NCBI GenBank assembly: GCA_025358115.1
Contig: JANYKQ010000078.1
Span: 1 to 64,000 of the forward strand
Length of the DNA stretch: 64,000 bases
Origin: Methanomicrobiales archaeon
GTDB taxonomy: Archaea; Halobacteriota; Methanomicrobia; Methanomicrobiales; Methanospirillaceae
Reading direction: 5' to 3'
In this document: piece after piece, positions 1 through 64,000 of the stretch
Position numbering within the stretch: the stretch's first letter is position 1
Layout of the letters: every line of letters starts with the position of its first letter
Position numbers and translations under genes: made by a program
Notes under the pieces: model-generated
Databases searched by the model: none
What the model saw: only the letters and a program-made list of their open reading frames with translations
What the model was told of the DNA's origin: nothing

Positions 1-297
1 CGGGTGGCAGAAGAGCTGGGCGCTGATCTCATCAAGACCAACTACCCCAATGACCCGGCAGCGTTCGGGAAGATCGTCAAGGCCTGCTCGGTGCCGGTCT
101 TTATCGCGGGCGGGGAGAAGTGCGCCGACCTCGAATCCTTAAAGATCATCCGGGACTCGGTCAATGCGGGCGGCGCCGGGGTCTGCGTGGGAAGGAACGC
201 CTTCCAGCGCAAGGACACCAATGCATTTGTCCAGGCCCTCTGCAACGTGGTGCACCACAACGTGGACCCGGCAAAGGCGCTGGAGCAGCACAAATGA
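1..297 (+). CDS. 2-amino-3,7-dideoxy-D-threo-hept-6-ulosonate (ADH) synthase / class I aldolase family, C-terminal part, truncated at window start
   Basis: C-terminal aldolase barrel pattern (GADLIKTNYP...PVFIAGGEK...GGAGVCVGRNAFQ); ATGA overlap with DHQ synthase II gene. Confidence 0.85.
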   Translation, partial: RVAEELGADLIKTNYPNDPAAFGKIVKACSVPVFIAGGEKCADLESLKIIRDSVNAGGAGVCVGRNAFQRKDTNAFVQALCNVVHHNVDPAKALEQHK

Positions 298-1280
298 AAC
301 AGTTCTGGGTCGACATCCGCCCCTGGAACAAGGAAGTCGCCACCACCTCCATCGAGAGCGGTGCGGATGCGCTGGTCGTGGACAAGGCCGAGGACGTAAA
401 GCGGCTTGGCCGGATCGCGACGGTTGCCCCGGACGGGGACATGAAGATCGGTACCGATGTTACGGAATGTACCATCACCGACAAGGCCAGCGAGAACAGG
501 GCAGCAGCGCTCGGGAAGCACAAGCCCGTCATCGTCACGACCAGCGACTGGACCGTCATCCCGCTCGAAAATCTCGTGGCCCAGTCCGATCACATCATCG
601 CGAGGGTAAAGAACGCAGCCGAGGCCGAGATGGCAGTCCATGTCCTGGAAAAGGGCGTGTACGGTATCCTCCTCACGACAACCGATCCCGCGGTTGTCAA
701 AGCAGTTGCTGCCCTCCTCAAGAGCACGACGGGCAAAGTCGGCCTTGTCCCGTTCACCGTAACAAAGATCCTGCCCGTGGGTATGGGCGACCGGGTCTGC
801 GTGGACACCTGCTCGATGCTCTCCGATGGCCAGGGCATGCTGATGGGGAACACCTCGTCAGCCATGCTGCTGGTCCATGCCGAGACACTCGAGAACCCGT
901 ACGTTGCCCCGCGGCCCTTCCGGGTGAATGCCGGAGCCGTGCATGCCTACATTCTCCTGCCGGACGGCAAAACCGCGTACCTTGCGGACCTCGTAACCGG
1001 CGGCCAGGTGCTGGTCTCGGATGCTGAAGGTACCGCACATTCGGCCATTGTCGGCCGGGTCAAGATCGAGCGGCGGCCCCTGCTGCTCGTTGAGGCAACA
1101 AACGGCAAAAACATAGTGAGCCTGATCCTCCAGAACGCCGAGACGATCCGCCTGGTAGGAAAAGACGGAAAAGCAATCTCGGTCGTGGCCCTTGCGGTTG
1201 GCGACACGATCCTCGGCAGCATCCTTGAGGGTGGCCGGCACTTCGGGATGGCTGTAAAAGAGACCATCCGCGAGAAATAA
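294..1280 (+). CDS. 3-dehydroquinate synthase II (archaeal AroB')
   Basis: MKQFWVDIRPWNKEVATTSIESGADALVV... typical DHQS II N-terminus; ATG at 294 overlaps upstream stop. Confidence 0.92.
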   Translation: MKQFWVDIRPWNKEVATTSIESGADALVVDKAEDVKRLGRIATVAPDGDMKIGTDVTECTITDKASENRAAALGKHKPVIVTTSDWTVIPLENLVAQSDHIIARVKNAAEAEMAVHVLEKGVYGILLTTTDPAVVKAVAALLKSTTGKVGLVPFTVTKILPVGMGDRVCVDTCSMLSDGQGMLMGNTSSAMLLVHAETLENPYVAPRPFRVNAGAVHAYILLPDGKTAYLADLVTGGQVLVSDAEGTAHSAIVGRVKIERRPLLLVEATNGKNIVSLILQNAETIRLVGKDGKAISVVALAVGDTILGSILEGGRHFGMAVKETIREK

Positions 1281-1282
1281 TC

Positions 1283-2110
1283 ATGAAAAAGGCAGGCATC
1301 ATTGGCGGAACCGGGAAGATGGGCCGGCTCTTTGCAAAGGTATTTGAAAAGGCCGGGTACGAAGTGCTGGTCTCCGGGAGAAAGACGGCCGTCACGGCAG
1401 CCGATATTGTAAACCAGTGCGATATCGTGATAGTCTCGGTTCCCATCCGGGAGACCGTGAAGGTGATCGAAACGATCGCCCCGCTCCTCCGGCCCGGCCA
1501 GCTCCTCTGCGACTTCACCTCGCTCAAGGTAAAACCCGTGGAAGCAATGCTCAAATCAAGAGCGGAAGTGATCGGCCTCCACCCGATGTTCGGGCCCACG
1601 GTCAAATCCATCAGCCGCCAGACCATCATCGTCTGTCCCGCCCGGGCGAAGGAAGCCCGGGTAGCAGAACTCGTAACGATCTTCGAAGCCCGGGGCGCGA
1701 TCTGCACGGTTGCAACCCCCGAAGAGCATGACCGGATCGTAGCCGTGGTGCAGGGGCTCACCCACTTTGTCACGCTCTGCATGGCAGACACCGTCCGGCG
1801 CCTTGGCGTGGACCTCAACAAGACCGGGCAGTTTGAGAGCCCCGTGTACCAGATCGAGCTCTCGCTCGTGGGCCGGCTCCTCTCGCAGGATCCGGCACTC
1901 TATGCCGACATCCTCCAGCAGAACCCCTATGTGCCCGAAGTCCTCGCCGCCTGCCGCCTTTCTGCTGCGGATCTCGCCACGATTGTCGAGGCAAAAGACC
2001 CGGAGCAGTTCCGGGCATTCTTTGAGAAGAACAGCCGCCACCTCGGCAAGTATTGCGAGGAAGGCCAGAAAACAACCGATGCCCTGATCGAGTGCATGGT
2101 GAACCGATGA
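1283..2110 (+). CDS. tyrA: prephenate dehydrogenase
   Basis: Rossmann GIIGGTGKMG, GLHPMFGPTV; operon context. Confidence 0.92.
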   Translation: MKKAGIIGGTGKMGRLFAKVFEKAGYEVLVSGRKTAVTAADIVNQCDIVIVSVPIRETVKVIETIAPLLRPGQLLCDFTSLKVKPVEAMLKSRAEVIGLHPMFGPTVKSISRQTIIVCPARAKEARVAELVTIFEARGAICTVATPEEHDRIVAVVQGLTHFVTLCMADTVRRLGVDLNKTGQFESPVYQIELSLVGRLLSQDPALYADILQQNPYVPEVLAACRLSAADLATIVEAKDPEQFRAFFEKNSRHLGKYCEEGQKTTDALIECMVNR

Positions 2111-2949
2111 ACGACAAAACCGCAAAGCATGCACCTGCACGAAGACCGGAGCGCCTGATCACCCTCGGGCCGCAGGGCACCTTCTCCCACGAGATGGCAC
2201 TCAGGATGAACCTGGTAAAGCCCGAAGAGATAGTCCTCCTCCCGACCATTCACGGCATCATGGATGCGGTGGCCCGGGGCGAAGGGGATGCAATCGTCCC
2301 TATGGAGAACTCCGAGGCGGGCAGCGTGGGCGAAACCCTTGACGGCCTCTCGCGCCACCCGCTCTTCATCACGGGCGAGATGTACATGCCCATCCACCAC
2401 AACCTCGCCTCGCTCGTTGAACTCGGGAAGATCCGCGTCATCTACGCCCATCCCCAGACCCACGAGCAGTGCAGCGAAGCCATAGAGAAGTGGGGCGTGC
2501 CGGTCATCCACACGAGCAGCAATGCGTCGAGTGCCCTTGAGGCAAAGAAGACCCCCAACGCAGGAGCCCTCATCCCGATTATTGCGGCCGGGCTCTACCA
2601 TATGCCCGTGCTCGTCCGGAACACCGAGAACAATCCCTCCAATACCACCCGGTTCGTCCGGGTCTCCCTCACTCCCGTGCAGGAGACAAAGCCGGAGAAA
2701 TGCAGCATCCTCATCGACCCCGACACGGACCGGTCCGGCCTGCTCCATGACCTGCTCGATGTCTTTGCCAGCCGGAATATCAACCTGACCCGGATCGAGT
2801 CCCGGCCCTCGAAGCGCAGGATGGGCGAATACGTCTTCTTCCTCGACACCACCTGGTCGCCAAAGACCGCTGGAGCAATCACCCAACTCAGGACCATCAC
2901 CGGCGTCAAGGAACTCGGCTGCTACCGGAAGATCGGGGTGCCGGCATGA
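2107..2949 (+). CDS. pheA: prephenate dehydratase with C-terminal ACT domain
   Basis: LGPQGTFSHEMA, NTTRFVRV, ACT region with ESRPSKRRMGEYVFF; ATGA overlaps both sides. Confidence 0.93.
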   Translation: MNDKTAKHAPARRPERLITLGPQGTFSHEMALRMNLVKPEEIVLLPTIHGIMDAVARGEGDAIVPMENSEAGSVGETLDGLSRHPLFITGEMYMPIHHNLASLVELGKIRVIYAHPQTHEQCSEAIEKWGVPVIHTSSNASSALEAKKTPNAGALIPIIAAGLYHMPVLVRNTENNPSNTTRFVRVSLTPVQETKPEKCSILIDPDTDRSGLLHDLLDVFASRNINLTRIESRPSKRRMGEYVFFLDTTWSPKTAGAITQLRTITGVKELGCYRKIGVPA

Positions 2950-4211
2950 AAAAGACCATAAAAAAGAGCCGCGAAGTTGACCTGGCAGTTGCAGCCCCGC
3001 CCTCAAAAAGTTACACCCACCGGGCCCTGATTGCCGGGGCACTGGGCAAAGGGCGGACGGTTGTCCAAAACCCGCTCGATGCGGAAGACACCCGCCTCAC
3101 TCTCGCAGCCCTCCGCACGCTGGGGGTGCAGGCAGACCGGGAAACGGACCGGATCACCCTTGAAGGCTGCGACGGCCTCCTGCCGGCCGTTGACGAGACT
3201 CGAATCGATCTCGACAACTCCGGCACCAGCCTCCGGCTCCTCACGTCCCTGGCCCTGCTCTGCCGGCACCCGGTCACCCTGACGGGAAGCCCGCGGATGC
3301 AGGAACGGCCGATCGGCCCGCTCGCAGCCGCCCTTCCCGCAATTGGCGGCAAAGTGGAGTTTCTCAAAAAGGACGGCTATCCCCCGCTCCGGGTGAGCGG
3401 GCATCTTACCGGGGGACTGGTCATAATCGACGGCTCGATCAGCAGCCAGTTCATCTCCTCGATCCTGATCGCTGCACCCTATGCAGAGAGTGAAATCGTG
3501 GTGAGGATCCCTGCACCACCGGCTTCGGCCTCCTATCTCGATATCACGCTCGATGTGATGAGCACGTTTGGGGCCCGTATCGAGCGGACCGGCTACGAGC
3601 GGTTTGCGGTCAGCCCGCACGATCACTACCGGGGCCGGACCTATGCGGTTGAAGGAGACTACTCCTCCGCCTCGTACTTCTTTGCCCTCGCTGCCATCTG
3701 TGGCGGAAAGGTGACAGTAAAGAACCTCTCTCCCCAATCCGTGCAGGGCGACCGCAGGTTCCCCGAGGCATTGCAGGCCATGGGCTGCACCGTGACCCGG
3801 GGGACAGACTCGGTCACCGTGGAAAAGAGCGGGGACCTCCGGGGCATTGACTTTGACATGGCCACCTCGCCCGATACCGTCCAGACGCTCTGCATGGTGG
3901 CAGCAGTTGCCACAACTCCCACCACCATCACGGGCATCAGTCATCTGAAGTTCAAGGAGAGCGACCGTATCAATGGAACCGCAGACCGGCTCCGGGCGCT
4001 CGGCAGCGACGTGACGGTCGGCGACGATCGTATCACCATCCGGCCGGCCCGCCTGCACGGCGGCACAATAGACCCGGCAAACGATCACCGCACCGCGATG
4101 AGTTTTGCCGTGCTGGGCTGCGGCATCGGGGGAATCATGATAGAGAACGCAGAATGTGTGGACAAATCCTTCCCGGGTTTCTGGGAAGAACTCGGCAGGG
4201 CGATCCCATGA
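2946..4211 (+). CDS. aroA: 3-phosphoshikimate 1-carboxyvinyltransferase (EPSP synthase)
   Basis: PPSKSYTHRALIAGALGKG, LDNSGTSLRLL, KFKESDRI motifs. Confidence 0.95.
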   Translation: MKKTIKKSREVDLAVAAPPSKSYTHRALIAGALGKGRTVVQNPLDAEDTRLTLAALRTLGVQADRETDRITLEGCDGLLPAVDETRIDLDNSGTSLRLLTSLALLCRHPVTLTGSPRMQERPIGPLAAALPAIGGKVEFLKKDGYPPLRVSGHLTGGLVIIDGSISSQFISSILIAAPYAESEIVVRIPAPPASASYLDITLDVMSTFGARIERTGYERFAVSPHDHYRGRTYAVEGDYSSASYFFALAAICGGKVTVKNLSPQSVQGDRRFPEALQAMGCTVTRGTDSVTVEKSGDLRGIDFDMATSPDTVQTLCMVAAVATTPTTITGISHLKFKESDRINGTADRLRALGSDVTVGDDRITIRPARLHGGTIDPANDHRTAMSFAVLGCGIGGIMIENAECVDKSFPGFWEELGRAIP

Positions 4212-5599
4212 AGCGAATCGTGCTGACCGGGTTCCGGGGAACCGGCAAGACCGAAGTGGGGAAGATCCTCGCCGGCCGGCTGAACATGCCCCTGCTGGAT
4301 ACGGACGCTCTCGTTGAGCAGAAGACCGGCAGGTCGATTCCCTCCATCTTTCACGAAGAGGGCGAGGAGCGCTTCCGGATCATGGAGCGCGAAGTTATTG
4401 CTTCCCTCCCGACCGACAATGTCGTGATCAGCACCGGGGGAGGAGCGGTGATCGACCCCAGGAACATGGAACACCTGCGCAGGGGGAGTGTGCTTGTCCT
4501 GCTCACCGCAGGTATCGATGCGATCGAATCGCGACTGGCCCGAGCCCCCCGCCCGCCCCTGACCAGTCTTCCCCTGAGAGAAGAGATTGCCGAACTCCTG
4601 GACCGTCGCCGCCAGCATTACTATGCCTCGGCCGATTTCTGCGTGGATACGGGCGAGACCACGCCGGACGCTGCCGGGGAGAAGGTGCTCCATTTCCTCT
4701 CCGCAGGAAATACATCGCAAAAGCAGCGGACAACCGCTATGCAGTTCTTCAAAACCGGGCGGATTCCCCCTCTCGCACTCGGAAACCTCGAGCAGGTGCT
4801 GCTCGGGGCGGACCGTGACCCGCAGACCCGCATCATGGGGGTTGCCGGGTACCCGTGCGCCCACAGCAGGAGTCCTGCCCTCTTCAACGGGCTCTTCGAA
4901 CGCTATGGCCTCAATTACCATTACACCTGGTTCGAGGACCCGGAGATAGCCGAGATCATGAAGATCGCCCGGTGCGTGGATGCCAAAGGGCTCTCGGTCA
5001 CGATCCCGTTCAAAGCCGATGTTATGGAATACGTTGACGAAGTGGACGAACACGCAGCACAGCCTATCGGGGCGGTGAACAGCGTTGTCTTTGCCTGCGG
5101 GACTGCCATCGGGTATAACACCGACTGGCTTGGCGTCCGAAAACCGCTCGTCCACCTGAAAGGATCAAAGGCGGTGCTGCTCGGGGCCGGGGGCGTTGCT
5201 GCGGCTGCAGCATATGCGCTGGTCGATCTTGACATGGACCTGACGATCTTAAACCGGACACCGGCAAACGCAAAAGTGCTCGCAGACCGGTTTGGCTGTA
5301 AGTCGGCCGAATGGAACACCTTTGATGCAATCAGGCCGGATCTCGTGGTGAATGCAACCCCGCTGGGCATGGATCCGGATACCCGGAGCCCGCTTACGGA
5401 TGAGCAGATCCTCCCTTCCATGACCATTTACGATCTGGTCTACACCCCGCCCGAAACGCCGCTTATCCAGGCTGCACAGGAGAAAGGGTGCTCAACCATT
5501 CTCGGGACCGAGATGTTCATCCACCAGGCGCGTGAACAATTCTATCTGAACTTCGGTATCGATGTACCGGATGCAACCATCCGGGAGCTGGTAGTATGA
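4208..5599 (+). CDS. bifunctional shikimate kinase (bacterial AroK-type P-loop) - shikimate dehydrogenase (AroE) fusion
   Basis: N-terminal GFRGTGKTEVGKILA, LDTDALVE, ISTGGGAV, RPPL; C-terminal GYPCAHSRSPALFN, GLSVTIPFK, GAVNSVV, GYNTDWLG, LLGAGGVAAAAAYAL. Confidence 0.93.
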   Translation: MKRIVLTGFRGTGKTEVGKILAGRLNMPLLDTDALVEQKTGRSIPSIFHEEGEERFRIMEREVIASLPTDNVVISTGGGAVIDPRNMEHLRRGSVLVLLTAGIDAIESRLARAPRPPLTSLPLREEIAELLDRRRQHYYASADFCVDTGETTPDAAGEKVLHFLSAGNTSQKQRTTAMQFFKTGRIPPLALGNLEQVLLGADRDPQTRIMGVAGYPCAHSRSPALFNGLFERYGLNYHYTWFEDPEIAEIMKIARCVDAKGLSVTIPFKADVMEYVDEVDEHAAQPIGAVNSVVFACGTAIGYNTDWLGVRKPLVHLKGSKAVLLGAGGVAAAAAYALVDLDMDLTILNRTPANAKVLADRFGCKSAEWNTFDAIRPDLVVNATPLGMDPDTRSPLTDEQILPSMTIYDLVYTPPETPLIQAAQEKGCSTILGTEMFIHQAREQFYLNFGIDVPDATIRELVV

Positions 5600-6582
5600 A
5601 CACATTTGGCAGAAATTTCAGGTGCACGACGTTTGGCGAAAGCCACGGGCCGGCTGTGGGCGTGGTGATTGACGGGTGCCCGGCTGGCATGGCACTAGCG
5701 GAAGGGGATATCCAGCCACTCCTTGACCGGAGGCGGCCGGGCACTTCACCGCTCACATCCCCGCGAAAGGAGAGCGACCGGGTGGAGATCCTTTCCGGTG
5801 TTTTTGAAGGACAGACCACCGGCACACCGATCGCCCTCATGGTCAGGAACGAGAACCAGCAGTCAAAGGATTACGAAGAACTCCGGGAAAAGTTCCGCCC
5901 GGGCCACGCTGACTTCACGTACCATGAAAAATTCGGCACCCGGGATCACCGGGGCGGCGGCAGGAGCTCCGGGAGGGAAACCCTCTCGCGGGTAGCAGCC
6001 GGTGCCGTTGCCATCAAATACCTTGCTGCCCGGGGAATCGCGATCACCGGAACTATCACTGAAGTGCATGGCAAAACCGATCCCGTGGAAATGGAGAATG
6101 AAATCCTTGCGGCAAAAGCAGCCGGCGATTCTGTGGGAGGAATCGTAGAGATCACCGCGACCGGGTGTCCCGCCGGCCTCGGCGATCCGGTCTTTGGGAA
6201 ACTCGATGCACTGATAGCCGGCGCCATGATGGGGATCGGTGCGGTCAAGGGCGTGGAGATCGGCGACGGGTTTGCCGCAGCACGGACATTCGGGAGCAGG
6301 AACAATGACCCGATGACGGCTGACGGGTTTTTGAGCAACCATGCCGGGGGTATTCTCGGAGGTATATCCTCCGGCCAGGACATTGTTGTCCGGATCGCGG
6401 TAAAACCCACACCATCCATTGCAAGGATCCAGCAGACCCGCGATATTCATGGCAATGCCGTTGAGATCTCTGTTGGCGGCCGGCACGATCCCTGCATAGT
6501 CCCCCGTATTGTTCCGGTTGCAGAATCCATGATGGCGCTGGTGCTCATCGACTGCGTACTGGAACAGAAGAGATACCGGTAA
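5596..6582 (+). CDS. aroC: chorismate synthase
   Basis: MNTFGRNFRCTTFGESHGPAVGVVIDGCPAG; RPGHADFTY; GGGRSSGRET. Confidence 0.96.
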   Translation: MNTFGRNFRCTTFGESHGPAVGVVIDGCPAGMALAEGDIQPLLDRRRPGTSPLTSPRKESDRVEILSGVFEGQTTGTPIALMVRNENQQSKDYEELREKFRPGHADFTYHEKFGTRDHRGGGRSSGRETLSRVAAGAVAIKYLAARGIAITGTITEVHGKTDPVEMENEILAAKAAGDSVGGIVEITATGCPAGLGDPVFGKLDALIAGAMMGIGAVKGVEIGDGFAAARTFGSRNNDPMTADGFLSNHAGGILGGISSGQDIVVRIAVKPTPSIARIQQTRDIHGNAVEISVGGRHDPCIVPRIVPVAESMMALVLIDCVLEQKRYR

Positions 6583-6993
6583 ACCCCGGGCATCTACCGG
6601 CCTGCTGTATTTTTTTCCGGCCGCCATCACCGGAAGTTCCCGTTCCGGAAATTCCTGTTCCTGGGAAAAAGATTTTTTTGTTTTAGTAACCCGAACCGTA
6701 CGAATTGCTGAGTGCCGGGAGCGTCGGGATAACCGTAACGCCGGTAACGTTTGCGGCAGACCAGGCGAAATTGAACTATTCCCCTTTCAAATCGCCGGGT
6801 TTGCGGTCTCCGGAATAATAATACCGGGGCATACCCTGAACACAGCCTGTTTTACCCCATCCGGCCGGGAGAGTGCCGTGATATCCCCGGGACAGATAAC
6901 CGAAGGGGCAGTGACCGGAATGACACTGAATGCAGGCCATTGTGCAAGGCAGGAGTACAGGAAAACAGTGCTGCCACGGTTAAAAAAGATGTT

Positions 6994-7497
6994 TTAATAA
7001 TACCCGCCACCGATGGCGAAATCATCGAGCACCTTGTACCGGGTTCCGGCAGAGGTCACAAACACTTCGCACCGGTCTTTTCCTTTGGTGCCCGGGACAA
7101 CAATTTCATCACCGGGAAGGGGTTTCTTGCCATCATTCATGACAAATTCCTGGTACGTGCCATCCGCTCTGTACACCCGCATCATAACCTTATTGATAAA
7201 ACGTTCTCCCGCTCCCCCCTGGTATTGCAGGTGGATCTCGGTGGTAGTGCGATCTTTTGTGAGCAGGACATTGACCTGCTGATCCGTGGGCATGACCCTG
7301 ACAAGCTCTGTTGTTACCGTGGGAACCGGTGTTGCAGTTACCAGTACGGTCGTGGGAACCGGGGTTTGCAACGGAGTAAGAGCCGGAGTTGCAACCGGAG
7401 TTGCCGGGGTACTTGTCCCGGTGCCGGAAGTGCATCCCGATGCGAGCACGCAGAGCAGGATCACAAGACCGGTGATCAGGATGGAGACATGTTTCAT
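6994..7497 (-). CDS. predicted secreted lipoprotein with Pro/Thr-rich linker
   Basis: MKHVSILITGLVILLCVLASGC lipobox followed by TPATPVATPALTPLQTPVP linker. Confidence 0.7.
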   Translation of the reverse strand: MKHVSILITGLVILLCVLASGCTSGTGTSTPATPVATPALTPLQTPVPTTVLVTATPVPTVTTELVRVMPTDQQVNVLLTKDRTTTEIHLQYQGGAGERFINKVMMRVYRADGTYQEFVMNDGKKPLPGDEIVVPGTKGKDRCEVFVTSAGTRYKVLDDFAIGGGYY

Positions 7498-7662
7498 AAC
7501 AGAAGGCTTGTAGTTACTCCCTATTTCTGATTTGCGCCTGCAGGTTTCAAAGACGGGCAATAATTTTTTTCATGAACAGGGAAGACGGGATTATCCGGCC
7601 AGCCGGACGAAAGATGATCAACGGATGGATCTTACCGGGGGAGGAAAGCGACGGGGAGGGGA

Positions 7663-8517
7663 TCACCGGGGATTTTTCCCGCTCACGGTTGTATTTTTTT
7701 CATGCGATACCCATTCGGTGAACCCGCCCTCGAACATCACAACATCCGGATACCCGAGATACCATTTCAGGATGAGAAATACCGATACCGCGGTTCTTCC
7801 CGTTCCGCAGGAACAGATGATCGTTTTGTCCGGGGTGATACCCAGATCCGCCAGGATTGTGCGGATCTCCGCTTCCGGTTTTAAGAGCGCAGGATTGTCC
7901 GGAACCATCAGGCAGGCTGCCGGAAGACTGACTGCCCCGGGGATATGGCCGGGTTTTCTCCACGGGCCCTGGCCCTCGTACCAGGCCGGGGGCCGGGTAT
8001 CCAGCAGCACCACATCCGGCTTATCCTTCATGCTGACACAGGTTTCGTACCCTATGAAGAGATCGACGGGCATCTCCACGGTAAATCCCGAGAGGGAGGA
8101 TTCACCATACTCCTGTGCCAGCGGGTGGCCTTCGGCTCTCCATTGCTCAAGACCGCCATCAAGGATCATCACCCGCCGGCACCCAAAGCGGACAAGGGAG
8201 TAAGCTACAAATCCCGCTTCCAGCCCGTCACCCGCAGCTGCTGCCGGCGCATTCTTTGCCCGGGCTTCCGAGTACAGAACAATCGTGCTCTCGGGTTCAA
8301 ACCCGAGCGTCCGGAAGAGTACCTGTGCCAGTCCGGCAGGAATCCAGCGGACGGGAATCTTGCCGACATGCATGCGGAAGAGCCCTTCATGGATATGAAT
8401 GGCGCCGGGGATATGATCCGTGAAATAGGCATGACCATTCTGCCGGCAGTCGGCAATGATCAGGCCAGGATCGTTACGGTGGGCTGCCAGCCATTCCGGA
8501 GAGACCCAGCTTATCAT
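7663..8517 (-). CDS. two-domain rhodanese / thiosulfate sulfurtransferase
   Basis: DCR...HIPGAIHI, LDTRPPAWYEG, HIPGAVSLP, active-site loop CSCGTGRTA. Confidence 0.88.
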   Translation of the reverse strand: MISWVSPEWLAAHRNDPGLIIADCRQNGHAYFTDHIPGAIHIHEGLFRMHVGKIPVRWIPAGLAQVLFRTLGFEPESTIVLYSEARAKNAPAAAAGDGLEAGFVAYSLVRFGCRRVMILDGGLEQWRAEGHPLAQEYGESSLSGFTVEMPVDLFIGYETCVSMKDKPDVVLLDTRPPAWYEGQGPWRKPGHIPGAVSLPAACLMVPDNPALLKPEAEIRTILADLGITPDKTIICSCGTGRTAVSVFLILKWYLGYPDVVMFEGGFTEWVSHEKNTTVSGKNPR

Positions 8518-8786
8518 GCGGGTACCAGCGTTTTTTTTCGATACGTTTCATCCATAAAACAACGACATCTCCCCGGGCTTTGCGAGCTGATTTTTCTTTA
8601 GTAACGCCCTTTTCTTCCGGAACGGTTATAGTTTTTCAAGAAGGAGGTGCGGGTACGACAAAAATGAGGGGTTTTCTGGGGTATGCATTCACCGCACAAC
8701 CATCCATTCCCCGGTATCGTTCACGAAAAAGCCTTAAACCCTATCCACACGGCTGCAACAATTACAAAACATTGAGAATACCGCCC

Positions 8787-11639
8787 TCATCGCACCCGGG
8801 TATGCGGCTTATCGATCAGCCGGTACATTCCTTTCGGCACGGTGATCTCAAACCGCGAACCTTTTCCGGGCTCACCGGTCTCCCGGATACCGATATCGGT
8901 AATTTCAAGGATCTCATGGGCAACAAAAAGACTCATGCGGGAATTTTTCCCGTACCCGCGCCGGAAGATCTTCTCTTTCTCTTCTGCCTGGACACCAACA
9001 CCATCATCTTCACAGATAATGAGCAGGTTATCCGCATGTTTATTCATGGAGAAACGGATCCGGGTAATCTTTTTACCGTGACGTATGGCATTTTCCAGCA
9101 GGTTGAAAAATACCTTGGCGATCAGCGGGTCGGCATACAGTTCTATCCCCCCGGGGATCTCATTATCGATCCGGACCTGTCCCGGCGAAATTTCTTTAAC
9201 CGCGGAATTCACGAGCTCCCCGACATCCAGCCAGACAATGGTATTGAGCCCGATATTCTCATAGGACTTGGTCAGTTTGATCAAAGAGGAGATCTGGTCC
9301 CCCGAGGCATTGATCTTCTGGAAATAATCAGTAAAGGCATCGGCCGGCTGTTCTCTCTCCAGCCGGCTGATGTACCCCCGCAGGATGGTGAGCTGGTTGT
9401 TGATATCGTGCCGGGTGACCGTTGAGAAGAGATTGAGTTTCTTGTTGGCCATCTTCGATGCATTTTCTGCCCGCTTGCGTTCGGTGATGTTCTCGAACAT
9501 GGTGATAAAAAATCCTTCTTTCTGGCTGTACACCGTAATGGAGAGATGCGACTCCAGCTGGGGCAGGTAGGTCTCAAACTTCTCGGTCTTTCCGGTCCGG
9601 GAGACCCGGTTATAGATCTCGAGCAGTTCGGGATTTGACTCATGAATGCCGGGGATAACTTCGCTGATCCTGCGCCCTGCCACTTTTTTTAACCCGGTCA
9701 GTTTCCCGAATGCACTGTTGACTTCAATATAGACAAAATCCACGGGCATGGTGCGATCATACAGGATTTTGCAATACGCGTATCCTTCGAGCATATTTTC
9801 AAAGAGCGAATGGTAGCGCTCCTCGCTCTCCCGCAGCGTCTCTTCAGCCAGCTTCCGTTCGGTGATGTCGGTGGAAATGCCCATCAGGCCGCAGATCCTG
9901 CTGCTCCCGGGTTCCTCGTAGATAGGAGTCTTGAGATCCCAGTACACACGCCGCCCTCTCCCGGCATGGTCAACATTGATCTCCTCGTTCGTCTGTTCGC
10001 CCCGCAACACACGCGAGTCTATCTCCTGGAGACGCCTCACGGATTCCGCTGGGAAAAAGCGGGTATCATCGCAACCAATAACTTCCTCGTCGGTTGTTGC
10101 CCCGAACAACTCCCGGGTCAGCTGGTTGACATAGACATACCGGGACCGGGTATCTTTCATGTAGACATGCACCGGAACCAGGTCGAGCGCTTCGCGGAAA
10201 CGCTGCGCCTCGACAACAGTCTCCTTTAACCTCAGCTCCACCTGCCTGCGCTCGGTGATGTCCTTTGCAAAACAGCAGCAGTACTGTTTATCCTTGAACT
10301 CAAGGTAATTGAGAACCATCTCAACAGGAATCTCAATTCCCTGGCGCGTCCGGAGTATGGTCTCAAAGGTGTACTGCTGGTCCCGCTTGATGATCTCCCA
10401 GATATCATCCCAGGGGACGGGAAAAATACCTTCGAAGAGATCCTTAAAGGATTTTGAGATTACATCCTGGTACTGGTACCCCAGGACCTGCTGGGCTTCC
10501 TTGTTCATGTACACAAACCGGCCATTCTGGCCGATCCAGGTGATCATGTAGGAAGCATTGTCCATGGCAAACTGGGTGAAGGTGAGCTGGAAATTGGTCT
10601 TCTCGTGGCTGGAGATCTCTTCATAGAGCTGCTTGTTCAAATCCTGGATGTCTGCAATACGATTCTGTTTTAAGCTCTCTATCTCTTCAGTGCTCCGGCT
10701 TACTTTCTGTTCAAGTATTTTAATCTCGGTGATGTCAAGACCATTCCCCAGGTACCCGTCCGGATTCCCGTTCTGGTCAAACAGCATCCGGAATTTCCAC
10801 CTCTGCCACTGTGAATCCCCAGCCGGTGTAATCACCTTGAATTCCAGCAATGCAACCGGATCGGAATCATCCAGGGAGAGGAGGCAGTTTTTGATCTTTT
10901 TGTACTCAACGTCAGGAATAGGTGGTCGCCAGTTCTGGCCAATGAGATCGGCCTGGGTTTTTTGCAGGAGATTACTATAGGCCCGGTTAACGTACGTCAG
11001 GGTCCCGTCAGGGGCAAACCGGCAGATATATTCTATCCACTCCAGCCCGGAGGGGAACTCACCCTTTCCATTTTCGGTAATTTTTTCCGGGGCAGCTTCC
11101 TGGATAAAATCAACAATCAGGGAAACACCATTGTAACCATTCTCAAAAAAGACCGGGCTGACGGTAAGCATACAGGAAATATCCCGGTCACCAATCTTGA
11201 GGGATGCTGAGGTTTTGGATTCATTTCCCCGGATCCCGTCTTTGATCAAATCCGGCAGACCTGGCTGACTCTGCACGGCAAAGGGAAGTTGTTCCAGGGT
11301 CTTTCCGATAATCTCTTTTTTTGTAATTTTTAACAGGGTTGTAAACGAATCATTGATATCTGCAGCGGTCAGGTTCTGGTAAAAAATGATCACATGACTT
11401 TTGGTCAGCTTGAGAACTGCAGTGGCAGGCAGCTTGTTTGCAATGCAATAGATCTTTGCCGTCCCGATCCGTTTGAGGGTTACCCGGCCTGCCATCTGGA
11501 GCATATCCATGTATTTTGCAACCGAATTACGGTTCATATCAAGCATTTCTGAAATACTTCTGATGGCCAGTCCTTCCGGATGTTCAGACAGAAGGTTCCG
11601 GATTGTAGAAATTTCATCAGGGTATTTTTCAACAGCCAT
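8787..11639 (-). CDS. soluble sensor histidine kinase with N-terminal winged-helix/HTH and about five PAS domains
   Basis: N-terminal HTH (EISTIRNLLSEHPEGLAIRSISEMLDMNRNSVAKYMDML); PAS repeats; H-box TRHDINNQLTILRGYISRLE; N-box NLLENAIRHG; EDDGVGV; internal start at 11639 preferred. Confidence 0.87.
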   Translation of the reverse strand: MAVEKYPDEISTIRNLLSEHPEGLAIRSISEMLDMNRNSVAKYMDMLQMAGRVTLKRIGTAKIYCIANKLPATAVLKLTKSHVIIFYQNLTAADINDSFTTLLKITKKEIIGKTLEQLPFAVQSQPGLPDLIKDGIRGNESKTSASLKIGDRDISCMLTVSPVFFENGYNGVSLIVDFIQEAAPEKITENGKGEFPSGLEWIEYICRFAPDGTLTYVNRAYSNLLQKTQADLIGQNWRPPIPDVEYKKIKNCLLSLDDSDPVALLEFKVITPAGDSQWQRWKFRMLFDQNGNPDGYLGNGLDITEIKILEQKVSRSTEEIESLKQNRIADIQDLNKQLYEEISSHEKTNFQLTFTQFAMDNASYMITWIGQNGRFVYMNKEAQQVLGYQYQDVISKSFKDLFEGIFPVPWDDIWEIIKRDQQYTFETILRTRQGIEIPVEMVLNYLEFKDKQYCCCFAKDITERRQVELRLKETVVEAQRFREALDLVPVHVYMKDTRSRYVYVNQLTRELFGATTDEEVIGCDDTRFFPAESVRRLQEIDSRVLRGEQTNEEINVDHAGRGRRVYWDLKTPIYEEPGSSRICGLMGISTDITERKLAEETLRESEERYHSLFENMLEGYAYCKILYDRTMPVDFVYIEVNSAFGKLTGLKKVAGRRISEVIPGIHESNPELLEIYNRVSRTGKTEKFETYLPQLESHLSITVYSQKEGFFITMFENITERKRAENASKMANKKLNLFSTVTRHDINNQLTILRGYISRLEREQPADAFTDYFQKINASGDQISSLIKLTKSYENIGLNTIVWLDVGELVNSAVKEISPGQVRIDNEIPGGIELYADPLIAKVFFNLLENAIRHGKKITRIRFSMNKHADNLLIICEDDGVGVQAEEKEKIFRRGYGKNSRMSLFVAHEILEITDIGIRETGEPGKGSRFEITVPKGMYRLIDKPHTRVR

Positions 11640-11932
11640 TGTATGAGAGATAAATTCCAAGGAAGTATTTAAATCTTTATTTTTGCCAAGCAGAAATGCC
11701 ATGCAGATAGTCTGATTTATATTTCCTTTTACTATATTGCCAACTACTTCCCGGGGAAAAACCCCATTGAATGACGGTTCTCCGGGATGACACTATGCGG
11801 AGCATGAACAAAATCCATCGGGTTTTTGATGGGAATCAAAAAGCACTGCGGGACAGATACCCGGTCAGAAATGTATGATCTCTGTCCGTCACGTGCATGG
11901 ATTATCTGAATCAAACGAGAGGTTGAGGGTGA

Positions 11933-14900
11933 ATGAGTTTTATTGATGATATAAAAATCGGGAAGAAACTCCTTGGCGGATTTCTTATAGTAATCCTGTT
12001 GCTCGTAGTTGTTGCAATGGTCGGGTATACCAGTATGGGAAGCATGAGTGCGAATTCTGCAAAGATCTACAATGACCGGACGGTCCCCATTGACCAGCTG
12101 GGCGTTATAGCTGCGGACATGCAGCAGATGCGGGCTGAAATATACCGGTATATTTACGTACCGACTGCAAGAGCGGATCTTGAACTGACCACGATTCCTA
12201 ACCTGCGGGCCGATATCAGCAAGACCATGGATGCATACCGTTCATCGCCAAACCTGCTGCCGGAAGAGAAAGCCAGCCTGGCGAAATTTGATACCGCATA
12301 TGCGGAATGGAACCGGCAGTACGATGCAACCATAGCAGCAGCCAAAGCAAATGACAAGGCTGTCTACGAGGCACAGTTACTGGCGGGATCACCGCTGGTC
12401 AATGCACGGACAGACACGGTTGCTGCCTATAAATCCCTGCTTGCAATAAATGTCAAGGAAGCAGATGCACTCAACAAGGCAAACGGAGCGCAGGCCACCG
12501 GCAGCAGCATGATGATGATAATCGCGGTCATTGTCGCGGTGATTGCCGGCCTTGGCATTGCAATGTACCTTTCAAAGAGTATCACCGGGCCTATCGATCA
12601 GGTTTCCAGCAATTTAAGGGAGATGACCCGGGGTCACCTCAAAAACCGGCTGAGACTGACACGGAAGGATGAGATTGGCGAGATGGCAGCGTCAATGGAT
12701 ATCTTCTCAGAAGACCTGCAGGTGCATGTGATTGGTTCTCTGGACAGGATCTCAAAATGTGACCTGGCCATCGACCTCAAGATCAAAGATCCCGATGACG
12801 AGATTACGCCCATCATCATGCTGTCGGTCAAGTCGCTCAATGATATGATGCGCGAGACCACGATGCTGACCAATGCCGCCATGGAAGGCCACCTGGATGT
12901 GCGGGCTGACCCGGCAAAGTTCCAGGGATGCTACCAGGAGATCCTTGTCAACATGAACAAGACCCTTGATGCGGTTATCGGACCGCTCAATGTAGCAGCG
13001 GAATATGTTGACCGGATCAGCAAGGGAGACATCCCGGCCAGGATCACCGATAAGTACAACGGCGATTTCAACGAGATAAAGAACAACCTCAACAACTGTA
13101 TCGACAACATCAACGCACTGGTTGCCGATGCCGGGATGCTCCGGGCTGCAGCAATTGAAGGCAAACTCGCAACGCGGGCTGATGCGGGCAAACACCAGGG
13201 CGATTTCCGGAAAGTCGTACAGGGTGTTGACGATTGTCTTGATGCAGTCATAGGGCCGCTCAATGTTGCCGCAGATTACGTAGACAGGATCAGCAGGGGG
13301 GCAATGCCCCCGAAGATCACCGACCCCTACAACGGCGACTTCAATATCATCAAGAACAACCTCAACAACTGTATCGACAACATCAACGCTCTCGTGGTTG
13401 ACGCGAACATGCTCGCGAAAGCTGCAGTGGAAGGAAAACTCGACACCCGGGCAGATGCCGGCAAACACCAGGGCGATTACCAGAAGATCGTCAGGGGGGT
13501 CAATGAATGTCTCGACTCGGTGATAGGACCGCTCAATGTGGCAGCCGAATATGTTGACCGGATCAGCAAAGGTGACATCCCGACCAGGATTACCGACAAT
13601 TACAACGGTGACTTCAACGAGATCAAGAACAATCTCAACAACTGTATCGATGCGGTCAATGCACTCGTAGCCGATGCCGGGATGCTCGAGAAAGCAGCCG
13701 TTGACGGTAAGCTCGCAACCCGGGCGGATGCAGCCAAACACCAGGGCGATTACAAGAAGATCGTTGTCGGTGTGAACAACTGTCTTGACTCCGTTATCGG
13801 ACCGCTCAATGTTGCAGCAGATTACGTGGATAAGATCAGCAAGGGAGCCCTCCCGAAGAAGATCACCGACCCGTACAATGGCGACTTCAATGTCATCAAG
13901 AACAACCTCAACAACTGTATCGACAACATCAACGCTCTCGTGGCAGACGCGAACATGCTCGCAAAGGCCGCAGTGGAAGGCAAACTCGATACCCGTGCTG
14001 ATGCCGGCAAACACCAGGGCGACTACCAGAAGATTGTTATCGGGGTGAACAACTGCCTTGACTCAGTTATCGGACCGCTCAACGTGGCGGCCGAATATGT
14101 TGACCGCATCAGTAAAGGCGACATTCCAACCCGGATCACCGACAACTACAACGGGGACTTCAACGAGATCAAGAACAACCTCAACAACTGTATCGACGCG
14201 GTCAATTCACTCGTTGCTGATGCAGGTATGCTTGCAAAGGCAGCGGACGAAGGCAAATTAAAGACCCGGGCAGATGCCAGCAAACACAGCGGAGATTACA
14301 AGAAGATCGTTGATGGAGTCAACCAGACGCTTGACTCGGTGATCGAACCGGTCAACGAAGCCCTCCGGGTTTCGAAAGGCTATGCAACGCAGGACTTCAC
14401 CACCCGCGTAGATCCAAACCTCAAGGTACCCGGAGACTGGCTGGCATTCAAAGAGGCTTTGAACAATATCGGAATCGCCGTGTCGGCTGCGGTAACCAAC
14501 ATTGGTTCGCAGGTGACCGACCTTGCGGCAGGCGCCGAAGAGGCTAATGCAAGTGTCGAGGAAGTCACGGCAGGTGCCGGCCAGGTTGCAAAGAACACCG
14601 GCGCGGTCAGCACCAATGTTGAGAAATCCATGGCGGGTATCTCACAGGTACAGAAGGCCATGGAAGATCTCTCCCGCACCATCCAGGAAGTTGCCACCCG
14701 GGCCGATGTAACGGCAAAACTCGTGCAGGACACAACCTCTTACAGCAAAGAGGGAATGGACCTTGCAAGGAAGACCGAGAACGGCATGCAGGGCATCACC
14801 AAATCCTCGAATGAAGTCAACACCATCATCCTCGAGATCAAGGGACAGATGGACAAGATCAGCGAGATCGTCAACCTCATCACCGACCTGGCCAACCAGA

Positions 14901-15415
14901 CGAACCTGCTTGCCCTCAACGCAGCCATCGAAGCCGCACGTGCCGGCGATGCCGGGCGCGGGTTTGCGGTTGTGGCAACGGAAGTCAAGTCACTCGCCGT
15001 CGAGTCCCGGGCTTCGGCCGAGAAGATCGCCGAGATGATCAGCAATCTCCAGACCCAGACCAACCATGCCGTAGATGCAGTCGCCTCATCGAACACCGGA
15101 GTGAAAACAGGCAGCGAAGCCCTGCAGGAAACCCTGAACAGTTTCTCCAAGATCGTAGAATCCATCGACCAGGTAAGCAAGAACGTCAGCGATGTAGCTG
15201 CTGCTGCTGAAGAACAGGCGGCTTCGGTTGAAGAAGTGACAGCCAGTGTGAATGAAGTCGGCGGACTGATGCAGAGCACGGCAAAGGAGTCAACCGATGC
15301 TGCTGCCGCCAGCCAGGAGTCGGCAGCCGCGATTGACCAGATCTCAAAGGTCATTGGCAATGTGAACAACATTGTCGACAAAGTGACCAAAGAAGTCTCG
15401 CGGTTCAAGTGCTAA
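11933..15415 (+). CDS. methyl-accepting chemotaxis protein with N-terminal sensor, HAMP and an array of HAMP-like repeats
   Basis: two TM segments, HAMP, five 91-aa repeats, hairpin tip [45 protein letters not shown]. Confidence 0.95.
12974..14338 (+). repeat. five tandem in-frame 273-bp (91-aa) HAMP-like repeat units, alternating A-B-A-B-A
   Basis: gt(t/c/g)at(a/c)gg(a/g)ccgctcaa recurs at 12974, 13247, 13520, 13793 and 14066; protein VIGPLNVAA(E/D)YVD(R/K)IS(K/R)G. Confidence 0.97.
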
Positions 15416-15429
15416 AAGGGGGGTAAGGA

Positions 15430-16029
15430 ATGTCAAAAGTCACCTCAGCAGCAGAAGAGGAGAATCATTCCCCTTCACCCGCTGCACATGGCCAGGCTGT
15501 AATGGAAAAAAACCCGGTTGTGAAGGATAAAAAGACTGGGCAGCATGAAAAAGGCATGCTGCAGGTTGTTGAGTTCCTGCTCGGAAACGAGCAGTATGCA
15601 GTTGATCTCTTCGATGTCAAGGAAGTAGTTGAGTACACAACCATCACCCAGCTTCCCAACAGCGCCTCCTACATGAAAGGCATCATCGATCTACGGGGCG
15701 AGATCACGACAATCGTGGACTTAAAAGAACGCCTGCATATCATTGCAACAACCGAAACAAAGGACGAAAACAGCAGGATCATTGTACTGGACGAAAAGAT
15801 CACCCGGGCAAAGACCGGGATCATGGTTGACGATGTAACCTCAGTCTCAACCTTCGATTTTAGTGACATTGACAAGACGTCCACCGGTGATGCCAATGAA
15901 GATACTGCAATTCTTGGGATCATCAAAAAGAAGGTCAAGGACAAGGAACACGAGAAGAACGAGCTGATCATCTGGATCGATATCAAGTACCTGCTCAAGG
16001 ATATCGGCGAAGGGATGACACTCACGTAA
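15430..16029 (+). CDS. cheW: CheW-family chemotaxis coupling protein
   Basis: VEFLLGNEQYAVDLFDVKEVVEYTTITQLPNSASYMKGIIDLRGEITTIVDLKERL. Confidence 0.92.
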   Translation: MSKVTSAAEEENHSPSPAAHGQAVMEKNPVVKDKKTGQHEKGMLQVVEFLLGNEQYAVDLFDVKEVVEYTTITQLPNSASYMKGIIDLRGEITTIVDLKERLHIIATTETKDENSRIIVLDEKITRAKTGIMVDDVTSVSTFDFSDIDKTSTGDANEDTAILGIIKKKVKDKEHEKNELIIWIDIKYLLKDIGEGMTLT

Positions 16030-16050
16030 ATTTTCTGGAGCGGGGATTAG

Positions 16051-16284
16051 ATGAATTCGATCATACCGGAAACCCAGGGTATCGTAACCATTGAAGGACT
16101 GGACAGGGAGCAGAAGGAAAAGGCCCGGAGAAATGCAGCACTCTGGATACAATATTCATGTCTTTCAATCGGCCGGATCTATGGAACAGAACTCCTCGAT
16201 AACGGGGGACTGGCGACCGTAACGTCTGAAGTATCGGTTGCCTGCCATACTACAGCAGGGCAGGTAACATGGGGGGATAGCTGA
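16051..16284 (+). CDS. small hypothetical protein downstream of cheW
   Basis: 77-aa ORF 21 nt after cheW; no recognised family. Confidence 0.35.
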   Translation: MNSIIPETQGIVTIEGLDREQKEKARRNAALWIQYSCLSIGRIYGTELLDNGGLATVTSEVSVACHTTAGQVTWGDS

Positions 16285-16468
16285 AACAGGGAATCATTTA
16301 CCGTAAGGGAAATTTCTGCATACACAAAAGTCATCCGGTAAAATGCTGTGTTTATTAAAAAGAATATTTCTTTTTTTGTAATTCGACACAACATTTTTAA
16401 CAGACCGGAGGAAAACGGCATGAAATTTCCTGTTTTAAGGAAAACATCCTGAAAAAAATTCAACTATC

Positions 16469-18034
16469 ATGAGGAAAACGATGAAACCAAAAAAAACAGC
16501 GGCCGTACCCACAAAAAAAACTGAAAAACATGTTGAGAAAGGAACAGAAACACTCCCGGAAACAAAGGACAGGCATGCTGGGCAGAACGTTTGTTTCGGG
16601 TTTGAAGTGCACCAGCCGTTCCGGCTCAACCGGCACTTCTCACCCGACCCAAAGGCGAAAAAAAGTGATCTGCCTGCACTCTATTTTGATACGCTGAACA
16701 AGGAGGTACTGGAGCGGGTATCGGAGAAATGTTATGTACCCGCTACTTTAAAGATCCTGGAAAAAATTGACGAGGGATTCCGGTGTTCTTTTTCCTTTTC
16801 CGGAACATTAATCGAGCAGCTGGAAAAGTGGCAGCCCGATGTCCTCTCCCTTTTCGATGCCGTTGCCCGGCATAAAAATACCGAGCTGCTCGGGCAGACC
16901 TATTACCACAGCATAGCCGGTTGCTTTGGCGATAAGGCGGAGTTCATCGAGCAGGCAAAGATGCACACCGACCTGATGTATGATCTCTTCAAAACCCGTC
17001 CCACGGTCTTTGAAAATACCGAGTTCACGTTCAATAACCAGATAGCCACCCTGGTAAAAGAGATGGGCTATGCCGGCATCTTCACCGAAGGGGTAGATCG
17101 CATCCTTGGCTGGAGAAGCCCGCACCACATCTACAGCTGCAATGATCTTCCTGTCCTCCTGCGCGATGTCCAGCTTTCCGATGACATCGCCTTCCGGTTT
17201 GCCAACCAGGGCTGGGACAAGTACCCGCTCCGGGCAGATACCTATGCAGGCTGGTTGTCAGGTACGCAGGGGGATGTCACTAATATCTTCCTGGATTATG
17301 AAACATTCGGCGAACATTTCTGGGAAGATACCGGGATCTTTAATTTCCTCTCCCATCTTCCCGCTGAGATGGAGAACCGGGGGGTTAAAACCCTCCTGCC
17401 CGGCGAGGTCTTAAAAAAGTACTCCCCGGTGGGAACACTGGATGTGCACGATACGATCTCGTGGGCCGATATAGAAAAAGATGCTTCGGCCTGGATGGGC
17501 AATGAACGGCAGCACACTGCCTACTCGGCAGTCCAGAAGGCAGCTGCATATGCCGGGGACAAGTCGATCTGGCGGTATCTCACCACCAGCGACCACTTCT
17601 ACTACATGGCCTCCAAGTACGGCACCTGCGGCGAGGTGCACAACTACTTCAGTCACCACGAGGCCGAGGATGCATTCAGGACCTATATGGCAGTCCTGGC
17701 TGATTTTGAAAAACGTAACATCAAGGTTATGAAGAACCGCGGGTCGGCAAAGACATTGCGGACGCTTAATCCCGAAGAGGCTTTCCATTTCACTTCGCCT
17801 TCCGGTTATATCGGGTACGCGGCTTACAGCCTTGACCAGTTCACCGACCAGCTCCGGGTAGTACCGGGCGACTCAGTCCAGTACCACCAGGAGCGGGATG
17901 ATATCGCCAACTGGATCCTGCATACCCTGGAGGATGAAAAACTGGCTGAAAACGTGAGGGGAAACAAGGACCGGCAGGAACTTCTGAAGATTATCAATGA
18001 GAGGAGAGAGCAGTTATGGAGTCACTTAACGTAG
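16469..18034 (+). CDS. glycoside hydrolase family 57 (alpha-amylase-type), copy 1
   Basis: CFGFEVHQPFRLNRHF, FENTEFTFNNQ, FLDYETFGEHFW, SDHFYYMASKYG. Confidence 0.92.
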   Translation: MRKTMKPKKTAAVPTKKTEKHVEKGTETLPETKDRHAGQNVCFGFEVHQPFRLNRHFSPDPKAKKSDLPALYFDTLNKEVLERVSEKCYVPATLKILEKIDEGFRCSFSFSGTLIEQLEKWQPDVLSLFDAVARHKNTELLGQTYYHSIAGCFGDKAEFIEQAKMHTDLMYDLFKTRPTVFENTEFTFNNQIATLVKEMGYAGIFTEGVDRILGWRSPHHIYSCNDLPVLLRDVQLSDDIAFRFANQGWDKYPLRADTYAGWLSGTQGDVTNIFLDYETFGEHFWEDTGIFNFLSHLPAEMENRGVKTLLPGEVLKKYSPVGTLDVHDTISWADIEKDASAWMGNERQHTAYSAVQKAAAYAGDKSIWRYLTTSDHFYYMASKYGTCGEVHNYFSHHEAEDAFRTYMAVLADFEKRNIKVMKNRGSAKTLRTLNPEEAFHFTSPSGYIGYAAYSLDQFTDQLRVVPGDSVQYHQERDDIANWILHTLEDEKLAENVRGNKDRQELLKIINERREQLWSHLT

Positions 18035-19155
18035 CCTTCTTCTGCTGGGAATCAATGTATGCCGAGCGGGTTGGCGGTCTTGCCAGTGCAGCAACCAACC
18101 TTGCAGAGACCCTGGCAAAGAACCATGACGTGCATTACTATACCCGGGGGGCGATGCCGGACCAGACCATCAACGGCGTCAGGTACCATTACTGCCGGCC
18201 CCAGGGGGGAAATACCCTGCAGTACTGCGAGGATATGAGCAACCAGATGGTGGAGCAGTTCCACCAGACCGAGCGGGAGGGGAGATTTGATATCCTGCAT
18301 TTCCATGACTGGCACCCGATAACGGCCCTCCACCGGCTCCAGGACCGGGACACCATCCTCACGTTCCATTCAACGGAGTACGGCAGAAACGGTAACCAGC
18401 ACGGGGACTGGTGGGAGTATAAGGAGATCTCTGGCAAGGAATGGTATGGCGCGCTGATTGCAAAGAGGGTTACTGCCGTTTCCTCTGTCACGAAACGTGA
18501 GGTCATGCAGATCTATAATGTCCCGGATGAGAAGTGCGACGTGGTTCCCAATGGCATTGTTCCACAGCAGTACCGGGCCCATCTCGATGCCGGAGAGGTC
18601 AAACGATCCTATGGTATCCACCCCTATACTCCGCTCATCCTGTTCATCGGGAGACTGGTGTACCAGAAAGGACCCGATCTCTTCATTGAGGCGATACGAA
18701 AAGTATGCCAGCACCGCTGGGACGCGAAGGTGATTGTTGCCGGTGACGGGGGAATGCGGCAATACCTCCAGAGCAGGGCGCATGATCTTCCGGTAAATTT
18801 TGTAGGGTATATCCAGGATTCTGAGTACATCCGTCTCCTCAATGCATGCGATCTTGTCGTGATTCCAAGCCGGAACGAGCCGTTCGGTCTTGTTCTGCTC
18901 GAAGCATGGAGTGCCGAGAAACCGGTTGTTGCCTGTGATGTCGGGGGCCTCTCTGAGAACATTGACTCGTTTGTCAACGGGATTAAAGTCTGTCCTGAAG
19001 CTGATTCACTGGCATGGGGGATCAACAGCATGATGGGTGACCCGGCAAAAGCCCGGGTAATGGGCAGACAGGGCAGGAATAAAGTGGACCGGCAGTTCCT
19101 CTGGGACCCGGTTGCCCGGCAGATGACGGATACATACTCGCGGGTAGTAGCATGA
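18016..19155 (+). CDS. GT4-family glycosyltransferase (glycogen synthase-like), copy 1
   Basis: AFFCWESMYAERVGGLASAATNLAETL, FIGRLVYQKGPDL, PSRNEPFGLVLLEAWSAEKPVVACDVGGLSE; 19-nt overlap with GH57. Confidence 0.92.
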   Translation: MESLNVAFFCWESMYAERVGGLASAATNLAETLAKNHDVHYYTRGAMPDQTINGVRYHYCRPQGGNTLQYCEDMSNQMVEQFHQTEREGRFDILHFHDWHPITALHRLQDRDTILTFHSTEYGRNGNQHGDWWEYKEISGKEWYGALIAKRVTAVSSVTKREVMQIYNVPDEKCDVVPNGIVPQQYRAHLDAGEVKRSYGIHPYTPLILFIGRLVYQKGPDLFIEAIRKVCQHRWDAKVIVAGDGGMRQYLQSRAHDLPVNFVGYIQDSEYIRLLNACDLVVIPSRNEPFGLVLLEAWSAEKPVVACDVGGLSENIDSFVNGIKVCPEADSLAWGINSMMGDPAKARVMGRQGRNKVDRQFLWDPVARQMTDTYSRVVA

Positions 19156-19955
19156 ATGCGGTACGAAGTAATCCCCGGCCCTGTGAAGGAAACCCGGTTC
19201 CGGTCAAATGGAGTGGCCGGTTGCCGGCACCCGTGATTCGGGATGCAGGTGAACTTTGGGACGTTCTGGCGGACCCGGTTTGCGCCTGTACCGGCCCGGC
19301 CTATTACATGTACCGTGACGTGGCAAAATCTTCAGAAGACCGCAGGTGGCTTTGTGACCATGAGATCCGCTTCGATATCACGGTAATTCCCCCAAAGGAC
19401 CTCTGTGGCGAATATATGAAGACCAAGGGACATTACCACCCGGAAAACCCGTCCGGTGCCGGCTACCCGGAGATCTATGAGGTGCTTGAGGGAAATGCAC
19501 ACTTCCTCCTCCAGACAGAGGATGTCAGGGATGTCGTTATGATCCTGGCAAAAACCGGAGACATTGTGATCATCCCCCCGGGATATGGTCATGTCACGAT
19601 CAATCCTTCCCGCACTGAAGTCCTCCAGATGGCTAACCTTGTTTCGTCCGCATTTCAAAGCAGGTACCAGGCGTATGAGGAGCTCCACGGCGCAGCATTT
19701 TACGAGATGTCCATGGGGATATTTGCGAAAAATCCGTTTTATTCACCGGGGGCCCGGTTAAGATTTATCAGAACGGGCCAGATTCCTGCGGTCAAAGGTT
19801 CGGCCTTAGATCCACTCTATCAACTTGTTGAACAACGGTCACCCGTACTTGACTTTCTCAACCATCCCGAAGAATACCCGGTATTCTCTGCTACATTTCC
19901 GGTGGGAAATTCATTTGTTGACAGTATCGGAGTGGCAGGGAAACGGACAGAATGA
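19152..19955 (+). CDS. cupin-type glucose-6-phosphate isomerase, copy 1
   Basis: GEYMKTKGHYHPENPSGAGYPEIYEVLEGNAHFLLQ cupin metal-binding motif. Confidence 0.9.
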   Translation: MNAVRSNPRPCEGNPVPVKWSGRLPAPVIRDAGELWDVLADPVCACTGPAYYMYRDVAKSSEDRRWLCDHEIRFDITVIPPKDLCGEYMKTKGHYHPENPSGAGYPEIYEVLEGNAHFLLQTEDVRDVVMILAKTGDIVIIPPGYGHVTINPSRTEVLQMANLVSSAFQSRYQAYEELHGAAFYEMSMGIFAKNPFYSPGARLRFIRTGQIPAVKGSALDPLYQLVEQRSPVLDFLNHPEEYPVFSATFPVGNSFVDSIGVAGKRTE

Positions 19956-20206
19956 ACCCGGTGAGCACTCTTGCTGATAATGCAATTTCGATGAAGCGCG
20001 TTAAGAAAACACCTGCAAAATTTTCTTTATTGACGGGAACTAAAAAAATGTCACCAATCTGTCCACTCTGCAGAAAAACAGAATCGCTTGTTCGCGATGA
20101 CGACCTTGGCAATGATGGAAGGTTTTATTCATGTCACGAAAAACGGGGGGGTTGCGGGTCGACGTTTCGAATTACTCCGGAGGGTGAATGTACAGATATT
20201 TTTTAA
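19952..20206 (+). CDS. small zinc-ribbon-like protein
   Basis: CPLC...C...C pattern (CPLCRKTESLVRDDDLGNDGRFYSCHEKRGGCGSTF); ATGA overlap with upstream PGI; start uncertain, possibly internal. Confidence 0.55.
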   Translation: MNPVSTLADNAISMKRVKKTPAKFSLLTGTKKMSPICPLCRKTESLVRDDDLGNDGRFYSCHEKRGGCGSTFRITPEGECTDIF

Positions 20207-20831
20207 GGAAAAACAGGAAAAATATGTCCTGATACTTTTTTGATAGTATTTTTATCATTGTACGAGACTGCACAGATTAATCGGGAAGAGCGTATCCTCT
20301 CTCATAAAATCCACAAAATTCAGGTCGCATGCAATGTCTGAACCTGTTTTGAGAAAATAATGCATTATACCCGATTGAGTATCAGATTTGAACCAGACTC
20401 AGATCATTTTCATACGTCAGCCCATATGCCTTGCATCTTTGCCATGCATTAGGTGATATTTATAACCAGTAGAATTCAGAGAGCGATATGCTACAATGCG
20501 GGATTACATCCGGTGTTGTAATCAGCGACACAATGTCGATGGGAGACATGATAAGGAATGGATTATCGAAAAACCGGGCAGAACCAGAACGATGTGAGAG
20601 AAGGATACATCGCGTGGGGGAAAATTTTCTACAGTGTTGATGAGTTCCAGCTCCTGCTCACACAGGATTGCACACAACCAGATGGACAGGCTTGCTGTGA
20701 GGACAGGTATTCTCACCCGGGAAAGCCACAGGGATTTGGCGTAAAAGCCAACCCGGTATTTTAAACGAATCACAAAAAAGAGGGTTGAAGGATCCGGGAA
20801 CGGGTCAGTACAGATCATTGGAGTCAGCCGG

Positions 20832-21197
20832 GTGAATCTGAGTATGAATAAGGAATGCAGGATGAATCAGAGCGCACGTGATCAGGAGGGCATGGCAGAT
20901 AAAATCCGTATCAGGGTACCCACGGGTACTGATCCTTCCCTTCATCGCTTTATGTTACTCAATTGCCCTGATAACCTCCCGGTAGATTCAGGCGCACCTG
21001 CTGAGGCAGAATGTACTGACGATCTCCAGAAAAACTGCGGGTTCAGCGGCAAGTATCTTGAATCTGACTGGATACTGACAACGAAAACCAGGTCTGAGGA
21101 GAACAAAAATCCCATTCATTCAGGTCCCGTTATCCGGACAACCCACACTGCATCCGGTGAAGAGCCCGGGCCGGGAAGAGCGCCGGGCAATCCATGA
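20832..21197 (+). CDS. hypothetical protein
   Basis: 121-aa ORF upstream of a CheW-like ORF; no recognised family. Confidence 0.3.
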   Translation: MNLSMNKECRMNQSARDQEGMADKIRIRVPTGTDPSLHRFMLLNCPDNLPVDSGAPAEAECTDDLQKNCGFSGKYLESDWILTTKTRSEENKNPIHSGPVIRTTHTASGEEPGPGRAPGNP

Positions 21198-21310
21198 TCA
21201 GTACAATGTCCATCTTCTCCTTCAGGTATGACCGTCCTCAACTACCCGGATTCGTAAGGAGAAGAAGAAACGGCAAAAATGACTGCAAAATCGTTTTAAA
21301 TCAGAGGGAA

Positions 21311-21898
21311 ATGCATATGTTTGTAACAAAAAACCAGCAAAAACAGGAATCGCACACTGATGAACTATCGTCAAAACGACAAAAACCCGCTTCCAGAGCA
21401 GTAAACCTTCTGCAATTCAGTTCGGGAAAATGTCATTATGCCGTGGAAATGAGTGAGATGAAACAGGTGATCAGGGACCTTATCTCTATACAGGCATGTA
21501 CCCCCCGTACAGTAACAACCCGGCTGATAAAGAAAAACAGGGGGCAGACGATTGTTTTCAATCTTGAATCGTGCCTCAATATCCAGCAGTGCACAAGTAA
21601 GGATAAGGGCAAAACCAGCATGCTTATCCTCAATGAGACCATGTCCGGTTCCCGGGTGGGAATACTGGTCCCGGGAATTCCGGAGATCCAGAAAAGGAAT
21701 TGCCCCCGTGCAGAGGCCAATGCACATTCCTATGAGGGAAATGTCATTCCGGTACGCGGGATTATCCGGGATGGGAAGCCCGGCAACGGCAATACTGCTG
21801 AAGGTATCGCCCTGATTGATATCAGGAGTCTGGTAGACAACTGTATAGTCCGGCTGAAAGGCTGGGATTCTGAAAGAGTCATGGCACAGTCCGCTTGA
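21311..21898 (+). CDS. divergent CheW-like protein
   Basis: LLQFSSGKCHYAVEMSEMKQVIRD / TIVFNLESCLNI / SMLILNETMSGSRVGILVPGIPEI / GIALIDIRSLVDN align by eye with the CheW at 15430-16029; ATG at 21311 preceded by gaggg. Confidence 0.65.
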   Translation: MHMFVTKNQQKQESHTDELSSKRQKPASRAVNLLQFSSGKCHYAVEMSEMKQVIRDLISIQACTPRTVTTRLIKKNRGQTIVFNLESCLNIQQCTSKDKGKTSMLILNETMSGSRVGILVPGIPEIQKRNCPRAEANAHSYEGNVIPVRGIIRDGKPGNGNTAEGIALIDIRSLVDNCIVRLKGWDSERVMAQSA

Positions 21899-22212
21899 TC
21901 CGGAACGGTAAAGATCCGTTAAGTATCGTATTGGAGGGGGATGAAAATTCCTGCGCAAAACTCCCCATCATTGCATGAAGGCATCACCTCAAGGCAATCA
22001 GTACACTATAGACACACCTATTTCCAGGTTCAATTTCCTTTTTAAAAGATTCAGACGAATCCGTAAAATGAATGCCGGGTTTTTTTACAGGAGTCTCTGC
22101 CAGAATGCAAATATCAGGATCGTTTTAAAAGGACTAAAAAAAGGATTGGATCACTGAAGAGTTCATTCGATAAGAGAACGGGACACAGGCCCGGTTTGGA
22201 AAATCAGAGAAC

Positions 22213-22845
22213 TCAACCTGTCAGCAGTTTCTTCAACCGGACAAATTCCTCAACCGAGTACTGCCCCTCCGCAGTGGTCTCTCCCATGTGACAGTACACC
22301 AGCTCCGAACCAAAGAGCGGCAGCACTGCCCGGGCATAGCGGAAGGCTGACCCCATCACCCCACAGCAGATCGGTTGTTTCACCGCGTGGGTAAACGCGA
22401 TGAGCTCGATGACATCATCCATGGTTGAAGGGGTCATAATGATCTTGACAATATCCCCGTACGACCGGAGTTCGCGTTCCATGACAAAGAGTACATGGAT
22501 CGGCATCATGATGGGGGCATGGTGGGACGCGATAATCTTTGTTCCCGCCTCCCTCACGCAGATCGCATTTTTCACAAACTGCTGCTCCACATCCACATAC
22601 TCGACCAGTGGGATGACGGGGCGGATCTTCTTCTCCCATGCGGCGCCGTCACCAAAGAACTGCCCGCCTTCCCGGCCGGATCGCAGCGTGGCAATGATGG
22701 GAAGGGACGAGATCTTCTTGCACTGCTGCACCAGCTTCTTTGCATTGCCTTCCATCAGGTCGAGCCTGAGCTCAATCATATCGGCTCCCTGCTCCTCTGC
22801 ACGGGATGCCTGGAGCGGGTCGGTGAGCGCTGCAATGATCTTCAT
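22213..22845 (-). CDS. aroD: 3-dehydroquinate dehydratase type I
   Basis: ADMIELRLDLMEGN, PIIATLRSGREGGQF, KIIASHH, KIIMTP, Schiff-base/GVMGS-like region. Confidence 0.9.
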   Translation of the reverse strand: MKIIAALTDPLQASRAEEQGADMIELRLDLMEGNAKKLVQQCKKISSLPIIATLRSGREGGQFFGDGAAWEKKIRPVIPLVEYVDVEQQFVKNAICVREAGTKIIASHHAPIMMPIHVLFVMERELRSYGDIVKIIMTPSTMDDVIELIAFTHAVKQPICCGVMGSAFRYARAVLPLFGSELVYCHMGETTAEGQYSVEEFVRLKKLLTG

Positions 22846-23033
22846 GTACCGTGGTGTTGGCCGGCAGTTCATAAAAAAGAATGGCCCGGAAAAGATCTCC
22901 TAAAAAAAAAGAGCAGAGAACCGGCACGGGCTGACAGCAGTGAATCCGGATATCGCAGGAGTAAAAGATCTGCTGCGCTTTTTTCTACGATACCTGTTTA
23001 TCCCTATTTACGGCAATATATCTGTCATACTTC

Positions 23034-23570
23034 ATGGAGAGTCTCCCCATCCCCCCGTATGCACGCCCCGTCATCGGAGCGATAGCAAAATGTGTGGGGC
23101 TGGTCCTGGTCATTCCCTTTGTCCTTGCATTCATTTTCTCCCAGTCAGTCCCGGCAACCCTGGCCCTCATCACGAGCACACTCATCATCGAGTACGGTGC
23201 CGGACCCATTGGCCTCGGCCTCGGCCTGCACCCGCTCTTCGTCCTCATTGTCCTCACCAGCGTGGCGCTCGGAGTGACCCTCTTCATGTTCGACATCTTC
23301 GATACGCTCGGCCGCCACTCTGGCCGGGTGGCCCGGTTTCTTGAACGCTCAGAAGAGAAGGTCAAAGGGTCCACGATCATCTCGAAGTACGGCATCTATG
23401 GGCTCGTTCCCTGTGTGCTCACCCTCGGGCTCTATGTCTGCCCCCCGGTCTCGTGGGCCCTGGTCTGGCGCCGGGACCACGCGATCTTCCTCATCATGGG
23501 AGGTTTTATCGCCATCTCAGCCATCCTTATCCTAGTAACACTCGGATTGTTCAGCATCATCTTTCATTAA
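23034..23570 (+). CDS. integral membrane protein, small multidrug-export-like family
   Basis: several hydrophobic helices; family assignment tentative. Confidence 0.6.
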   Translation: MESLPIPPYARPVIGAIAKCVGLVLVIPFVLAFIFSQSVPATLALITSTLIIEYGAGPIGLGLGLHPLFVLIVLTSVALGVTLFMFDIFDTLGRHSGRVARFLERSEEKVKGSTIISKYGIYGLVPCVLTLGLYVCPPVSWALVWRRDHAIFLIMGGFIAISAILILVTLGLFSIIFH

Positions 23571-23581
23571 CGAGGAAAATT

Positions 23582-26245
23582 TTGTCAAGCCCTGCCCCTA
23601 TCCCCAAGAAAACAACCCTGCCCGAACTCCTCGCCCCCGCGGGCTCTCCCGAAGCCTTCCGGGCCGCAGTAGCTGCGGGTGCTGATGCCGTGTACCTGAG
23701 CGGAAAACGCTTTGGCGCCCGGCAGTTTGCTGCTAACTTTTCCGAAGCAGAGATAGAAGAGTCAGTCCGTTTTGCCCATGCCCGTGGCGTGCGGGTGTAC
23801 ATAACGGTCAATACCCTCATCCATGACGCAGAGATCGCAGCTACTGTGGACTATCTCATCTGGCTGTACTCGATTGGCGTCGATGCGGTCCTCATCCAGG
23901 ATATCGGGATCGCGGCACTGGCACGGGAGATCATTCCCGGTCTCGCCATCCATGCCTCCACCCAGATGACTATCCACAATGCAGAAGGAGTGCGGTGGGC
24001 AGCAGCCCAGGGCATCTCCCGTGTGGTGCTTGCACGCGAACTTTCGCTCTCTGAAGTCGAGCGGATCGCCCACGATACCAAAGACACCGGCGTCGAGCTG
24101 GAGGTCTTTGCCCACGGGGCGCTCTGCTACGGGTACTCCGGGCAGTGTCTCCTCTCCTCGGTCATTGGCGGCCGGAGCGGCAACCGGGGCATGTGTGCCC
24201 AGCCGTGCCGGAAACCCTATACGCTCGTGTCGGGGCCGGTCGATACCTGGGGTCGGCCAACCGAACTCCGGCCACTCCCGGCCCGGGAGCAGTATCTCCT
24301 CTCGCCAAAAGATCTCTGCACGTACCGGCACCTGCCGGCCCTGGTCGCGTCCCCCATTGCTTCGCTCAAGATCGAAGGGCGGATGAAGTCCCCGGAGTAC
24401 GTGGCAGTGGTGGTGGCGGCCTACCGGCGGGCACTCGATGCCATCAGCGCCGGAATGCCCCTGCCTCCTGACGAGATGGACAATCTCCTTCTCGCGTTCA
24501 ACCGGGGATTTACCAAAGGATATCTTTTTGGCGACCGGCACCGGGCACTCATGGGCCGGAGTGCTCCTGATAACCGGGGCCTGTATATCGGCACGGTGAG
24601 CCGGTACGATGAGAGAACACGTATGGTCTATATCCGGATGGAGAGCCGGATGGTTCCAAAGCCTGGAGACGGGCTCTTTTTCATAGGCCATGAACAACCG
24701 GATGAACAGTTCGGCTTCTCGCTCAACACGGTCCCGCAAAAGACCAATGATGAGTTCCGGTTTGCCATCCCATCACCGGTGAGCCCGGGAACCAAGGTCT
24801 ATATCACGTCATCCGTGGATCTCGCAGCCCGTGCCCGCCTGATCATCAGCCACCCTTCCGCCGACCTGCGCCACCCGGTGCCGCTCGCACTCACAGTTCG
24901 TGTCGATGAGAATGGCAGCCTGGAACTCAAAGGTAAGATCCACCCGGGCAACGGGCGGGAGATCGCCGTCTCCCACACGCCCGGCATCTCCCTTGTTCCG
25001 GCCCAGTCCCGCCCGCTCACGGCAGAACTCATGGAGCAGCAGATGAGAAAGAGCGGCGGCACACCGTTTGTCATCGAAACCGTGACCATGCAGTACCGGG
25101 GCAATCTCTTTGCCCCGACCGGGGAACTCAACCGGGCCCGCCGCGAGTTCCTCACGCTCGCGGAATCAGCACTCGTAGAAGCATCCCGCCCGGCCGCAGC
25201 ACAGGTTGAGAGTGCAAAAACCCGCTGGCAGGCCGGGTCTGCGGATTACCCGGTAACAACCAACCCCGCTGTACTCACAGCCCCCCCGGCCCGGCCCGCC
25301 TCCCCGCTCCCGCTCGCGGTCATTGCCGATTCGCTTGACGCGGTCCAGAAAGCAGCAGAGTCCGGGGCAGACCGGATCTATTTCGAACCGGATCTCCCGG
25401 CATCAGCAACCGTCTCGTGTTCAAGTCATCCGGGCACGGGCGGACCCGAAGAGCAGATCCGGTCCGCCGTGGAAATCTGCCGGGCCCGGAATATCTCCCT
25501 GGTCTGGAAATTTCCCCGGATTACCCGGACTGCTTTTTCAGAAACGGTACTTCCAAAGGTGCAGCATATCGCAGCCACGGGAATTGACGGCATCATGGTC
25601 GGGAACCCGGGTATGATAGAGGCACTCCGCATGGCAGTCCCCTCGGTTCCCCTGTCCGGCTCTGCCGGGCTCAATGTTTTTAACCATGCAGCCGTACAGA
25701 AACTCTCCCCCCCGTGCCACCTGCTCACGCTCTCACCGGAACTCTCCCGGGAGGAGAGCCGCTTCCTGATTTCAGAGGCACGCCGGCAGGGGTCTGAAGC
25801 AGCCTTTGCCCTGGTGGTGCAGGGTATCTGCGAGGGGATCATCACCGATGACTGCCTGCTCGAACCCTTCCTCCATTGCCAGGGAGACCCCGCAAAGCAG
25901 AAGGATATTTTTTACGGCATCCGGGACTCCACCGGCCACGTCTTTCCGGTCCGCACCGACAGCGAATGCCGGACGCACATTGGCAACTCCGCAGAGCTCT
26001 GCCTGCTGGATCACCTTCCCGGGATCACCGGCATGGGTATCGGTGAAGTGATCATTGATGCCCGGGGAAGGACCGGCTCCTGTGTTGCGGAGATGACGGG
26101 CATCTACCGCTCCGCAATTGAAGCCATGGCAACCCGGACACCGGGTACGGAAAAGACATTGCAGGCATTAAAAGATCAGATCAAAAAGTCTGCCCCGTGT
26201 GAGATCACCACGGGCCATTTCATACGGGGGCTCAAAGAAACTTAA
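23582..26245 (+). CDS. peptidase U32 family protein (collagenase-like/DUF3656)
   Basis: LPELLAPAGSPEAFRAAVAAGADAVYLSG, FAHGALCYGYSGQCLLSSVIGGRSGNRGMCAQPCR, SLKIEGRMKSPEYVA; TTG start preceded by GAGG is preferred over the longer ORF. Confidence 0.9.
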   Translation: MSSPAPIPKKTTLPELLAPAGSPEAFRAAVAAGADAVYLSGKRFGARQFAANFSEAEIEESVRFAHARGVRVYITVNTLIHDAEIAATVDYLIWLYSIGVDAVLIQDIGIAALAREIIPGLAIHASTQMTIHNAEGVRWAAAQGISRVVLARELSLSEVERIAHDTKDTGVELEVFAHGALCYGYSGQCLLSSVIGGRSGNRGMCAQPCRKPYTLVSGPVDTWGRPTELRPLPAREQYLLSPKDLCTYRHLPALVASPIASLKIEGRMKSPEYVAVVVAAYRRALDAISAGMPLPPDEMDNLLLAFNRGFTKGYLFGDRHRALMGRSAPDNRGLYIGTVSRYDERTRMVYIRMESRMVPKPGDGLFFIGHEQPDEQFGFSLNTVPQKTNDEFRFAIPSPVSPGTKVYITSSVDLAARARLIISHPSADLRHPVPLALTVRVDENGSLELKGKIHPGNGREIAVSHTPGISLVPAQSRPLTAELMEQQMRKSGGTPFVIETVTMQYRGNLFAPTGELNRARREFLTLAESALVEASRPAAAQVESAKTRWQAGSADYPVTTNPAVLTAPPARPASPLPLAVIADSLDAVQKAAESGADRIYFEPDLPASATVSCSSHPGTGGPEEQIRSAVEICRARNISLVWKFPRITRTAFSETVLPKVQHIAATGIDGIMVGNPGMIEALRMAVPSVPLSGSAGLNVFNHAAVQKLSPPCHLLTLSPELSREESRFLISEARRQGSEAAFALVVQGICEGIITDDCLLEPFLHCQGDPAKQKDIFYGIRDSTGHVFPVRTDSECRTHIGNSAELCLLDHLPGITGMGIGEVIIDARGRTGSCVAEMTGIYRSAIEAMATRTPGTEKTLQALKDQIKKSAPCEITTGHFIRGLKET

Positions 26246-26347
26246 ATCCTCCCCCATCCAGCGGTATGAAGGAATGATAAAAACCTTCATCAGGTAAAAA
26301 ACAGCAATCGTGTAATCAGGATAGGATCCAGCAAAGGAGAACCAGTT

Positions 26348-27016
26348 ATGTCTTCACCACTCATCCTTGTCAACCTCAAGACCTACCGGGAGGGAATGGG
26401 CAACCGTGCCCACATGATCGCACAGGCAGCAGAACTCGTGGCCCGCGAGAGCGGGGTTGTGATTGGGATAGCACCGTCCTATATTGATCTCCACCCGATC
26501 AGCCGCCACTTTGACATCCCGGTCTATGCCCAGCACGTGGACGGGTGCGAACCCGGGGCAAATACCGGGCATATCACGGTCGATGCACTCAAAGTCGCGG
26601 GTGCAGCAGGATCCCTGGTGAATCACTCGGAACGGCGCCTTACCCTTGCCGATATCGAAGCAGCGGTCCGGGGTCTTGCAGCGCAGAACCTCATCTCGGT
26701 GGTCTGCACCAACAATGAGCAGGCCAGTGCCGCAGCAGCAGCCCTGGGTCCGGCCTATGTGGCCATCGAGCCTCCGGAACTGATCGGCAGCGGAGTCTCG
26801 GTCTCCAAGGCAAACCCGGATATTATCAAACGGTCCGTTGCCGCGGTGCATGCGGTAAATCCCAAGGTAAAAGTCCTGACCGGCGCCGGTATCCAGTCCG
26901 GGGAATGCGTGAAGATTGCCGTTGATCTCGGAACCGACGGCGTGCTCCTCGCTTCAAGCGTGGTAAAAGCCAAGGACCCGGGTGCGGTTCTCCGGGATCT
27001 GGTATCAAAACTCTAA
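26348..27016 (+). CDS. tpiA: triosephosphate isomerase (archaeal type)
   Basis: [36 protein letters not shown]. Confidence 0.94.
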
Positions 27017-27046
27017 AAAATCAGTTTGTATTTTTTTTAAGGGGTA

Positions 27047-27148
27047 TCATCTGAGAAACAGGTACCAGGCTCCCACAATCACCACAAAGATCACAACACC
27101 GATTCCGATTACCGTCATACTGCTGATCTCATTTGACTCTTCTGCCAT
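27047..27148 (-). CDS. predicted 33-aa single-pass membrane microprotein
   Basis: reverse strand reads MAEESNEISSMTVIGIGVVIFVVIVGAWYLFLR*; acidic N-terminus, one TM helix, basic end. Confidence 0.5.
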   Translation of the reverse strand: MAEESNEISSMTVIGIGVVIFVVIVGAWYLFLR

Positions 27149-27296
27149 GAAAAACACATCCGTTTGTGGATTATACCACGATATGTTAAGGTTTAAGTAT
27201 TAGTTTAAATAGTTTCTCCGTTTTTTCGCCCTTATTCTGACGATAGTAAAAAAATTCTGCGAAAAACCACCAACCATATAATAAAAAGAGAGTCAA

Positions 27297-27851
27297 TCAG
27301 ACGATGAGCGAGATCAGGTCATGTTTGGTGATAACCCCACGGACAAGCCGGCCTTCCACTACCAGCACTGCATGATTCTGCTGGAGAATATTGATCACGG
27401 TCTCCACATCCATATCCGGAGGAACGGTCGGAAAACCCGGCTCCATGAAATCGCGGACAACAAACAGGTGGGTCTTATGCAGGCGTTGCTGTTCAATGGC
27501 TTTTACAATAACTGTTTCAGAGATACAGCCGACCGGTACTCCCCGTTCAATAACCGGCAACTGGGAGATGTTATTCTTCTCAAAGATCTCAACGGCACGG
27601 GTGATGGCGTCCTGGGGCTGGACAGAGAGCACAGGTATATGCATGATCTGCGCTGCCTTGATCTTCTTGGGCTCTGCACTGTTAAGCACAACAATAATCT
27701 TGTTGAGCGTACTGATGCGGGGGTCCACATTTCCTGCTTCGATTCTCGCAACCATTGACTGGCTGATACCGGCCCGCCGGGCCAGTTCAGTCTGTTTCAA
27801 ACCCAGGGATTCGCGGCGTGAACGAATTTCTTCAGGAGTGGGAATATGCAT
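27297..27851 (-). CDS. XRE-type HTH + CBS-pair transcriptional regulator
   Basis: IRSRRESLGLKQTELARRAGISQSMVARIEAGNVDPRISTLNKI plus two CBS motifs. Confidence 0.92.
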   Translation of the reverse strand: MHIPTPEEIRSRRESLGLKQTELARRAGISQSMVARIEAGNVDPRISTLNKIIVVLNSAEPKKIKAAQIMHIPVLSVQPQDAITRAVEIFEKNNISQLPVIERGVPVGCISETVIVKAIEQQRLHKTHLFVVRDFMEPGFPTVPPDMDVETVINILQQNHAVLVVEGRLVRGVITKHDLISLIV

Positions 27852-28071
27852 TCTGATTACTGATGGTTATAGAATGTTATCAATCTTATGTTCGTTTCCG
27901 TATACACCAGATAAACAGATACACTTCGCGCGCTGTTTTAAAGGGCAACAGGAAATTCTCCGTTGAAGCATGGGAAACGCTGGTATGAATCGGAGTTATT
28001 TTCTTAACCGGATGTGCAAAATACTTTAAAGATGCCTTTCGTATAGCTATCAACGATAGTCCACTATTCAG

Positions 28072-28338
28072 ATGGCTGGATTAGTGTTCAACATGACCGA
28101 TTGTCCCTCTGAAGATGACGATGAAGAGCATCATCCGGTGTATCTTCCCGAAGGTATTGTCGAAGTTATTGTACTTTCCTGCACACACGGTGCAGAGGAC
28201 ATGATCCCTGGATTCACCCGGGGAGATTGGCATTTCTCAACCGCCAGCAATAAAGTGCCCCGGCAGTGTACCGGCGACATAAAAAAGATGAGCCCGGTTT
28301 TTCAGAATCCCTGTGATTACGGGTTGATTGGATTATGA
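28072..28338 (+). CDS. hypothetical small acidic protein
   Basis: 88-aa ORF (MTDCPSEDDDEEHHPVYLPEGIVEVIVLSC); ATGA overlap with next ORF as annotated by longest start. Confidence 0.35.
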   Translation: MAGLVFNMTDCPSEDDDEEHHPVYLPEGIVEVIVLSCTHGAEDMIPGFTRGDWHFSTASNKVPRQCTGDIKKMSPVFQNPCDYGLIGL

Positions 28339-29141
28339 ACGATAGATGGGGTAAAACCCCACACCCGGAAAAAGTACCCGTCTGCCAGGTAAAACAATCA
28401 GCTCTTGTCACAACTGCCCACTCAGCACAATCTGAAACAATACATCCAAAATTCCTTTTGCCAGTCACGGCACCAGTAAAAATACCTGCAAAAACAATGG
28501 GCAGAAAAAATCATATCCTGCACAAAGATTCTCTTTTTATCCTCAAACGCGGGGAGATTTCCCATGTCATAAGCGAGGACTATTCCTACAAGACCGATGC
28601 TTATTACACGATCCTGAAGATGGAGATGGAGGGAAAAAAGATACAGCCTGCCACGGGTGCGCTGATCGACGCTTTTGTAGTACCGATCTGCCTTGAACAG
28701 GTGAAACTGGCCGGCATCCCTGCCTGTGACTGGGAGATATCGCAGGGGTATGTTCCACTCCCTGCCATTATCTATGGAATAAATTACTTTGCAACCAGCT
28801 CTGATTATTTTACCGTTTACGACATTGAGGCGGCAAAAGAAGCAGTGAAGCATATCTCCAACAAGGGGAAATACCCGTTCTGCTACCAGAAACTGGGTGA
28901 AGGAGCAGAGATCTGCCGGTCTGTGGTAATATTCGGAAAAACGACCAGCCGCTCTGATGCAGCAGCACGGATGGCAGAACAGCTGTATGCACTCTTCTCC
29001 ATTCCCCTCATGCAGATGGTACTTGTACGAACCGGGGGAACCTGTGCCCTTTCATCGCTCGCTCCGGTCCGTTATTCCCAGTTGCAGGACGATGAACGAA
29101 CACTTCTTGAAGCATACATTTCCCACCAGGAGTTCTTATGA
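28335..29141 (+). CDS. RLAN-like (RimK-ligase-associated N-terminal) domain protein; true start may be 28497
   Basis: VISEDYSYKTDAYYTILKMEMEGKKIQP and VVIFGKTTSRSDAAARMAEQLYALFSIPLMQM resemble RLAN-domain pattern; immediately precedes RimK-like gene (ATGA overlap). Confidence 0.65.
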   Translation: MNDRWGKTPHPEKVPVCQVKQSALVTTAHSAQSETIHPKFLLPVTAPVKIPAKTMGRKNHILHKDSLFILKRGEISHVISEDYSYKTDAYYTILKMEMEGKKIQPATGALIDAFVVPICLEQVKLAGIPACDWEISQGYVPLPAIIYGINYFATSSDYFTVYDIEAAKEAVKHISNKGKYPFCYQKLGEGAEICRSVVIFGKTTSRSDAAARMAEQLYALFSIPLMQMVLVRTGGTCALSSLAPVRYSQLQDDERTLLEAYISHQEFL

Positions 29142-30010
29142 GCAGGCTCGGGATATTTGTTGACCGGAAAACCCTTTCGAATTCCGAACAACTCAATGCC
29201 CTGATCCGGTGCCGGGATGTTGCCGAGACGCTGGGACATACGGCGAATTTTATCTTTCCGGTAGATATCCACAAGATCAAAAAGATGGATGCAATATTTA
29301 TCCGGGCCCGGACAGACCCGATGAATATTACGTATGTAGCCGCACAGATGGCCCGGTTTCATCGGATACCGGTTCTTGACGACCCGGAATCAATCCGGTG
29401 TTGTTCGGATAAGATCCACATGTATTCCCGGTTGATCCGGGAGAATATTTCACTGCCGAAAACAGTCTTTTTATCCAGGCATGACTTAAACGTCGAACGC
29501 GTGACCCGGCTGTTTGATGAACTCGGCACACCGCTCATTGTAAAAGAACCCTCAACGTCATTCTCGCTCCGGGTCGAGAAAGTGAGTGATATTGCAGATT
29601 TCTTCAAAGTTGCCCAACGGTTCATCAAGCTTTCGGACTGGATTGTTGTCCAGCAATATATCGAGAGCAAATATGACTGGAGAATTGGAGTGCTTGACGG
29701 TAAACTGCTCTATGCCTGCAAATATACGATTCCTTCGGTCACCTTCAAGATACAGGCCTCGGTCAACGGCCATATTGTCTATTGCGGGGTCGAGAGCGTT
29801 CCACCCGAAAAAGTGCCACTCCACGTTATTCAGCTGGGGATCGATGCAGCCAATGCGATCGGCAGGGGTCTCTATGGAGTGGATATCAAAAATAATAACG
29901 GGGATGCATGCGTGATTGAAGTAAACGACAACCCCTCTATTGAGAGCGGCGAGGATGACTGTTATCCCCGGGTCTTTGAAACGATCATATCCCATCTTTT
30001 TGCAGAGTGA
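29138..30010 (+). CDS. RimK-like ATP-grasp ligase
   Basis: DDPESIRCCSDKIHMYSRL, TPLIVKEPSTSFSLRVEKVSD, GLYGVDIKNNNGDACVIEVNDNPSIESGEDD. Confidence 0.88.
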   Translation: MSRLGIFVDRKTLSNSEQLNALIRCRDVAETLGHTANFIFPVDIHKIKKMDAIFIRARTDPMNITYVAAQMARFHRIPVLDDPESIRCCSDKIHMYSRLIRENISLPKTVFLSRHDLNVERVTRLFDELGTPLIVKEPSTSFSLRVEKVSDIADFFKVAQRFIKLSDWIVVQQYIESKYDWRIGVLDGKLLYACKYTIPSVTFKIQASVNGHIVYCGVESVPPEKVPLHVIQLGIDAANAIGRGLYGVDIKNNNGDACVIEVNDNPSIESGEDDCYPRVFETIISHLFAE

Positions 30011-30501
30011 TTTTTTTTATGGAAAACTGGTTATTACGTGCTGAAACGATCTGTATGGAATGCGGCGGTCACTGCTGTGATGAGGCTCATCCCCCGGTCT
30101 CTTCAGTCTGCTTTGCTCGGCTCACACAGTCCGGCGTCTCTCCGGATCTCTTTGAAACGATCGGTTACCGGCGGCTGAAAACCCGGGATAATGGCAAATG
30201 TGTTCTCATGGAGAATGGCCGATGCCGGATTCATACCTTCAAACCCGAGACCTGCCGCTCCGGCCCATTCACCTTTGACATGAACGGGGACAGGATTGCA
30301 ATTTACCTCAAACATGAGCGGATCTGCCCGGTTGTCGGCCTGCTTAAGGAAGTTCCCGCAGCGTACCGGCAGCAGTATGAACTGGCGGTGCAGAGCATCA
30401 CCTGGCTGGTAAAGAACCTGACTGACGATGAACTTGCTGAGATCTGCCGGATCGATGAACCTGAAACCGATAAAGTGGCAGAAGTACCCCGGTTACGATA
30501 A
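30007..30501 (+). CDS. YkgJ-type cysteine cluster protein (ATG alternative start at 30019)
   Basis: CMECGGHCCDEA...GKCVLMENGRCRIHTFKPETCRSGPF. Confidence 0.85.
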   Translation: MIFFMENWLLRAETICMECGGHCCDEAHPPVSSVCFARLTQSGVSPDLFETIGYRRLKTRDNGKCVLMENGRCRIHTFKPETCRSGPFTFDMNGDRIAIYLKHERICPVVGLLKEVPAAYRQQYELAVQSITWLVKNLTDDELAEICRIDEPETDKVAEVPRLR

Positions 30502-30510
30502 CAGCGCATC

Positions 30511-31623
30511 ATGACCATTGGCACTGAACACGAGTATTCCATCAATGATTATAAGTTCAATCCGCTGCCGGTATCGGACGAGATCATCAGGACGATCTGC
30601 GGCCGGTACGAGAGCGAGATCCTCTTTGGGGAAGTGAAGCTCGGAAAGGAACTCCAGAAGACCGTTCTCGAGATCATTCCCCGTTTGCCTGCCGATGATC
30701 TGTCGGTCCTGGAATCTCACCTTTTCTCCGGGATACAGAGATTTTACCGGATCTTCCCTGACCAGTACCGGCTGCTAGGGCTCGGCATGCACCCGTTACT
30801 CCGGCTGGAACAGACCGCAGTCTGGGATCATGACGAGAGAGAATATTATGAGGTATACGACCGGCTCTTTGACCTGCGACAACACGGCTGGCTGAACATC
30901 CAGGCGCTCCAGGTCAATCTCTCGTACAGGAATAAAAAGGAACTCGTCAGCCAGTATAACCGTATCCGGTCCCTGATACCCTACCTGGTCGCCATTACTG
31001 CATCATCGCCATTTGTGGAGGGAAGGCTGACCGGATCCATGGACAACCGCCTGCTCTGTTACCGCGACAACCAGAAGGAGATACCGCAGATTTGCAACCA
31101 GATCGTACCGGACAGGATCAATTCTGTTGACGATTATGACGCAATGCAGGAAGAGATCTTTTTTAAATTACGCGAGCGTGATGCCGGCATTCTCTGCGAG
31201 GAATGGTTAAATTCCAGCGGAGTTATTGTCAGGTTCTCAAGAAAGTGTCTTGAGATCAAGGCGCTTGACGAACAGGAGTGCATTCATTCGGATATGGCAG
31301 TCTGTGCTTTTATCCGACCCCTCCTCCGGTGCAGATCCTTACCGGTGGAGACAGACCATGCAGCATTGCTGGAACTCACGAATCTGGCAATCCGTGACGG
31401 CACAAGGGGGATGAAACCCGAACTGGAGAAGCTGTATGCTGCTGCGTGGAAGCACGCAACTGAAGATGAACGCCAGTACCTGCCGGTTATAGCGCACCGG
31501 ATAGATCATGGAAGCCTGGCCGAGCTCATGCGGGATCGTTACCATAAAAATCCGTCATTTCTCCCGGTTCTTTCTGATATGGCCGCATCCCTGCAAAAAA
31601 ACCAGTCGTATGGTATCCATTAA
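30511..31623 (+). CDS. GCS2-family carboxylate-amine ligase (glutamate-cysteine ligase-like)
   Basis: GTEHEYSIND N-terminus; GLGMHPLLRLEQ; LIPYLVAITASSPFVEGRLTGSMDNRL. Confidence 0.8.
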   Translation: MTIGTEHEYSINDYKFNPLPVSDEIIRTICGRYESEILFGEVKLGKELQKTVLEIIPRLPADDLSVLESHLFSGIQRFYRIFPDQYRLLGLGMHPLLRLEQTAVWDHDEREYYEVYDRLFDLRQHGWLNIQALQVNLSYRNKKELVSQYNRIRSLIPYLVAITASSPFVEGRLTGSMDNRLLCYRDNQKEIPQICNQIVPDRINSVDDYDAMQEEIFFKLRERDAGILCEEWLNSSGVIVRFSRKCLEIKALDEQECIHSDMAVCAFIRPLLRCRSLPVETDHAALLELTNLAIRDGTRGMKPELEKLYAAAWKHATEDERQYLPVIAHRIDHGSLAELMRDRYHKNPSFLPVLSDMAASLQKNQSYGIH

Positions 31624-31691
31624 AAAAAACGGTCCGGTAACAACAAACCTTATTACTTCTGCAGGTATCCATTGGGTAAGAGTGGGGTCCT

Positions 31692-33770
31692 ATGGTACGT
31701 CAACTGGTTTCTGAAGCGAAAGGATATGAAATTTTACAGAGCATCGGCGTTCCGATTCCCCGGTATGCCTTTGCGACAACCATTACTGAAGCAATTGCTG
31801 CAGCGGACATAACCGGGTTTCCCTTAGTACTCAAAGTTGTTTCTCCGGAGATCGTGCATAAGAGTGATGCCGGAGGGGTTATTACCGGAATCCGCAATAC
31901 CGAAGTACTGCTGGGTGCCTATGACAAGATCCTCAGCAATGTCCGGAGCTATAACCCGTCTGCAACGATCAACGGGATTATGGTCGAGCAGCAGCTTGAA
32001 AAAGGACTCGAGATCATCATTGGCGGGAGGATAGATCCGGCCTTTGGAAAAGTGATCACCATAGGTATGGGTGGGACACTGGTCGAACTGATAAAAGACG
32101 TATCAATACGTATCCTCCCGGTCACGGTTACGGATATCAATGCGATGCTCCACGAGCTGAACGGGTACCGTCTGATCAAGGGGTTCCGCAACGAACCTCC
32201 CCGGGATAAGGAAGCTCTCGTACATATTATCGATATCATTGCCCGTTTTTTCATGGACAGCACTGAAGTAGTTGAATTTGATATCAACCCGGTCTTTCTC
32301 TACGAGAAAGGGATCTGTGCGGTGGATGCACGGTTCTACACGGATGAAACATCCCTTGCGGTAAAACCGGAACCAGTCCGCTCATTATCCAAAGACCTGC
32401 TCCACATCAAATCCATTGCATTGATCGGCGCATCTGCTGAACCGAGCAAGGTAGGTTATGCCGTGCTTCGTAATCTCCTCTCATTTCCGGGAACACTCTA
32501 CCCGGTAAATCCGAAACACCCGGTAATTCTCGGCCGCACTGCCTTCCCTTCGCTTACTTCCATCCCCGGCCCGGTCGATGTCGCTGTCGTGGTTGTCCCT
32601 GCAAGAGCAGTCCCTTCAATTGTGGAAGAAGCCGGAAAGAAAGGGATCCCGCTTGTGGTGATCATCTCTTCAGGATTCCGGGAAACGGGTGCTGCAGGTA
32701 TTGAACTGGAAGACCGTATTACAGCCATTGCAAAACAATACAATATACGCATAATGGGCCCCAACTGCCTGGGGCTCATGTTCCCGCACCAGGGAATCAA
32801 CACCACCTTCGACCCGGTCTCCCCAAAACCCGGAAACCTGGCCTTTTTGTCCCAGAGCGGGGCGATCATCACCACCATGGTGGACTGGAGCCTGCCCGAA
32901 GAGATTGGGTTTTCCGAAGTGGTCAGTGTCGGCAACCAGGCAGACCTCACCTTTGAAGACTACATCCTTTTTGCTGCCGATGATCCTGATACAAAAGCCA
33001 TCATCCTGTACGTGGAGCAGATCCGCAATGGCCGGCGCTTCATGGAGATCGTACGACAGGTAACCCCAAGAATGCCGGTTGTTGTAATAAAAGCCGGTTC
33101 ATCGAAGATCGGCCGGATGACCGCGGCTTCCCATACCGGTTCACTCGCGGGCAGTTATGAAGTATACCAGGCAGCATTCTGGCAATCCGGGGTCATTCCT
33201 GCCAGGTCCATGCGGGAAGCATTCCAGACCGCCGAACTCCTCTCCTCTGAAGGGTATCCCAAAGGTATCCGGGCGATTGTTATCAGCAATGCCGGAGGTT
33301 TTGCGGTCCTGTCATCAGATTATGCCGAGATGATGGGAATTGAGATGGTGGAATTACCCATAACGGTAATAAAAGAACTTGACGCTATCCTGCCCGTTGA
33401 CTGGAACCGGAGAAATCCAATCGACATGGTCGGGGATGCAAGCGCGGACCGGTTTGCGCGGACTTTCGATGTGATGATCCGCAACCAGGAGCTCTGGGAT
33501 ATCGCATTTGTGATCGCGGTGCCATCTGCCATCTCCGATCCTATCCGGGTGGCAAACGAACTGGTCCGGTTTTCAAAGAGCACGCAGAAGATGATTGTCG
33601 GCTGTATGATTGGGGGCGATTCCATGAAAACACCCCTGAGAATATTAAGGGATTCCGGTATCCCCAACTTCCCGGATCTCGAAGATGCATTCAAAGCGGT
33701 AGGAAACATCTGCCGGCATATCTGCTGGGAAGAGTTCCACGGTCGCCGGTGCAGCACTGACGACCGGTAA
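31692..33770 (+). CDS. ADP-forming acyl-CoA (acetate-CoA ligase-like) synthetase, fused beta(ATP-grasp)-alpha(CoA-binding)
   Basis: N-terminal GFPLVLKVVSPEIVHKSDAGGV; downstream IALIGASAEPSKVGYAVLRNLL, MGPNCLGLM, LSQSGAI, AASHTGSLAG. Confidence 0.9.
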   Translation: MVRQLVSEAKGYEILQSIGVPIPRYAFATTITEAIAAADITGFPLVLKVVSPEIVHKSDAGGVITGIRNTEVLLGAYDKILSNVRSYNPSATINGIMVEQQLEKGLEIIIGGRIDPAFGKVITIGMGGTLVELIKDVSIRILPVTVTDINAMLHELNGYRLIKGFRNEPPRDKEALVHIIDIIARFFMDSTEVVEFDINPVFLYEKGICAVDARFYTDETSLAVKPEPVRSLSKDLLHIKSIALIGASAEPSKVGYAVLRNLLSFPGTLYPVNPKHPVILGRTAFPSLTSIPGPVDVAVVVVPARAVPSIVEEAGKKGIPLVVIISSGFRETGAAGIELEDRITAIAKQYNIRIMGPNCLGLMFPHQGINTTFDPVSPKPGNLAFLSQSGAIITTMVDWSLPEEIGFSEVVSVGNQADLTFEDYILFAADDPDTKAIILYVEQIRNGRRFMEIVRQVTPRMPVVVIKAGSSKIGRMTAASHTGSLAGSYEVYQAAFWQSGVIPARSMREAFQTAELLSSEGYPKGIRAIVISNAGGFAVLSSDYAEMMGIEMVELPITVIKELDAILPVDWNRRNPIDMVGDASADRFARTFDVMIRNQELWDIAFVIAVPSAISDPIRVANELVRFSKSTQKMIVGCMIGGDSMKTPLRILRDSGIPNFPDLEDAFKAVGNICRHICWEEFHGRRCSTDDR

Positions 33771-33788
33771 ACAACGGACCCGTACCAA

Positions 33789-35468
33789 TTACAGCGTAAT
33801 CTTCTTGAGGATCTGCCCGTTCCGGAAGATAGTGATCACGCCGCCACTCTGGGATACTACGATACCCACCGTTTTCGTCACCTGGGTTATGGCTGCGACA
33901 GAGTTATGCCGCGTGCCCATCCCCGGGAGGAGTTTGACACTGCTCGTGTCAACAGTAATATAGCGCCCTACCGATTCGACAAATCCATCCCCGGTGATGA
34001 TGAATGCACCGTCAAGCTGGGCCAGGGCCTTGATATTTTCCTTGAGTCCGGGATTCATCACAACGCGGTCTTCAGCTTTGTGCCCTTCGAACGGGTTCAA
34101 GATGATCTGGCGGGATTTTTCCAGCACATTTTTTGTATCGCCAATGAGAAACGTGGTACCGACCGGCTTTCCCTCCCTTCCCTCGATCGAGATCTCCGTG
34201 CAGATATGAAAGACCGCGTCAAAAACTTCTTCTTTTACATCGCTGTCAGAGATTACGAGATCCTTCCAGGTATCCGTACTGATACGCACCACGCCATCCC
34301 GTTTCCGGTCGGTGATGTCGTGACCGATACAGAGTATTTCCACAATGTGTCCCTTCTCATCCCGGATGGCTTTGTTGATCCAGGCAATCCAGACCCGGTC
34401 ACCATTGCGCCGGACATTCTCATTCACGTTGACAGCATATCCTTCGGCATTGAAACCCAGGTCATCTGCCATCATGGAGAGATCATTTCCTGAACGGGTC
34501 TTTGCGGGAACAATCGTGGTATTGACGTTCTTTCCAATCACTTCGTCGCTGGTATAATCAAAGAACGTGAGAGCATAGTGATTGAAGAAGGTGATAATAC
34601 CCTGCATGTCCATCCGGATGATGATACTCTGGGTGTTCTGCACTACTTCCCGGTACTTCGCCTCACTCTCTTTGAGCGCATCGGCAATCTTCTGTCGTTC
34701 TGAAATATCAGTCACGACAAACGTTCCGCCTTTGGAGATGTCGCGGGGATCAAGAGGCAGAACCCGAAGATGACAGGTAACCATTTTGTTATCCCGTTTC
34801 ACAAACTGCCAGCTCGCATGCGATACTCCCAAAACATCGAGTTTGATCTGCAATTCCCGGGAAAGGAGGTCATACTCTTCGGGGGAGGAAATAAAAGTGC
34901 GGAGATCTTTTCCCACAAGCTGCGACTCTTCATAGCCGAGCATGTCCGGAAACTGGTGGTTCACCCACTCGATAATTCCATTGCGGGCCTGGAAGATCCC
35001 CAGCGGGGTTGCTGAGAGGATGGCGGCAAGCTGCTCATTCTGCGCCTTGACCTCACGTTCGGATCGCTTGCGCAGCAGGGTCTGTTTGATCAGGTTGACC
35101 ATCTCAAAGATCTGCGGGCGGATGTCACCGGATTTTGGGAAGGTGATCTCGGTCCCGTGAGCAACTTCCATAACCGAGATCTTTGCCGGACTGCGCCTTC
35201 CCAGCAGGATCACCGGCGTAACATTACCCACGGATTTTAAGTATTTGATGAACTCGATCCCGTTCATGTCCGATACGAACTCAATGCCGTTCACATCGGG
35301 CTGCTGCTCGTAGGCCAGGATCACATCGTAATTGCGTCCTTTGAGTTTCTCGATGGCCTGTTTTATGGAATGGGCATTATCGATCTTAATCTCGCCGGTC
35401 TTTTCCAAAAACGAGCGCACCTGTGCGAAAAGATCCGTACTGTCATCGACAAACAAAACAGATATCAT
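33789..35468 (-). CDS. REC-like - PAS - PAS - diadenylate cyclase (DAC/DisA_N) fusion protein
   Basis: N-terminal VLFVDDSTDLFAQV; two PAS domains; C-terminal ISIEGREGKPVGTTFLIGD...SRQIILNPFEGH...LDGAFIITGDGFVESVGRYI...GMGTRHNSVAAIT. Confidence 0.85.
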   Translation of the reverse strand: MISVLFVDDSTDLFAQVRSFLEKTGEIKIDNAHSIKQAIEKLKGRNYDVILAYEQQPDVNGIEFVSDMNGIEFIKYLKSVGNVTPVILLGRRSPAKISVMEVAHGTEITFPKSGDIRPQIFEMVNLIKQTLLRKRSEREVKAQNEQLAAILSATPLGIFQARNGIIEWVNHQFPDMLGYEESQLVGKDLRTFISSPEEYDLLSRELQIKLDVLGVSHASWQFVKRDNKMVTCHLRVLPLDPRDISKGGTFVVTDISERQKIADALKESEAKYREVVQNTQSIIIRMDMQGIITFFNHYALTFFDYTSDEVIGKNVNTTIVPAKTRSGNDLSMMADDLGFNAEGYAVNVNENVRRNGDRVWIAWINKAIRDEKGHIVEILCIGHDITDRKRDGVVRISTDTWKDLVISDSDVKEEVFDAVFHICTEISIEGREGKPVGTTFLIGDTKNVLEKSRQIILNPFEGHKAEDRVVMNPGLKENIKALAQLDGAFIITGDGFVESVGRYITVDTSSVKLLPGMGTRHNSVAAITQVTKTVGIVVSQSGGVITIFRNGQILKKITL

Positions 35469-35624
35469 CGGGGTTCTCCCGGAGGAAATTGCCTTGAATT
35501 CACTACTAAGAGGTGGATGGCTGAATGATAAATAGTTGTTGAGAATGGTTCGAAGGACAGGTTTTTTAAGAGAGATAAGGGAGCAGGAAAATAGTGATGT
35601 TAATAAATGAATACGCAGGAGATT

Positions 35625-36131
35625 TCAGGATTCGGATACTTCCCCTGCATCCGTCCCGGGCTCTGTTTCATCGCCTTCATCATAGCTGTTTTCCCGGTAC
35701 AGCCACCATCCGATAATAAGAATAATCGGGACACCCACCGGTATCGCAAAACCGCCCTGGAATCGACATGCGGCAGATAATCCGAAAAGGATCCCCCCGG
35801 CAATAGTGAACAATGATGCCTTTTTGATCAAATTAAATCCGTCACCAGTATAATTCACATAAACCGTGATGATCAGACCGAGTAAGAGAATTATTGCCCC
35901 GATTGTCCATAAGCCGGCTGCTGCAATGTTAAATATCCCGGTATTCTGGCCAAGATAGATATAGAGAATATCCTTGTCACTTCGGATCAGGCTGTCCCCC
36001 AGACTGGATTGCTGAAACCGGAAGAGTGCCCACTGCACATTAATCAGGAACCAGTCGCCCCACATGTAAAAATTGAGGGGGATCAAAAAGATAAGGCACT
36101 GGAATATCAATGACGTTCTGATTTTGTCCAT
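35625..36131 (-). CDS. hypothetical membrane protein
   Basis: four predicted hydrophobic segments (MDKIRTSLIFQCLIFLIPLNF...). Confidence 0.6.
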   Translation of the reverse strand: MDKIRTSLIFQCLIFLIPLNFYMWGDWFLINVQWALFRFQQSSLGDSLIRSDKDILYIYLGQNTGIFNIAAAGLWTIGAIILLLGLIITVYVNYTGDGFNLIKKASLFTIAGGILFGLSAACRFQGGFAIPVGVPIILIIGWWLYRENSYDEGDETEPGTDAGEVSES

Positions 36132-36222
36132 AATAACCACAATACCTGATTATATTATTGCTGCAGGTTATAAAACCGGATGAATCATTCCTTAAAAAAG
36201 TAAATTCTGAAGAAGAATATTG

Positions 36223-36585
36223 TTATTCTTCAGTATGTTCTACAATTGCCAGCTGGTACATCCAGTCCATAAGGGGATGGCATTCTTCTACAACGCACTC
36301 CAGTTCACAACCAACACAGGGAATTAACTCATCGCCTGCAAGAAGATCACCGGGGTTGACCGGCATCTGCCGGGCTTTTAAGAGGTAGGTCTTGATCCCG
36401 TCTTTTTTGAATTCGATCCGGTCGATGAGTTCGCCATCTTCAAGTTTCTTGACAATACGCGAACACTTCCGGCTATCAACACCCAGCTCTTTCCAGAGCT
36501 CGCTCTGAAGAACGCCTTCAGGTTTTGACTGGATCAGTTTTAATGCTTCATCAACAGGATCGTCCATAAGTTCCCCTTTGAGCAT
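36223..36585 (-). CDS. winged-helix regulator with C-terminal Cys cluster
   Basis: VLQSELWKELGVDSRKCSRIVKKLEDGELIDRIEFKKDGIKTYLLK wHTH; CVGCELECVVEECHPL; start uncertain. Confidence 0.75.
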   Translation of the reverse strand: MLKGELMDDPVDEALKLIQSKPEGVLQSELWKELGVDSRKCSRIVKKLEDGELIDRIEFKKDGIKTYLLKARQMPVNPGDLLAGDELIPCVGCELECVVEECHPLMDWMYQLAIVEHTEE

Positions 36586-36586
36586 T

Positions 36587-36823
36587 TCAGATAACCGGCG
36601 CAATAGTCAGGATATTGTTGCCCCGGATTACAACGGTTCCAAGGCTCCTGCCCCGCTGGTTATCTACGAACTCAATCGTCTCGTCCATGTGAATATTGAG
36701 ATACTCATCCACGGCAACGAGGCGGCCCTGCAGTTTGCGGCCTTCGTCTTTGATCTCGACAGATATTTTTGAATCCACAAGCGCAAACACTTTTTTTATC
36801 GGCAAAACAATTCCGTTAACCAT
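36587..36823 (-). CDS. Sm-like (LSm) archaeal protein
   Basis: ISVEIKDEGRKLQGRLVAVDEYLNIHMDETIEFVDN...LGTVVIRGNNILTIAP Sm1/Sm2 motifs. Confidence 0.85.
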   Translation of the reverse strand: MVNGIVLPIKKVFALVDSKISVEIKDEGRKLQGRLVAVDEYLNIHMDETIEFVDNQRGRSLGTVVIRGNNILTIAPVI

Positions 36824-36940
36824 CTGCCCTAATTTGGGATGTAAGATAATTAAAGTTTGCTCATTGCACCCTTCCCGGGTCATTGGCCCTGCCGGCATCA
36901 AAAACCCTTATTTCAGAGAATGAATTATAAAAAAAATGAA

Positions 36941-38038
36941 TTATCCGGGGATTTCTTCCCATCGGTTGCGGAACTGTTTCTCGATACCCGGAAGGGTGGT
37001 ATACTCCATCTCTTCTGAAGAAAGGCGATGGGGTTCGAAGGGACCCTGATCCCGGACCATATCGGCCAGTTCATTGCAGCGTGCCCGCACGCGGTCAAAA
37101 CCGACATCATCAAACATATCAGCAGGGCCGATAAGTTCGCCATTACAGATCTGAAAACCCAGGCAGATACACCGTGGCGGGCCGTCAAACCGGGTCATGT
37201 TGGCATCGCAGACACCAACCGGCATGAACGGTCCGTGATGGGATCCCCGCATCCATCCGGCAACCAGGGTAGGTGTACAGAACGGCTCGATCACTTCCCC
37301 GACAGACGGAAGCCCGCTCTGGGCACGGACGATCATAACCGGATCATCCTTTCCAACATACCTGCCGGCAGTGAGGTTTAACTTTTCCGTGCTGGTCGAT
37401 GCGGCAATAACACCGTCTTTCCGGTAAACGTACTTGACAACGTACCGGGAACAGGCACCGATATAGGAAAGGAGGGTGTACGTCTCCTCGGGACACCTGA
37501 ATGTGATGCGCCGTTTCTTAATCACATCATGCACTTCGAAAATAAACCCCTGGTGCATGCTGGGATCGATAACAAGACCGGAGGTATTGAAGGGGTCGGC
37601 AAATATTTTGTACAGGAAGAAATTCCACGCGCCGGGTTCGGTTTTATCAGCCATGAAAATAAGAACCGGATCCGATCCCCGCTCTTCAAATTCCATTTCA
37701 GCCACACCGGGGCCAAGACCCCTGACATTACCGGAAAATGCATCCGAGAGCATATCCTGGCCTGCACCATAGAGTTTCATGCTTTTGGCAATTTTGGTGC
37801 ATTCCATGAACACCTCCCATGCAAGCTTGTGCACCTCCTCATTATCCACGCCATGAGCGTGGGTCATGATAAGCTCGAGATCATCACCACAGTGAGTGAC
37901 AAAACAATCAATGAGGAGCTTTCCTTTCTGACCTTTGAGCATCTTTGCTGCTTTTTCAAGGAGTTTCGGGTGAGTGCGGGAATGCCCGGGAAAACTTCCC
38001 ACATCCGCCTTGATTACGGAAATAGTTGTTTTTGGCAT
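36941..38038 (-). CDS. bifunctional fructose-1,6-bisphosphate aldolase/phosphatase (archaeal FBPA/P)
   Basis: TTISVIKADVGSFPGHSRTHP, IDCFVTHCGDDLELIMTH, FMADKTEPGAWN. Confidence 0.95.
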   Translation of the reverse strand: MPKTTISVIKADVGSFPGHSRTHPKLLEKAAKMLKGQKGKLLIDCFVTHCGDDLELIMTHAHGVDNEEVHKLAWEVFMECTKIAKSMKLYGAGQDMLSDAFSGNVRGLGPGVAEMEFEERGSDPVLIFMADKTEPGAWNFFLYKIFADPFNTSGLVIDPSMHQGFIFEVHDVIKKRRITFRCPEETYTLLSYIGACSRYVVKYVYRKDGVIAASTSTEKLNLTAGRYVGKDDPVMIVRAQSGLPSVGEVIEPFCTPTLVAGWMRGSHHGPFMPVGVCDANMTRFDGPPRCICLGFQICNGELIGPADMFDDVGFDRVRARCNELADMVRDQGPFEPHRLSSEEMEYTTLPGIEKQFRNRWEEIPG

Positions 38039-38090
38039 AACGGGATCATAATAGAATCTCGTTTTTATATAAAAAAGATATGTTTAATAA

Positions 38091-39230
38091 TTATTTGAGG
38101 GTCTTTCTGACAAGGGAGGCAGAACCATAGGAACCAAATGCCCTGAAAAAGATGAGACTTTCTGCATAGGCCATTGCCCGGATTGCCTTGTTCGTTTCTT
38201 CATCAACGGAATAGATCTGTTTGAAAAATTCCTTAATGGCCATTTTGCAGTTCCCGTCAAATACCTGCTTGTCCTTTTTCCCGGGGTTTAACGGGCCGTA
38301 TTTCTGGAGGGTCCATTCCTGGATCTCCTTGTAGAGGGCCGGTTCGTACACTTTAAAGATATCAAAGACTACATCCTGCCAGAAAGTCCCGACATTTCCC
38401 TTGATGATATCGCCTTTCGGGAAATGCTGGTTGATGAGATCGCGGGGAGTGCCGGTGATCCCGTGCTGGGCTATACCAACGTGAAGGTGATTATCCCGCA
38501 GGGCTTTTGCAACGGCCCGGGTCTGCGGGATATCGATGGAGAGCTGTTCGATAACATTTCCTGCTGCATCGTACACATGCCCGTGCGTGCTCCCGTTGGC
38601 AATGGCGATCACCTGGGGAAAGACCCCGTTCTCCTGCAGGGCTTTGATGAACTCTACTGCTTCCTGCGGTTTTGTAAGGATCAGGCCCTCCCCGTCCTTC
38701 CTGCCGATCTCCCCGACCTCCACTTCAAGGCCGAAATCCTTTCCTTTCATCCGGTTTTTGATATGATGAGCCAGATCGGTTGTTGCAATGATATTCTTTT
38801 CCAGTTCTTCCCGGACATTTTTTCCTTCAAAATTAAAGAGGTGGGAAGCATCGATGGCAAAGGAGGTATAACCTGCTGCAATCTGGGCATCGATCAACTG
38901 TTTGGTCCCCTCAATCTCCTGGGGAGAACCGGTCTTTATCGAGATATGATCTGCATGAAGAGCCCAGATATCGAACTCTGCGGCCTTTGCAGCCTCGTTC
39001 ATCTTTTCTGAAAATAGTTTGGGGGTAAAACCCGTATAGCCTCCGTTCAGGTCACACTCAGACCGGGCAAGCTCCATAAATACCGCGGAATCGGTATCCT
39101 TTGCAGCCTTAAAAATTCCCTCTGCTACGGTGGCAATCCGGATATTTGCCGCCATGATAATTGTTTTTTTTCCGGAGATACCCCCCAGTATGGTTGAACC
39201 GGGGATTGGACCAAATGTGTTCTGCTGCAT
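38091..39230 (-). CDS. class II fructose-bisphosphate aldolase-like protein (start may be internal)
   Basis: WALHADHISIK, FAIDASHLFNFEGKN, GLEVEVGEIGRKDGEG, ANGSTHGHVYD. Confidence 0.8.
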   Translation of the reverse strand: MQQNTFGPIPGSTILGGISGKKTIIMAANIRIATVAEGIFKAAKDTDSAVFMELARSECDLNGGYTGFTPKLFSEKMNEAAKAAEFDIWALHADHISIKTGSPQEIEGTKQLIDAQIAAGYTSFAIDASHLFNFEGKNVREELEKNIIATTDLAHHIKNRMKGKDFGLEVEVGEIGRKDGEGLILTKPQEAVEFIKALQENGVFPQVIAIANGSTHGHVYDAAGNVIEQLSIDIPQTRAVAKALRDNHLHVGIAQHGITGTPRDLINQHFPKGDIIKGNVGTFWQDVVFDIFKVYEPALYKEIQEWTLQKYGPLNPGKKDKQVFDGNCKMAIKEFFKQIYSVDEETNKAIRAMAYAESLIFFRAFGSYGSASLVRKTLK

Positions 39231-39251
39231 AGATCTTCACTCCTGTTTAAA

Positions 39252-40157
39252 TCACTCATCACGCATAAACTTTTCAATGAGCCGGATCTCTTCCCTGCCC
39301 CCGACATAGATCGGAGTGACATCATCGATCCCTTGTGGAGTTATATCCAGGATATCATTCCTTCCATTACTGATTGCCCCCCCGGCTTCGCAGATGATCT
39401 TTCCCATCGGGTTGGCTTCATACAGGAGTCTCAGTTTTCCCTTTTCCCTTCCCTTAAAGCCGGGGTAGGTAAATACGCCACCCTTATGGAGGATCTGGTG
39501 GACATCGGCAACAAAACAGCCGCTGAACCGGAGTTTATACCCGGAATGCTCGAGATTCTCGATCCATCGGGCGTGGGCAGGGAAGTAATCCCTCCTCAGG
39601 GCACCGGGTGCATATATCTTCCCTTCCGGAATTTTGAGATCCCGGTGACGCAGGAAAAATTCACCCGTATCATCAAGGGCAAATTCATGAACACCTTTTC
39701 CGGTAGTAAATGTCAGGGTTGTCAGGGGACCGTAGAGGATATACAGGGCCGCAATCATTGACGCGCCCTTTTCCAGGACATGACCGGGATAGATACCAAT
39801 GATCGAACCCGTGCAGAGGTTAACATCGATAAGCGATGATCCGTCAAGAGGATCGATGACAACGCCGAAGTTGTTCTTCGGATTATCCACCTCAATAATC
39901 TTATGCTGCTCTTCCGTGGCGATATACCTGACGAGCCGTGTCTGCTGTAATCCTGAAATGAAGACATCATCGGCATACATGTCGAGAGCCATCTGCTCTT
40001 CGCCGTACATATTCTTGGTACTTTCATCTGCCGGGGTTTTCCTGATCGAACAGAAAAATCCTTTCTTCACTTGCTGAGCCTGTTTGCCCAAAAAGAGAAT
40101 TAACTCCATCAGGTTTTTTTCTGTTCCTGCGCTGACAAGGAAATCTTTGAGTATCAT
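39252..40157 (-). CDS. fbp: class I fructose-1,6-bisphosphatase
   Basis: [41 protein letters not shown]. Confidence 0.93.
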
Positions 40158-41052
40158 GTTTTACTTCCTTCCTCTACACCAGAGAGGGACAAACCAATGA
40201 TCATCCTACCGGATTTCCGGACTCTTCTGTCTAGTCGTTTGATTTCGTTGTTTATCAGGATTATTATCCATCCGTACCGATTCTCGCATAATCAATCCTT
40301 GTCCGTTGAAGTTAGCGGCCACTTCAGGTGCACGGCGTCGCAATCGCGCGATGAATACAGGGCCTTATGACAATCAGTGGCTGATTACAAGGAACTGACG
40401 GGTATATCCTAAACAAGGGCTGATGAACATGGAAAACGAAACGTATACCTAATTCATTGAGCAGAGAAGTTCTCCGGGCAACCGGAAAGAAAAAAATCTA
40501 CCGGAAACCGAAGCATGAGTGATTGCATTCTGACACGTTTCCGATTTTGCTACCAACTCACAAGTCAAAACAGCCGGAGAGTTCCGGAGCAGGACCCGGG
40601 AACACGTATTTGATCATTTGATGATTCACCTTTTTTGGGCATATGTTTTGCCTGTTTTGTTCAACAATTTTCGTTTCTCGTTTCACATTTTCATAGCCGA
40701 CCCTGCTGAAAAAATTTTCAATTGCGTGCAGGGGTGTCAGTTAGCGAACCGTGGCACGGATAATTATCCGCGGCGCGGATGTACAACTGACAACAGATTA
40801 TTTTCTCCGGGGTGGTGATCCGGCTCTTGAAGTTAAGAGTCGATTGAAAAAATGTGAGCAGGGGGTGGAGGATCGATTGAAAATTTTTTGGTGCGAGAAC
40901 GATCGCGGTTTTTTTATGAAACAGATCCGGGTTTTGGGCCGGGGACTTCTCCGGCAAAGGATCTCCATGGGTTCAGATCCAGGTTTTTTCAACAGAAACA
41001 TAAAATTGGATTATTGATGAAAGACAAGACAGGCCCATCCTCATCATTCATC

Positions 41053-41487
41053 CTATACAGACCCTGTTGCGATCCTGAATTTTACTTCGAGAACACCATT
41101 TTTGATAGAGGTCTGCATTGAACCGGAATCTACCAGAGGGATGGCGGCTGTTGTAATATACCGCCTGCCAGCTCCATCGGCATCAATGATGAGCAGATTT
41201 CCCTTTAGAGTGAGATGGACAGATTCCCGGGTTGCACCCGGCAATTCGGCAATCACCATCACCTCATCTTCGATCCGGTGTACCTCCGGAATGGGATCAG
41301 ATATTGAATATGAGGGCATCGTTTCACGGTCCTCAATATGTGCGGGGCGGGTTTCGCCGTCATGGATGAACACAGGATAACGATATTCCCCCGGTATACT
41401 GCTTTTAATGTTCCGGGCCATGCGGGCAAAGAGATGCTCAGCAAGTGTGTCCATCTCACGGAATAGGTCATGAGCATTTTCATTCAT
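41053..41487 (-). CDS. Hsp20/alpha-crystallin small heat shock protein
   Basis: EVMVIAELPGATRESVHLTLKGNLLIIDADG...IPLVDSGSMQTSIKNGVLEVKF. Confidence 0.88.
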   Translation of the reverse strand: MNENAHDLFREMDTLAEHLFARMARNIKSSIPGEYRYPVFIHDGETRPAHIEDRETMPSYSISDPIPEVHRIEDEVMVIAELPGATRESVHLTLKGNLLIIDADGAGRRYITTAAIPLVDSGSMQTSIKNGVLEVKFRIATGSV

Positions 41488-41532
41488 GGTCTTTTCTCCT
41501 TATTTTTCAGACTTTCTGTTGTGATCCTTACT

Positions 41533-43911
41533 TTATTTTTTTTCCAGTTCTCCGGTAAGTTTCTGGATGGCCGCAAAATCTTTTTTGCCGCGATAGGTGG
41601 CCTTCCGGAGCGCGTCAATCGCGGCACCGGCTGCCTTGGTTTGCTTCATTCCGGCTCGATCCAGTGCTGCTGCTGCATTTTTCAGAATGGTGCGCTGCTC
41701 CTCGTTGTAGAGCATCTGCCATGCCTGCTGTTCTGACTTCTCTATGGCTTCACGGTCCAGGGAACCCCTCACATTCAGGAGTGCTGCATCGAAGTGTGCC
41801 TTGGTGATCATCACATTGATGATTGCGTCTTTGCGTTCCTGCTCGGTACGGGTACCCATAAGGATAATGAATTCGCGCATGGCTGCCATCTTGGCTTCGC
41901 GGACGAGCGATTCGATATCAGCACCTACGTACCCTTCGGTCTGTTTCACCAGTGCATCGATATCCACATCCTTTGCAAGAATGCTGCCGGTCTCACCACC
42001 GAGATACACCTCGAAGATCTTCTTCCGGCTCTCTTCATCCGGTGCAGGTACGTAGATATGCCGCTCAAGGCGTCCCGGGCGGAGGAGGGCATCATCCAGC
42101 ATATCCGGGCGATTCGTTGCGGCAAGGATGGTGACGTTCTTGAGTTCTTCCAGGCCGTCAAGTTCCGTGAGGATCTGGGAGACCACGCTCTCGGTGACAT
42201 GGGATGACCCCTGGTAGCTTCCCCGTTTTGGTACCAGGGCATCTATCTCGTCGAAGAAGATGATCGATGGTGACGCCATCCGCGCTTTCCGGAAGATCTC
42301 CCTGACTCCTTTTTCTGACTCCCCTACCCATTTCGAGAGGAGTTCCGGACCTTTGACAGCGATGAAATTGCATTCGCTCTCGTTTGCCACTGCTTTTGCC
42401 AGCAGGGTCTTTCCGGTACCGGGCGGACCGAAGAGGAGAATCCCTTTGGGGGGTTTGGTCTGGAGTCGCTCGAATACATCAGGATACTTCAGCGGCCATT
42501 CCACAGCTTCCTTAAGCTCCTGTTTGGTCTCTTCGAGGCCGCCCACCATCTTCCAGGTAATGTCAGGAACTTCTACCAGCACTTCTCGCATTGCTGAAGG
42601 CTCGACATGCTTGCGGGCTTCGGCAAAGTCTTCGTTGGTCACCCGGAGTGCATCGAGCACTTCATCGGGGATCTCCTCGTTGATATTTATGAGAGGGATT
42701 ACTTTGCGGAGAGCATGCATGGCGGCTTCCTTGACCAGCAATGCAACATCAGCCCCGACAAAACCGTGAGTGGAATTGGCATACTCCTCGATTTTCACAT
42801 TGTCTGCCAGCGGTACACCACGGGTGTGAACCTGGAAGATCTCCATGCGACCTTTCTTGTCGGGAATCCCGATCTCAATCTCCCGGTCAAACCTCCCGCC
42901 ACGGCGGAGTGCCGGGTCGATGGAGTCCGGAAGGTTTGTCGCAGCGATCACAATGACCTGCCCCCGCCCTTTCAGCCCGTCCATAAGGGCAAGGAGCTGG
43001 GCAACCACGCGTCGTTCAAGTTCTCCTTTTGTATCCTCACGCTTGGGTGCAATAGAGTCAACTTCATCAATGAAGATGATCGCCGGTGCATTCGCCTGCG
43101 CCTCTTCAAAGACTTCCCGGAGTTTCCCCTCACTGGCACCATAGGTTCCGCTCACGATCTCCGGACCGGAGATTGTAATGAAGTGAGCATCCACTTCATT
43201 TGCCACAGCTTTTGCGATCAGGGTCTTACCGGTTCCCGGAGGGCCGTAGAGAAGCACCCCCTTGGGGGGCTGGATACCCAGGCGCTCAAAGATCTCGGGG
43301 TGTCGCAGCGGAAGTTCGATCATCTCCCGTACGAGCTGGAGCTCCCGGCCAAGCCCGCCGATATCTTCGTAATGGATATCGGAAACTTCCCTCATTCCCT
43401 CTTCGGGTTTATAGGGCTCTTCCTTGAGTTCGATCTCGGTATCATCCGTGACAATCGCTATTCCCTTCGGGGAAACTTTTGCTATCACCAGGGTGATCGC
43501 ATTTCCTATCACATCGACGCGGACGGTCTGGCCTTCCATTACCGACCGGCCGCGCAACACCCGGGCAAGGTACTGTTCACCCCCGACAAGCCGGATCGGC
43601 TGGGTGGGCTGGATCACCACCTTTTTGGCATACACCGCCTCGGATTTCCTGATCTTGACCCGCTCATCGATACCGGTACCGGCATTTCCCCGTATGTTCC
43701 CATCAATACGGAGGATGGAGTAGCCTGAATCCTGCGCAAACCCGGGCCAGACAACCGCTGCTGCCTTCTTCTTTCCCTGGATCTCGATCACATCACCCGA
43801 GACCAGCCCGAGCTTCTTCATCACTTCAATGCTCACCCGGGCAATGCCACGACCGGCATCATCGTGAGTCGCTTCCTTTACCGTAACTTCTGCAAAATCT
43901 TTTTCAGTCAT
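41533..43911 (-). CDS. CDC48/VCP-like AAA ATPase
   Basis: two AAA modules ([34 protein letters not shown]), CDC48 N-domain ([16 protein letters not shown]). Confidence 0.96.
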
Positions 43912-43956
43912 CGTAAAACACCTCGTTTGATTAAGGTTTACCATAAGTTAGCGTTT

Positions 43957-43976
43957 AACTATATATATAATATTTG
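43957..43976. promoter_or_regulatory. TATA-rich element in divergent cdc48/thiC intergenic region
   Basis: aactatatatataatatttg. Confidence 0.45.
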
Positions 43977-44222
43977 TTTAAGGAATTTTTCATTTCCGGA
44001 ATCAAAAAGGAGAAAACGTTCATCAGTCAAACCGATTTTGAATGAGCCATTTCCGGGCTAAATCCGGTTTTTTTAGAGAGGTTGTCACAGAACAGTATCC
44101 AATCAAAAACAAAAAAATCTGCTTTATTCCAAATCAACTTTACTTGTTAAGAAGACAAGCCTGTTTTCATTCAGAATTGAAAAAACGAGCCTTTATCTTG
44201 TCTTTACTGCAACCTGTATGCC

Positions 44223-45500
44223 ATGAGTATAGTTGCGGATGCCAAAAAGGGTATCATCACCGAAGAGATGAAGATTGTCGCCAGGCAGGAAGGAGTCACT
44301 GAAGATTTCATCCGGCGGGGCGTTGCCGGCGGCCATATTGTCATCCCGGTCTCACCCTACCGTAAAGTTAAGATCTGCGGTATTGGGGAAGGACTCCGCA
44401 CCAAGGTCAATGCATCCATTGGTACATCCACCGATATCGTTGATATCCCCCAGGAGATCGAAAAGGCAAAACAGGCCGAGCGTGCCGGTGCCGACACCCT
44501 GATGGAACTTTCAACCGGTGGCGATTTTGTCGAGATCCGCAAACAGGTTATTGCAAACACCAGCCTGTCAGTAGGATGCGTTCCTCTGTATCAGGCATTT
44601 ATTGAAGCTGCGATCAAGGATGGCGCTGTTGTCAATATGAAAGAGGACGACCTCTTCAGGATCACTGCCGAGCAGGCAAAACTCGGAACCAACTTCATGG
44701 CCATCCATACCGGCATCAACTTCGAGACAATCAAGCGGCTGAAAAACCAGGGTCGTCACGGGGGCCTTGTCTCACGCGGCGGGGCATTCATGACCGCATG
44801 GATGCTTCACAATGAAAAGGAGAACCCGCTCTATAGCGAATTTGATTACCTGCTCGAGATCATGAAGGAGCACGAAGTCACCCTCTCCATGGGTAACGGT
44901 ATGCGCGCCGGTGCCATCCATGACGCAACCGATCGTGCTGCTGTCCAGGAACTGCTCATCAATGCAGAACTTGCCGATATTGCTCACAAGCAGAATGTCC
45001 CGGTCATTGTCGAAGGCCCGGGCCATGTTCCAATCGATGAGATTGCCGCAAATGTCACGCTGATGAAACGCGTCACCAACAACAAGCCGTTCTACATGCT
45101 CGGACCTATTGTGACCGATATCGCCCCGGGGTACGATGACCGGGTTGCAGCAATCGGCGCTGCAATCTCGTCATCCCTTGGTGCTGATTTCATCTGCTAC
45201 GTAACTCCTGCAGAACACCTTGCCCTGCCAACACCTGAAGAAGTTTATGAAGGGGTCATGAGTTCACGCATAGCCGCTCATGTCGGGGACATGATCAAAC
45301 TCAAAAAGACCCGGGATCTCGATCTCGAGATGGGACATGCCCGCAGAGATCTTGACTGGGATCGACAGTTTGCCGTTGCCATGAACCCTGAACGGGCAAA
45401 AGCCATCCGCAAGGAACGTATGCCCGCAGACACCGATGGTTGCACCATGTGCGGCGACTATTGTGCTATCAAGATCGTGAACAAGCATTTCCAGTTCTGA
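44223..45500 (+). CDS. thiC: phosphomethylpyrimidine synthase
   Basis: NASIGTS, EGPGHVP, MLGPIVTDIAPGYD, MCGDYCAIK. Confidence 0.95.
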   Translation: MSIVADAKKGIITEEMKIVARQEGVTEDFIRRGVAGGHIVIPVSPYRKVKICGIGEGLRTKVNASIGTSTDIVDIPQEIEKAKQAERAGADTLMELSTGGDFVEIRKQVIANTSLSVGCVPLYQAFIEAAIKDGAVVNMKEDDLFRITAEQAKLGTNFMAIHTGINFETIKRLKNQGRHGGLVSRGGAFMTAWMLHNEKENPLYSEFDYLLEIMKEHEVTLSMGNGMRAGAIHDATDRAAVQELLINAELADIAHKQNVPVIVEGPGHVPIDEIAANVTLMKRVTNNKPFYMLGPIVTDIAPGYDDRVAAIGAAISSSLGADFICYVTPAEHLALPTPEEVYEGVMSSRIAAHVGDMIKLKKTRDLDLEMGHARRDLDWDRQFAVAMNPERAKAIRKERMPADTDGCTMCGDYCAIKIVNKHFQF

Positions 45501-45707
45501 TCCCGATCCACTCTTTTTTTATCACATATTGTAATAATATTCAGGATTTTTATCAAGATGCCATAAGCAGGTCACAGGATTTACCGACATCATCATCTCA
45601 CACTATGGAGCACATACGACAGATTGTCTGCCCGATTAAGATACCAATACTGCAACCTTAAACTCAAATACAGCCAAATAATCTTCCTGCAAAAACAATC
45701 CGGCACG

Positions 45708-46517
45708 GTGATCATAATCAAACTCAACTTCGGGGGATTTGTTTCCCTCTCAACGATAGACTGGCGGGGAAAGGCAGTCTGCACTCTTTTTTTACGGGGT
45801 TGCCCGTTACGATGTACGTACTGCCAGAATGAAACTATCCAGACCGGTGAAGATTACCGTGATATTGATGAGATCACGGCAATGATCAAAACCTCATCAC
45901 CCTATATCAGCGGGGTTGTTTTTTCCGGAGGTGAACCGGCGTGGCAGAAAGAGGCTTTGATTGTATTGGCCCGTTATTCAAAAAAGATGGACCTGAGTGT
46001 CGGGATCCAGACCAATGGGTTTTTTCCAGATACCCTGGAAGCATTAATTATGGAAGGGTTGCTGGATAAAGTCGCAATCGATTACAAAACAACCTGGGAA
46101 GGATATTCCGGTACAACTGAAGGCTACAACCCCCTTGCAAAAGAAAATTACAAACGAAATGTCCAGAAATCAATAGGTATCTGTAAAAAAGCAGTTGAAA
46201 ATAAACAATTGGATGAGTTTGAAGTAGTGTTTACCATATTCTATGAGAACCAGGAATATATCCGGCAGATCTCGGACAAGATCGGCGATGTGCCCCTTGT
46301 TCTCCAGCAGGGTGAGCATAAGATCGCACCAATGCGGAGTGCAACTCCTGAAATGACCGAAGGGGAATATATCTGTAAGAAACAAACACAACAGAAACGA
46401 CATCCCCCGCTCAGACTCAATGAGATCAAAGAAATTGCAGATACCCTGAAAAAAACGGTGCGCATAAGAACGCGGGATATCGGGGAAATATCGTATAACT
46501 GGAGACATATCCTGTGA
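45708..46517 (+). CDS. radical SAM protein, anaerobic RNR activating protein (NrdG)-like; GTG start proposed
   Basis: GGFVSLSTIDWRGKAVCTLFLRGCPLRCTYCQN; VVFSGGEPAWQ. Confidence 0.85.
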   Translation: MIIIKLNFGGFVSLSTIDWRGKAVCTLFLRGCPLRCTYCQNETIQTGEDYRDIDEITAMIKTSSPYISGVVFSGGEPAWQKEALIVLARYSKKMDLSVGIQTNGFFPDTLEALIMEGLLDKVAIDYKTTWEGYSGTTEGYNPLAKENYKRNVQKSIGICKKAVENKQLDEFEVVFTIFYENQEYIRQISDKIGDVPLVLQQGEHKIAPMRSATPEMTEGEYICKKQTQQKRHPPLRLNEIKEIADTLKKTVRIRTRDIGEISYNWRHIL

Positions 46518-47062
46518 AAGTAATTGGCGTTGTCGGGCTGCCCGCAAGCGGTAAAGGTGAGTTTTCAAAGATAGCTGCAGAATCAGGTATCCCGGTCATA
46601 GTCATGGGCGATATGATCCGGGCTGCGGTTTCCAGAGCGGGACTGGAACCAAACGATGCAAATTTCGGTGCAACCGCAAACCGGCTCCGGGCAGAGAACG
46701 GCATGGATGCAATCGCGGCATTATGTATACCTGTCATAAACAACCAGACTGCCCCTCTTGTCCTTGTAGACGGGATTCGCGGAGATGCTGAGGTTCGTCT
46801 GTTCCGGAAGCAATTCCCTGCGTTTACCCTTATCAGCATCGATTCTTCGTTTGAAAAACGACTGGACCGGATCAGGGCACGCGGCCGTTCCGATGATTTT
46901 GTCCTGCCCGAATCCCTGCATAGACGCGATGAACGTGAGATGACCTGGGGGCTGGGAAAGGCACTTGCAGAAGCGGATATCAATATAAGAAACGAGGGTA
47001 GTCTTGAGGAATTCTCAGCAGAAGTAATATCTGTCCTTGCCTCACTGGGGCGTGAGCGATGA
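46514..47062 (+). CDS. P-loop nucleotide kinase-like protein (UPF0200-like)
   Basis: VVGLPASGKGEFSKIA Walker A; VLVDGIRGDAEV. Confidence 0.8.
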   Translation: MKVIGVVGLPASGKGEFSKIAAESGIPVIVMGDMIRAAVSRAGLEPNDANFGATANRLRAENGMDAIAALCIPVINNQTAPLVLVDGIRGDAEVRLFRKQFPAFTLISIDSSFEKRLDRIRARGRSDDFVLPESLHRRDEREMTWGLGKALAEADINIRNEGSLEEFSAEVISVLASLGRER

Positions 47063-47832
47063 CAATCAAACCGTATTTCTCCTCTTCATCAAAAGTCTGG
47101 GATGAGATCGCATGGGTATACGGGATCGAAGAAGCGGGTTACGAGGGGTGGGAGATCGTAGCGGACGGGAACTACAAACTGGATAATCCGGAATGTTTCA
47201 GGAAAATACAAGAGGTGATTGCGAGCACGCATCTCGGTATTTCCGTGCATGCCCCTTTTGGCGATCTGAACCTCGCCACGTTAAACGATCCCATATGGCG
47301 CGAATCGATCCGGCAGATCTGCACATGTATAACATTTGCATCTGAAATCGCAGACCGGATCACCATTCATCCCGGCTATCTTTCCCCGGTTGGCAAACTG
47401 GTGCCCCAGAAAGTCTGGAATCTCCAGAAAGAGGCTCTCCGGCAGATCGGGAAATGTGCTGCTGAACATTCAGTAGTGGCATGCGTTGAGAACATGATCG
47501 GGGTAAAAGAATTCCTCTGCCAGCTTCCTGAAGAACTGATCGGCATGACGGAAGGAATCGAAGGGATCGGCATGACCTTTGATTTCGGTCATGCAAATAC
47601 CCTGGGCAAAGTGAACAGCTTCCTGCCGTATGTAAATAAGGCCAGTCACATCCATATCCATGACAATCACGGTACTTCCGATGAACATCTGGCACTTGGG
47701 GACGGACTCATCAACTGGCCTGTTGTCGGGAAGGCTGTAGCAGGGAATTATAACGGGATTGTTGTTATCGAAGGACGATCAGTGGAAGAAGCAAGAAAGA
47801 GCCTGCCGATATTCCGGAAGTGTTTTTCATGA
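47059..47832 (+). CDS. sugar phosphate isomerase/epimerase-like TIM barrel
   Basis: SVHAPFGDLNLA, CVENMIG, GMTFDFGHANTLG, HIHIHDNHGTSDEHLALGDGLINW. Confidence 0.85.
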   Translation: MTIKPYFSSSSKVWDEIAWVYGIEEAGYEGWEIVADGNYKLDNPECFRKIQEVIASTHLGISVHAPFGDLNLATLNDPIWRESIRQICTCITFASEIADRITIHPGYLSPVGKLVPQKVWNLQKEALRQIGKCAAEHSVVACVENMIGVKEFLCQLPEELIGMTEGIEGIGMTFDFGHANTLGKVNSFLPYVNKASHIHIHDNHGTSDEHLALGDGLINWPVVGKAVAGNYNGIVVIEGRSVEEARKSLPIFRKCFS

Positions 47833-48767
47833 GTGGCGAGACCCTGCATATCTATTTCCTTGGCACAGCCGGTGCCCTGCCGACACCGCAGCGCAATCCA
47901 CCCTGCATTATGATACGGCGCGGAGCAGATACCCTGCTCTTTGACTGCGGGGAAGGGGCCCAGCAGCAGATGATGAGAGCCCGTTGCGGGTTCTTGGTCA
48001 ATGCGATCTTTGTCACTCACTGGCATGCGGATCACTTTCTCGGTATCTTCGGCCTTGTGCAGACGATGTCATTCAACGGGCGCACCGAACCACTCACCAT
48101 CTACGGACCGGAGTGGATACAGGAATTTGTCACTACCCTGCGTCATGTCACCCGGTTCAACCTCAAATTCACGATTGACGCGGTTGAACTTAACCACGGT
48201 TCATGGGTGCGGTTCGACGGGTATACAGTCACCGCATTTGCAGTAAGCCACGGCATGCCGGCACTGGGGTATTCCCTTGAAGAAGATCCCCGCCCGGGCA
48301 GGTTTGACCGCGAAGGAGCAATCGCGCTCGGGGTTCCGCCGGGTCCCCTTTTTGGCAGGCTCCAGCGCGGGGAAGCGATCACCATAGGTCCTGAAGGGCA
48401 GAAGCGTGAAATAAAACCTGAAGATGTGCTTGGCACTCCCCGGCCCGGGCGCAAAATTGTTTACACCGGCGATACCCGCGCAGTCCATAACTCCTTAGGA
48501 GAGGTTGCCCGGCATGCAGATCTCCTGATCCACGATGCAACCTACGATGAGACTGAAGCCAACAGGGCCAATGAATTCTACCATGCAACAGCAGCCCAGG
48601 CCGGAGATGCTGCAACGGTCCTGCAAGCCCGCACGCTTGTTCTTGTCCACATCAGTTCACGATATACAGATTCACAGGCCCATGTGAGCGATGCAAAACA
48701 GAAATTCACCGGCCCGGTTATTTCACCCAATGATCTCGATATGATTGAAGTGCCATTCCGGGATTGA
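47829..48767 (+). CDS. rnz: ribonuclease Z
   Basis: FLGTAGALPTPQRNPPC, FDCGEGAQQQMM, FVTHWHADHFLG, YTGDTR, HDATYDE, HISSRY. Confidence 0.95.
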   Translation: MSGETLHIYFLGTAGALPTPQRNPPCIMIRRGADTLLFDCGEGAQQQMMRARCGFLVNAIFVTHWHADHFLGIFGLVQTMSFNGRTEPLTIYGPEWIQEFVTTLRHVTRFNLKFTIDAVELNHGSWVRFDGYTVTAFAVSHGMPALGYSLEEDPRPGRFDREGAIALGVPPGPLFGRLQRGEAITIGPEGQKREIKPEDVLGTPRPGRKIVYTGDTRAVHNSLGEVARHADLLIHDATYDETEANRANEFYHATAAQAGDAATVLQARTLVLVHISSRYTDSQAHVSDAKQKFTGPVISPNDLDMIEVPFRD

Positions 48768-48928
48768 CCCGTTCCATATTTTTAGGTATTTTTACCTTTT
48801 TTGTGAATAACAAGTAAATTAAATCTTCAGACACCCATTCATGAATATACAGAGCAATATCAAAATAGCGCGGCATTGACGAAAATCGTACAAAATGCCC
48901 GTTTCGCTGTGTGTGTGGTGAGAACAAA

Positions 48929-50776
48929 ATGGAAAATAACGATTCAAACAATGTGCTTGTGTACCGTCTTGGCGCAGGCTGTGATCTTGCAGATATCGAA
49001 GCAGGAAATATCTACCAGGGAAAGGTGCAGGGCTTTGCAACCTTTGGCATGTTCGTACAATTAAATGACCGGATCAAGGGACTTGTGCACAAGAGCAATG
49101 TTAAGGCTGAACACAAAGAACGCGATTCCATCCTTGTAAAAGTACGCGAAGTCCGGCCAAACGGCAATATCGATCTCGAAGAAGTGCAGTACCAGGTTTA
49201 CCAGGTGGAGAGTGTTGAACGGAAATCCACTACGGTAAGAATTATCGATCTCCCGTCAAAACTGGGAAAGACCGTTGCCATCGAAGGCGAGATCGCCCAG
49301 ATCAAACAGACCAGCGGTCCTACCATATTTACCATTGTTGACGAAACCGGTACCCAGAACGGGGCTGCATTTATCGAAGCCGGTGTACGGGCATATCCTG
49401 AAGCAGAACTTGGGAACATGGTCAAGCTGATCGGTGAAGTGATGATGAGAAACGGTCAGCTCCAGATTGAGGTTGACGGACTATCCATCCTTAATGATGA
49501 AGAAGCAGCGGTTGTCAAAGTAAGGATTGAAAAAGCCCTGGACCTTCGTTCAGAACCGGAGAACATTCCACTCCTGGTCCCCAGCGAGGTCATGGAGAAA
49601 CTCCGTCCCGAGATGAGAAAGGTTGCAAAGATCATCAGAAAAGCGGTCTTTACCTCCCAGCCCATCATCCTGCGGCACCATGCGGATGCAGACGGCATCT
49701 GCTCGGCAGTTGCAATCGAACAGGCGGTCGTTTCCCTTATCCGCGAGTGCGGTGGTGACTTTGATGCCGAATACTTCTTATTCAAGCGGGCTCCTTCAAA
49801 AGCACCGTTCTACGAGATCGAAGATATCACCCGTGATCTTGACTTCTCGTTAAAAGACCATGTCCGTTTCGGCCAGAAGATGCCCCTCGTGATCCTCACC
49901 GACAACGGATCAACTGAAGAGGACGAACCTTCTTATAAGATTGCCAGTGTCTATGAGATCCCGTTTGTGGTAATCGACCACCATCACCCGGATACTTCCA
50001 TCGACAAATACCTCCTCGCCCATGTCAATCCCTACCATGTCGGGGGAGACTTCGGGATTACGGCCGGTATGCTCGGCACTGAAGTCGCACGGCTGATCAA
50101 CCCAAAAGTCGAACAATTAATTCGCCACCTCCCTGCAGTAGCAGCCGTAGGGGATCGTTCCGAGGCTCCCGAACGGGCATTATATCTCGGCCTTGTAAAG
50201 GACAACTTCCCCGAACAGCACTGCAAGGATATTGCCCTGGCACTCGACTACGAGCAGTTCTGGCTCCGGTTTAATGATGGCAGGGAGATTGTAAAGGATA
50301 TCTTAAACTTAACCGGAAATACCGAGCGCCACAAGAAACTCCTGGCCCTCCTGATCGATGGTGCAAATACCATGATTGCCGACCAGATGAGCGCCTGTAT
50401 GGCTCACGTCGATCCCCGTGTTCTGAAAAATGATGCACGCCTCTTCCTCCTGGATGTTGAGATCCATGCCCACAAGTTCACCTTCCCCCCCCCGGGCAAG
50501 ACTTCCGGCGAGGTGCATGACCGCCTCTGCCAGCAGAATGCCGGTAAACCTGTGGTAACTATCGGGTTTGGACCGGACTTTGCCGTGCTCAGGTCCCGTG
50601 GCGTCCTGATGAACATCCCCAAGATGGTCAGGGAACTGCGGGTCGAGATCCCGGGCGGCGGCATCAGCGGTGGCGGACACCTGGTAGTTGGCAGTATAAA
50701 ATTTGTTGAAGGTATGCGCTCTGTGGTCATCGAAGCATTGATAGACAAAATTGCTGATGCCCAGGTACAGCAATAA
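48929..50776 (+). CDS. archaeal DHH-family phosphoesterase with N-terminal S1/OB domains (RecJ-like)
   Basis: S1-like YQGKVQGFATFGMFVQLNDRIKGLVHKSN; HHADADGICSAVAIEQ; VVIDHHHPD; C-terminal GGGISGGGH. Confidence 0.9.
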   Translation: MENNDSNNVLVYRLGAGCDLADIEAGNIYQGKVQGFATFGMFVQLNDRIKGLVHKSNVKAEHKERDSILVKVREVRPNGNIDLEEVQYQVYQVESVERKSTTVRIIDLPSKLGKTVAIEGEIAQIKQTSGPTIFTIVDETGTQNGAAFIEAGVRAYPEAELGNMVKLIGEVMMRNGQLQIEVDGLSILNDEEAAVVKVRIEKALDLRSEPENIPLLVPSEVMEKLRPEMRKVAKIIRKAVFTSQPIILRHHADADGICSAVAIEQAVVSLIRECGGDFDAEYFLFKRAPSKAPFYEIEDITRDLDFSLKDHVRFGQKMPLVILTDNGSTEEDEPSYKIASVYEIPFVVIDHHHPDTSIDKYLLAHVNPYHVGGDFGITAGMLGTEVARLINPKVEQLIRHLPAVAAVGDRSEAPERALYLGLVKDNFPEQHCKDIALALDYEQFWLRFNDGREIVKDILNLTGNTERHKKLLALLIDGANTMIADQMSACMAHVDPRVLKNDARLFLLDVEIHAHKFTFPPPGKTSGEVHDRLCQQNAGKPVVTIGFGPDFAVLRSRGVLMNIPKMVRELRVEIPGGGISGGGHLVVGSIKFVEGMRSVVIEALIDKIADAQVQQ

Positions 50777-50952
50777 TTTTTTTTTACAAAGATTACCCAT
50801 TTTGTATAATTATCCCCGTAAAATTAAAAACAAACCTGAAAACCTTCGTTTTCAAGAACAGCCTGCCCGGAAGGCCAGATAAATTCTTTCTGGTCGAAAT
50901 TATGGTGCAGCAGGAAAAAAGGGACTGGATTTTTCGCCCGAAAATTAGATAT

Positions 50953-50962
50953 CTATATATAG
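50953..50962 (+). promoter_or_regulatory. TATA-box-like element upstream of 51001 gene
   Basis: ctatatatag about 40 nt before ATG. Confidence 0.4.
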
Positions 50963-51000
50963 CAGTTGAATTATATGAGTTTCTAATGCTGAGGCACAAC

Positions 51001-51252
51001 ATGTCAACTACCAAAAAGTTACGTGAAACGTATAATGAGACCCAGCACAAGATCGTCCAGTACCTCAATTCCGGTATAACTTTAGGCAAGCACTATTTCA
51101 AATCGAAATACATTGCCAAAGACCTCGGGTTATCACCCAAAGAGGTAGGAACCAACATGGCGATCCTTGCCGATAACTGCAAGGAACTGGACATCATACG
51201 GTGGAGCTATTCGAACAGCACAACATGGATGGTCACGCCAAGGGCGTGCTAA
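51001..51252 (+). CDS. small archaeal winged-helix-like protein
   Basis: NSGITLGKHYFKSKYIAKDLGLSPKEVGTNMAILAD HTH-like. Confidence 0.7.
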   Translation: MSTTKKLRETYNETQHKIVQYLNSGITLGKHYFKSKYIAKDLGLSPKEVGTNMAILADNCKELDIIRWSYSNSTTWMVTPRAC

Positions 51253-51281
51253 TCCCATCCATTTAGTTTAACTCTTTTATC

Positions 51282-51470
51282 ATGGCGAAAGTTCTGGAGT
51301 TCGAATCTGAGATCGAATTTGTTGCAGATATCAATGACCACAAAGACTGCCTGATGTCACAGGATCCTACGCAGGAGACGCCCAATGCTCTCTGGTACAA
51401 CATAGACATCCCCAAAGGCCATATCTTAAAAGCGGGTGACCGTGTTCGGATCACCGTGGAAAAAATCTAG
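51282..51470 (+). CDS. small hypothetical protein
   Basis: 62-aa ORF with intact start/stop; no recognised family. Confidence 0.5.
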   Translation: MAKVLEFESEIEFVADINDHKDCLMSQDPTQETPNALWYNIDIPKGHILKAGDRVRITVEKI

Positions 51471-51484
51471 TTTTCCCTATTCAA

Positions 51485-51611
51485 TTATCCCTCATTATTC
51501 TTTTCCCCTTTGAGTTTCTTGAACCGGTTTGCTGCGTTAAACGCATCGATGAGCTCCCGTTATTGCAGACGATATGCGGTAGATCTTCACAAAGTTTTTG
51601 AGTTTTGGCAG
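51485..51611 (-). pseudogene. possible frameshifted C-terminal gene remnant
   Basis: reverse strand reads LPKLKNFVKIYRISSAIT then, in another frame, ELIDAFNAANRFKKLKGEKNNEG*. Confidence 0.3.
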
Positions 51612-51724
51612 ATTCCTTTCATCTTAACAGATCCAAAAAAATCATGACACGAACGTTCACCAGGATTTTTTTTAAAAATCCTCTGCAAATCCAAAGCAAA
51701 GGGACATACCGGTGTTTTTTTTTA

Positions 51725-51740
51725 CTGACCGAACGGTCAG
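51725..51740. promoter_or_regulatory. perfect inverted repeat, candidate operator
   Basis: ctgaccg-aa-cggtcag, about 90 nt upstream of the GH57/DUF3536 start. Confidence 0.45.
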
Positions 51741-51832
51741 GAAGATTATTATCTGGTAAAATAGAGATGGGAAGATTAATTTAAAAAATAAACACAGGTG
51801 CCGGGTAAATTTTTTTAAAAGGGGATGAAACC

Positions 51833-54337
51833 ATGAGTCGTAATATCTGTATACATGGCCATTTTTATCAGCCGCCCCGTGAGAATCCCTGGCTTGAGGA
51901 AGTTGAGACAGAGGATTCTGCATATCCGTTTCATGACTGGAATGAACGCATTACTGCAGAATGCTATGCACCCAATGCAGCCTCCCGTATTCTGGATTCG
52001 GACAGGAAGATCATTGATATTGTCAACAACTATACCAAGATCAGTTTCAATTTCGGGCCCACACTCCTGACCTGGCTGGAACAGAACAAAAATGATGTGT
52101 ACCTGGCGATCCTTGAAGCCGATAAAGAGAGTATAAAACGGTTCTCCGGGCATGGTTCTGCCATCGCCCAAGTGTACAACCATATTATCATGCCCCTTGC
52201 AAACAGCAGGGATAAGCGTACCCAGATCATCTGGGGAATCAGGGATTTCACCCATCGGTTCGGGCGGGAACCTGAAGGGATGTGGCTGCCCGAGACAGCA
52301 GTTGACGTAGAAACTCTCGAGATTCTTGCAGAACTGAAGATCCGGTTTACCATCCTCTCCCCAAAACAAGCCCGTCGCATTAAGCCGGTCAACAGCATCC
52401 AGTGGACCGACGTGAGCCGGGGGAGCATTGACAGTTCGATGCCATATCTCTGCCAGTTACCTTCCGGCGAGTCGATAGCGATCTTTTTTTACGATGAGGG
52501 CATTTCACAGGAACTTGCCTTTAGCAATCTTTTGGAAAACGGTGAAGTGTATGCCAACCGGATGATTCGCTATTTTGCCCAGTACCAGAAACAGTCCGGG
52601 CTTTTATCGGTTGCCTCCGATGGAGAGACCTATGGGCATCACCACAGGTTTGGCGATATGGCACTAGCCTATGCCCTCTACCTTATAGAATCCAAAAACC
52701 TGGCACAGATCACCATTTATGGAGAATATCTGAGTAGCAATCCCCCTACTCATCAGGTAGAGATCATTGAAAATACGTCATGGAGCTGCACACACGGGGT
52801 CGAACGCTGGAGAGAAGACTGTGGCTGCTGTACCACAGGTTCCATTGTCCAGATGACCGTATCCAATCCATTCGCTCATTCCGCAGCAAAGGAGGTATTA
52901 ACCGGTGCGAAAAGTTGTTCCCTGGTGTCACGCCAGAAATGGCGATCTCCCCTGAGAAAAGCCATGGACTGGCTCCGCCAGACACTCATCTCTCTCTTTG
53001 ATGATCGGATGAGCCAGTACGTAACCGATCCCTGGCAGGTCCGGGATGAATATATCGATATAATTCTGGACCGTTCTCTCCTTAACATTGAAAAGTTCTT
53101 CTCAAAACACGCGATTCGTACCCTTTCCGACAAAGAGAGGGTCGAAGTACTCAAGCTGCTCGAGATACAAAGAAACGGGATGCTCATGTATACGAGCTGC
53201 GGGTGGTTTTTTGACGACATATCCGGTATAGAATCGGTCCAGGTTCTGCGGTATGCCTGCCGTGCAATGCAGCTTGTACGGGAAGTTGCCGGTGTTGATC
53301 CTGAACCGGATTTCATCTATATCCTGAAAAATGCCCCCAGTAATGTACCGGAATACAAGGATGGGGCACAGGTTTACCGGAATTTTGTCCAGACATCGGT
53401 TGTTGATCTTTCACGGGTAGGTTTTCACTATGCATTATCGTCATTAATTGTTGATTCTCCTGAAAAGATCCGGATAAAAAATTATACCCTGAAAAATGTG
53501 GAATATCATAAGACAGAAGCCGGTGAGCTCAAACTGGCAGTTGGAAAAGTCTTTTTGTATTCCGACATCACCTGGGAAGAAAATACCCTGATGTTTGCCG
53601 TCCTTCACCTGGGAAACCATAATTTCATGGGGGGGGCTACAGAATTTACTGATGAGAAGAGATATTTTGCCATGCGGAATGAATTGCAGGATGGTTTTTC
53701 CAAAAGTGACATCCCCCGGATGATTCTGAGCCTTGAGAACCATTTTGGCAGTCATTTCTATTCACTCTGGGACCTGTTCCGTGACGGGCAGCGAAAAGTA
53801 TTGTACTCAATTCTTGACACCACACTTGCGGATATGGAATCCGCATTCAGGCATATCTACAACCAGTTTTTACCCCTTCTCCATGCAATGAAAGAGATGC
53901 AGATCCCCCCCCCGAAGGTACTCGAGGATCCGGTATGGTATATCATCAATCTCGATCTGAAAAAAGTCCTGTCCAATGGGAATCTCGATACCCGGCGACT
54001 TGCAGCCCTGGTTGGTGAAATGACCCGGGGAAAATTCGAGCCGGATACTGATACCCTGAATTTTACTGCAAGTCATGCAATAACCAACCTCATGCAGCGT
54101 CTTTTTGAGAACCCGGACGATCTCGTCCTCATGGAAAAGATCGTAACAGTATTCAGAGTGTTGTCCCCGCTCTCACTGGTGTACAATCTTTGGGAGTGCC
54201 AGAACGATTATTTCCACATTGGCCAGAAAAATGCAATGGTCATGCAGGCACTATCCAAAACGGGAGATACCCATGCACGAGAATGGACCCGGCTGTTTGA
54301 GGAAATGGGAGGATACCTGGGAGTGAAATTCTCATGA
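51833..54337 (+). CDS. GH57-family protein with DUF3536-type C-terminal region
   Basis: ICIHGHFYQPPRENPW, EGMWLPETAVD, SVASDGETYGHHHRFGDMAL. Confidence 0.9.
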   Translation: MSRNICIHGHFYQPPRENPWLEEVETEDSAYPFHDWNERITAECYAPNAASRILDSDRKIIDIVNNYTKISFNFGPTLLTWLEQNKNDVYLAILEADKESIKRFSGHGSAIAQVYNHIIMPLANSRDKRTQIIWGIRDFTHRFGREPEGMWLPETAVDVETLEILAELKIRFTILSPKQARRIKPVNSIQWTDVSRGSIDSSMPYLCQLPSGESIAIFFYDEGISQELAFSNLLENGEVYANRMIRYFAQYQKQSGLLSVASDGETYGHHHRFGDMALAYALYLIESKNLAQITIYGEYLSSNPPTHQVEIIENTSWSCTHGVERWREDCGCCTTGSIVQMTVSNPFAHSAAKEVLTGAKSCSLVSRQKWRSPLRKAMDWLRQTLISLFDDRMSQYVTDPWQVRDEYIDIILDRSLLNIEKFFSKHAIRTLSDKERVEVLKLLEIQRNGMLMYTSCGWFFDDISGIESVQVLRYACRAMQLVREVAGVDPEPDFIYILKNAPSNVPEYKDGAQVYRNFVQTSVVDLSRVGFHYALSSLIVDSPEKIRIKNYTLKNVEYHKTEAGELKLAVGKVFLYSDITWEENTLMFAVLHLGNHNFMGGATEFTDEKRYFAMRNELQDGFSKSDIPRMILSLENHFGSHFYSLWDLFRDGQRKVLYSILDTTLADMESAFRHIYNQFLPLLHAMKEMQIPPPKVLEDPVWYIINLDLKKVLSNGNLDTRRLAALVGEMTRGKFEPDTDTLNFTASHAITNLMQRLFENPDDLVLMEKIVTVFRVLSPLSLVYNLWECQNDYFHIGQKNAMVMQALSKTGDTHAREWTRLFEEMGGYLGVKFS

Positions 54338-54435
54338 TATGCAGTGGAGGACAGGCAACGGCAGCACCTTGCGATGCGCATGACATTTCTGTATACTTAT
54401 CCGGAACAACCGGAAATACAATGGGGGACTAAAGT

Positions 54436-55953
54436 GTGAAACAGAGAGGAAGCGGAATCCTGTTACCAGTCACGTCTCTTTTTTCCGGATATGGTATCGG
54501 AGATCTCGGACCATCGGCCTGCCGGTTCGTGGATTTCCTGTCTGATGCAGAACAAAGTTACTGGCAGATCCTTCCCTTAAATCCCACCAGCCAGGACTAT
54601 GATAATTCACCGTATCACAGTATATCTGCCTTTGCGTTTAACACCAACCTCATAAGCCCCGACAGCCTGGTGCAGGACCGTTTTTTAAAAGCGTCCGATA
54701 TTCCTGCAATGCCAGAATTCCCCCGTGGCAGAGTAGATTATCCTGCGGTGATCCCGTTCAAGGAACAAATTTTGTCCCTTGCCTTCGACAGGTTCCAGAA
54801 GGACAAAACCGGTCTTGCCGGATATAACGAATTCTGCAGGAATAATGCCTGGTGGCTTGAGGATTTTGCACTCTTTATCTCGTTACACCGGCACTATAAG
54901 GGCAACTGCTGGAACACATGGCCCGAAGAGATAAAATATCGTAAACCCGCTGCACTGGATACGATGCGACAGCGGCTAAAAACAATGATCGATAAGGAAA
55001 AATTTCTCCAGTATATTTTTTTCCAGCAGTGGAAGAGGTTGAAAACCTACTCCCAAAAAAAAGGGATCTGCCTGATCGGGGATATCCCGATTTACGTTAA
55101 TTACGACAGTGCCGATGTATGGACACACCCGTCATTGTTCCGGCTTGATGACCAGCTCCGGCCTCTCGTTATCGCCGGGGTACCCCCGGATTATTTCAGC
55201 AAGACAGGACAACTCTGGAAAAACCCGCTCTTCTGCTGGGAAGAGCATGAAAAAGATGGATTTTCCTGGTGGATAAAGCGGGTTGAGCATAACCTGTCCT
55301 TGTTTGATTATTCAAGAATCGATCATTTCCGGGGATTGGTTGCATACTGGGAAGTGGGAGCTGGTGAAATAAACGCAATTAACGGGAGATGGGTCCCGGC
55401 ACCGGGTGAGAAATTATTAACGCTGATGAAAAAACAGTTTATTGATCTTCCCCTTATTGCAGAAGACCTTGGAATTATTACCCCGGATGTTTCGTTGCTT
55501 ATCAACAGGTTCAGTCTTCCGGGCATGAGGGTGCTTCTCTTTGCGTTTACCGATGATCCTTCGACAAGTCCCCATGCACCTCATAACCTGATACGAAACT
55601 GCATCCTCTATACCGGTACGCACGACAATGCTACCAGCCGGGGCTGGCTTGAATCGGATGCTACACCGGAAGAGAGACTGAACCTTGTGAGGTACATTGG
55701 CCGGGATATCCCCCCGGAACAATTACCTGCAGAACTGATCCGGCTTGCCATGATGTCGGTTGCAGATACCGTGATCATTCCCATGCAGGATATTCTCAGC
55801 CTTGGAGATACAGCCCGGATGAACCGGCCCGGGACTGATACGGGTAACTGGAGATGGCAGATGGAGAAAGGTCAGACGGATCCTGTTGTGACCCGGGAGC
55901 TTGCCGGTATGACACGGATTTTTGGGAGAAGCTCCCGTAAAAAAACCGAGTGA
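54436..55953 (+). CDS. malQ: 4-alpha-glucanotransferase (GH77)
   Basis: SYWQILPLNPT, SPYHSISAFAFN, GDIPIYVNYDSADVW, RIDHFRGLVAYW, IAEDLGIITPDV, YTGTHDNATSRGW. Confidence 0.95.
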   Translation: MKQRGSGILLPVTSLFSGYGIGDLGPSACRFVDFLSDAEQSYWQILPLNPTSQDYDNSPYHSISAFAFNTNLISPDSLVQDRFLKASDIPAMPEFPRGRVDYPAVIPFKEQILSLAFDRFQKDKTGLAGYNEFCRNNAWWLEDFALFISLHRHYKGNCWNTWPEEIKYRKPAALDTMRQRLKTMIDKEKFLQYIFFQQWKRLKTYSQKKGICLIGDIPIYVNYDSADVWTHPSLFRLDDQLRPLVIAGVPPDYFSKTGQLWKNPLFCWEEHEKDGFSWWIKRVEHNLSLFDYSRIDHFRGLVAYWEVGAGEINAINGRWVPAPGEKLLTLMKKQFIDLPLIAEDLGIITPDVSLLINRFSLPGMRVLLFAFTDDPSTSPHAPHNLIRNCILYTGTHDNATSRGWLESDATPEERLNLVRYIGRDIPPEQLPAELIRLAMMSVADTVIIPMQDILSLGDTARMNRPGTDTGNWRWQMEKGQTDPVVTRELAGMTRIFGRSSRKKTE

Positions 55954-55959
55954 AAGAAT

Positions 55960-56718
55960 TTACGGATAAAGGTCCCGGAATAATGATTCAAATTTTTCGG
56001 GACAATTGAGGAATTCGAGGACCGGGGCCCGTTTTTCAATAAGATTGTAGAGAGGGTCGGGGATGGCATCCTTAACATCCACAAGACGCTGGGCTTTAAC
56101 GAGACGGAGCTGCGCCGGATGCCGGTAGGTCGGGTTCTTCACAAAACCTTCTTTTATCCACTCGAAATACGCGGCTCCGTTCTGCGCTTCATAGCCGTGA
56201 TAGTTGCTGGCAAAACGCGAGGAGACAATATTTGCCATCTGGAGGACCTTCGAACGGGTCGGGTTGATGGTCACATGCCCATATCCCGGAGGAACCACAA
56301 CGACATCGCCGGCTGATGCCGCTATCAAAACGATATCGGAACAATCCTTGTTCTGGATCAGGTAATGTGCCTCACCGGCAAGGACTTCATAGATCTCCGG
56401 GTAACCGGTACCGGATGGATCAGCGGGGTGATAATGCCCTTTAGTCTTATTGTACTCCCCGCAGAGTTCACGCGGGAGGATTACGGTGATATCGAACCGC
56501 AGGTGTTGTGCGGCAAGCCAGCTGCGGTCTTCCGAGGAACGGGCGACATCCCGGTACATGTAATAGACCGGTCCGGTGCAGGTACACCCGGGGTTTGCCA
56601 GGACTCCCTTAAGGTCTTCAGCGGTCCTGACCGCAGGCTCCGGGAGAGATCCCTTCCAGCAGACAGAAAACGCAGGACTGGAGGACTGGTTTGTTTGAGG
56701 ATACAGGTTTTTATTCAT
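55960..56718 (-). CDS. cupin-type glucose-6-phosphate isomerase, copy 2
   Basis: GEYNKTKGHYHPADPSGTGYPEIYEVLAGEAHYLIQ; closely resembles 19152-19955. Confidence 0.9.
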   Translation of the reverse strand: MNKNLYPQTNQSSSPAFSVCWKGSLPEPAVRTAEDLKGVLANPGCTCTGPVYYMYRDVARSSEDRSWLAAQHLRFDITVILPRELCGEYNKTKGHYHPADPSGTGYPEIYEVLAGEAHYLIQNKDCSDIVLIAASAGDVVVVPPGYGHVTINPTRSKVLQMANIVSSRFASNYHGYEAQNGAAYFEWIKEGFVKNPTYRHPAQLRLVKAQRLVDVKDAIPDPLYNLIEKRAPVLEFLNCPEKFESLFRDLYP

Positions 56719-57755
56719 TTTCGACCCCCGATAACGGTCATGGCCAGTTCATAGAAATCATCATCTACAGTTTTTAGCTGGTTGACCGCAGACTCCAGGG
56801 GAATGCTGGTGATCCGGTTTCCCTGCAGGGCAACCATCTTCCCGAAATCCCCGGAATACACGAGCTGGACGGCTGCAACACCAAACCGGGTGGCAAGAAT
56901 TCGATCATACGCAGTGGGCGATCCGCCCCGCTGGACATGCCCGAGAATGGTGACACGAGTCTCGATACCAAGGCGGCGCTCGAGTTCCTTTCCCAAAATA
57001 TTTCCCACTCCCACAAACTTCTCGTGACCGCATTCATCCCGTTCGTTCTCCGGAACGGAAGACAGGCCCATATCTTTTTCATGAGCACCTTCAGCGATCA
57101 CAACGATGGAGAATTTCTTCCCTGCATCGTACCGGTCCTTTAATTTTTTACAGACCCCCTCCATGGTAAAGTGGACTTCCGGGATCAGGATCTCGTCAGC
57201 TCCTCCGGCGATACCTGCCATGACCGCGATCCAGCCGACGTTGCGCCCCATCACCTCTACTACGATAATCCGGTGATGCGACTCAGCGGTAGTATGGAGC
57301 CGGTCGATAGCTTCGGTTACCGTAGAAACAGCGGTATCAAATCCGAATGTCATATCGGTTCCGCAGATGTCATTGTCTATGGTTTTGGGAATGCCCACAA
57401 CAGAGATTCCCTGCTTTGCCACATCGCGGGCTGCAGAAAGGGTCCCGTCACCGCCAATGACTACCAGCGCATGAATACCGAATTTTTTAATATTGGCTTT
57501 GATCTTCTGGAAATCGGAGGGATTTTTCAGCGGGTTTGTGCGGGAGGTACCAAGTATTGTTCCTCCCTTGGGCAGGATACCTGATACCGAGAAATCGGTG
57601 AGTGGTTCAACATCGCCATCAATAAGACCCTGCCAACCGTTCCGGATACCAAGGGTCCCAAAATCATATTTTATCCCGGCTCTCTCGACAGCCCGTATCA
57701 CTGCATTCAGCCCGGGGCAGTCACCTCCCCCGGTCAGGACACCAATTGTTTTCAT
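56715..57755 (-). CDS. 6-phosphofructokinase, PFK-A family
   Basis: LTGGGDCPGLNAVIRAV, IGGDGTLSAARD, GIPKTIDNDICGTDMTFGFDTA, MGRNVGWIA, GHVQRGGSPTAYDR. Confidence 0.93.
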   Translation of the reverse strand: MKTIGVLTGGGDCPGLNAVIRAVERAGIKYDFGTLGIRNGWQGLIDGDVEPLTDFSVSGILPKGGTILGTSRTNPLKNPSDFQKIKANIKKFGIHALVVIGGDGTLSAARDVAKQGISVVGIPKTIDNDICGTDMTFGFDTAVSTVTEAIDRLHTTAESHHRIIVVEVMGRNVGWIAVMAGIAGGADEILIPEVHFTMEGVCKKLKDRYDAGKKFSIVVIAEGAHEKDMGLSSVPENERDECGHEKFVGVGNILGKELERRLGIETRVTILGHVQRGGSPTAYDRILATRFGVAAVQLVYSGDFGKMVALQGNRITSIPLESAVNQLKTVDDDFYELAMTVIGGRK

Positions 57756-57929
57756 ACCATCCAAACTCCTGAAATCTGGGTCCCCTGCCCAAGAATACCT
57801 GCACAATGATCGAACTGCACATTACACGGGATACTGAGAGGTTTATCGGTTTTCATGGAACAGCTCCTACACTTTCCTTCTCATTCACAGGTTATGGTCT
57901 TTTTGCATGGGAAATCGTTATGAATGACA

Positions 57930-58892
57930 TTATCTGAAGGTCTCCATGAAGATCCTGCGGTGGATAATACGCCAGCAGAGAATCAGCTGAGCAAGATCCC
58001 CGGCCGTCACGTAGTTCCGGTGTTTGAAGATGGAGATGGGGTGAACCTGGGTCTGCTTTTCGATGCTGCGCTCAAGTTTTTTTACCACATGCTCGCTAAG
58101 TTCCCCATCAATTATCAGCTCGCCCATCTTGTGGCCACTCTGTTGACAGGTCACAAACTCCAGTGAGAAGTTACGTTCAGATAACGAGAGAAGGGAGTAC
58201 AAATCTAATGAGAGATCGATATTTTCGATTCTCTGTTTCATCCGGTTCTGGGAGAGGGTGACCTTGTACACATTCTGCTCTTTGCCTAATTCCGGTCCGT
58301 ACCGGGAATAATCGATACCAATCACGGCATCAGCGAACTCTTTCTGGGGAGCAATGTAGCGTTCATAGTCCGGTTCGCGTTCAGCGATCTCCTCCAAAAC
58401 TGCCTTCCGGGAATATCCCCGCTTGTTTACATCCCGCCGGATCTTCCAGTCATATTTTACCCGGTTTGCCGGATCCACAAACAGGGAAAAATCAAGGTTT
58501 TTCCGCAGCGTGGGAGTGAACAGCGTGTGTAACCCTTCCAATATGAGGATCTTCTTTGGCTGGAAAACAGACGGGGGATCAAATTTGCCGGTCGAATGAT
58601 TGTAAGACGGTTTTACGATCGGGATTCCGCGTTTGAGTAAGAAAAGATCCTGCTCGAGCCGGTCGATACAGTTTGCCTCCGGATTTAATGCAGTGATTCC
58701 CCGCTCCCGACGCCCATCCCGGTCCAGGCTGTGATAATCGTCAAGCGTGATGGTTGAGACCAGATTATTGCCAAAAATACTCCGTATACCCTGGGTGAAC
58801 GTACTCTTCCCCGAACCGCTGTCCCCGGCAACCCCAAGGGTAAAGATATACGGGGATGCTGCGATCGTATCAATAAAATTCTTGTGACGCAT
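57930..58892 (-). CDS. phosphoribulokinase/uridine kinase-family kinase (archaeal PRK-like)
   Basis: LGVAGDSGSGKSTFTQGI, ITLDDYHSLDR, KPSYNHSTGKFDPP, LILEGLHTLF. Confidence 0.88.
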   Translation of the reverse strand: MRHKNFIDTIAASPYIFTLGVAGDSGSGKSTFTQGIRSIFGNNLVSTITLDDYHSLDRDGRRERGITALNPEANCIDRLEQDLFLLKRGIPIVKPSYNHSTGKFDPPSVFQPKKILILEGLHTLFTPTLRKNLDFSLFVDPANRVKYDWKIRRDVNKRGYSRKAVLEEIAEREPDYERYIAPQKEFADAVIGIDYSRYGPELGKEQNVYKVTLSQNRMKQRIENIDLSLDLYSLLSLSERNFSLEFVTCQQSGHKMGELIIDGELSEHVVKKLERSIEKQTQVHPISIFKHRNYVTAGDLAQLILCWRIIHRRIFMETFR

Positions 58893-59098
58893 GGGTATTT
58901 TCTCTATGATGATGGCATCAGGTAAAAACCATCCTGCATTTCGTCAGATTTCCGGAATGCCCCGGATAGTGCCGGGGCACAAACCGGACCCGTAAGGAGC
59001 AGGACATAAAACCTGAATTTAATAAGGAATATGCTTTAGCAGATAATGACGCAGGTTCTGGTGTGAACAGGGAAAACATAACAGGGTTATCCCATTAT

Positions 59099-60241
59099 TT
59101 ATGAAACAATACGTGCATAGGTGTCGGTCAGGTCCTTTACTATCGGACCCCAGAGAAAGATCCGATCCACTTTCTTTCTCCCCCGTTTTCCCATCGCTTC
59201 CGCATTCCAGGGCTCATCGATCAGGCTGGTGATACCATCGGCAATGGATGCCGGGTTCACTTCAACTTTTATACCATTTACAAACGCATCGATATTCTCG
59301 GATAGTCCGCCGACATTGCAGGCTACAACGCATTTTTCAGCACTCCATGCCTCGAGAAGCACGAGACCGAACGGCTCATTGCGGCTGGGGATAACAACAA
59401 TATCAGCAGCATTCAGTATGCGGATATACTCTGAATCAGGTATATAGCCCAAAAAGTTAACGGGTAAATCTTTTGCCTGTTCCTGCAGGAGCTGCCGCAT
59501 ACCCCCATCTCCGGCAACAATTACTTTTGCATCCCAGCGATACTGGCAGACTTTACGTATTGCATCTATGAATAAGTCCGGCCCTTTCTGGAAGACAAGC
59601 CTGCCAACAAACAGGACCAGCGGGGCGTAAGGATGGATCCCATATGCCTTTTTCACTTCACCCGGGTCAATATTTGCGTGGTATTCACGCGGGACAACCC
59701 CGTTTGGGATAACATCGCATTTACTGTCAGGAATATTGTATAACTGCATCACTTCTTTTTTAAGCGTTGCTGATACGGTAGTTACGCGTTTTGCAATTAG
59801 TCCGCCGTACCATTCCTTTCCGGAGATTTCCTTAAACTCCCACCAGTCACCGGACTGGTTACCATTCCTGCCATATTCCGTTGAATGATACGTGAGAATA
59901 GTGTTCCGGTCCTGCAGGTAATGAAGTGCCTGGACAACGTGCCAGTCGTGGAAGTGAAGGATGTCAAACCGGTGGGGTGTATCATATTTCCTGAACTGTT
60001 CCACCATTGTCCTGCTCATGGCATCACAATAATCTACAATATTTTCCCCTGCTGGATGGCAATAGTGGTAATTGACACCATTCACCATCTGATCGGGGAT
60101 CATACCCCGGGTAAAAAAATGCACTTCATGCTGCTGTTTCACTAATGTTTCTGCAAGATTGGTTGCAGCATTGGCAAGTCCGCCAACCCGTTCTGCGTAC
60201 ATCGATTCCCAGCAGAAGAAGGCTATCTTAAATGACTCCAT
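59099..60241 (-). CDS. GT4-family glycosyltransferase (glycogen synthase-like), copy 2
   Basis: AFFCWESMYAERVGGLANAATNLAETL, VGRLVFQKGPDL, PSRNEPFGLVLLEAWSAEKCVVACNVGGLSE. Confidence 0.92.
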   Translation of the reverse strand: MESFKIAFFCWESMYAERVGGLANAATNLAETLVKQQHEVHFFTRGMIPDQMVNGVNYHYCHPAGENIVDYCDAMSRTMVEQFRKYDTPHRFDILHFHDWHVVQALHYLQDRNTILTYHSTEYGRNGNQSGDWWEFKEISGKEWYGGLIAKRVTTVSATLKKEVMQLYNIPDSKCDVIPNGVVPREYHANIDPGEVKKAYGIHPYAPLVLFVGRLVFQKGPDLFIDAIRKVCQYRWDAKVIVAGDGGMRQLLQEQAKDLPVNFLGYIPDSEYIRILNAADIVVIPSRNEPFGLVLLEAWSAEKCVVACNVGGLSENIDAFVNGIKVEVNPASIADGITSLIDEPWNAEAMGKRGRKKVDRIFLWGPIVKDLTDTYARIVS

Positions 60242-61761
60242 AGCAGCTCCTTGCGCTCTTTTATGACATGAGCCAGGTCATGACGCTCATTTATCCCGGA
60301 AATATTTTCTGCAAGACGCGGATCTTCAAGAACATCGGTTATCCAGCGGATGAAATCCCCCCGCTCCTGGTGGAACTGGATCGAGTCCTTGGGAACTATG
60401 TAGAGCAGTTCTTCAAACTGGTCAAGATTATACGCGGTATGTCCTATGAACCCCGAGGGTCCGGCAAAATGAAATGCCTGTTCAGGGGTTAAGGTCCGCA
60501 ATGTTTTGGCTGATTTCCGATTTTTCATAACCCGGATATTCCGCAACTCATAGTCCGCCAGAACTCTCATGAAAGTCTTGAATGCATCATCAGACTCGTG
60601 ATGGCTGAAATAGGCGTGAACTTCCCCGCAGGTTCCATATTTTGAGGCCATATAATAGAAGTGATCACTGGTCTGGAGATATCGCCAGATAGGTTTGTCA
60701 ATCGCATAGGGTCGTGCCAGCTGGACTGCATGAAACGCTGCACGCTGCCGGTCATTTCCCATCCAAGCGGAGGTATCTTTCTCAAGGTCTGCCCATGAGA
60801 TAGTCTCCCTCACATCAAGTTCTCCCATAGGAGTAAACCGGGCTACACTCTCTGAAGGCAGGATCGATTCTACCCCGTGCCGGGCAAGCTCATCCGGAAG
60901 GGAATATAAGAAGTCGAAGATCCCGGTCTCTTTCCAGAAGTGTTCGCCAAAGGTTTCGTAATCCAGGAATACATTGACTACATCCCCAGCAGATGAGGCA
61001 ACCCACCGGGCATACGTGTCTGCGGTCAGCGGGTACATGTCCCAGGTGCGGTTACCAAACCGGAAAGCAATATCATCTGATAACTTGGTATTGCGAAGTA
61101 TCACCGTAATTCCCTTGCAGGTGTAGAGATGATTCGGGCTGCGCCCCCCCAGTATACGATCAACCCCTTCGGTAAAGATTCCCGAGAAATTCATATCTTT
61201 TGCTGTGGCAGCTACATCATTATTAAAGGTAAATTCCGTATTTTCAAAGATTGCCGGGCGGACTTTGAACAGATCGTACAGCAGATCCGAGTGAAGTTTA
61301 ACCTGTTCTTTGAATTCCGCTTTCTCATGAAAACAACTGGCAATACTGTGATAATAGGTCTGCCCAATCATCTCACTGTTCTTATGCCGTGCCACCTGCT
61401 CGAAGAGTGACAGGGTATCCTTGCTCCACTTATCAAGCTGCTCGATAAGGATTCCCGACAGGGAGAACGAGCAGGAGAAGCCGTCATCGAGTTTTTCCAA
61501 AAGGATCGTTGTCGCAGGATTGTAACACTTTTCTGCCACCCGTACAAGTATTTCCTTATTGAGTCCGTCAAAATAGTGATCAAAAAGATCTTTCTTTTTC
61601 ATCTTGGGGACGGGTTCAAAATCCCGGTTCAACCGGTATGGCTGGTGAACTTCGAATCCTATACATATAGGTGGCGTGGCAAACACATCCTGCTTTTTTA
61701 AAAAGGGACAATCCACAGAGTTGGCAAAGCAACCGGACCCCCGGGGAATGTCAGGTATCAC
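60223..61761 (-). CDS. glycoside hydrolase family 57 (alpha-amylase-type), copy 2
   Basis: CIGFEVHQPYRLNRDF, FENTEFTFNND, FLDYETFGEHFW; 19-nt overlap with GT4. Confidence 0.92.
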   Translation of the reverse strand: MIPDIPRGSGCFANSVDCPFLKKQDVFATPPICIGFEVHQPYRLNRDFEPVPKMKKKDLFDHYFDGLNKEILVRVAEKCYNPATTILLEKLDDGFSCSFSLSGILIEQLDKWSKDTLSLFEQVARHKNSEMIGQTYYHSIASCFHEKAEFKEQVKLHSDLLYDLFKVRPAIFENTEFTFNNDVAATAKDMNFSGIFTEGVDRILGGRSPNHLYTCKGITVILRNTKLSDDIAFRFGNRTWDMYPLTADTYARWVASSAGDVVNVFLDYETFGEHFWKETGIFDFLYSLPDELARHGVESILPSESVARFTPMGELDVRETISWADLEKDTSAWMGNDRQRAAFHAVQLARPYAIDKPIWRYLQTSDHFYYMASKYGTCGEVHAYFSHHESDDAFKTFMRVLADYELRNIRVMKNRKSAKTLRTLTPEQAFHFAGPSGFIGHTAYNLDQFEELLYIVPKDSIQFHQERGDFIRWITDVLEDPRLAENISGINERHDLAHVIKERKELLWSHLR

Positions 61762-61988
61762 AGGTCTGACGGTCTTATGATATGAAAGCAGGGGTGGGAT
61801 TTTAGGTTGACTAAATTTGCGGATCGTTCCTTTCCGAGTATAACTACATAACAGGGATATCAGATATATATGTTTCTGGGATTATGACGGATAACATAAT
61901 AGACCGAATATGAAATACACCGGGAAAACAATAATTGGATCAAGATTAATTTTTCCTTAAAAAAGGGACGTTAGTATTTAGATGGTTT

Positions 61989-63233
61989 TTAAAACTCATC
62001 AGCAACAAATGCACAGGAGGAAAGGATATCTCCAAGCCCAGAAGATTTTGAAATATTCCGGGCAATCATTGTCGGAATCATTACGATAGTGTGTGTAGGG
62101 GTCTGAAAAATTCCGTTTGCGATCAGGGGTCCGAATTTTTTATCAACGTCATCAAATGCGATGATACCTGCCGATGAAATTTCACTGTGTGTTCCCTGTG
62201 CTGCCTGCGCTACTGTACATGAAGCAAAAAGCAGTGCGTTAAGCGATGTTTCAGGGTGTACACAATCATTCCTGATAATCTGCACATAATACCCGAATGT
62301 GTGAAGGTGAAGGCGTTTGAGCCCACTGATAGTACAAATTTCCAGTGCCCCAATTACCTGCTGGACCGGCGAGAGAATCTCTCCAGGTTCTACGCCGAGT
62401 GGATCCAGGCAATGCAGGAGCAATTCAAGTTCATGTTCATTGAGTCCGATACTGTCGACAACCGGCAGGATATGATGGATAAAACCGTTAATAACTCCGG
62501 TATCGGTAACCGATACGCACTCAGCATGAATCCGCATCCGGTCGTTATTCCTTTTCATGTGGAGGATCTGGAGTGCAGCACAGGCAAATTCAGTATCGGT
62601 ATGAAGGTACTGGTACCCGGAGAGAAACGCACGGGTGAACTGAACAACCCCCGAATGGAAGGCATCCATTTTTTCAACCGGGATCAGTATTGAATCCGGG
62701 GTATGGACCGGGGATGCAATGAAACGATTATTTCGGGGAATTGTACCTGTTTCTAACGGCACAAGACCCGGCGGATATTCAAAGATGAGATGGATGATAT
62801 CAGGGCTGTGTCCTTCACTTTCATCCGGATTCAGCAAATGAACCCCGGCCTGCTCCAGGATTTTCCGGGTATCAGGCCCTGGGGAATGAGCAAGACAAAG
62901 CACATCTGAAATTCCGGCTGATGCCAGATGGACTGCAGATATACCGGCCTGTCCGCCAATAACAAGATGACCGGAACCAGCAAATATGCGTAAAAATTCC
63001 TGGTACAGCTGAGGATCGATAACAAACCATTCTTCAGCAGTGCAGGTACGCATGGAATGCAGGAGCCGTGACCTGAGTTCTGATAGTTTTGGCTGATGGA
63101 AGACGGCAGATTGCAGCAACGCCGGAGTGACTGTGATAATACGATCAAGATTCACATTAAATCCGACAAGGGTAGAATTTTTAGGAACGGATTTTGCGTT
63201 ATCGTAGAGTCTTTGCCAGGGGATTTCTGCCAT
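61989..63233 (-). CDS. ADP-dependent phosphofructokinase/glucokinase-like protein
   Basis: VGFNVNLDRII, VIGGQAGISAVHLASAG, SIGLNEHELELL, SSGLGDILSSCAF (GLGD motif). Confidence 0.85.
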   Translation of the reverse strand: MAEIPWQRLYDNAKSVPKNSTLVGFNVNLDRIITVTPALLQSAVFHQPKLSELRSRLLHSMRTCTAEEWFVIDPQLYQEFLRIFAGSGHLVIGGQAGISAVHLASAGISDVLCLAHSPGPDTRKILEQAGVHLLNPDESEGHSPDIIHLIFEYPPGLVPLETGTIPRNNRFIASPVHTPDSILIPVEKMDAFHSGVVQFTRAFLSGYQYLHTDTEFACAALQILHMKRNNDRMRIHAECVSVTDTGVINGFIHHILPVVDSIGLNEHELELLLHCLDPLGVEPGEILSPVQQVIGALEICTISGLKRLHLHTFGYYVQIIRNDCVHPETSLNALLFASCTVAQAAQGTHSEISSAGIIAFDDVDKKFGPLIANGIFQTPTHTIVMIPTMIARNISKSSGLGDILSSCAFVADEF

Positions 63234-63272
63234 ACAAAAAAGTCCTCAAATCATCTTTAGGCGTTGTGAGAT

Positions 63273-63295
63273 TTCAATAGTATGGTTCTATTGAA
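63273..63295. promoter_or_regulatory. perfect inverted repeat in divergent intergenic region, candidate operator
   Basis: ttcaatag-tatggtt-ctattgaa. Confidence 0.4.
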
Positions 63296-63540
63296 TTATC
63301 ATTTATGGACTGCCAGCACTCCGGGGCAAGACAAATACAATTGATCGTTTGTCTGAATCTTACCAGAACTCAGGTTTTGCACATCGTACTGGACAGGGGG
63401 TTTCTTCCGGGAAAGGGAACGGGATTTTTTTTCGGGGGAGATGATTTTGATAAAAACGGGATACTCCGTACATCCAATGCAAAAAACAGCACAATAGTTT
63501 TTAAGGAGATGCAACCACTACTCATTCATTGAGGCGTATC

Positions 63541-64000
63541 GTGGCAGATAGTACCAATAAGGATTTTCCCCATGTACCGGATCGTATATCGGGACTCATT
63601 GATCTGGCCTATAATCTCTGGTGGAGCTGGAACCCGGCAGTAAAGATGGTCTTTAAAAATTTAAACCCGCAGGCCTGGATCGAAAGCATACATAACCCGG
63701 TAAAAATGTTAAAGGAACTTCCCGAAGAGACCTTGGTCGCCGCTTCAAAAAATCCCCTGTATCTCCGTCATTACGATCTTGTGATGGCTCGTTTCCGGCA
63801 GGAAATGAAACAGAAAAACAGCTGGTTCACCGAACATTTCCCGGATGATCACGACCTTTCCATTGCCTATTTTTCTGCAGAATACGGCCTCCAGCACTCC
63901 CTTCCGTTTTATGCTGGGGGATTAGGTTTTCTTGCCGGCGATCACTTAAAAGAATCCAGTGATCTCGGCCTGCCGCTCGTGGCTGTAGGTTTCATGTACT
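63541..64000 (+). CDS. alpha-glucan (glycogen) phosphorylase, GT35, truncated at window end
   Basis: GTG start with upstream GAGG; VPDRISGLIDLAYNLWWSWNP...IAYFSAEYGLQHSLPFYAGGLGFLAGDHLKESSDLGLPLVAVGFMY; open to window end. Confidence 0.88.
   Translation, partial: MADSTNKDFPHVPDRISGLIDLAYNLWWSWNPAVKMVFKNLNPQAWIESIHNPVKMLKELPEETLVAASKNPLYLRHYDLVMARFRQEMKQKNSWFTEHFPDDHDLSIAYFSAEYGLQHSLPFYAGGLGFLAGDHLKESSDLGLPLVAVGFMY

Follow-up and report, generated by a model that had tools for sequence, protein, structure and literature searches.

The window analyzed here, a 64,000-nucleotide stretch of a contig from a Methanomicrobiales archaeon, carries five tandem ORFs on the plus strand that encode, in this order, an RLAN protein, a RimK-type ATP-grasp ligase, a CxxCxxCC protein, a GCS2 ligase, and an acyl-CoA synthetase. 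The ORF list and a Pfam profile search bear out the original prediction on the presence and order of all five, and the family profiles named for the first four products were matched above their cut-offs. The locus contains the following features.

27899–31637, plus strand: presence/absence module consisting of the leader and four genes; this segment is missing at the empty sites of five close relatives
28058–28082, plus strand: inverted repeat/hairpin, with arms at 28058–28065 and 28075–28082
28072–28338, plus strand: candidate leader ORF, 88 amino acids, with an acidic N-terminus and a variable tail
28335–29141, plus strand: RLAN protein, 268 amino acids (PF14401, 41.6 bits, cut-off 25)
29138–30010, plus strand: RimK-like ATP-grasp ligase, 290 amino acids (PF08443, 37.8 bits, cut-off 21)
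30007–30501, plus strand: CxxCxxCC (YkgJ-type) protein, probable start at ATG 30019 (PF03692, 40.5 bits, cut-off 23)
30511–31623, plus strand: GCS2-family carboxylate-amine ligase, 370 amino acids (PF04107, 129.6 bits, cut-off 21)
31692–33770, plus strand: ADP-forming acyl-CoA synthetase (beta-alpha; ATP-grasp_5, CoA_binding_2, and Succ_CoA_lig), outside the module

Of the two 4-nt junction overlaps originally proposed, the one between the RLAN and RimK genes (ATGA) was recovered. The other, between the RimK and CxxCxxCC genes, rests on the GTG at 30007 and was not upheld: a start codon is absent from the equivalent site in the two nearest relatives, and the CxxCxxCC homologs start where ATG 30019 lies, which makes an 8-nt gap more likely. 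When positions 26301–34000 were compared by blastn with the five close relatives (L169–L173), the matches ended at 27898–27904 and restarted at 31638–31659. Because these empty sites cut cleanly around the leader and the RLAN, RimK, CxxCxxCC, and GCS2 genes, this segment is a real module, which reaches upstream to take in a leader that contains a hairpin and a small acidic ORF. The acyl-CoA synthetase gene stands alone at the clean empty site in the same five relatives (88–90% identity) and is found in 38 of 39 genomes of the genus, several of which lack the ligases or carry the gene away from them. This distribution and the retention at empty sites rule it out as a pathway member; the enzyme is an independent neighbor, and its suggested role of activating a carboxylate or making ATP for the cluster had to be abandoned. 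Likewise, the synteny expected of the five families in related genomes holds for four of them and fails for the acyl-CoA synthetase. The locus showed no evident LysW-type carrier.

The expected catalytic residues of the RimK-like ligase, whose solved relatives are RimK and ArgX, are invariant among 25 sequences (K92, K136, Q172, R182, D249, E261, and N263). In the GCS2 ligase, whose nearest solved structures are the plant glutamate-cysteine ligase and YbdK, R180 and R241 are invariant and E6, E8, and E54 are intact save in two degenerate copies from one genus (L053 and L055); the expected catalytic residues are intact in 22 of 24 sequences. The families and these residues support the amidoligase assignment. 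In line with the earlier view that no known pathway fits, the curated pathway models that gave a hit (glutathione synthesis, LysX, MptN, CofF, and YbdK) all scored under their cut-offs. On the RimK gene, the best curated model after the general RimK family was MptN (58 bits against a cut-off of 350), and the LysX/ArgX equivalog and CofF models gave 45.3 and 28.6 bits (cut-offs 275.6 and 300). On the GCS2 gene, the YbdK model TIGR02050 gave 34.6 bits (cut-off 176.4) and the best glutamate–cysteine ligase models about 14–29 bits (cut-offs about 250–460). The GshA, EgtA, and GshB models scored far under cut-off.

The RLAN protein, in which residues 1–66 are predicted to be disordered, shares homology with the RLAN domains of bacteria (hhalign 98.8%, E 9e-17). 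The AlphaFold model of its core resembles ATP-grasp ligases in the PDB (Foldseek probability 1.00, E 1e-7), and the top match is a complex of the graspetide ligase PsnB with its precursor peptide. Comparison of sequence profiles with hhalign gave no support for a relationship between RLAN and RimK, and RLAN was rejected as a sequence relative of RimK; the fold comparison alone favors kinship. RLAN is predicted to be a partner of the RimK ligase. The CxxCxxCC protein has eight conserved cysteines (C16, C19, C23, C24, C65, C73, C83, and C107), which form a CxxCxxxCC pattern followed by four further cysteines, and its structural model (pLDDT 85) had no match in the PDB. A similar motif is present in FliB, for which binding of metal or a [4Fe-4S] cluster has been shown (PMC8598068). 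The CxxCxxCC product is a candidate iron-sulfur or metal protein with a predicted accessory role.

Among the 199 genomes of the class that were compared, 56 carry RimK and GCS2 together and three depart from this pairing (Fisher p about 6e-46, a value that carries no correction for phylogeny). In the same 199 genomes, the CxxCxxCC gene was never found without both ligases, but about one carrier in five has lost it. Most methanogens of the class lack the module, as do near relatives. Split RLAN and RimK genes are found in Methanoregula-like archaea, Methanolinea, Methanothrix, and others, and the RLAN-RimK/GCS2 pair extends across many phyla of bacteria and several groups of archaea, occurring in unrelated contexts in both domains. 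One genome (G037) keeps RLAN-RimK and lacks GCS2; together with the degenerate GCS2 copies described above, this raises the possibility that RLAN-RimK functions in its own right. In bacteria, fused RLAN-RimK and GCS2 are often, though not universally, accompanied by a C39-like peptidase and an N-formylglutamate amidohydrolase, neighbors suggesting that a glutamyl compound is made and also degraded. In the genus of the window, DUF3335 was above cut-off in one of 16 genomes, which lacks the cluster, and N-formylglutamate amidohydrolase is patchy, with none found in genome G000. In two archaeal families the operon includes a PF03600 transporter gene, and in several genera an amino-acid permease adjoins it; both observations fit a small-molecule product rather than a protein tag, although the transporters around the cluster come from different subfamilies.

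Given two ligase families with intact catalytic residues and the near-perfect co-occurrence of RimK and GCS2, we favor the interpretation, at a probability of about 0.55, that the module encodes a two-step ATP-dependent pathway whose product is a small peptide or amide that contains glutamate. The GCS2 ligase would activate the gamma-carboxyl of glutamate and couple it to an amine; glutamate as the substrate is suggested by class membership and by the two invariant arginines, one of which is placed by a weak alignment and the other by motif alone. The RimK-type ligase, in a complex with RLAN, would form the second amide bond. RLAN may serve as a non-catalytic partner with a degenerate ATP-grasp-like fold that positions or recognizes the substrate, and the CxxCxxCC protein, probably binding metal or a [4Fe-4S] cluster, may be a dispensable accessory that modifies or senses the product.

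As a special case of this interpretation, the product could be a low-molecular-weight thiol of the gamma-glutamylcysteine/glutathione type, with the CxxCxxCC protein as a redox or metal partner. The combination of GCS2 with an ATP-grasp ligase follows the logic of GshA plus GshB, and ArsB-like transporters are operonic in some relatives. However, the transporters fall into mixed subfamilies, and the low scores of the GshA, EgtA, and GshB models also make such a product decidedly unlikely. A role of the cluster in tailoring a methanogen cofactor, such as the addition of glutamate to tetrahydromethanopterin or to the F420 tail, is quite unlikely as well. The rank of MptN among the curated models would agree with such a role, as would the sampled Methanoregula-like genomes, which had neither a better match to MptN nor one to CofF at E 1e-10. 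Yet genomes of the Methanothrix family carry a separate strong MptN (313–360 bits) besides the cluster, which weakens the case for RimK as a replacement of MptN or CofF. Moreover, the absence of the module from most methanogens of the class, the presence of the same ligase pair in bacteria, and the lack of a known role for GCS2 in methanogen cofactor tailoring all speak against it.

Upstream of the four genes, the inverted repeat forms an 8-pair stem in which 95.5% of the cells are paired across 25 sequences; five of the eight pairs have changed on both sides, and none of 500 shuffles reached the same covariation score. Both an RNA hairpin and a DNA operator are candidates for this element. 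It had no match in Rfam and was discarded as a known riboswitch. It was also discarded as a genome-wide regulon element, since its pattern, searched in 30 genomes, mostly has one site in each, usually at the module locus, with some extra matches. The repeat is followed by A-GTGTT and lies directly 5' of the conserved leader ORF segment, which begins at ATG 28093 (MTDCPSEDDDEEHH...). The leader ORF stop overlaps the RLAN start by 4 nt as ATGA, exactly so at 18 of 23 loci inspected. Through translational coupling to RLAN, the acidic leader ORF, together with the hairpin, would set expression of the module.

The leader also bears on the possibility that the ligases act on a protein or on a peptide of ribosomal origin, as a peptide tag or in a RiPP-like manner, with the leader ORF product itself as a potential substrate. 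An acidic block like that of the leader ORF lies 5' of RLAN at more than 30 loci in several genera, the best fold match of RLAN was solved with a precursor peptide, RimK itself adds glutamate to a protein, and bacterial relatives have a papain-like peptidase. However, a search for acidic runs detected the leader peptide only inside the taxonomic family of the window and not in Methanothrix or family f3, which have the same ligases, and no graspetide core motif was recognized in the small ORF. In addition, the tail of the leader is variable, its coding signal is weak inside the genus of the window and clear only in one other genus (six synonymous versus two non-synonymous codons in the best pair), and the archaeal module is without the peptidase. 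We therefore regard modification of a peptide or protein as unlikely and retain the pathway to a small glutamyl compound as the preferred interpretation.

The archaeal version is small, comprising four genes and a leader, and is cleanly present or absent as a unit among close relatives; a comparison of strains that carry the module with strains that lack it could therefore reveal its product. The split RLAN offers a stand-alone protein for testing the RLAN domain as a non-catalytic relative of ATP-grasp enzymes. New details of the system are the covarying hairpin, the acidic leader ORF overlapping the RLAN start, and the ATP-grasp-like fold predicted for RLAN by its model. To our knowledge, an acidic, putatively ribosome-affecting leader peptide of this kind is not known in archaea. 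It is possible but doubtful that these details add up to an amidoligase machine of a separate kind, with a dead RLAN of ATP-grasp fold working alongside an active partner to make an undescribed glutamyl metabolite under the control of a hairpin and a ribosome-affecting acidic leader.

We compared the module with several known systems. The pathway for the dipeptide osmolyte NAGGN is also a small operon (asnO and ngg) that makes a non-ribosomal glutamine dipeptide (PMC8070244), but its enzymes are asparagine synthase-like and GNAT-family proteins, without GCS2. Synthesis of gamma-glutamylcysteine and glutathione by GshA and GshB likewise combines one GCS-type and one ATP-grasp ligase, whereas the module has an additional RLAN and matches the corresponding models far under cut-off. 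The glutamate ligases RimK, MptN, CofF, and LysX/ArgX have the ATP-grasp fold and catalytic residues in common with the RimK-like ligase; however, all of the curated models stay under cut-off, and MptN of Methanothrix is a separate gene. In the RLAN-RimK systems with GNAT or DUF3335 (C39-like) proteins, RLAN and RimK are also split (in Methanomassiliicoccales, Thermoplasmata, Calditrichaeota, and others), but a GNAT or GNAT-peptidase protein replaces GCS2 and the CxxCxxCC protein.

The closest likeness is to the bacterial RLAN-RimK plus GCS2 operons, in which homologous RLAN, RimK-type ATP-grasp, and GCS2 genes are adjacent. Iyer et al. 2009 reportedly predicted these operons to be amidoligase systems, and PMC10318531 relays a prediction of the pair by comparative genomics. 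The description "uncharacterised" thus applies to the product and not to the gene pair, which is a recurrent bacterial type already predicted; in the open-access literature, we found no characterized RLAN or operon of this type and no product for the ligase pair. In contrast to the bacterial fusion, the archaeal RLAN and RimK are separate, overlapping genes that form a separate clade (SH-aLRT 100). The archaeal RLAN is longer by an extra segment of about 55 residues, and the archaeal module is without both the C39-like peptidase and the N-formylglutamate amidohydrolase and adds the CxxCxxCC gene. Thus, since bacteria carry fused RLAN-RimK with GCS2, the cluster is an archaeal variant of the predicted bacterial amidoligase pair.

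Four consecutive plus-strand genes encode an RLAN protein, a RimK-type ATP-grasp ligase, a CxxCxxCC protein and a GCS2 ligase, each scoring above its Pfam cut-off and below the cut-off of every NCBIfam model. An acyl-CoA synthetase gene follows.

Genes of the module and the adjacent synthetase gene
28335-29141, plus strand, RLAN
29138-30010, plus strand, RimK-type ATP-grasp ligase
30007-30501 (probable start 30019), plus strand, CxxCxxCC protein
30511-31623, plus strand, GCS2 ligase
31692-33770, after the GCS2 ligase, ADP-forming acyl-CoA synthetase

RLAN is present in 28/36 genomes of the window's Methanoregula-like genus of Methanomicrobiales. Most of these also have RimK and GCS2, and usually CxxCxxCC, with gene order preserved. 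The synthetase, which the original prediction had counted as a fifth cluster member, occurs in 38 of 39 genus genomes, in seven of which no RLAN was found. Five close relatives have a clean empty site and retain a synthetase 88-90% identical to that of the window. Their alignments to the window end at 27,898-27,904 and restart at 31,638-31,659, with about 70 bases between these points in the two clearest cases (L170 and L171). This makes the synthetase an unrelated neighbour and leaves a module of a leader and four genes. Divergent to the module lies a regulator with an HTH and two CBS domains (27297-27851, minus strand; 85-98% identity across the genus), which is retained at empty sites. A protein with response-regulator receiver, PAS and DisA-type (DAC) domains (33789-35468, minus strand) also adjoins the module and is conserved within the genus; it is an unusual sensor tied to a possible di-adenylate cyclase.

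Both ligases retain catalytic residues. RimK K92, K136, Q172, R182, D249, E261 and N263, expected for ATP-grasp catalysis, are invariant in 25 sequences. In GCS2, R180 and R241 are invariant, and only the degenerate copies have lost intact acidic metal-binding positions. The nearest solved structures to GCS2 are plant glutamate-cysteine ligases and YbdK. R180 aligns with a plant-enzyme arginine that binds glutamate, and glutamate is proposed here as a putative substrate.

Archaeal RLAN is homologous to its bacterial counterpart (hhalign 98.8%, E 9e-17) but has an extra segment of ~55 residues. In the AlphaFold model of the archaeal protein, residues 1-66 are disordered and the C-terminal core is mostly above 85 pLDDT. 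The model matches the PDB ATP-grasp ligases PsnB, ArgX, Ddl and RimK (probability 1.00, E ~1e-7). Whole-chain TM-scores are only ~0.4 and RLAN-RimK profile comparison found no relation, so we treat the likeness as a fold-level lead. Inspection by eye found no conserved counterparts of the ATP-grasp catalytic lysine and Mg ligands; if the fold is correct, RLAN would be a non-catalytic ATP-grasp partner.

Among 199 genomes of the class, RimK occurs in 58, GCS2 in 57 and both in 56, and the 45 with CxxCxxCC all have both ligases; the co-occurrence p-values do not take phylogeny into account. RimK occurs without GCS2 in G028, whose cluster is cut by a contig end, and in G037, which has a PF03600 transporter after RimK in its place. 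CxxCxxCC is an accessory of the module, since about a dozen carriers lacking it retain both ligases. It has eight conserved cysteines, and FliB binds a [4Fe-4S] cluster through a comparable motif (PMC8598068). The good-quality model of the CxxCxxCC protein had no match among solved structures. In one genus of another family, GCS2 has lost the E6 motif, with its GTEHE glutamate, and the central segment (L053 5639-6631; L055 3304-4275); RLAN and RimK are intact beside it, and CxxCxxCC is missing. The copy in the one-contig genome G015 (L056 9196-12237) is apparently decaying, with RLAN and RimK interrupted and GCS2 lacking a segment.

The split RLAN/RimK clade covers Methanoregula-like archaea, Methanolinea, Methanothrix, a second family of the same order and, farther off in the phylum, a family whose transporter-GCS2-CxxCxxCC set is mostly divergent to RLAN-RimK. 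Split pairs without GCS2 occur in Methanomassiliicoccales, Methanofastidiosum, Thermoplasmata and some bacteria, often alongside a GNAT or GNAT-DUF3335 gene. Fused RLAN-RimK proteins, found in many bacterial phyla, fall on the opposite side of a fully supported branch (SH-aLRT 100) and form two sets, GCS2-linked and GNAT/C39-linked; several bacteria have the order C39-like peptidase, RLAN-RimK, GCS2, N-formylglutamate amidohydrolase. Two archaeal families have PF03600 transporters, some ArsB-like, some DASS-like and others without subfamily assignment, in an operon-like arrangement with the ligases (L152, L153, L155, L168, L050, L053). Methanothrix and its relatives encode a ~700-aa DUF255 thioredoxin-like protein immediately upstream of RLAN and co-oriented with it (L068 4831-6978; also L069, L070, L074, L075 and L157-L160).

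The best reading is that the module makes a small glutamyl peptide or amide in two steps. The hydrolase and peptidase that accompany bacterial copies, and the transporters close to some of the archaeal ones, favour a small-molecule product over a protein tag. That the ligases instead tailor a methanogen cofactor would fit the sampled Methanoregula-like genomes, in which no other MptN-like gene was found, but the separate MptN carried by 7/7 Methanothrix-family genomes tested weakens this reading.

The leader, directly upstream of the module genes, comprises, in this order, an inverted repeat whose arms covary (21 cells changed on both sides versus 6.3 in shuffles), a conserved GTGTT and a small ORF with a conserved acidic block, roughly MTECLNxDDDDEExHR. 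In 18/23 loci the ORF stop and the RLAN start share an ATGA overlap. The block changes mostly synonymously in one pair from another genus but not within the window's genus, so the ORF is probably translated. Salmonella mgtQ is likewise an acidic small upstream ORF, whose acidic codons regulate the next gene, an effect ascribed to ribosome destabilisation (PMC8092293); the likeness is an analogy only.

The archaeal clusters may already figure in a 2009 analysis that reportedly names these families; relative to the predicted, uncharacterised kind of system, this archaeal version is distinguished by having RLAN and RimK split, by its CxxCxxCC gene and by its leader, which would be new features.

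Follow-up and report, generated by a model that had tools for sequence, protein, structure and literature searches.

The signals that control c-di-AMP synthesis are largely open, above all in archaea, and the gene studied here raises the question of whether a diadenylate cyclase (DAC) joined to sensor domains makes this second messenger on demand, and which kind of signal it would follow. The window, that is, the whole stretch of 64,000 nucleotides that was analysed, comes from a Methanoregula-type methanogen of the Methanomicrobiales, the assembly of which is 2.26 Mb long and 70% complete. At 33789..35468 on the minus strand it carries an intact open reading frame, starting with ATG, for a DacX-type diadenylate cyclase of 559 aa with the order receiver (REC), PAS, PAS and DAC. 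We hold with good confidence that this protein is a DacX-class sensor-cyclase, located in the cytoplasm and probably dimeric, which is gated by its PAS domains and is usually the sole source of c-di-AMP in Methanoregula. The domains, the catalytic residues, the loss of the phospho-acceptor Asp, the sole-copy status in most of the genus and the presence of RCK_C proteins are read from the sequence, and from them we infer activity, gating, ligand and targets.

Domain organization and integrity of the gene

The preliminary description had proposed a REC-PAS-PAS-DAC fusion at this place, and the fusion is borne out by all four domains scoring above their Pfam cut-offs, by the intact frame and by synteny. 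Response_reg is matched at residues 4-94 with 40.5 bits (cut-off 30.2), PAS matches lie at about 145-259 and 271-387 (PAS_9 84.7, PAS 74.6 bits), and PF02457, the family against which the C-terminal region was to be checked, is matched at residues 427-552 with 65.3 bits (cut-off 27, E=5e-18). Pfam and the structure model alike find two PAS domains. Along the protein, and always on the minus strand, the receiver (residues 1-116, 35121..35468) is followed by a long helix leading to PAS1 in the AlphaFold model (117-153, 35010..35120), PAS1 itself (154-255, 34704..35009), an inter-PAS helix of the same model (256-279, 34632..34703), PAS2 (280-388, 34305..34631) and the DAC domain (401-559, 33792..34268). 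The full-length model has a pTM of only 0.46 and does not fix the domain arrangement, which counts against the sensor-cyclase reading. The DAC domain modelled alone reaches pLDDT 89 and pTM 0.88, and every one of its 50 best fold matches is a solved diadenylate cyclase, among them CdaA and the c-di-AMP-bound DisA of M. tuberculosis; one of the 50, 2fb5, is titled a hypothetical protein and is a CdaS homologue (PMC8573169). By sequence, the best solved relatives of this domain are diadenylate cyclases too.

The open frame extends 52 codons upstream of the ATG used; nearly all genus orthologues share the start 'M[IF]SVLF', which argues that the ATG is right. The orthologues are moreover co-linear, and together with the shared start and the conserved synteny this shows that neither the fusion nor its start is an assembly artefact; a recent transfer of the gene is likewise ruled out by synteny. 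Throughout Methanoregula, and in part in Methanolinea, the gene keeps its neighbours: one flank has FBPase and aldolase genes together with genes for an LSM and an HTH protein, the other has genes for ADP-forming acyl-CoA synthetase, GCS2 and RimK-like proteins. None of the conserved neighbours points to a signal. Relatives of the DAC domain at 73-98% identity are mostly records named Methanoregula or Methanomicrobiales. A tblastn search of plasmids with the window protein gave matches to PAS proteins only, at about 23% identity and over at most 78% of the query, and the window protein itself was not among them.

Two side observations concern the same neighbourhood. At 36941-40157 on the minus strand, FBPase_3 (the archaeal FBPase), a class II aldolase and a conventional FBPase stand in a row, so that two unrelated fructose-bisphosphatases are adjacent. 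Between the cyclase and the HTH/LSM genes, at 35625-36140 on the minus strand, lies a gene for a probable membrane protein of 171 aa with no Pfam match, which is present in some Methanoregula loci and missing from others.

The catalytic site

All three DAC motifs quoted in the preliminary description are present, with the refinement that RHN stands for the bacterial RHR. Over an alignment of 49 relatives, D486-G487-A488 (the DGA motif, 34005..34013 on the minus strand) is invariant, and so are G518, R520 and H521 of the GTRHN motif (residues 518-522, 33903..33917 on the same strand; GTRHR in bacteria). The third RHR residue is Asn in the window protein and its Methanoregula orthologues, and elsewhere in the same DAC clade it is Ser, Ala, Thr, Gly, Val or Arg. 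The DacZ proteins of the order have Arg, Leu or Met there, including those of genomes with DacZ as the only DAC found. Replacing the whole RHR by AAA abolishes the activity of M. tuberculosis DisA, a result that says nothing on the third Arg alone (PMC3328451). In addition, the VSE of CdaA is VSQ in the window protein, and both replacements count against the sensor-cyclase reading. DisA is not known to have the Glu of VSE either, and with the remaining site invariant we dropped this change as one that kills the enzyme.

Taken at face value, RHN and VSQ might indicate a catalytically dead domain that senses c-di-AMP or ATP and controls a partner, which we regard as very unlikely. The DGA motif, the R-H pair and their surrounding residues are kept throughout, and the DAC domain is the most conserved part of the protein in the genus; it is the only DAC in most genomes of the genus, and RCK_C genes persist in the window's genome; DacZ proteins, also where no other DAC is found beside them, vary at the third RHR position too. 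From the invariance of DGA and R-H and from this variation among sole DacZ enzymes, we read the site as active, and the gene product very probably makes c-di-AMP with sensor domains built in. Diadenylate cyclases require a head-to-head dimer, and blocking the dimer can inhibit them (PMC8573169). In the active enzyme proposed here, two DAC domains with one ATP each would meet head-to-head and form c-di-AMP.

The N-terminal receiver

At the position of the phospho-acceptor Asp the window protein has Tyr53 (35310..35312 on the minus strand). Among the 38 genus orthologues having this region, the residue is Tyr in 33, Cys in 3 and Phe in 2, never Asp, and the Asp is missing also in the receivers of other genera inspected. 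The beta4 Ser/Thr and beta5 Lys switch positions drift among the genus orthologues, and an insertion right behind the phospho-loop carries a second copy of the NGIEF found in the next helix (NGIEFVSDMNGIEF). The receiver model has strands in place of alpha4, and the fold is still over the Pfam cut-off; mean pairwise identity of this domain in the genus is 64.5%. Judged by these residues, the domain is a pseudo-receiver and not the usual phospho-switch.

The Pfam fold and the acidic pair D8-D9, kept in nearly all orthologues, could still be brought forward for the receiver as input, with a histidine kinase phosphorylating it and thereby switching the cyclase as in response-regulator diguanylate cyclases. 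With 38 of 38 acceptors replaced, drifting switch positions, an insertion behind the phospho-loop and, in the part of the conserved neighbourhood that was inspected, no histidine kinase gene, such an input is hardly credible, and a phospho-relay is ruled out by the missing Asp. We propose that the degenerate receiver would act as a dimerisation or partner-docking module. Since it has no phosphorylatable Asp, the input signal of the sensor-cyclase is likely a PAS ligand or redox state, chiefly via PAS2. The sensor-coupled synthase suggested at the outset is hence retained in its fusion, with sensor-controlled c-di-AMP synthesis as the most likely role, but not with REC as a usual phospho-switch.

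Unequal conservation of the two PAS domains

Mean pairwise identity in the genus is 54% for the variable PAS1, 80.5% for PAS2 and 82% for DAC. PAS2 is thus about as conserved as the cyclase; it has 43 residues invariant in the genus and ends in an invariant D-I-T (D384 and T386). Among solved folds, the PAS pair matches best with DosP and FixL, which are heme proteins. Neither a heme-ligand His nor a LOV Cys was recognised by eye in either PAS sequence, and the linker of about 12 residues between PAS2 and DAC has no predicted helix or coiled coil in the AlphaFold model; we count both against the sensor-cyclase reading. In the mechanism that we favour, the PAS domains, above all PAS2 beside the cyclase, would respond to a ligand or to redox state by moving the DAC domains relative to each other, and the rate of synthesis would change accordingly.

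An active cyclase with constitutive output would need REC-PAS-PAS only for dimerisation or localisation, the c-di-AMP level being set by degradation or expression. PAS domains are often dimerisation modules, no cofactor site was recognised, and a sole DAC may need steady output, as in Haloferax, where the sole DAC, DacZ, is active and essential (PMC6741144). We find this unlikely, because a PAS2 as conserved as the catalytic domain, with so many invariant residues, exceeds what a bare dimeriser needs, and because several other sensor-like inputs (PKD, TPR, TrkH) are found joined to DACs related to it.

A separate DAC clade and the apparent loss of DacZ

In the tree of DAC domains, the order's DacZ proteins and the remaining DACs stand on opposite sides of a fully supported split. 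The preliminary description had noted that archaeal DacZ is normally free of REC-PAS modules; a reading of the window protein as DacZ plus add-ons is not supported, its DAC lying on the other side of this split from DacZ. Fusions of this kind are already classed as DacX (PMC6741144). The N-termini found in this second clade are REC-PAS-PAS, PAS-PAS without a recognised REC, PKD (probably extracellular), TPR and a whole TrkH potassium transporter, and a Hydrothermarchaeota record groups in the clade too.

The distribution of DacZ differs sharply between families. Outside the window's family, 87 of the 89 genomes of the order that were sampled carry DacZ_A; inside it, one genome (G152) of about 70 does, these per-family counts being a tally in which the 51 genomes without a match are not listed by name; none of the listed genomes of the window's genus has it. 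Three further genomes of the window's family (G163-G165) keep a DacZ-like DAC; in the one of them that was scanned, DacZ_A could not be recognised. In family f3 both DAC kinds are mostly retained. A second stand-alone DacZ, which the preliminary description had suggested looking for, is found neither in the window's genome, whose 70% completeness is a point against our main reading, nor in any of 37 sampled genus genomes with a DAC. These have one second-clade DAC in 30 cases, two in 5 and three in 2, a count that includes incomplete genomes and rests on retrieved DAC matches only.

It appears that in Methanoregula the REC-PAS-PAS-DAC protein has taken the place of the plain archaeal DacZ. The simplest history would be that the second clade was gained before these families split and that DacZ was then lost in most of the window's family; transfer is a possible alternative. 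As most Methanoregula genomes (30/37) have a single DAC of the REC-PAS-PAS-DAC kind, virtually all the c-di-AMP made there is probably under the control of an intracellular PAS sensor, and a sensor on the sole source would set the whole cellular pool. In general terms, we lean towards the view that Methanoregula and most of its family lost DacZ, whose Haloferax counterpart is essential, and draw all their c-di-AMP from sensor-fused enzymes of the separate clade (here PAS behind a dead receiver), with the pool set by an intracellular chemical or redox signal and not by a housekeeping enzyme. In the papers covered by our search, to which key DAC reviews do not belong, there is no account of a dead receiver, of PAS domains that differ in conservation or of a family-wide DacZ loss, and these points seem unreported.

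Other fusions were met in the same clade. TrkH and DAC share one open frame in Methanomicrobiales of family f3 (L062 336-2411, 692 aa; L174 1277-3475, 733 aa; L073 180-2321, 714 aa, cut by the contig end; all on the plus strand), which joins a K+ uptake protein to a c-di-AMP synthase domain and is seen on no fewer than two different contigs; by title or abstract, our literature search found no paper about such a fusion. Methanoregulaceae and relatives have proteins with PKD, a likely membrane segment and a C-terminal DAC (L038 1980-3494, minus; L098 1-1899 and L135 408-2402, plus), possibly surface-sensing c-di-AMP synthases, and Methanospirillum and relatives have TPR-DAC fusions (L074 1483-2838, minus; L095 163-1899, L127 1104-2399 and L078 559-1902, plus). 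Short DACs of the clade occur in Methanoperedens (L173 5695-6447, plus, 251 aa, with a weak, below-cut-off MIT match at the N-terminus) and in one genome of the Methanoregula genus (L036 1980-2819, minus, 280 aa, no N-terminal Pfam match).

A possible c-di-AMP circuit

The window's genome has six RCK_C matches, namely two TrkA proteins, two antiporters, an ion channel and one short protein, and also a protein of 494 aa with RCK_N (TrkA_N), DHH and DHHA1 (L227 1438-2919, minus strand), a candidate c-di-AMP phosphodiesterase with a nucleotide-sensing domain. In bacteria, RCK_C domains are c-di-AMP receptors and DHH-DHHA1 proteins are phosphodiesterases, so that a complete c-di-AMP circuit is plausible here. 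The pool would probably control K+ and ion transport via the RCK_C (TrkA_C) proteins.

The lineage, which includes cultivated species (M. boonei, M. formicica), appears dependent on a single soluble, sensor-bearing cyclase, so that screening ligands against this one protein could reveal the signal. The DacZ-containing families, set beside those with sensor-fused cyclases, also offer a natural comparison for the replacement of a housekeeping second-messenger enzyme.

Comparison with known systems

Archaeal DACs have been divided by attached domains into five classes, DacV to DacZ, with M. boonei A7I8S2 among the DacX representatives (Corrigan and Grundling 2013, as cited in Braun et al. 2019, PMC6741144). 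The M. boonei genome (G010) has a single DAC, the orthologue of the syntenic clade with the same REC-PAS-PAS-DAC layout; A7I8S2 must be this gene, because it is the only DAC of that genome, and the window protein is accordingly a DacX. It is a member of a named, apparently uncharacterised class, of the same layout as the M. boonei protein with no substantial difference beyond the species, and its architecture is not new. We found no experimental work on DacX, PMC6741144 being the sole paper found that names it with diadenylate cyclases, and a census of archaeal two-component systems does not mention DAC output domains (PMC5847659).

DacZ or CdaZ (Haloferax volcanii HVO_1660; NF041371; DacZ_A PF21754) is likewise an archaeal DAC and usually the sole c-di-AMP source, but the window protein has no N-terminal DacZ_A or PK_C-like domain (none is found in the window's genome), scores 106 bits with NF041371 against a cut-off of 430 set for the haloarchaeal family, reads LDGAF/GTRHN where DacZ reads LDGVF/GGRH, and falls in a separate clade. 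With bacterial DisA and CdaA it has the DAC fold and the DGA and R-H motifs in common, and differs from them in RHN for RHR, in its N-terminal sensors, and in having no HhH/DNA-binding or membrane part. In its way of working it would resemble DosP and the response-regulator GGDEF proteins, in which a PAS sensor is fused to a cyclic-dinucleotide enzyme; compared with these c-di-GMP enzymes it has another catalytic domain and product, a receiver without the phospho-Asp, and PAS domains with no heme ligand identified.
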